From positions 1 to 20,030 of the IMG/VR virus record IMGVR_UViG_3300043427_000294: DNA of 20,030 nucleotides. One strand, 5' to 3'. The translations under genes were made by a program, and so were the position numbers. Of this stretch, positions 1 to 20,030 are shown one piece after another (positions within the stretch are counted from its first letter, which is position 1; each line of letters begins with the position of its first letter). The notes under the pieces were generated by a model, which saw only the letters and a list, made by a program, of their open reading frames with translations, did no database searches and was not told where the DNA came from. Source of the DNA: a virus.

Positions 1-345
1 ATCAATTGTTTTAGATGTATCCAAAGCTGTATGGTAAAGTAAGTTACCACTTGTAGAAGCATCATTAATGCCTATCCAGCCTACAGTTCCCCATGAAGCT
101 GTTGCTGTTGGGAATGTAACGTCAGCATCATTTAATACGTTACCAGATGTGCCAGATGCTGTTGCAAATGATACTGCTGTTCGAGCATAGCCAGTACCAG
201 ATGTGCTAACTTCTGTACCACTACCTGCATCTGTAGGGTCTGTTGTCCATAGTGATACGTATACTGTTGCCGGTGCTGTGTATGTTGTACCGTTTAATGT
301 TGCGTTTAGAAGGGCTACCTCTAGGTAGTTCGACATTTCAGCCAT
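1..345 (-). CDS. Phage tail/fibre-like structural protein, C-terminus cut by window edge
   Basis: This reading frame of 115 codons has no stop and runs off the left edge, so only the N-terminal part is seen. It starts at ATG 343-345 with an AAGGAG ribosome site 8 nt upstream. The protein is rich in Thr, Ala, Gly and Ser and opens with MAEMSNYLEVALLNATLNGT, followed by a PATVYVSLWTTDPTDAGSGTE-type segment (residues about 25-45) and a TASWGTVGWIGI segment (about 80-91). This order recurs in small beta-rich tail or fibre-associated proteins of many phages. It is the last gene of the late operon visible here, directly after the HNH gene, whose stop codon touches this start. The structural assignment rests on pattern recognition and position; the exact place in the virion is unknown. 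Confidence 0.6.
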   Translation of the reverse strand, partial: MAEMSNYLEVALLNATLNGTTYTAPATVYVSLWTTDPTDAGSGTEVSTSGTGYARTAVSFATASGTSGNVLNDADVTFPTATASWGTVGWIGINDASTSGNLLYHTALDTSKTID

Positions 346-894
346 TTAAAATACTCCTTGTAATTTATTTTGTTTACTTCTGTTTTCGTATCTAGTTACG
401 ACACGTAAGTTATTGGGAACGTGCAATCCACATACATATTTACTTACCAAAGGAATAATATGGTCAACCTCGTGAGGTATTCCTGTTTCCAATGTTTTAG
501 TTCTAGCTTCTATGTATATCTTTTGCACATCTTCTTTGATACTATTAAACCATTTTGGTACTGCATTTCTTCTTTTAGCTCTTGCTAATGCTTGATATGC
601 AAACCTTTTTAATTTAGTTTTTTCATAGCATCTTTTAGCATTTACTTTATATTTTTCAGGGTTATTCTTTACCCATTCAGTAGCTTTTTTAACTTTATGT
701 TCACGTTTATCTGCATATGTTTTCTTATGGTATTCTTTTGCTTTTGCTATCTCAGCATCTTTATTCTTTTGATACCATTCTTTTCTATGCTTACTTTTAC
801 ATTCTTTACACCATGACTCAAAACGAGTCTTTGCCCACCTAAAATTACTTGTAGGTTGATTTACTTTGCAACTGGCACAAAGTTTATATTCCAT
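346..894 (-). CDS. HNH endonuclease, probably a free-standing homing-type nuclease
   Basis: The protein has 182 residues. An N-terminal zinc-binding knuckle pair (Cys6, Cys9, Cys29, Cys32) is followed by a long Lys-rich helical stretch (about 35-110) and a C-terminal HNH core: HEVDHIIPL at 141-149, Asn161/162 in a PNNLRVV segment, and a final N-x-x-K-x-N. The DH pair and following Asn are the expected metal-binding and catalytic residues. The gene sits between adaptor and tail genes, starts 1 nt after the adaptor stop, and its stop abuts the next start. No good ribosome site precedes the ATG, so translation is probably coupled to the adaptor. HNH genes inserted among phage structural genes are commonly selfish homing elements; a packaging role is less likely because HNH packaging nucleases usually lie beside the terminase. 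Confidence 0.85.
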   Translation of the reverse strand: MEYKLCASCKVNQPTSNFRWAKTRFESWCKECKSKHRKEWYQKNKDAEIAKAKEYHKKTYADKREHKVKKATEWVKNNPEKYKVNAKRCYEKTKLKRFAYQALARAKRRNAVPKWFNSIKEDVQKIYIEARTKTLETGIPHEVDHIIPLVSKYVCGLHVPNNLRVVTRYENRSKQNKLQGVF

Positions 895-895
895 A

Positions 896-1504
896 CTATC
901 GTGGTGTTACACTTAATGTTGTGTATGGATATGTTGCACCTAAATCACTCTTCTTAATATTCGCAATTGCTCTATCGTATAAAGCAGACCATGTAGCAAT
1001 TCTTTGGTCGTTCATAAGATATGGTTCTGCTTCTGCTAGAGTTGCGTAAAGTAGAGCATCTGGATAGTATGCTAAGAACAAGTTACTAGATGTTGTGCTA
1101 GATATAAATGTAGGTTGAGCATAATATAAAATTTGAACTGTGTAGCTTGTATCAGGACCTGGTGCAAACTTAAACTCTGTACCTAACATTGTAAAATAGT
1201 GAGGTCTTCCTGATAATGTTGTTTGACCATCTCTAAAGAATAAGTCAGGTGACTGAAACTCTAGTAATACAGGTGGGTTTCCTAACATGTGTATTTCTCT
1301 GACTTCTAAAAAGTCTGTAGGAAAACCTACTGTGCTATCTGTTGTAGTTGCAGTAGCAACCTTTAACATTCTTTCTGTTCTTAAATCACGAGTCATTCTG
1401 AATTGTGCCATCTGAATGAAGTCAGGTATCTGTGATGATAAGTCTGTTCGTGCTAAGTAGTTTTCTACTGTAGTTACAAACGCACTATAGTTAGTAAATG
1501 CCAT
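896..1504 (-). CDS. Head-tail adaptor protein, SU10-adaptor-like
   Basis: This 202-residue protein should sit under the portal and join head to tail. The N-terminal half has the family's look: a predicted helix with ENYLARTDLSSQIPDFIQMA (14-33), then FRMTRDLRT, then a PTDFLEVREIHM beta segment, ending in a helical C-terminal part (about 150-185). It resembles the adaptor family of phage SU10 and podovirus gp11-like connectors in length and motif order. AAGGA lies 7 nt before the ATG. The gene overlaps the upstream glycosyltransferase-like gene by 14 nt, so the cassette is transcribed with the virion genes. The capsid and portal in this window point to the same SU10-like morphogenesis type. 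The motif match is from memory, not a profile search. Confidence 0.72.
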   Translation of the reverse strand: MAFTNYSAFVTTVENYLARTDLSSQIPDFIQMAQFRMTRDLRTERMLKVATATTTDSTVGFPTDFLEVREIHMLGNPPVLLEFQSPDLFFRDGQTTLSGRPHYFTMLGTEFKFAPGPDTSYTVQILYYAQPTFISSTTSSNLFLAYYPDALLYATLAEAEPYLMNDQRIATWSALYDRAIANIKKSDLGATYPYTTLSVTPR

Positions 1505-2204
1505 CTAATTGTCCTTTTAGTCTATCCCAGCATTTGTCCATCTCATCTTTATGCCATTCACTCGCAGCTAATGAGCTTAACCATGCTGTTCTATCAAAAT
1601 GTGTTAAGTTTTCTATGTCTTTTATGTTATTGGATACAGGAATTGCAGGGCTATATGGCGAACCTATGACAGGAACGCCACGAATAAGTGCTTCTACATC
1701 TGCTACACTACCAAAACTCACAATAACATGAGCTTTTTCTAATGTTTTCTTAAAGTCACCTTCGCCTTTACGCTTAATGACAATTTTTCTCTCTGTATAC
1801 TTCCTAATTTCTTCTATGGTTGTATCTAACCAAGTAGAAGTTTGGTAAATGTAAGCTATTTTTTCTGGTGGTGGTAAGATAACTACGTTTTCACCACTAC
1901 GATACTCGTGAACTTTAGGTATTTCTCTATCAGACTCACGCCAATCTGTGCAATGATAGTTATTTACACAGAATCTAGCCCACGATAAGTCCATTTCTCT
2001 ATGAAAATAGCCATGGTCTATCAAAATATATGGTATTTTTTGTTCTCTACATGATATTTGTATCTTATCTGCACCATGTAAATTACCGACTACGACTGGA
2101 ATTGACTTACCATCCCATTCTTTTGTTAAAATGCCCTTACAATGCGTTTGTAAGCGTTTTAAGACGTTATCTCTACGTTCTATGCCACTCAGTATTAACT
2201 GCAT
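1491..2204 (-). CDS. GT-B-type glycosyltransferase-like protein (capsule/Kdo-transferase-like)
   Basis: The protein has 237 residues, no signal peptide and no membrane segment. Two signatures stand out: IDHGYFHRE near 62-70, and FGSVADVEALIRGVPVIG near 164-181. The second has the form of the nucleotide-sugar-binding end of GT-B enzymes and of capsule-polysaccharide/Kdo-transferase-like proteins, with an acidic residue before ALxxGVPV. A Pro-rich strand (VVILPPPEKI, 107-116) and TERKIVIKRK (137-146) separate them. It is short for a full two-domain GT-B enzyme, so it may be a reduced form or act with its partners. It is third in a run of three glycosyltransferase-type genes, overlapping GT9 by 32 nt and the adaptor by 14 nt. 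The ribosome site is weak, which suggests coupling. Donor and acceptor are unknown. Confidence 0.6.
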   Translation of the reverse strand: MQLILSGIERRDNVLKRLQTHCKGILTKEWDGKSIPVVVGNLHGADKIQISCREQKIPYILIDHGYFHREMDLSWARFCVNNYHCTDWRESDREIPKVHEYRSGENVVILPPPEKIAYIYQTSTWLDTTIEEIRKYTERKIVIKRKGEGDFKKTLEKAHVIVSFGSVADVEALIRGVPVIGSPYSPAIPVSNNIKDIENLTHFDRTAWLSSLAASEWHKDEMDKCWDRLKGQLDGIY

Positions 2205-2919
2205 CTAAAACTTGTTCTACGCTTATTGCTTTGCTTTTTAGAAGGCAATGCTGACATACGCTATCATAAGTCCCACATGGCTCTGAACCGTCATGTATAT
2301 TTCTATGGGTATCATATCCTAAATGCCTCGGTGAAGTAAAACCTGTCCATATAACCACAGAAGGTATGCCTAATGCTGCTGCTGCATGATGTAAGCCACC
2401 GTCTGTTCCTACAAATAACTTTGCTTTGCTTAATACTTGTAATGCGTCTCTAAAAGTAGCTGTTTCTTTCCAATTCGTATAACGTTTTACAGATACATCA
2501 CCTAATTGTAGCCATGGTAAGTCATGTTTAAGTAACTCTTCCCAACCATGCCATGCTTTATTAACTGTGTGTATATAAAGTTTTTTGACATTAGGCTCTA
2601 CAACTATGTAGTCCTTATCTATCTTTTCTATATTTTTCTTTTCTACTTGGTTAAAGTATATTTCACCTGGTCTAGGTTTATAGTCATCATTAAATAATAA
2701 ACGACCATTCTTTGTGCCTTTGAGATATGGTCTGTGTCCTTGATAGTTTTTAACCCATACTACATTCGTATCAGAGTTACTTGCCATTCTAGGATTGTTA
2801 GCAAATACTTGACCATCCCATGACATTCTAACGCCATCACCTAACTTAACTTTTTTACCGGTGCGTTCATTAGCTTCTTTAGCATCACCTGATGCCATTA
2901 ACCAATCACCAAGTCCCAT
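2173..2919 (-). CDS. Glycosyltransferase family 9 (heptosyltransferase-like)
   Basis: This 248-residue protein looks like a compact GT-B enzyme. It opens with MGLGDWLMASGDAKEA, the glycine-rich first loop usual for ADP-heptose:LPS-type GT9 enzymes. The donor-site signature FVGTDGGLHHAAAALG lies at 169-184, matching the GxDSGxxHxAAALG pattern of GT9 with Gly for Ser. A Cys-rich end (Cys215, 222 and 225, in PCGTYDSVCQHC) recalls the terminal part of heptosyltransferases. It overlaps the TPR-glycosyltransferase by 14 nt and the next gene by 32 nt. By family, the reaction would be sugar transfer from a nucleotide sugar to a glycan. Whether the acceptor is host LPS, a virion protein or DNA cannot be read from the sequence. 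No nucleotide-hypermodification gene is seen nearby, which argues mildly against DNA. Confidence 0.75.
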   Translation of the reverse strand: MGLGDWLMASGDAKEANERTGKKVKLGDGVRMSWDGQVFANNPRMASNSDTNVVWVKNYQGHRPYLKGTKNGRLLFNDDYKPRPGEIYFNQVEKKNIEKIDKDYIVVEPNVKKLYIHTVNKAWHGWEELLKHDLPWLQLGDVSVKRYTNWKETATFRDALQVLSKAKLFVGTDGGLHHAAAALGIPSVVIWTGFTSPRHLGYDTHRNIHDGSEPCGTYDSVCQHCLLKSKAISVEQVLDAVNTEWHRT

Positions 2920-4246
2920 TTAATTGCTTGGCTACTTTATTGATAACTTCTGACCATTTGTCATTGTCTTGATATATGAGTCTCATGTGACGATACCAAG
3001 GCATACTTGCTTGTGCATAACGCCATTGATGCCATGTAGGAACTAGACACCATGTCTTAACACCCATAGCTGCTGCACAATGTAATGCTGTTGTATTCAC
3101 ACCTATGACCATATCACATTCAGCTATTAACGCTGCTGTATCATCATAGTCTTTTGCGTTTGTCGCAAAATCATAGTATTTAACACCGTCTAATTTGCGT
3201 TCTACGCTATAATCTAAACTAACTAATACATAGTCTTTGAGCTTAAGTAATGGCTCTATGTCTTCTTGTGTTAGCTCACGACCTTTAGCATTAGTATGTT
3301 TAATACCACCTTTAGTCGTAATACCGATAACTTTCTTACCCCATGAGTCAAATAACCCACGCCACATAGTGCGTCTTTCAGGGTCAGCTTTTAGATAAGG
3401 TGTGCCAGGAAAGTCTTTATTGGTATGTCTAAAGAACTCAGGTAATCCACCTATTGCACATCTGTAATCAAACTTCTTATCAGCTAACCATTCAGGGCTA
3501 TCTTCTTTACGAGTGCCATGCACTTCTGCTTCAGGAAAGCTACGTGTAAATAAACCTTCTAATCTTGGGTCACAGTCTATGTAGACTTTATGGCTTGACT
3601 TAATAGCGTCAGGAATACAGCTACCATAGAATATCTCATCACCTAGACCTTGTTCGCCATAGATAATAAGTGTTTTATCTTTAGTGCCATCCCATCTTAC
3701 TTCGTCACCATACACCCATTCTTTTCTAAACTTACCACCGAGTGACTTACCCCAATACTCCCAACCTTTATCCCATTCACCTTTAGCTAGATAGCTATGT
3801 GCTAGGTTTAGTTGACCATGTATATCGTTAGGGTTACATTCTAAAGCCATCTTACAGGCTTTCTCTGCGTCTTCCCATTTAGATGTTTGTACTAGTGTTG
3901 CTGCTGCATTAGAATAAGCTAATGCGTATGTAGGGTCTAATTCTGCTGACTTTAAGAAATACTTTAGAGCATCTTCATACATATTTAGTTCATGTGCTGC
4001 ACGACCTAAAGATGTCCATATCGCTTTATTGCCTGGCATCTCTTGTAATGCTCTACGGAAGAACTGATATGCAAATGCAGGCTTATCGCCTTGTAACCAG
4101 ATATATCCTAGAAAGTTTAGTGTAGCAGCGTCATTAGGATATTCTTCTAATACAGAATATATAAGTGGTAATGCTTTGTCATACTCTTCCTTGTTGATAA
4201 GGTCATGTATGGCTAATTGTATTTCTCTTATTTCTTCTTTATCCAT
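2906..4246 (-). CDS. TPR-repeat protein fused to a GT9/OGT-like glycosyltransferase domain
   Basis: The protein has 446 residues. Residues about 8-170 are tetratricopeptide repeats with the W/L-G-Y-A-P spacing, such as AIWTSLGRAAHELNMYEDAL (75-94) and ALAYSNAAATLVQTSKWEDA (108-127). Residues about 190-440 are a GT-B-type domain with the glycine loop GEQGLGDEIFY (197-207) and the donor signature IGVNTTALHCAAAMG (381-395), again GT9-like. TPR arrays fused to such domains occur in O-GlcNAc-transferase-like and bacterial protein glycosylation enzymes, where the repeats bind the acceptor. The fusion therefore makes a protein acceptor conceivable, but this is inference. It starts 8 nt inside the preceding 107-aa gene and leads the three-gene glycosyltransferase cassette. 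No signal peptide or membrane segment is visible. Confidence 0.8.
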   Translation of the reverse strand: MDKEEIREIQLAIHDLINKEEYDKALPLIYSVLEEYPNDAATLNFLGYIWLQGDKPAFAYQFFRRALQEMPGNKAIWTSLGRAAHELNMYEDALKYFLKSAELDPTYALAYSNAAATLVQTSKWEDAEKACKMALECNPNDIHGQLNLAHSYLAKGEWDKGWEYWGKSLGGKFRKEWVYGDEVRWDGTKDKTLIIYGEQGLGDEIFYGSCIPDAIKSSHKVYIDCDPRLEGLFTRSFPEAEVHGTRKEDSPEWLADKKFDYRCAIGGLPEFFRHTNKDFPGTPYLKADPERRTMWRGLFDSWGKKVIGITTKGGIKHTNAKGRELTQEDIEPLLKLKDYVLVSLDYSVERKLDGVKYYDFATNAKDYDDTAALIAECDMVIGVNTTALHCAAAMGVKTWCLVPTWHQWRYAQASMPWYRHMRLIYQDNDKWSEVINKVAKQLNGTW

Positions 4247-4562
4247 TCTTTGTTGTCAACTTAAGATATGGATAGTTTTCGTTTATTTCTTTTATCATTG
4301 CTTTTGTATGGTCAGGGTTATATATGTCTATACCCTTTTGCTTTAATTGCATTTCCACTACAGGAGGAATACTAGCAAAGTGCGCCCATTCTTCTTTAAC
4401 GCCTTTACCCCATACATCTGGGTTATCTCTTGATTGTTTAATTTTGTCTAACATACCACTCAAGTCTTGAGTAGAAGTTAGGTAATATGTATCTTTAGCT
4501 GGGTCATAGTCAAAGTACTGACTTACACCTGTTACGCTATTGTGGTCAAATAATATTGGCAT
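4239..4562 (-). CDS. Small conserved phage protein downstream of the major capsid gene
   Basis: The product is 107 residues from ATG 4560-4562, beginning MPILFDHNSVTG; a TTG at 4572-4574 would add four residues. The ATG is preferred because the added residues look non-native, although neither start has a clear ribosome site. The chain is polar, with a YFDYDPAKDTYYLTSTQD stretch (17-34) and a WAHFASIPPVVEMQLKQKGI segment near 59-78. I recall similar small proteins beside capsid genes in other environmental podophages, with no assigned role; a head-completion or tail-joining function is only a guess from position. The gene begins just after a terminator-like hairpin that follows the capsid gene, and its end overlaps the TPR-glycosyltransferase by 8 nt. 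Confidence 0.7.
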   Translation of the reverse strand: MPILFDHNSVTGVSQYFDYDPAKDTYYLTSTQDLSGMLDKIKQSRDNPDVWGKGVKEEWAHFASIPPVVEMQLKQKGIDIYNPDHTKAMIKEINENYPYLKLTTKNG

Positions 4563-4576
4563 ATAAAAATACAATA

Positions 4577-4596
4577 GAGGGAGAATTAACTCCCTC
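4577..4596 (-). terminator. Hairpin after the major capsid gene, candidate weak intrinsic terminator
   Basis: A perfect 7-bp stem (GAGGGAG/CTCCCTC) closes a 6-nt loop 20 nt downstream of the capsid stop. On the minus strand it is followed by TATTGTATTTTTAT, an interrupted rather than solid T tract. It could reduce transcription past the abundant capsid gene or protect the 3' end of its mRNA. The next gene starts 15 nt beyond the stem, so some readthrough must occur. The hairpin is certain; efficient termination is not. Confidence 0.5.
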
Positions 4597-4616
4597 CATT
4601 ATATCATAACTATTTA

Positions 4617-5570
4617 CTAAGCACCTACGTTTTGTACTTTAGCATGTGCATCTGGGTTTTGAACCACTAATGCATATTCTGCTGTGAGTAACCATTTTGT
4701 GCTGTCACCAGTTTTAGCTAGTTCTTCTTTAGCCATTGGGCGTAATGAAGCTAAGCCAACATAACCTGGGTCTACGCATAAAACAGCTTGGTCACGCATG
4801 AAACGGTCAAGTTTCACAGTATGATTACCGAAGTCAGAAACGTAAACGTCTGCTGCGCCAGTAATTGTAGCTTGTGTTGTACCTTGAACGTTGTTGAACT
4901 TAGTAGCAATACCAGCAAAGCCTGAGAAACGAGCTTTGTTTGTAGCTGACATAAGGATAAGTGATGGCTCACCACCGTCTGTCCATGCTAATTGTAATGC
5001 TGATTTTAAGTCTGCTTCAATGAATGTTACAGAAGTACCATCTGTTGGTGATGCTACTGTGCCATTGCTGAAGCCAGGTGTTGTACCTGCTGTTGAACCT
5101 GTTGCTAATACTCGGTTAGTAATCCATGATTCTACACCTGCAGTTGAACGAGCTGTTGCTGGACCACCTGCTGATGATGCTTGGTTACGTACGATTGCAT
5201 ATTCCATGTCACGTTTAAGTTCTTTACCAGCTTTCATAAGTTGGTAAGCAACTTCAGACTTACGACCATACTTACGTACTACGTCATATGTGTTTGAAAT
5301 TTGAACTGTCTTACGTGAGATTTGTGTGTAGTTACCTAATACTGTTGTAGCAGGTAATGTTGCGAATGAAGCGTCATCACCTTCAACAGATGTGTTCGTA
5401 CCTGCTGCTGCAAGTGCGTCTGTTTGCCATTGATGGTATGTTTGACCTGCTGACATTCTTTTTGCTAATGAAAGCAATGGTGTATCTTCTGGAGAAATAT
5501 CAAAAATGATATCCTCAAATGATTCTGCTATACCTTTACCGGTATAACTATTGGTTGCTGAAACTGCCAT
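4617..5570 (-). CDS. Major capsid protein, SU10 type
   Basis: This 317-residue protein starts MAVSATNSYTGKGIAESFED. The segment DIIFDISPEDTPLLSLAKR (20-38), the following YHQWQTD (45-51) and a GNYTQISRKTVQISNTYD region (about 79-96) are characteristic of the DUF5309/SU10 major capsid family, which has an HK97-type fold. The C-terminal part carries a KLDRFMRDQAVLCVDP segment. An AAAGGAA ribosome site lies upstream of the ATG. The gene directly follows the acidic scaffold gene, the usual order, and is bracketed by terminator-like hairpins at 4577-4596 and upstream of the scaffold at 6613. Length and motif order fit the family. No sign of frameshift or decoration-domain fusion was found. Confidence 0.88.
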   Translation of the reverse strand: MAVSATNSYTGKGIAESFEDIIFDISPEDTPLLSLAKRMSAGQTYHQWQTDALAAAGTNTSVEGDDASFATLPATTVLGNYTQISRKTVQISNTYDVVRKYGRKSEVAYQLMKAGKELKRDMEYAIVRNQASSAGGPATARSTAGVESWITNRVLATGSTAGTTPGFSNGTVASPTDGTSVTFIEADLKSALQLAWTDGGEPSLILMSATNKARFSGFAGIATKFNNVQGTTQATITGAADVYVSDFGNHTVKLDRFMRDQAVLCVDPGYVGLASLRPMAKEELAKTGDSTKWLLTAEYALVVQNPDAHAKVQNVGA

Positions 5571-5591
5571 GATATTTTTTTCCTTTGTAAA

Positions 5592-6587
5592 TTAAAGCAT
5601 GTTTTCTATGAGTTTTGCAGCCATATCTGATTTGCCTGTCTTACGTAATTGCTCACGTAGTTGACGAGCATTAGAATTGGCTTCCGCTTTTGTGTCTTTA
5701 GCTCCAGGTTTCACAACTGGTTTTGCGCTTGACACTTTTTTCTTTACAGTAGAATTTTGTTGTAATTTGCGCCATTGCATAGCGTCATGCAATACCTTCA
5801 CGTGACGAGGGTCAACAATTGCGTTGAGTTCTGCATCTGAAAAGCCATACTCTTTGCCAGTAGATAACAATGCTTGGTTAGTCTCAGGACTCCAATTTGG
5901 TATCTCTTTTGCTAGAATCTCTTTTCCTTTAGCTATCTTCTCTGCCATCAATTGCGTTTGCTTACTAACGACTTCCTGCTTTTTGGCTTCAAACTGTGAA
6001 ACGAGTTGACTACGTTGTTGCTGTAGTTGGTTATATGTAAAGAAATGTTTTTGCGCTTCCACAAAGTCACTATCAGATAACTCTTGCCAATTCACGTTAG
6101 CATATTGGTTGAGTTGTTGGTCTAGTGCTGTGATTTTAGCTACATCTTCTATTAAGACATTATTAAGTTGCATTTGTTCTTGAAAGGCTTGCTCTTGCAT
6201 TTTTATCTGCTCAGCATAGGCTTCTAGCTCTTTACGTTGTTCTGCTACTTGTTGTGTCTTTTGTGTGTAGTCTAAGCCTTGTTGTGCTAATGCTACGACT
6301 TCGTCTAGTGGCTTTTCAACTTCTTCACCATTAACTTTTAGCTTTAAGATAGCAGGAACTTCATCTTCCGACTGTTCTTCTTCTTCAGCTTGGTCATCTG
6401 GTGCATCATCTGTTGCTTCTTCTTCTGCATCTGTTTCTTCAACAGGTGCTTCTGCTTCAGCCTCTAGTGGTGCTTGTTCTTTCTCTTCAGGTGCATCTAA
6501 ATTAGCTTGCACATCAGATACAATATCATCACCTAGCATAGCCTCTAATCGGCTTTGTGGTGACTGTTCTACGACTTGGTCACTCAT
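5592..6587 (-). CDS. Capsid scaffolding protein, acidic coiled-coil type
   Basis: The product is 331 residues from ATG 6585-6587, which has AAGGA at the right distance; a TTG start at 6609-6611 would add eight residues but lacks a ribosome site. The N-terminal third (about 30-85) is extremely acidic, with runs of Glu, Asp and Ala. The middle (about 105-225) is Gln/Glu/Lys-rich predicted coiled coil. The C-terminus is basic and Lys-rich (about 280-331), typical of the capsid-binding end of scaffolds. It lies immediately before the major capsid gene and after the portal module. There is no sequence signature beyond composition and architecture. It should assemble inside the procapsid and be lost before DNA packaging. 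Confidence 0.78.
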   Translation of the reverse strand: MSDQVVEQSPQSRLEAMLGDDIVSDVQANLDAPEEKEQAPLEAEAEAPVEETDAEEEATDDAPDDQAEEEEQSEDEVPAILKLKVNGEEVEKPLDEVVALAQQGLDYTQKTQQVAEQRKELEAYAEQIKMQEQAFQEQMQLNNVLIEDVAKITALDQQLNQYANVNWQELSDSDFVEAQKHFFTYNQLQQQRSQLVSQFEAKKQEVVSKQTQLMAEKIAKGKEILAKEIPNWSPETNQALLSTGKEYGFSDAELNAIVDPRHVKVLHDAMQWRKLQQNSTVKKKVSSAKPVVKPGAKDTKAEANSNARQLREQLRKTGKSDMAAKLIENML

Positions 6588-6612
6588 AATATTTTCCTTG
6601 AAATTAGACAAT

Positions 6613-6636
6613 AAAAAAACCTACCGAAGTAGGCTT
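6613..6636 (-). terminator. Intrinsic terminator upstream of the scaffold gene
   Basis: On the minus strand the stem CCTAC-TTCG-GTAGG, extendable by A-T and G-T pairs to about 8 bp, is closed by a TTCG tetraloop and followed by seven consecutive T (6619-6613). This is a textbook Rho-independent terminator. It lies between the 90-aa gene stop and the scaffold start and leaves no room for an obvious promoter downstream of it, so scaffold and capsid transcription must read through it or start inside upstream genes. Confidence 0.82.
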
Positions 6637-6651
6637 TAAGTGGGCTTGTCC

Positions 6652-6924
6652 TTACCCAAATATCTTAAACTTAGGTCTATCTGTTTGGATAGCTGCTAAC
6701 TTACCTGTTTGCATAACGTCAGTAAGTTGCTTGTTAATTTGGTTTAGTAATTGTAATGCGATAACTAATCTGTTATGGGTCTTTTCGTCACCTAGTGGAC
6801 TATTAGTCATACTAGATACAATGCTTTCACGAACCTTCTCTAATGCTTCTTTATAGATAGGGTTATCTAATATCTGTGCTGCTTGTTCACCACGTTTTAC
6901 TTCTTCTAGTGACTTATCCGCCAT
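6652..6924 (-). CDS. Small phage protein between portal and scaffold, function unknown
   Basis: This is a 90-residue, mainly helical, charged protein (MADKSLEEVKRGEQAAQILD at the start) with no recognised motif. The middle reads like amphipathic helices (SIVSSMTNSPLGDEKTHNRL, then VIALQLLNQINKQLTDVMQT). Its start overlaps the portal gene's end by 11 nt and a GGAAT element precedes the ATG, so it is cotranslated with the portal. Small helical proteins in this slot occur in many podophages and may assist portal or procapsid assembly, but no function can be assigned. It ends just before the strong terminator at 6613-6636. Confidence 0.72.
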   Translation of the reverse strand: MADKSLEEVKRGEQAAQILDNPIYKEALEKVRESIVSSMTNSPLGDEKTHNRLVIALQLLNQINKQLTDVMQTGKLAAIQTDRPKFKIFG

Positions 6925-8920
6925 ACATCATTCCTGATTGTGCCTTAATTTGTGCGATAGCTAAATCTGTTTCAGCTTTGAGTTGAGCTTTAAATCTTTC
7001 TAACTCTGCTTGTGCTGCTATCTTCTCACGTTCAATTATAACATCATTTTGTGAACGTAACTGCTCTTGTTGTAGTTGAGCTTGTGCTTTCTCACGTTCT
7101 ATTTGTAATTGACCTTGAACAGCAATCTCAGCTTCAGAAGGTTTATCTTCTTGCTGACCTTCCATTTGTGGTGTATTAGCTGGGTTTACCCAGAACTCTT
7201 CAGGGTTCTTAAAGCCTGCGTTTTGTGTAAGTTTAGCTAACGCATTGTAAATCTTCTCTGGGTTTGTAAGACCTACTTGGATAGCTTCTTTTTGCATATT
7301 CAAGATAGATGTTAAGTGCATAAGTTGTTGGTCTTTATTACCAGCACCTAAACCTACAGAGATAGATAAGTCTTTACGAGCTTTCCATTCTCTAGGGTCT
7401 ACTTCTACCCATTTGTTTCTAATACGTGTGATGTCAGGTTTAGTAAGTGTTGTTCTAACTAAGTAATGCACAAGTTTAAATAACTCTTTAACACCTGTCT
7501 CTGCGAATGTTCTAGCTACTAACTCTATGCGTTGTTGTGACGCATTCATAATCTGTGCTACACCTGTAGCTGTCTTGTTAAGACTGTTAGCATCTAAGCC
7601 TTGGTTATATGCTGTGATACCTGTTCTCTTCTCTTTCATAGAGTCCATGTATTCAACCATACCGAATGATGATGCTGGTAGTGGTGGATGTGATAAAGGC
7701 ATAATGCCTGCACCTGGGTCACCTTCTACACGAACAATACCACCTGGTCTTGATGTAAGCATATCGTCTAGGTTTACTCTGTCAGAGATAGCATAACGAC
7801 CATTGTTAGCTAGATACATATTATCTAACTGACCACGAATAAGTGTAGACTTGATAAGTTGAATGTCCATAGTCAAGTCAGCATAAGAACGACCAATATG
7901 TCTATGTGGCATAATCATAGGTGTGATACATGCAAATGGAACATACTCGCATGGCTCTTTGTAGAGAATAGTATTACCTAATACGACTACTCTATGTCTC
8001 TTGCCTTCTAACTTAATGTATGTGTCTTTAACTAGAGCTTCGTTAGACTCAATAGCTCTGTCATATTCTTCGTCATAAATATCACGTGCATTAGACTCTT
8101 CTTCAAATGTATCACGAAGGTCTGACATGATAGACTTAATGTATTCTAGTGGCTTGTCAAATGTTTCAGCAATATCTGACAATTGCATCACTTCTCTATG
8201 CTGAACGAAACGTGCATCTTGTAGGTTAGGACCTGATACCTCTACAGATACCATCATGTTTTCAGGTGCTACGTTCTCAATGACAATCTCTGTTTCTTTT
8301 TCTGTAGTCTTGAGCTTAACGTCATGTAACATAGGTTGCATAACTGTAGCTGGGTCAACACCATTCATGGCTGCTTGTTGATAGATAACATCCATGTTGA
8401 CACTTGGGTCAGGATAGGCTTCGTGTTCTAATACTTCTGTATTCTCATCTGACGCTAACATTTGGAGTTGTGCGTCTGTTAACCCTTTATACTCGTATTC
8501 TTCTTCTTCCTCTTCTTCTTCGGCATATACTTTTACATAACCGTTTTTAGAGAGTAATGCGTCTTTAAACCATACGTAGAATATCTTGAACCCTTCGTTC
8601 TTTTCCATCACGATATGGTTAATATAATCTGTTTCTTGGTCTGCTGCGTCTTGGTCTTCAGGACCTTTAGGGTCAAACTGAACAACCTTATCACCGGCTA
8701 CAAAGACTTTTAAAAGCTGTGGGAGTGCTGACTCAATCGTGTCTTGAACGTCATAAGATACAACTTGTGAACGACCTTCTTCTTCGTTACCGAATGGTTG
8801 CCCTAGGTAGTAGTCAATCGCTTCTGCTCTATCATTAGACAATGCACTATCATTTACACCATAGGCAATATTCTCTTCTGCCTCAATCTGTGCAATTATC
8901 TCCATGTCCTGTATTTTCAT
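6914..8920 (-). CDS. Portal protein, P22/SU10-like
   Basis: The product has 668 residues, as expected for P22/SU10-type portals. The N-terminal part contains EAIDYYLGQPFGNEEEGRSQ (33-52) and VVSYDVQDTIESALPQLLKV (53-72), the family's conserved entry region. An uninterrupted run of eight Glu lies at 134-141. A long helical core follows, with the ANNGRYAISDRVNLDDMLT region. The C-terminal about 75 residues are a Gln/Glu/Lys-rich coiled coil ending MMYGG, which could form the barrel or the scaffold contact. An AGGA ribosome site lies about 9 nt upstream. It forms the dodecameric DNA gate and sits, as usual, directly after TerL and before scaffold and capsid genes. Confidence 0.88.
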   Translation of the reverse strand: MKIQDMEIIAQIEAEENIAYGVNDSALSNDRAEAIDYYLGQPFGNEEEGRSQVVSYDVQDTIESALPQLLKVFVAGDKVVQFDPKGPEDQDAADQETDYINHIVMEKNEGFKIFYVWFKDALLSKNGYVKVYAEEEEEEEEYEYKGLTDAQLQMLASDENTEVLEHEAYPDPSVNMDVIYQQAAMNGVDPATVMQPMLHDVKLKTTEKETEIVIENVAPENMMVSVEVSGPNLQDARFVQHREVMQLSDIAETFDKPLEYIKSIMSDLRDTFEEESNARDIYDEEYDRAIESNEALVKDTYIKLEGKRHRVVVLGNTILYKEPCEYVPFACITPMIMPHRHIGRSYADLTMDIQLIKSTLIRGQLDNMYLANNGRYAISDRVNLDDMLTSRPGGIVRVEGDPGAGIMPLSHPPLPASSFGMVEYMDSMKEKRTGITAYNQGLDANSLNKTATGVAQIMNASQQRIELVARTFAETGVKELFKLVHYLVRTTLTKPDITRIRNKWVEVDPREWKARKDLSISVGLGAGNKDQQLMHLTSILNMQKEAIQVGLTNPEKIYNALAKLTQNAGFKNPEEFWVNPANTPQMEGQQEDKPSEAEIAVQGQLQIEREKAQAQLQQEQLRSQNDVIIEREKIAAQAELERFKAQLKAETDLAIAQIKAQSGMMYGG

Positions 8921-8930
8921 CAGTAAATTC

Positions 8931-10187
8931 CTATACGATACTTCGGTTGTTATATATTATCTTCTCACCACCCCAAGACTCATTCTTCATTTGTTCTACA
9001 GATGTAGCCATATATCTAAATGCGTCTGCACCATGACTGTATTCATCATGTAAAGGTGCGCCTGGTTCATTGGTTGATGAGTTAATTGACCTCTTATAAT
9101 TCTTTAAACATTCTAATAGTCTTTGTGTAGACTTATCAAAATAGCATTTATGGAAGTGCATCCTAGCTATCTTAATACCAGCTTCTATACTTGATACTGG
9201 AACTATACGAACACTCCAGCCTTGCTTTCTCATAATGTCTTCTGCTGACAGACCTGACTTATAATCCCTAGACCTACCATCATGTGGTAAGAACATTGTA
9301 CCCCAATTATAGTTTAGTGACCTTATCTCAGATGAGAAACTGTCTAATGTTCTATGATTATCTTCTATGTATTTAATAATGCGTATATCAGAAACACCAC
9401 GTTGGCATAATATGATAGCCATAGAGTCGTTAAACCCTAAGTCAAACACTACATGAACCTTGAGCATTGGGTCATAAGGTACAGTAGTAATACGGTTATT
9501 CTCTTGTGCTTCTCTTATCTCGTTAGCATAGATAGCACCATCTACAGCAGCTTTACATTCACCTTCCCAAATGTTTGCATAGTCAGGGTTAGTCTTTTGA
9601 CTGTGTTGACGTTCTATTTCTAACACTTCAGGAAACCAAGGGTTGTCTTGGTAATTAACCTTAACGACTTTAGCGTTCTCTGGTGGCTCTACTACAAACC
9701 TTTGGTATGTATCGTCTGTATCTATGTTAGGGTTAAATGATACCCATATTTCTGAATTAGGTTTACGTATTGTAGGTATTAAAATATCCCACGACTTCTT
9801 TGATACTGTTTGTGCCTCTTCCACCCAGACAATATCACATCCTTCAAAAGACTTAATGGACTCAACAGTATTAGTAGCCAACCCAGTAAAACTGAACGTG
9901 CTACCGTTAAGACCACGTATCTCTGCTTCCAATACTTCATAGAAAGCTCCTAGACCTAAAGACTGTATTTGGTCATTAAGTAATGTATGTACTGACTGCT
10001 TAATAGACTTTTGTATTTCACGTGCGCATAAGACACGTGTTGGTTCATTAGCTGCTTTTATAAGCAATGCTCTTGCGAATGACCATGACTTACCTGAACC
10101 TCTACCACCGTATGCTACTTTGTAACGGTGTGGTTCAAATAAGAAGTCTAGTTTATTCGGAAACTTGGCTATCGTCTGGCTTGACAA
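8931..10187 (-). CDS. terL: Terminase large subunit, PBSX/XtmB-like
   Basis: This 418-residue DNA-packaging motor has an N-terminal ATPase with Walker A YGGRGSGKS at 26-34 and Walker B DIVWVEEAQ at 118-126, the second Glu acting as catalytic carboxylate. The SFNPN coupling motif is at 150-154. The C-terminal RNase-H-like nuclease shows FDLGFNDS at 248-255, PHDG at 301-304 and HGADAFRYM at 385-393, supplying the expected acidic residues. Length and motifs fit the Terminase_3 (PBSX) type. The start overlaps the TerS gene by 35 nt, and the portal gene follows 10 nt after its stop. All catalytic motifs are intact. Confidence 0.93.
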   Translation of the reverse strand: MSSQTIAKFPNKLDFLFEPHRYKVAYGGRGSGKSWSFARALLIKAANEPTRVLCAREIQKSIKQSVHTLLNDQIQSLGLGAFYEVLEAEIRGLNGSTFSFTGLATNTVESIKSFEGCDIVWVEEAQTVSKKSWDILIPTIRKPNSEIWVSFNPNIDTDDTYQRFVVEPPENAKVVKVNYQDNPWFPEVLEIERQHSQKTNPDYANIWEGECKAAVDGAIYANEIREAQENNRITTVPYDPMLKVHVVFDLGFNDSMAIILCQRGVSDIRIIKYIEDNHRTLDSFSSEIRSLNYNWGTMFLPHDGRSRDYKSGLSAEDIMRKQGWSVRIVPVSSIEAGIKIARMHFHKCYFDKSTQRLLECLKNYKRSINSSTNEPGAPLHDEYSHGADAFRYMATSVEQMKNESWGGEKIIYNNRSIV

Positions 10188-10482
10188 AGAGTATTCCTAT
10201 TCCACTAGGTAAGTTAGAACCATCTGGTCCTGTTAATTCTTGAGTAGCTACAGCTTTACCATCCATTCTATCAAAGACTTCTTTAATAGCTGATATATCA
10301 CCACTCTCTGCTTTAGCTACTAATGCTTCTGTAACATTACGTAATCTAATAGCTTCTTCTTGTATTAAAACACGTCTAAGTGTATCTGCTGCTAACCTAT
10401 TGATTTTACTAGAGTGAGTGTTCCCTCGGTTTGCTTCAGAGCTACGTTCTGCTGCTAGTCTTTTTCGTTCTTCGTTATCCAT
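10153..10482 (-). CDS. Terminase small subunit-like protein
   Basis: This 109-residue protein lies directly upstream of TerL and overlaps it by 35 nt. The N-terminus is rich in Arg, Lys and Glu. A segment SSKINRLAADTLRRVLIQEE (24-43) looks like a helix able to bind DNA, followed by a helical pair with ALVAKAESGDISAIKEVFDR (53-72). The stretch DRMDGKAVATQELTGPDGS (71-89) is a recurring C-terminal signature in small terminase-like and DUF5681-type phage proteins. It should recognise the packaging start site and stimulate TerL. A GGGAG ribosome site lies about 10 nt before the ATG. Confidence 0.75.
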   Translation of the reverse strand: MDNEERKRLAAERSSEANRGNTHSSKINRLAADTLRRVLIQEEAIRLRNVTEALVAKAESGDISAIKEVFDRMDGKAVATQELTGPDGSNLPSGIGILFVKPDDSQVSE

Positions 10483-10518
10483 AATATTGCAACTCCCTAA
10501 GGTTGGTTGCCCTTGATT

Positions 10519-10674
10519 TTAGTACCCTTGTTTTTTTGTATAGGCATTTAAGGCATTTACTAATTCATCTGCCATTTTATTTTGAATATCATCTACTTTT
10601 TTATTGTTAGTAATCTTTTGTGCCTGTGTAGATTGCTTCTGATATGTTTGATTTGGATTGTTCAAGGGCTTCAC
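10519..10674 (-). CDS. 51-aa ORF overlapping the 3' end of the zeta-like gene (GTG start)
   Basis: A small reading frame starts at GTG 10672-10674, preceded by a perfect AAGGAG 8 nt upstream, and ends at TAA 10519-10521. It encodes 51 polar residues with Asn/Gln-rich MKPLNNPNQTYQKQSTQAQK at the start and a likely amphipathic helix (VDDIQNKMADELVNALNAY, 27-45) at the end. It lies in the +1 frame relative to the zeta-like gene and overlaps its last 68 nt. The strong ribosome site makes it a likely real gene rather than a frameshifted tail. No family is recognised. It could be a partner of the zeta-like protein or an unrelated virion component. Confidence 0.6.
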   Translation of the reverse strand: MKPLNNPNQTYQKQSTQAQKITNNKKVDDIQNKMADELVNALNAYTKKQGY

Positions 10675-11674
10675 TTAATTGTCTCCTTAATGCTTTTTCA
10701 TTTAATTTTGGCAAATCGCTTAACTCTATTCTTCTAGAGTTGCCTTTTCCTCTAGAATTGTCAATTGCTGAAATTTGTACGTTTGGGTTATCTTTATATT
10801 TAGAAGCTAATTCATCTATAGTTTTTCTAGAACCAACGTGTGTTTTTAAATGTTCTGATAATGGTACTGTTCTACCAGAACCAAAAGTTGCTTCTATACC
10901 TGAAGCTCTAGGTAAAGCTCCTTTTGTTAATGACTCTATTGGGTCACGATAAGTATAAAATATTCTTACATCACGACCTGCTTTTAATGCTTGTTGTATT
11001 TTATCATCTGCTGACTTAAATGTATTCATGTTTGTATCATAAATCATTTCAGCTTTATTAATTGTATCAGAAGCTGCTTGAGATGCTTGTTGTATTGCTT
11101 TTGATTTACCAGCTCCAGTTCCACCTGCTGTAAATACTACTGTACTATCATAACCTTTAGGTGTAGGTTGAGATAGTTTTTCTGCATATAAGTTCTTAAC
11201 AAATGTACTTGCTGGTTCATGCACTTGTGCAGATAACGTTCTATTTGCCTGATATTCAGGAAATAACTCTCTTGCAGCATCAGTATTTAATATTCTACCA
11301 CCTTTTGTTTCAGCATGGGGTAAATCTAAAGTATTATATTGTTGTTTAAGTTCTGGGTATTGTGTAATTAATCTATTGGTTGCAGACTGTTCTACATCTG
11401 ATTTACCTAACAAAGAACTATATTTTGGTCCTTGAGTAATTGCTTTGCTTAATAACCCAGATACAGGATTAACATTTAAAGCTGTATTCATCATATCCTG
11501 AGTAATGTTAACAGGTCTAGGCGTATTTATATCTTTTAATAAACCTTGTGTATCGCCACGTAATAAATATGATAATGGAGCATTACCTTGTTGAATATAA
11601 GTATTTAAAGCACGGTCTAATGGCGATAAACTATTTGGGTCTTGCTGACTTGCCCATGTGTTTAATAATGCCAT
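10607..11674 (-). CDS. Zeta-toxin-like P-loop kinase domain protein in the packaging module
   Basis: The protein has 355 residues. Residues 1-80 are polar, with no clear domain. From about 175 a P-loop NTPase begins with VVFTAGGTGAGKSKAIQ (179-195), a clean Walker A. Then follow MIYDTNMNTFKSADDKIQQA (210-229) and GRDVRIFYTYRDPIESL (233-249), the order expected in zeta-toxin kinases, where a D-containing loop and a post-helix beta strand line the substrate pocket. A later GRTVPLSEHLKTH (267-279) and ISAIDNSRGKG (301-311) recur in zeta-like domains of phage and plasmid polyvalent proteins. The family phosphorylates UDP-GlcNAc in characterised members; substrate and toxicity here are unproven. 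GGAG lies 8 nt upstream. It is cotranscribed with TerS/TerL, so the product is likely made late and could be packaged or act on envelope precursors. Confidence 0.68.
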   Translation of the reverse strand: MALLNTWASQQDPNSLSPLDRALNTYIQQGNAPLSYLLRGDTQGLLKDINTPRPVNITQDMMNTALNVNPVSGLLSKAITQGPKYSSLLGKSDVEQSATNRLITQYPELKQQYNTLDLPHAETKGGRILNTDAARELFPEYQANRTLSAQVHEPASTFVKNLYAEKLSQPTPKGYDSTVVFTAGGTGAGKSKAIQQASQAASDTINKAEMIYDTNMNTFKSADDKIQQALKAGRDVRIFYTYRDPIESLTKGALPRASGIEATFGSGRTVPLSEHLKTHVGSRKTIDELASKYKDNPNVQISAIDNSRGKGNSRRIELSDLPKLNEKALRRQLSEALEQSKSNISEAIYTGTKDY

Positions 11675-11675
11675 A

Positions 11676-12383
11676 TTATAACTCCGATTGTCGTTTGTTT
11701 CCCTTAAGTGGGTATATCATTCTTTGGTATGTTTCCCACCATTCTTGACTATAGTCTGTATTCTGATAGTCTTTAAAGCATGGTGTGCCTAATGTATGAT
11801 GCACTAACTTAGCATCTGGGTTGTATTCGTATTCTGTTTCTAGCCAGTTCCATGTTTCGTCTAGCTTACCTACTTGCTCTTCAGGATATTTGAGCCATTC
11901 AAACCTGTGTAGGTATTTACCTGTTTGCTCTTGAATAAACTTAGGTGTTAGCTGACGGTTTAACCAATGTGAACAATTCCATAACATAACACTTGACCAA
12001 TTCTTTTTAGGATAGTCTTCGTTCTTTGCACCTAGATACTTGATAGGATGCTTTGTTGTGTAGTTATGCTTTACGACTTTGACTGCTTCGTCATTATCAA
12101 AGTTCGCCAGTATCTCTGCAATGTCTGTGCGGCACGTCATATCGCCATCTACAAATAGTGCAATACCTTTAAAGTTGTTTAGATATGGCACTAAAAAGCG
12201 TGAGTAGATAAATGCGTTGCTACCGTCTTTATGTGTTTCTTCGTAGTCTTTTAAAGTATTTAATGCTAATGGTGTAAAACTTACCGGTATAGATGACTTT
12301 TCTATGATTGACTGGCAAAAGTTATGATAAGCCACAGGCTCAACCTTACCGTCATATCCTACGTATATATCTAATTTCAGCAT
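11676..12383 (-). CDS. Glycosyltransferase family 8-like protein
   Basis: This 235-residue GT-A-type enzyme starts LDIYVGYDGK, typical of the first strand binding the nucleotide sugar. SRFLVPYL (61-68) is followed by ALFVDGDM (75-82), which holds the Asp79-x-Asp81 metal-binding motif. KNWSSVMLWNCSHW lies in the acceptor-side half, and VHHTLGTPCF near the C-terminus carries the usual late His. It has no membrane segment. Characterised GT8 members add hexoses to LPS or glycogenin. It starts on a TAATG junction with the DUF6321-like gene and ends 1 nt before the zeta-like gene, and lies 7 kb from the other three glycosyltransferases. Its acceptor is unknown. Confidence 0.8.
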   Translation of the reverse strand: MLKLDIYVGYDGKVEPVAYHNFCQSIIEKSSIPVSFTPLALNTLKDYEETHKDGSNAFIYSRFLVPYLNNFKGIALFVDGDMTCRTDIAEILANFDNDEAVKVVKHNYTTKHPIKYLGAKNEDYPKKNWSSVMLWNCSHWLNRQLTPKFIQEQTGKYLHRFEWLKYPEEQVGKLDETWNWLETEYEYNPDAKLVHHTLGTPCFKDYQNTDYSQEWWETYQRMIYPLKGNKRQSEL

Positions 12384-12676
12384 TACTTCTTTTTGTTTCT
12401 TGCGCTTATAGCTTTAGCTTTCGCTTTTGCGTCTGCTTTGCTAGATGCTCCCCATGCTTTTAGTGATAGTAATAGTCTTGTTGGTTCACCGTTAGGTTTG
12501 CGTTCTGGTCCTGGCATATTACCCATTCTTGCTAGGAAAGATGCACGTCTAGGATTATCGCCTGACTTTACTGGTGCTTTTAAATTACCACCTGTTTCTC
12601 TATTGTATGAGGCACGACCTTTAGCGTTTAAGCCACCTTTAGGGTTCTTACCTGCTTTCTTTTGCCAAACACTCAT
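12383..12676 (-). CDS. Small basic phage protein, DUF6321-like
   Basis: The product is a 97-residue, strongly basic protein. The N-terminal sequence WQKKAGKNPKGGLNAKGRAS, then YNRETGGNLKAP, then RRASFLARMGNMPGPERKPN is a highly recurrent pattern of small proteins in phages and metagenomes; I believe it is catalogued as DUF6321, with no known function. The C-terminus is an Ala/Lys-rich tail (DAKAKAKAISARNKKK). It overlaps the 51-aa gene by an ATGA junction and the GT8 gene by TAATG, so the three are translationally coupled. High positive charge and late-operon position suggest DNA or RNA contact inside the virion, which is inference. Confidence 0.78.
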   Translation of the reverse strand: MSVWQKKAGKNPKGGLNAKGRASYNRETGGNLKAPVKSGDNPRRASFLARMGNMPGPERKPNGEPTRLLLSLKAWGASSKADAKAKAKAISARNKKK

Positions 12677-12828
12677 TTCTTTTTCTTTGCTGTCTTTGCT
12701 GCTTGTTTAAATTGCATAGCTGTAGGTGCGCCTTTACTTCCTACTTTGCGCATCTTTTCGCCTGAACCAGCTTTTATTCTAGCTCTTTTGGCTGCAATGT
12801 TTGCGTAGAGACCTGGCTTATTTGCCAT
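12673..12828 (-). CDS. 51-aa Lys-rich phage protein of a recurrent unnamed family
   Basis: The frame runs from ATG 12826-12828 to TGA 12673-12675. It encodes MANKPGLYANIAAKRARIKA, then GSGEKMRKVGSKGAPTAMQF, then a Lys-rich tail. The LYANI-x-AKR-x-RI-x-AGSGEKMRKxGxKGAPT pattern is one I recognise as recurring in many environmental phage genomes without an assigned role. It overlaps the previous small gene by 11 nt and the next by a 4-nt ATGA junction, so it is part of a coupled set of small basic proteins. It is very rich in Lys and Arg, with no acidic patch beyond one Glu. Confidence 0.75.
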   Translation of the reverse strand: MANKPGLYANIAAKRARIKAGSGEKMRKVGSKGAPTAMQFKQAAKTAKKKK

Positions 12829-12949
12829 TTTTCATAGCTTTCTTTGCAGGTTTAGAAACCATTTTTTTACCTGATTTGCTTGCTGCTTTTTTAGCTGCTG
12901 CCATACCTGTTTTAGTATATGCGTATTTCTTTCCGTTTACCATTGGCAT
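12818..12949 (-). CDS. 43-aa Lys/Ala-rich basic protein
   Basis: The frame runs from ATG 12947-12949 to TAA 12818-12820 and encodes 43 residues beginning MPMVNGKKYAYTKTGMAAAK and continuing as repeated Lys-Lys-Ala/Ser units. The YAYTKxGMAAAKKAA start is a pattern I associate with very small basic phage proteins of unknown function. It lies 2 nt after the stop of the DUF6496-like gene, with AAAGGT about 8-9 nt upstream as a possible ribosome site, and overlaps the next gene by 11 nt. The composition resembles histone-tail-like DNA-condensing peptides, but no fold can be claimed. Confidence 0.65.
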   Translation of the reverse strand: MPMVNGKKYAYTKTGMAAAKKAASKSGKKMVSKPAKKAMKNGK

Positions 12950-12951
12950 AA

Positions 12952-13128
12952 TTATTTACCTTTCTTTTTTTTAGACATACCAGCTTCGCTAAGTGCAATA
13001 GCGATAGCTTGTTTAGGAGATTTTACTACTTTACCACCTTTACCTGAATGTAATGAACCTGTTTTAAATTCTTTCATCACTTTGCTGACTTTCGCCATCT
13101 TGCCCTTTTTCGTTGTTGGTTTCTTCAT
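12952..13128 (-). CDS. 58-aa basic protein, DUF6496-like
   Basis: The frame starts at ATG 13126-13128 with TAAGGA 6 nt upstream and ends at TAA 12952-12954. The core MAKVSKVMKEFKTGSLHSGK (11-30) followed by a SPKQAIAIALSEAG segment (37-50) is the signature of the DUF6496 family, small proteins found in phages and bacteria with no established function. It starts inside the end of the Zn-ribbon ORF (65-nt overlap) and leads the group of four small basic proteins. Its strong ribosome site makes it the first confidently translated gene after the leader terminator. Confidence 0.8.
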   Translation of the reverse strand: MKKPTTKKGKMAKVSKVMKEFKTGSLHSGKGGKVVKSPKQAIAIALSEAGMSKKKKGK

Positions 13129-13237
13129 AGCTTTTCCTTAACTTTATAAATCGGTGGTCGTATCTACAATCGTTACAAAGAGTATACTCGGTGAAGTCAA
13201 ATGGTTCACCACATTGTTCGCAAATAGATAGCTTCAT
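13064..13237 (-). CDS. Short Zn-ribbon-like ORF at the head of the late operon
   Basis: The ORF encodes 57 residues from ATG 13235-13237; a TTG at 13253-13255 would add six, but it falls inside the terminator stem. Residues 1-30 contain CEQCGEPFDF and CNDC, a CxxC-(about 13)-CxxC zinc-ribbon pattern, followed by a charged, likely disordered tail. No ribosome site precedes either start because the upstream bases are the terminator's T tract, so translation would be weak or would need an altered transcript end. It overlaps the DUF6496-like gene by 65 nt. The paired cysteines make chance less likely, but this is the least certain ORF of the late region. Confidence 0.5.
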   Translation of the reverse strand: MKLSICEQCGEPFDFTEYTLCNDCRYDHRFIKLRKSYEETNNEKGQDGESQQSDERI

Positions 13238-13239
13238 AT

Positions 13240-13320
13240 AAAAGAAAAAGCCCAACCACGGAGAGAGTGCAGTCAGGCTTTTGTAGAATTACGTTTCTTA
13301 CGGACAGGAGTTGTCCAACA
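13240..13320 (-). ncRNA. Predicted short leader RNA between promoter and terminator
   Basis: If transcription starts about 7 nt after the -10 box (near 13320) and stops in the T tract near 13245-13240, the product is a 75-80 nt RNA. It has two hairpins: GGACA-ACTCC-TGTCC at 13316-13302 and the long terminator stem. No ORF with a ribosome site lies inside. The arrangement resembles the short terminated pR' transcript of lambdoid phages. Existence of the RNA is inference from promoter and terminator positions. Confidence 0.45.
13245..13283 (-). terminator. Leader terminator (tR'-like) before the late operon
   Basis: On the minus strand an 11-bp stem, AAAAGCCTGAC paired with GTTGGGCTTTT including two G-T wobbles, encloses a further CAC/GTG stem with a TCTCTCC loop. 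It is followed by CTTTTTCTTTT. This is a strong intrinsic-terminator shape. It sits about 40-75 nt downstream of the promoter at 13327-13356 and before the first late genes. The flanking A tract means it could also work, less well, on the plus strand. Confidence 0.75.
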
Positions 13321-13326
13321 GGCGTT

Positions 13327-13356
13327 ATTATAGCATACTTTGCTATTTCTGTTCAA
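13327..13356 (-). promoter_or_regulatory. Sigma70-type late promoter candidate (pR'-like)
   Basis: On the minus strand a -35 box TTGAAC (13356-13351) is separated by 18 nt from a perfect -10 box TATAAT (13332-13327), preceded by TG one base away, an extended -10 element. The start site would be near 13320. It lies just after the stop of the Q-like gene and reads through a short leader into the late terminator. It is the best promoter match seen in the window. Confidence 0.68.
13330..13346 (-). promoter_or_regulatory. Inverted repeat inside the late promoter, possible Q-binding element
   Basis: ATAGCA-aagta-TGCTAT is a perfect 6-bp inverted repeat with a 5-nt gap that occupies most of the spacer and overlaps the first bases of the -10 box. 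In lambda the Q-binding element lies between -35 and -10, so this is a reasonable candidate site for the Q-like protein or another regulator. A repeat this short in AT-rich DNA could be chance. Confidence 0.35.
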
Positions 13357-13361
13357 CAAGT

Positions 13362-13691
13362 TTATGCGTTTATCCGTCTTCCTGCAATTACCAAGAGATT
13401 ATCGTATGCCATGTCTAATTGCCATGGGTAAGCTAGTGGTGGTTTAGCACCTAAGTATTTAGCATAGATAGCGTCTTGTTGTCCTTGTTCTAGGCTATGT
13501 ATGATAGCGTGTATAGTGCGTATGTTACTCATGTCTTGAGCTGAACACATTTCTTCAAAGACCTCTGAGGTTGACTCACCACCTGATGACATACCTATGC
13601 TTTTAGATGGATAACCTAGTTTGTGATTATCCCAATCCATCCACCTACCCCAATCCTCAAGGATAGATAATAAGCGTTCCATACTAATCAT
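13362..13691 (-). CDS. Phage antitermination protein Q-like
   Basis: This 109-residue protein has LLSILEDWGRWMD (7-19) then KLGYPSKS (24-31), matching the LExWGRW...GYPS opening of Q-type antitermination proteins. A helical segment follows (IRTIHAIIHSLEQGQQDAIYAKYLG, about 57-81) and an end AYDNLLVIAGRRI (95-107), reminiscent of their HTH-containing C-terminal half. Length is close to the shorter Q family members. It is the last gene of the replication operon and its stop lies just 5 nt before the -35 box of the late promoter, the same order as Q-pR' in lambdoid phages. It would bind the promoter-proximal DNA and RNA polymerase to allow readthrough of the leader terminator. The family call is from motif memory plus context; a small sigma-like or ArpU-like regulator is the main alternative. 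Confidence 0.62.
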   Translation of the reverse strand: MISMERLLSILEDWGRWMDWDNHKLGYPSKSIGMSSGGESTSEVFEEMCSAQDMSNIRTIHAIIHSLEQGQQDAIYAKYLGAKPPLAYPWQLDMAYDNLLVIAGRRINA

Positions 13692-14028
13692 ATTGTGTTA
13701 GCGTATATGCTACGCTTTGTCCAAATGTTTCTTGTGTGGTTCTTTGTTGCAAGTTATGTTTAGCGTCATCTGCATTATGTATGATAATTCCTTTTATCTG
13801 GTCATCTGTAAAGTTTGCTGTGTGTCCAAATATAGTTTGTAGTGGATGTGGTTGTGGCACGTAATAGTGCATGAGTCTATCTTGGTTATCTTTGTAAGCA
13901 TGAATAACATTTGCATCTCTCATCTCTACAAGTATGTTCTTTGTAATAGGATAGTTAGATTGTATATGTGCTGCTATGTCGTTTATTGTTCGTGGTTCTG
14001 TAAGATAAGCTAATATCTTTTCTTTCAC
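13684..14028 (-). CDS. Winged-helix DNA-binding protein, function unknown
   Basis: The product is 114 residues from GTG 14026-14028, which forms a GTGA overlap with the preceding stop. An ATG at 14053-14055 would add nine residues but has its AAGGA only 1 nt away. Residues 1-58 look like a winged helix: KEKILAYLTEPRTINDIAAH (helix-turn-helix), then a recognition-helix-like ITKNILVEMRDANVIHAY, then a wing DNQDRLMHYYV. The remainder is polar and unrecognised. It precedes the Q-like gene with an 8-nt overlap. A transcriptional regulator is likely by fold, its target unknown. Confidence 0.65.
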   Translation of the reverse strand: MKEKILAYLTEPRTINDIAAHIQSNYPITKNILVEMRDANVIHAYKDNQDRLMHYYVPQPHPLQTIFGHTANFTDDQIKGIIIHNADDAKHNLQQRTTQETFGQSVAYTLTQYD

Positions 14029-14345
14029 GATACATCTTTCACTTTGCAATGCCATTTCCTTTTATCGTCTTGATGCCAACCATGCACATGAATAGTCCAA
14101 CCTGCTTCACGAACTGCACCTACATTTTCATGGTCAGCTATTTTTTTACATCTAGCACTCATGTTACCTGCTGAAGTTGTTTGGACAGCTAATGTTTCTT
14201 TTCCTTTTAGAGCTAGTATATCTATGAAGCCAAATAAGTCTTGTCTAGTCTTACTCCAATTATTCCAATGCTCTGTAATCCAACAAGTGTATCCTTCTTC
14301 TCTTAGTTTAGCTAATGATAATTGCGTAGGTGATTTACTCGCCAT
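14025..14345 (-). CDS. PD-(D/E)XK-like nuclease-fold protein
   Basis: The product is 106 residues from ATG 14343-14345; a GTG at 14355-14357 would add four. The helix SPTQLSLAKLREEGYTCWIT is followed by a TRQDLFGFIDILAL strand (33-46) and LAVQTTSAGN (52-61), then ARCKKI and a late AGWTIHVHGW strand. This layout, an Asp on the first strand and a second strand with acidic or Gln residue, matches a restriction-endonuclease-like fold. The usual E-x-K is replaced by Q55-T-T, as in variant members. It lies among recombination genes, so DNA-end or junction processing is plausible. Catalytic activity is uncertain. Confidence 0.6.
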   Translation of the reverse strand: MASKSPTQLSLAKLREEGYTCWITEHWNNWSKTRQDLFGFIDILALKGKETLAVQTTSAGNMSARCKKIADHENVGAVREAGWTIHVHGWHQDDKRKWHCKVKDVS

Positions 14346-14538
14346 CAAACTGCTCACTACTAGGCTTAGATGTGCCTTCGTATAATCTGTCTAACTCACC
14401 TGTTGACTTGTTAAGTTCATATTCTATTAGATGCGGTGATGTATAGGCATCTTTCTTTTTCTTGCCGAATATCTTATCCCAGTTATCTTCAAACGTAGGT
14501 CTATCTGTAAACGGTCTTGGTGCGCTTCCTTTTCCCAT
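14335..14538 (-). CDS. Small phage protein, function unknown
   Basis: The 67 residues begin MGKGSAPRPFTDRPTFEDNW and continue DKIFGKKKKDA. The MGKGSAPRPF...W..IFG opening is a recurrent pattern in small phage proteins next to recombination genes, with no known function. The remainder is polar and probably partly disordered. It overlaps the downstream nuclease-like gene by 11 nt and touches the upstream DUF1364-like gene by 1 nt, so it belongs to the same coupled operon. Confidence 0.68.
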   Translation of the reverse strand: MGKGSAPRPFTDRPTFEDNWDKIFGKKKKDAYTSPHLIEYELNKSTGELDRLYEGTSKPSSEQFDGE

Positions 14539-14819
14539 TATATTATTCCTATCATTTCATGTTCCCAAAGATATTGCATTGTAGTAACGTAAGCTCTATT
14601 CCACATATCACGTCTTTCTTCTTTTGTTAAATCTTTACCCATGTCTAGTGTGTAATGGCACTCATAACATAATGCAGCACATAACGCATCTGATACTTTG
14701 ATACCCATTCCTTTGCCTTCATTTCTATGTGCAGCACAAACTGTTTCAGACATGATACCACAATGTTGACAAGGTAGCTGTCTTAAAAGTTGAGTTAGTT
14801 TTTGATTACGATATATCAC
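14538..14819 (-). CDS. DUF1364-like (NinG-type) zinc-binding nuclease
   Basis: The product is 93 residues from GTG 14817-14819, which makes a TAGTG junction with the NinB-like gene. An ATG at 14853-14855 would add a low-complexity Gly/Leu stretch and a 37-nt overlap, so the GTG is preferred. Cys17 and Cys20 (PCQHCG), His31 (AAHRN), a KGMGIKVSD segment and Cys51-x-x-Cys54-His55 followed by TLD form the HNH/zinc nuclease pattern of DUF1364. That family travels with ninB in lambdoid recombination regions. It likely nicks recombination intermediates; the exact substrate is not known. Confidence 0.72.
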   Translation of the reverse strand: MIYRNQKLTQLLRQLPCQHCGIMSETVCAAHRNEGKGMGIKVSDALCAALCYECHYTLDMGKDLTKEERRDMWNRAYVTTMQYLWEHEMIGII

Positions 14820-15175
14820 TAAAAGTCCCAACCCCAACCCATAGTCTGCGCCCATACTTCTATCTGTTGCTGGTATTCTGTCATCTCACTTGTGGTTAAT
14901 TTAGTTGTTGACTTTATAAGCTCTACAGGCATACCTGCTATTTCAGTTTGGTATCGTAAGAATTTATATCCCATGAGTTCGTGTATCTTGTCTTTTTCTA
15001 TGCCTAAATGGTTACCTATGCTTGTATACAATTCCCATAATCTCTCGTTCTGCTGTAAACTCCTGTTAAGTTTTGCGTCTGTTACTGTAACACGCCACCG
15101 TTTAGTAAAGTCAAGAGATTTTAATTTCTCGTACAACATGGGTAGGTTTTGCTGATTTAATGTCCACTTTATCAT
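14819..15175 (-). CDS. ninB: NinB-family recombination protein
   Basis: This 118-residue protein has length near that of lambda NinB (Orf). The core NRSLQQNERLWELYTSIGNH (37-56) followed by HELMGYKFL (65-73), and the C-terminal TTKLTTSEMTEYQQQIE region (about 90-106), match the family signature. NinB binds single-stranded DNA and SSB and can substitute for RecFOR functions. The gene precedes a DUF1364-like nuclease as in lambdoid ninR-type regions. A GGA element lies 7 nt before its start, inside the end of the 57-aa ORF. Confidence 0.85.
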   Translation of the reverse strand: MIKWTLNQQNLPMLYEKLKSLDFTKRWRVTVTDAKLNRSLQQNERLWELYTSIGNHLGIEKDKIHELMGYKFLRYQTEIAGMPVELIKSTTKLTTSEMTEYQQQIEVWAQTMGWGWDF

Positions 15176-15284
15176 CTCTCCATCCTTTCGTTTTAAATAC
15201 TTGTCCGTCTTTAGATACAGCTTTATATTCTATATCTGAACCAAATAGCTTTTTACACTCTTTAATAAAATCATTTATGGTCAT
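15111..15284 (-). CDS. 57-aa ORF overlapping ninB, function unknown
   Basis: The frame runs from ATG 15282-15284 to TGA 15111-15113, encoding MTINDFIKECKKLFGSDIEY followed by KAVSKDGQVFKTKGWRDDKV and a short end. It fills the otherwise empty 95 nt between the 68-aa gene and ninB, overlapping them by 14 and 65 nt. The N-terminal part reads like a real amphipathic protein, and the part overlapping ninB is less convincing. The ribosome site (GGAT, 5 nt away) is weak. No family is recognised. Confidence 0.5.
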   Translation of the reverse strand: MTINDFIKECKKLFGSDIEYKAVSKDGQVFKTKGWRDDKVDIKSAKPTHVVREIKIS

Positions 15285-15477
15285 GGTTTATCCAATTCTT
15301 ATCCCACATGTCTTTATAGTGGTCATCTTTGTAAAAGTCTTCACGTTTCCATCTATCAAACTTTTGTCTAACTTTCAATGGTAATATTTCTTTAGGTTTA
15401 TCTTCCCTTTGCACAACATATTCTACTGCATTGTAAAGAGATGTGATAGTTGTGATTGGTATATTATCTAATGTCAT
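15271..15477 (-). CDS. Small phage protein after the helicase gene, function unknown
   Basis: This 68-residue, very polar protein starts MTLDNIPITTITSLYNAVEY and has a charged, aromatic second half (PLKVRQKFDRWKREDFYKDD and so on) with Asp, Lys, His and Trp clusters. It begins on an ATGA overlap with the helicase stop, so it is certainly in the same operon. It resembles no family I can name; the helicase linkage suggests a replication accessory role, which is inference only. Confidence 0.65.
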   Translation of the reverse strand: MTLDNIPITTITSLYNAVEYVVQREDKPKEILPLKVRQKFDRWKREDFYKDDHYKDMWDKNWINHDHK

Positions 15478-16388
15478 GGACTCTCCTTATATCTCAATCC
15501 TTTATTGTCAAAATAAAATCCCCAACTGCCTTCAATCGGATAATTACGTTGTTTTTGTAAGTATACTACACAATCAGGAACGCCTTTTAATTCTTCGGCA
15601 GTTTTTTCACCATTTTCAATATCACGTTCTTTTTTCTTGCATCTGTAAACGCATAAGATATTATCTGCAAGGTTACGAATATGAGAGCTGCCTAAAATGT
15701 GAGTTGCGTCTGGAGCTATAGTTTCATCTGCCATTTTACGAGTATGTGCTACTAAAAATATATGGATGTTTAAATCACGACAAGATGTTGCAAGTCTATC
15801 AATAAATAATTTTTGCTTTTCGTAGTTGTCTTCAGATATATCACTCATTTTCATAAGACTGTCTATCACAAATACTTCTACACCTAAGACATGTTTGCCA
15901 TAGTAAAGCGTAGCTATCATATCGTCTGTAGTAGTGCTTCCTGTTTGGTCATATATCCATAGTTTGTCAGATGCACGAGTGCAAAACTTTTTAATAAAAT
16001 CTTCTGTGGGGTCTGTAGACTTTAAGGTTTGCTGTATCATACGAGAAAGAGTAAGCACAGCTCTCATCTCAAGGCTACTTATCAAGCATTTAGTTTGTTG
16101 ACCCATAAGAGCTAATATGACTTGCGAAAGCCATAACGATTTGCCATGTGAACTTACACCGGTTACAATTGTAAGCTCTGACATTCTTACCCTAAAGTCT
16201 TGTTCAGTTTTTACAAAGCCCAATGACAAACCTGAAGATATTTCTTCAGAAAAGTATTTAACAACATCATCTGTGAATACTGAAGCATCCTTTACAAGAA
16301 ACTCGCTAGTTCCATATTCAGTATTGTAGTATTCATTAATGTCTTTTTTTGTTATGGTTAATTTATCTAATGCTTCTCCAATTTTCAT
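15474..16388 (-). CDS. DnaB-type replicative helicase (RecA-like domain only)
   Basis: The product is 304 residues from ATG 16386-16388, which forms an ATGA overlap with the initiator stop; ATG 16401-16403 would add five residues. Walker A GVSSHGKS lies at 77-84, Walker B VFVIDSLMKM at 172-181, the H4-like FLVAHTRK at 211-218 and an arginine-containing VYLQKQRNYP near the end. Length and motifs fit a reduced DnaB C-terminal/T7 gp4-like ATPase. The DnaG-interacting N-terminal domain of full DnaB is absent, so it probably relies on a host primase or another factor. It should form a ring that unwinds the phage replication fork and be loaded by the preceding initiator. Confidence 0.83.
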   Translation of the reverse strand: MKIGEALDKLTITKKDINEYYNTEYGTSEFLVKDASVFTDDVVKYFSEEISSGLSLGFVKTEQDFRVRMSELTIVTGVSSHGKSLWLSQVILALMGQQTKCLISSLEMRAVLTLSRMIQQTLKSTDPTEDFIKKFCTRASDKLWIYDQTGSTTTDDMIATLYYGKHVLGVEVFVIDSLMKMSDISEDNYEKQKLFIDRLATSCRDLNIHIFLVAHTRKMADETIAPDATHILGSSHIRNLADNILCVYRCKKKERDIENGEKTAEELKGVPDCVVYLQKQRNYPIEGSWGFYFDNKGLRYKESP

Positions 16389-16984
16389 TTCGCATTGTCC
16401 CATGGGTTTCTAATTTTTGGCATATTACCATCTTCCCACCTCTCCTGGTTAATTAATGTCATAGGTGCTGGCACAAACCCTTCTTTCCATTGTTTAGTTT
16501 CTTTCATAGTTTTGACATAGCCTATAACTTTATCAGCTATTGAGTCAAGGTCTTTTGCTTGCCACTTTTCCATACAACCTTTTTTGTTAGTTTTACGAAC
16601 AGGTGGATATAAATTCCAGAACTCATCAAAACGCACAATGGTTTTTATATTCTTATCTAATCTATCTCTTATCTTATCTGTTATATAATTTGTATATAAT
16701 TTGTCTATATTTTCACTTTTTTCAAACCAAGTATCTAATTCTATTAGTATTTTTTCTACAAATGCTATAGGTTTTCTTAAACGAAACGCAATGTCATAGG
16801 CATTGGGTAAAACACCGTTTGACTCACTTGCTAAACACCATAATTTGAATAAAGTAGCCTGTTTTACATCATCCATTTTCATAAAATCAGGGTCATTTAA
16901 CAAGTCACGACCATAGCATTTAAACCATTTCATATCGCTTTTATGCTTAAAATGTTGAAACTTGTCCCAGTTCTTAATTTTCAT
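16385..16984 (-). CDS. Replication initiator / helicase loader, lambda O-like
   Basis: The protein has 199 residues. The N-terminal part (FKCYGRDLLNDPDFMKMDDV, then ATLFKLWCLASESNGVLP, then IAFRLR) looks like the winged-helix domain of phage replisome organisers. The C-terminal part (FDEFWNLYPPVRKTNKKGCM, then a helical region ending PAPMTLINQERWED) is the recurrent end of phage O-like/DnaB-loading initiators. A strong AAGGAG precedes the ATG, and the helicase follows on a 4-nt overlap, the usual initiator-helicase pair. It should bind the phage origin, which is not identified here but might lie within this gene or in the nearby AT-rich intergenic region. Confidence 0.78.
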   Translation of the reverse strand: MKIKNWDKFQHFKHKSDMKWFKCYGRDLLNDPDFMKMDDVKQATLFKLWCLASESNGVLPNAYDIAFRLRKPIAFVEKILIELDTWFEKSENIDKLYTNYITDKIRDRLDKNIKTIVRFDEFWNLYPPVRKTNKKGCMEKWQAKDLDSIADKVIGYVKTMKETKQWKEGFVPAPMTLINQERWEDGNMPKIRNPWDNAK

Positions 16985-16993
16985 ATACTCTCC

Positions 16994-17170
16994 TTAAAAT
17001 AAACATTCTTCATATAATTCTGTCATTGGCACAACTTTTGCTTTAGGCAAAACATGGAGCTTACATTCTGGTCTATTCTCAAGAAACCATTTAGCAGAAG
17101 CCTTGTTACTAAAGGCTCTCAAAGGTTTTCCATCAAATTCGTCTAAGATAATATACCGTAAGTTTTCCAT
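16994..17170 (-). CDS. Small protein leading the replication operon, function unknown
   Basis: The product is 58 residues from ATG 17168-17170, beginning MENLRYIILDEFDGKPLRAF; an ATG at 17180-17182 or a GTG at 17186-17188 would extend it by four or six residues. YIILDEFDGKPLRAF, ASAKWFLENRPECKL and a terminal ELYEECLF are patterns I recall from small proteins preceding phage initiator genes. No ribosome site is present and the candidate promoter's start would fall only a few bases before this ATG, so it may be leaderless. It ends 9 nt before the initiator's start. Confidence 0.68.
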   Translation of the reverse strand: MENLRYIILDEFDGKPLRAFSNKASAKWFLENRPECKLHVLPKAKVVPMTELYEECLF

Positions 17171-17180
17171 TGGGAAAAAC

Positions 17181-17207
17181 ATTATCACAGCTAATTTCTA
17201 TTTGCAA
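17181..17207 (-). promoter_or_regulatory. Candidate leftward early promoter
   Basis: The minus strand shows TTGCAA (17207-17202), a short 15-nt spacer, then TG-T-GATAAT (-10 at 17186-17181, with an extended -10 TG). The start would be at about 17174, just before the ATG at 17170. The short spacer makes it only a moderate match, and other AT-rich hexamers lie nearby. Confidence 0.33.
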
Positions 17208-17313
17208 GATATTTAATTAAAATTATTTTTATATATTTATTATATAGCTATTGTATATTTTTTTGTACGTGATATAGTTCTGTTGTAGTAATTAATTAAC
17301 AAGGAGAGAAAAA
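17189..17313. other. AT-rich divergent intergenic region
   Basis: About 125 bases separate the divergent replication and early operons, very rich in A and T. It holds a rightward promoter candidate (17251-17278), part of a leftward one (17181-17207), and short AT palindromes such as TTTAATTAAA at 17212-17221 and TTAATTAA at 17292-17299. These could serve as operators or an easily melted origin element, but their information content is low. No repressor gene and no iteron array were seen. Confidence 0.5.
17251..17278 (+). promoter_or_regulatory. Rightward early promoter candidate
   Basis: TTGTAT at 17251-17256 is followed after 16 nt by TATAGT at 17273-17278. Transcription would start near 17285, giving a leader of about 29 nt with the AAGGAGAG ribosome site before the 57-aa gene. 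A good but not consensus match in an AT-rich background. Confidence 0.5.
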
Positions 17314-17487
17314 ATGAAAGTAAATGTTGACGTAAGACAAGGTGAAGGAGAAAATAATGGTTGTGTATTTGTAACCATAGGTGATTGGGTTGTTTATCTT
17401 GACAACTCAACAGGAGAAAAAATTGTTGAGACTTATGACAAAGAAACTAGTGCCAGACCTTTTTATAAATATGACCAAAGAATTTAA
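17314..17487 (+). CDS. 57-aa early protein, function unknown
   Basis: The frame runs from ATG 17314-17316 to TAA 17485-17487 with a perfect AAGGAGAG 6-8 nt upstream. The protein [20 protein letters not shown] continues [20 protein letters not shown] and ends in an aromatic, charged tail. Alternating hydrophobic residues suggest a small beta-sheet protein. It is the first gene after the rightward promoter candidate, where many phages place small host-takeover or anti-defence proteins; no such role can be shown here. Confidence 0.75.
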
Positions 17488-17510
17488 TTAATATTAAACA
17501 AGGAGAGTAT

Positions 17511-17765
17511 ATGAACTACGCAGAAGCTAAAAAAATAGTAGGAAACCAACCTACTTATGCACTAAAAAATATGGTAAAGGCATTACAAATGCTTACATTT
17601 TTAAATACCCCAGAAGACTGGAAAAGACTAGAAGCTGCAAAAATAGTACTTAAGGGTAAAAAAGCAGACAAACCAGAACCATTTAAGCAATATGCGCTTA
17701 CTGGTGGTAAAGATGTTAAATGTATAGCAAATGGTAATACTTGGGCAGAAAGTGAGGTTGTATGA
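17511..17765 (+). CDS. 84-aa early protein, function unknown
   Basis: The protein has 84 residues with AAGGAG before the ATG. It begins [20 protein letters not shown] and has a helical first half ([25 protein letters not shown]), then a Lys-rich link and a short beta-like end ([17 protein letters not shown]). No family is recognised. It overlaps the next gene by an ATGA junction, so the two are coupled. It lies in the early rightward operon. Confidence 0.7.
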
Positions 17766-17965
17766 ATGAATATCCAATAGGCACTAAATTTATGACTGGA
17801 GGTAAATTTCCTAATGAATGTACTGTTATAGATATTTTTAAGACATATAACAAACAAAATGAATTAGTTAAAACCCAGTATTGTGCAACTCATATATTTT
17901 TAGGTCAAACTGTTACTGATTATTCTGTTCCAGCAGCAACTATTGCAAGAGGTTTAATTAAATAA
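17762..17965 (+). CDS. 67-aa early protein of a recurrent phage family, function unknown
   Basis: This 67-residue, probably all-beta protein has [20 protein letters not shown] (6-25), then [11 protein letters not shown], and then a [17 protein letters not shown] end. The arrangement GTK(F/Y)MTxGKxPxECTVxDI with a late GQTVTDY resembles small phage proteins I have seen before but cannot name. The start overlaps the preceding stop (ATGA). The last codons are followed by the promoter candidate for the next gene. Confidence 0.7.
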
Positions 17966-17972
17966 AAAAGTA

Positions 17973-18000
17973 TTGCATTTATTTTAAATATGTATATACT
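17973..18000 (+). promoter_or_regulatory. Promoter candidate for the 187-aa gene and downstream operon
   Basis: TTGCAT (17973-17978), 16 nt, TATACT (17995-18000), in the 67-nt gap before the 187-aa gene, which carries AAGGAGAG. The spacer length equals that of the first rightward promoter candidate. Start would be near 18007, giving a leader of about 26 nt. Confidence 0.52.
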
Positions 18001-18032
18001 GTGTATATAAACATTATATAAGGAGAGAAAAA

Positions 18033-18596
18033 ATGGCAGTAAAAAAAGAAAGATATATTCCAGCAGGTTATGTACCACTAGCAATAGATAACCCAGCAGA
18101 CGTAGTTGTTTATACAAACAATGGTGCAAATAACAAATGGTCTGCTATTTGTTTTGCTGGTAAAGCTGTTAATCCTACCTGGTACTACCTATTCAAAAAT
18201 GAAGAAGCTATGTTAGCTCAAGTTGCTAGAACTGTTAATAACAGAATTGCTAGAGCTGCAGAAGTTGCAAAATACAAAGCAGAAAGACTTGCTCCTACTG
18301 ATTTAAAAGAAGGTGACATTCTTTATTGTAGTTGGGGTTATGACCAGACTCAAGTTGACTTTTATAAAGTTAAAGAAGTATTAGGTAACAATAGAATTAA
18401 AATTGTTCCTATGACAGCAGTAGTTAAAGAACAAAGTACTGGTGCTGATTATATGGTAGCTGGTGAAGAAAAAGGCGAGCCAATGTTAAAAATTGCAAAT
18501 GGCAAGCAAAATAGTGTTAAAATTACTAGCTTTTCAAATGCTTACCTTTGGGATGGTCAACCTAAATATGAAACAGCTTTTGGATATGGGAGATAA
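18033..18596 (+). CDS. 187-aa early protein, function unknown
   Basis: The protein has 187 residues, a strong AAGGAGAG ribosome site and apparently its own promoter. It opens MAVKKERYIPAGYVPLAIDN. WSAICFAGKAVNPTWYYLFK (36-55) and a following RTVNNRIARAAEVAKYKAER helix form a first part. Then LKEGDILYCSWGYDQTQVDF (91-110) and YKVKEVLGNNRIKIVPM form a beta domain. The GDILYxSWGYDQTxVDFYxV motif is one I recall from phage and plasmid proteins encoded near antirestriction genes, though no enzyme motif is visible. A host-interaction role would be a guess. Confidence 0.72.
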   Translation: MAVKKERYIPAGYVPLAIDNPADVVVYTNNGANNKWSAICFAGKAVNPTWYYLFKNEEAMLAQVARTVNNRIARAAEVAKYKAERLAPTDLKEGDILYCSWGYDQTQVDFYKVKEVLGNNRIKIVPMTAVVKEQSTGADYMVAGEEKGEPMLKIANGKQNSVKITSFSNAYLWDGQPKYETAFGYGR

Positions 18597-18598
18597 TT

Positions 18599-18694
18599 AT
18601 GAAGATTAAAACAATGATTATTACAGCAATAGCTTTTTGGTGTTATGTAGGTTTATGCCTATATGTTATGGGTAAGTTGGCAGGTGCAATATGA
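18599..18694 (+). CDS. 31-aa single-span membrane peptide
   Basis: The frame runs from ATG 18599-18601 to TGA 18692-18694, with GGGAGA in the end of the preceding gene as ribosome site. MKIKTMIITAIAFWCYVGLC continues LYVMGKLAGAI. Two Lys residues precede a hydrophobic stretch of about 20 residues, which should be one membrane helix with the N-terminus inside. It overlaps the next micro-ORF by ATGA. Known functions of such peptides vary (holin-like, regulators of membrane proteins); none can be assigned. Confidence 0.55.
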   Translation: MKIKTMIITAIAFWCYVGLCLYVMGKLAGAI

Positions 18695-18756
18695 ACAAAT
18701 ACATATGGCTATTCCTTTTTGTATTTTGGGGGTATATAATATGGCGAATGGTTTAA
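18691..18756 (+). CDS. 21-aa single-span membrane peptide
   Basis: The frame runs from ATG 18691-18693 (ATGA overlap with the preceding stop) to TAA 18754-18756. Its 21 residues, MNKYIWLFLFVFWGYIIWRM plus Val, are almost wholly hydrophobic and aromatic with Arg near the end. It would form one membrane helix. There is no separate ribosome site, so it depends on coupling to the 31-aa ORF. So short a frame can arise by chance; the tandem arrangement with a second membrane peptide raises its credibility. Confidence 0.4.
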   Translation: MNKYIWLFLFVFWGYIIWRMV

Positions 18757-18911
18757 AGCGTATCGCTGAAATATTACCAGAAGTATGGAAAGACTTAGAA
18801 GAATTTAATAAACGATTTGATGAAAGGGAGAGAGCAAATGAGTCAACAACAGTTTTACGACCAGGTGATGATGGAACAACACCAACAACAGGAGAGAAAA
18901 ATGAACTATAA
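18741..18911 (+). CDS. 56-aa protein before the annealing-protein gene
   Basis: The start is taken at ATG 18741-18743, with a GGGGG element about 9 nt upstream; longer readings would overlap the membrane peptides. MANGLKRIAEILPEVWKDLE is a predicted amphipathic helix, continued by EFNKRFDERERANE, and the last 20 residues are Thr/Pro/Gly-rich and probably disordered. It overlaps the preceding micro-ORF by 16 nt and the annealing-protein start by 11 nt. Function unknown. Confidence 0.58.
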   Translation: MANGLKRIAEILPEVWKDLEEFNKRFDERERANESTTVLRPGDDGTTPTTGEKNEL

Positions 18912-19305
18912 CGAACTACGTAAGATTAATGTATCAGACCACATTGAGAAAAAGAATGGTCTATCATACTTATCATGGGCTTGGGCTGTGGATACTCTTC
19001 TACAGCAAGACCCAACTGCTACATGGACTTATGGCGAACCTAAACAGTTTGGTGAAACACTTATGGTATTCTGCACAGTACATGCGTTTGGTAAGTCTAT
19101 GACTTCACAATTACCTGTGCTTAACTTTAGAAACCAAGCTATTCCTAACCCTGATGCTATGGCAGTTAATACAGCTATGCAGCGTTGTTTAGCTAAAGCT
19201 ATTGCATTACATGGTATTGGCTTATACATATATTCTGGTGAAGACATAGCTCCTGATACAGAACAACCAACATTAAAAGCTGTATCTAGCAAGGACTTCC
19301 TATGA
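18901..19305 (+). CDS. Sak3/DUF1071-family single-strand annealing protein
   Basis: The product is 134 residues from ATG 18901-18903, preceded by AGGAGAG 5-6 nt upstream. YLSWAWAVDTLLQQDPTATW (23-42) with a TYGEP and a MVFCTVHAFGKS segment (55-66), and NPDAMAVNTAMQRCLAKAIA (83-102) followed by LHGIGLYIYSGEDI, are the DUF1071 signature. Such proteins anneal complementary single strands during phage recombination. The exonuclease gene follows on a 4-nt overlap, giving the usual two-gene Red-like pair. An in-frame ATG at 18838-18840 with GGGAGAG upstream could give a 155-residue form with a Gln-rich N-terminus. Confidence 0.85.
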   Translation: MNYNELRKINVSDHIEKKNGLSYLSWAWAVDTLLQQDPTATWTYGEPKQFGETLMVFCTVHAFGKSMTSQLPVLNFRNQAIPNPDAMAVNTAMQRCLAKAIALHGIGLYIYSGEDIAPDTEQPTLKAVSSKDFL

Positions 19306-19931
19306 TAGAACAACGCACAGAAGAATGGTTTGAACAACGTCTAGGTAAGGTTACGGCATCCAGAATATCGGATGTCATAGCCAAGACTAAAACAGGTGTA
19401 TCTACGTCACGTCAAAACTACCTTGTCCAATTAGTATCAGAACGTCTTACAGGCAAGAAAGGCGATAGCTTTGTTAATCAGGCTATGTTAGATGGGATTG
19501 AAAGAGAAAGTGCTGCTAGAGAGCTTTATATGCAAACTAAAGGGGTATCTGTAACAGAGGTAGGTTTCTTTGACCATCCTGTTATTAAGAATAGTGGTGC
19601 TAGTCCTGACGGAGCTGTAAATGCAGAAGAAGAAGGTAAGTATGCAGGTCTTATAGAGATTAAATGTCCTATAGAAACAACCCATACTAATACACTTATG
19701 AGTAAGTCTGTGCCTAGTAAATACATTCCACAGATACAATGGCAAATGGCTTCTGTAAGTCCTAACGTAAAATGGGTAGATTTTATTTCTTTTAATCCAA
19801 ACTTCCCTGATACAATGCAACTTTTTGTAGCTAGAGTTGAAAGAGATAATGCTTACATTGCAGAACTAGAAGCTGAAGTAATTAAGTTCCTAGACGAAGT
19901 AGACGCAACAATTTTAAAACTAAAGGAGTAG
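19302..19931 (+). CDS. YqaJ-like (lambda Exo-family) recombination exonuclease
   Basis: The protein has 209 residues, near the usual length. QRTEEWFEQRLGKVTASRIS (4-23) is the typical opening. GIERES (65-70), GASPDG (99-104, Asp103) and LIEIKCP (117-123, Glu119 and Lys121) form the catalytic PD-(D/E)XK set. The YIPQIQWQM (141-149) helix gives the family's Gln motif. It degrades one strand from duplex ends and hands single strands to the annealing protein encoded just upstream. ATGA overlap with that gene indicates coupling. All catalytic residues are present. Confidence 0.9.
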   Translation: MIEQRTEEWFEQRLGKVTASRISDVIAKTKTGVSTSRQNYLVQLVSERLTGKKGDSFVNQAMLDGIERESAARELYMQTKGVSVTEVGFFDHPVIKNSGASPDGAVNAEEEGKYAGLIEIKCPIETTHTNTLMSKSVPSKYIPQIQWQMASVSPNVKWVDFISFNPNFPDTMQLFVARVERDNAYIAELEAEVIKFLDEVDATILKLKE

Positions 19932-19934
19932 TAT

Positions 19935-20030
19935 ATGGCGCAGTACGATAACACAAACACATTTGCATTATTTAAGAATGATAAGGGTGACAATCCTAAA
20001 CGACCTGATTACGCAGGAACTGCAAACGTA
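19935..20030 (+). CDS. DUF736-like small protein, cut by window edge
   Basis: A frame opens at ATG 19935-19937 with AAGGAG 6-8 nt upstream, 3 nt after the exonuclease stop, and runs off the window after 32 codons. MAQYDNTNTFALFKNDKGDN followed by KRPDYAGTANV has the NxxALFKNDK...PDYxG pattern common in short DUF736-like and single-strand-DNA-binding-like phage/plasmid proteins. Its position in the recombination operon agrees with a DNA-metabolism role, but the truncated length prevents a firm call. Confidence 0.6.
   Translation, partial: MAQYDNTNTFALFKNDKGDNPKRPDYAGTANV

Follow-up and report, generated by a model that had tools for sequence, protein, structure and literature searches.

A Q-like gene, promoter and leader terminator as a putative antitermination late switch in aquatic phages

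In the window, by which we mean the whole 20,030-nt stretch of viral DNA analysed, the gene for a 109-residue Q-like protein lies on the minus strand between two blocks of genes that read in the same direction (Table 1). It is preceded by replication genes, by genes of the NinB-like and HNH/YbcO-like types and by three small genes. After it, the late genes (terminase, portal, scaffold, capsid and others) run from 13237 to 346, which bears out the preliminary description in placing the whole late operon beyond the terminator and in the same direction. No ribosome-binding site is visible before the first late-side ORF (13219-13245). The start of the late operon encodes a glycosyltransferase-family-8-like protein (11676-12383, just under the cut-off), and a Zeta-toxin-like protein with a kinase fold (10607-11674; PF06414, E 6e-14) is encoded upstream of the terminase genes. 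For the capsid protein (4617-5570), the nearest solved structure is 9ny2 (E 1e-50), with a weaker match to 7z45 (E 5e-30, residues 8-132), which we take to be SU10. The capsid had been called SU10-like, and the SU10-type structure does match, but 9ny2 is closer and the label is therefore not specific. Among deposited phages, the nearest capsid proteins are those of spring-water phages, Venkman and Pelagibacter phage HTVC106P.

Table 1. Positions of the Q-like gene, its neighbours and the predicted signals in the window
Feature	Position	Strand	Evidence or remark
NinB/Orf-like gene (lambda nin-region feature), upstream of Q	14819..15175	minus	PHROG_72 E 3e-19; PF05772 23.7 bits (cut-off 23.8)
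HNH/YbcO-like nuclease gene, nin-like region	14538..14855	minus	PHROG_131 E 5e-25; PF07102 E 0.0016, below cut-off
Q-like antiterminator gene, 109 aa	13362..13691	minus	PF06530, PHROG_79, Sigma70_r4_2, AF2 model
-35 element TTGAAC	13351..13356	minus	TTG kept in relatives
Extended -10 element TGCTATAAT (TGC before TATAAT)	13327..13335	minus	TG in 31/32 distinct relatives
Conserved initial-transcribed element GTTGGACAACTCCTGTCCG, candidate loading site, 5-bp RNA hairpin	13301..13319	minus	
Candidate -10-like hexamer AAACGT (putative sigma-dependent pause), weak	13291..13296	minus	
Intrinsic terminator, 14-bp stem, 9-nt loop ACTCTCTCC (13260-13268), followed by U-rich tract	13246..13282	minus	Fold and conservation
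First late-side ORF, ATG at 13237 just past the U-tract	13064..13237	minus	Weak zinc-ribbon matches
Hairpin with T-run in late operon, AAAGCCTACTTCGGTAGGTTTTT	6615..6638	minus	-9.2 kcal/mol
Second terminator-like hairpin, past the major capsid gene, T-rich stretch after	4570..4604	minus	-20.4 kcal/mol

A compact promoter-leader-terminator module occupies the interval between the Q-like gene and the late genes. The Q-like ORF stops at 13362, only 5 nt (ACTTG) separate the stop from the -35 element, and a spacer of 18 nt leads to the -10 hexamer TATAAT at 13332-13327; these coordinates confirm the earlier reading of a Q-like gene that ends directly before a TTGAAC-N18-TATAAT promoter with an extended -10. 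The sequences used for comparison, the 32 distinct relatives among them, were chosen by an exact TATAAT, so the invariance of that hexamer among them is no evidence. A weight-matrix scan ranked this promoter as the strongest on the minus strand within the window; it found no better minus-strand promoter within the late operon, where a weaker promoter-like site occurs at 9115. Transcription likely starts at G 13319 or T 13320, the start site and the register numbers used below being assigned by rule. From there to the end of the U-tract (~13242), the predicted leader RNA measures about 75-78 nt, in keeping with the 75-80 nt to a strong intrinsic terminator described previously. The terminator reads AAAAGCCTGACTGC-ACTCTCTCC-GTGGTTGGGCTTTT (13282-13246), and the folding energy of the leader is -25.1 kcal/mol compared with -15.3 kcal/mol for shuffled sequences (z -3.45). 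With a score of 11.1, the promoter and its close terminator form the best such pair of the window (runner-up 8.7). The terminator scan was limited to loops of 3-8 nt, and a terminator with a 9-nt loop therefore escapes it.

A search with Q-family profiles, as had been proposed for the 109-residue protein, ranked PF06530 (Phage_antitermQ), given the name 21Q family in PMC7171158, as the best family (E 8.5e-5), yet the score of 22.9 bits lies under the curated cut-off of 26 bits; the control protein quuD scored 179 bits, a relative in G001 25.4 bits and the other relatives lower. The match to PHROG_79 ('Q-like') was weak (E 0.016), and a second weak family was Sigma70_r4_2 (sigma-70 region 4), with weak matches in six of 14 relatives. 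The second ATG of the gene (13682), which lines up with the relatives, is a possible start. In the AF2 model (pLDDT 80.7), the protein is built of five helices (residues 4-25, 41-48, 51-66, 69-80 and 88-107), of which the first is long, the loop at 22-39 is of low confidence, and the modelled C-terminal half is sigma-region-4-like or helix-turn-helix-like. When the window family was compared by hhalign with a profile of nine PF06530 Q proteins, quuD and ST64T Q among them, the alignment reached 40% probability (pairwise E 3e-4, 58 columns) and ran from helix 1 through the loop into the helix after it. Foldseek matched the model to none of the Q structures in the PDB; sigma-region-4 proteins appeared only among its weak viral matches. 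Searching by sequence, no solved structure was matched. Because of the score below the cut-off, the 40% profile probability and the lack of a Q structure among the Foldseek matches in the PDB, we regard the protein as a sister or remote member of PF06530, homology to 21Q being not proven by sequence and fold.

The arrangement is widely kept. A protein scan of viral contigs yielded 193 relatives, and 80 of these were kept for counting the module, which directly follows the Q stop in 66. In another ten, a cassette labelled methyltransferase-like from its reading frame by eye follows Q, and the module comes next, still last before the late operon; three contigs end before the module is complete, and one (L054) is rearranged past the promoter. 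The cassette contigs (L019, L027, L028, L033, L056, L057, L060, L068, L072 and L079) carry a repeat of the Q 3' end before the promoter (GGATAAACGCATAA), a pattern that suggests recombination at a short stretch of common sequence. A second clade comprises 80 relatives and includes ctXG6705 (MW202481), whose Q protein is 57% identical and carries a Q annotation. Where the contig continues, clade 2 has Q, a promoter with TTGACA and TATAAT, a leader, a different terminator and a late gene, which in ctXG6705 corresponds to the DUF6496 gene of the window. The clade-2 terminators are unrelated in sequence or freely replaced, and a few contigs (L225, L234) have two in tandem. In EBPR podovirus 1, gp41 (about 35% identical) is followed by TTGACA-N17-CAGAAT, a leader, a terminator and TerS. 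Across the two clades, about 150 contigs keep the lambdoid Q-pR'-tR' order that had been pointed out for the window, with the late operon behind it, and so does EBPR podovirus 1. That the plan is kept while the terminator sequences are exchanged is as expected of a gate for which being shut by default is enough. Relatives occur in only three deposited phage records, and one scan of bacterial genomes found none.

Within the window's clade, diversity across 32 distinct leaders is zero in the base and loop of the terminator, compared with 0.32 at fourfold-degenerate sites of Q. An ordinary terminator would not need invariance of the loop ACTCTCTCC. A similar stretch, ACTCTCCGTA, was read from the alignments in the clade-2 leader outside any terminator. 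Pairing of the loop with the hairpin near 4571 was within chance, and a search of the leader against Rfam gave no match. A leader peptide was also considered, since a short TTG...TAA frame can be seen by eye in the window, but it was rejected because the clade-2 frame meets a stop after two codons.

Conservation is strong just downstream of the start. The clade-2 counterpart of GTTGGACAACTCCTGTCCG is GTTGGGATAGTCTCGCCCA and that of EBPR podovirus 1 is GTCGGGGCAGAGGTGCGCCCA, all located 6-7 nt past the -10 element. Among 47 distinct clade-2 sequences, diversity in the spacer (-30 to -19) is 0.57 compared with 0.45 at fourfold sites, and it amounts to only 0.12 from +1 to +19 and 0.09 from +23 to +30. 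Besides a slight preference for A/T from -24 to -22, the clade-2 spacer holds little information, and no conserved repeat or Q-binding element (QBE) of the lambda or 21 style was seen between -35 and -10, where a degenerate or lineage-specific QBE may nevertheless lie. Past the start, clade 2 has a -10-like hexamer at +18..+23 (CATACT, CATAAT or CACAAT), in which A2 and T6 are present in 47 of 47 sequences and the bases between them vary. The corresponding hexamer of the window's clade, [AT]AACGT at +24..+29, has A2 and T6 invariant in 32 distinct leaders and is a poor match to TATAAT. In the same clade, hairpin 1 of the leader folds with a mean of -5.6 kcal/mol compared with -2.9 kcal/mol for 100 shuffles, and one of its pairs shows A-U to G-C changes. 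In clade 2 this hairpin is no better than shuffles, and covariation in the leader overall is not above shuffles. Hairpin 1 was therefore rejected as an RNA structure conserved in both clades.

Published work on lambda and 21 describes two requirements, a QBE in the -35/-10 interval and a -10-like pause element that lies just past the start. A tentative reading of the present signals, which we hold with rather less than even confidence, is that the element from +1 to +19 (GTTGG..., ending ...YGYCC) is read by the protein or by the held polymerase and is followed by a -10-like pause hexamer near +18 or +24. The loading site would then have moved out of the spacer, and the polymerase would be held some 15 nt farther along than it is in lambda or 21. 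We estimate that the second QBE half-site of 21 ends about 12 nt before its -10-like element; by analogy with this spacing, GTTGG would stand where a Q site is expected for the pause element at +18.

The module's parts and their order are conserved and tied to the late operon, and the best explanation, which we consider probable from the sequence evidence, is a late switch of the Q antitermination type; promoter activity, pausing, loading and antitermination are what we infer from that arrangement. That the module works like a Q-like late switch is supported by the conserved order, the NinB- and YbcO-like neighbours, the PF06530 match and the sigma-region-4-like half of the protein. Early in infection, a strong promoter of the host sigma-70 type would fire and the leader RNA of ~77 nt would stop at the terminator, so that the late operon would at first be silent. 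Expression of the early operon (replication genes, nin-like genes and Q) would then build up enough Q-like protein, which would load onto RNA polymerase held a short distance past the start and render it terminator-resistant. Polymerase modified in this way would pass the leader terminator as well as the internal hairpins near 6616 and 4571, and transcribe the 13-kb late operon. The conserved leader bases are the best candidates for the holding and loading signals. Counting against such a switch are the PF06530 score below the cut-off, the 40% profile probability, the lack of a Q structure among the Foldseek matches in the PDB, the lack of a conserved QBE in the spacer and the weakness of the window's -10-like hexamer. 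A further point against it is the OM43 phage Venkman (EXVC282S), whose gp37, an 'antitermination-like protein' about 50% identical to the window protein, lies near the end of the early operon and has no recognisable promoter-leader-terminator module beside it, before the late genes or elsewhere in the genome; the late genes of Venkman are on the other strand, unlike those of the window.

Two other explanations deserve consideration. Like HK022 put, the leader could be an antiterminator RNA that acts in cis, or it could be a structured regulatory RNA of another kind, with hairpin 1 or the conserved terminator loop acting on the polymerase or on another RNA and the protein serving as a helper or being unrelated. 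The better-than-shuffled folding of hairpin 1 in the window's clade, its A-U to G-C changes and the loop invariance, dispensable in an ordinary terminator, are in its favour, but the shuffle-level folding in clade 2, the covariation at shuffle level, the lack of an Rfam match and the free replacement of clade-2 terminators speak against it, as does the Q gene close upstream of the module in both clades, and we consider an RNA-based mechanism unlikely. The module could also be an ordinary operon boundary. Early transcription would then finish at the terminator, the promoter would yield either a short RNA or late mRNA in leaky amounts, the late genes would rely on leakage or another promoter, and the 109-residue protein would be a DNA-binding repressor or activator of the conventional kind. 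Its modelled helix-turn-helix-like half could indeed bind DNA, and the late operon does contain a weaker promoter-like site. However, a promoter that fires into a terminator fewer than 100 nt ahead, and is kept in three lineages with different terminators, makes sense mainly as a gate, and conservation of the initial transcribed region goes further than sigma would require to initiate; a plain boundary is accordingly improbable in our judgement.

The order and logic of the Q-type switch are those of Q and pR' in lambda, where a pause element is likewise expected in the initial transcribed region and the leader to tR' is longer than in the window. Lambda Q belongs to a different protein family, PF03589 (PMC7171158). 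Another counterpart is provided by the 21-type phages (21, ST64T, HK639 and Pm34; PDB 6jnx and 6p18), in which Q follows nin-like genes as it does here; quuD of the E. coli prophage DLP12 is likewise placed after NinB- and YbcO-like genes. In 21-type phages the promoter overlaps or adjoins Q and the terminator lies within about 60-100 nt, the same compact layout as in the window. ST64T, with a Q protein that matches the 21Q structures at E about 1e-91, has a promoter-like sequence overlapping the end of Q and a terminator-like hairpin within about 60 nt, and in HK639 the annotated terminator lies 66-90 nt after Q. As is predicted for the window protein, 21Q is a small protein with a sigma-region-4-like helix-turn-helix (Shi 2019, PMC6606751), and 21Q is further described as having a first helix as well as a part that forms a ring (PMC6606751); the model of the window protein resembles this published helix plan, and the similarity between the two sequences is remote (22.9 bits, profile probability 40%). 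Outside phages, the antiterminator AlpA of Pseudomonas aeruginosa, which serves a bacterial programmed-death operon, also combines a helix-turn-helix protein, a promoter-proximal pause element and an intrinsic terminator downstream; one loading site suffices for AlpA, whose binding element is situated in the -35/-10 interval (PMC9371919).

The plan and compact layout are thus already known from 21-type phages, while what is new is the lineage, the extent of its spread among aquatic phages and the evidence for conserved cis signals downstream of the start. These findings would add aquatic phages, scarce in isolate collections and with head genes unlike those of lambda, to the range of Q-type processive antitermination. 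Phage 21 has a direct-repeat TGAGCA QBE between -35 and -10, whereas none was seen in the window and +1 to +30 is conserved instead. Compared with lambda and 21, the conserved signals likely reside in the first 30 transcribed bases rather than in the -35/-10 spacer. If the loading site does lie in the transcribed leader, the pause and loading signals would be separated from the promoter spacer, and these phages would offer a natural test of the geometry that Q proteins need.
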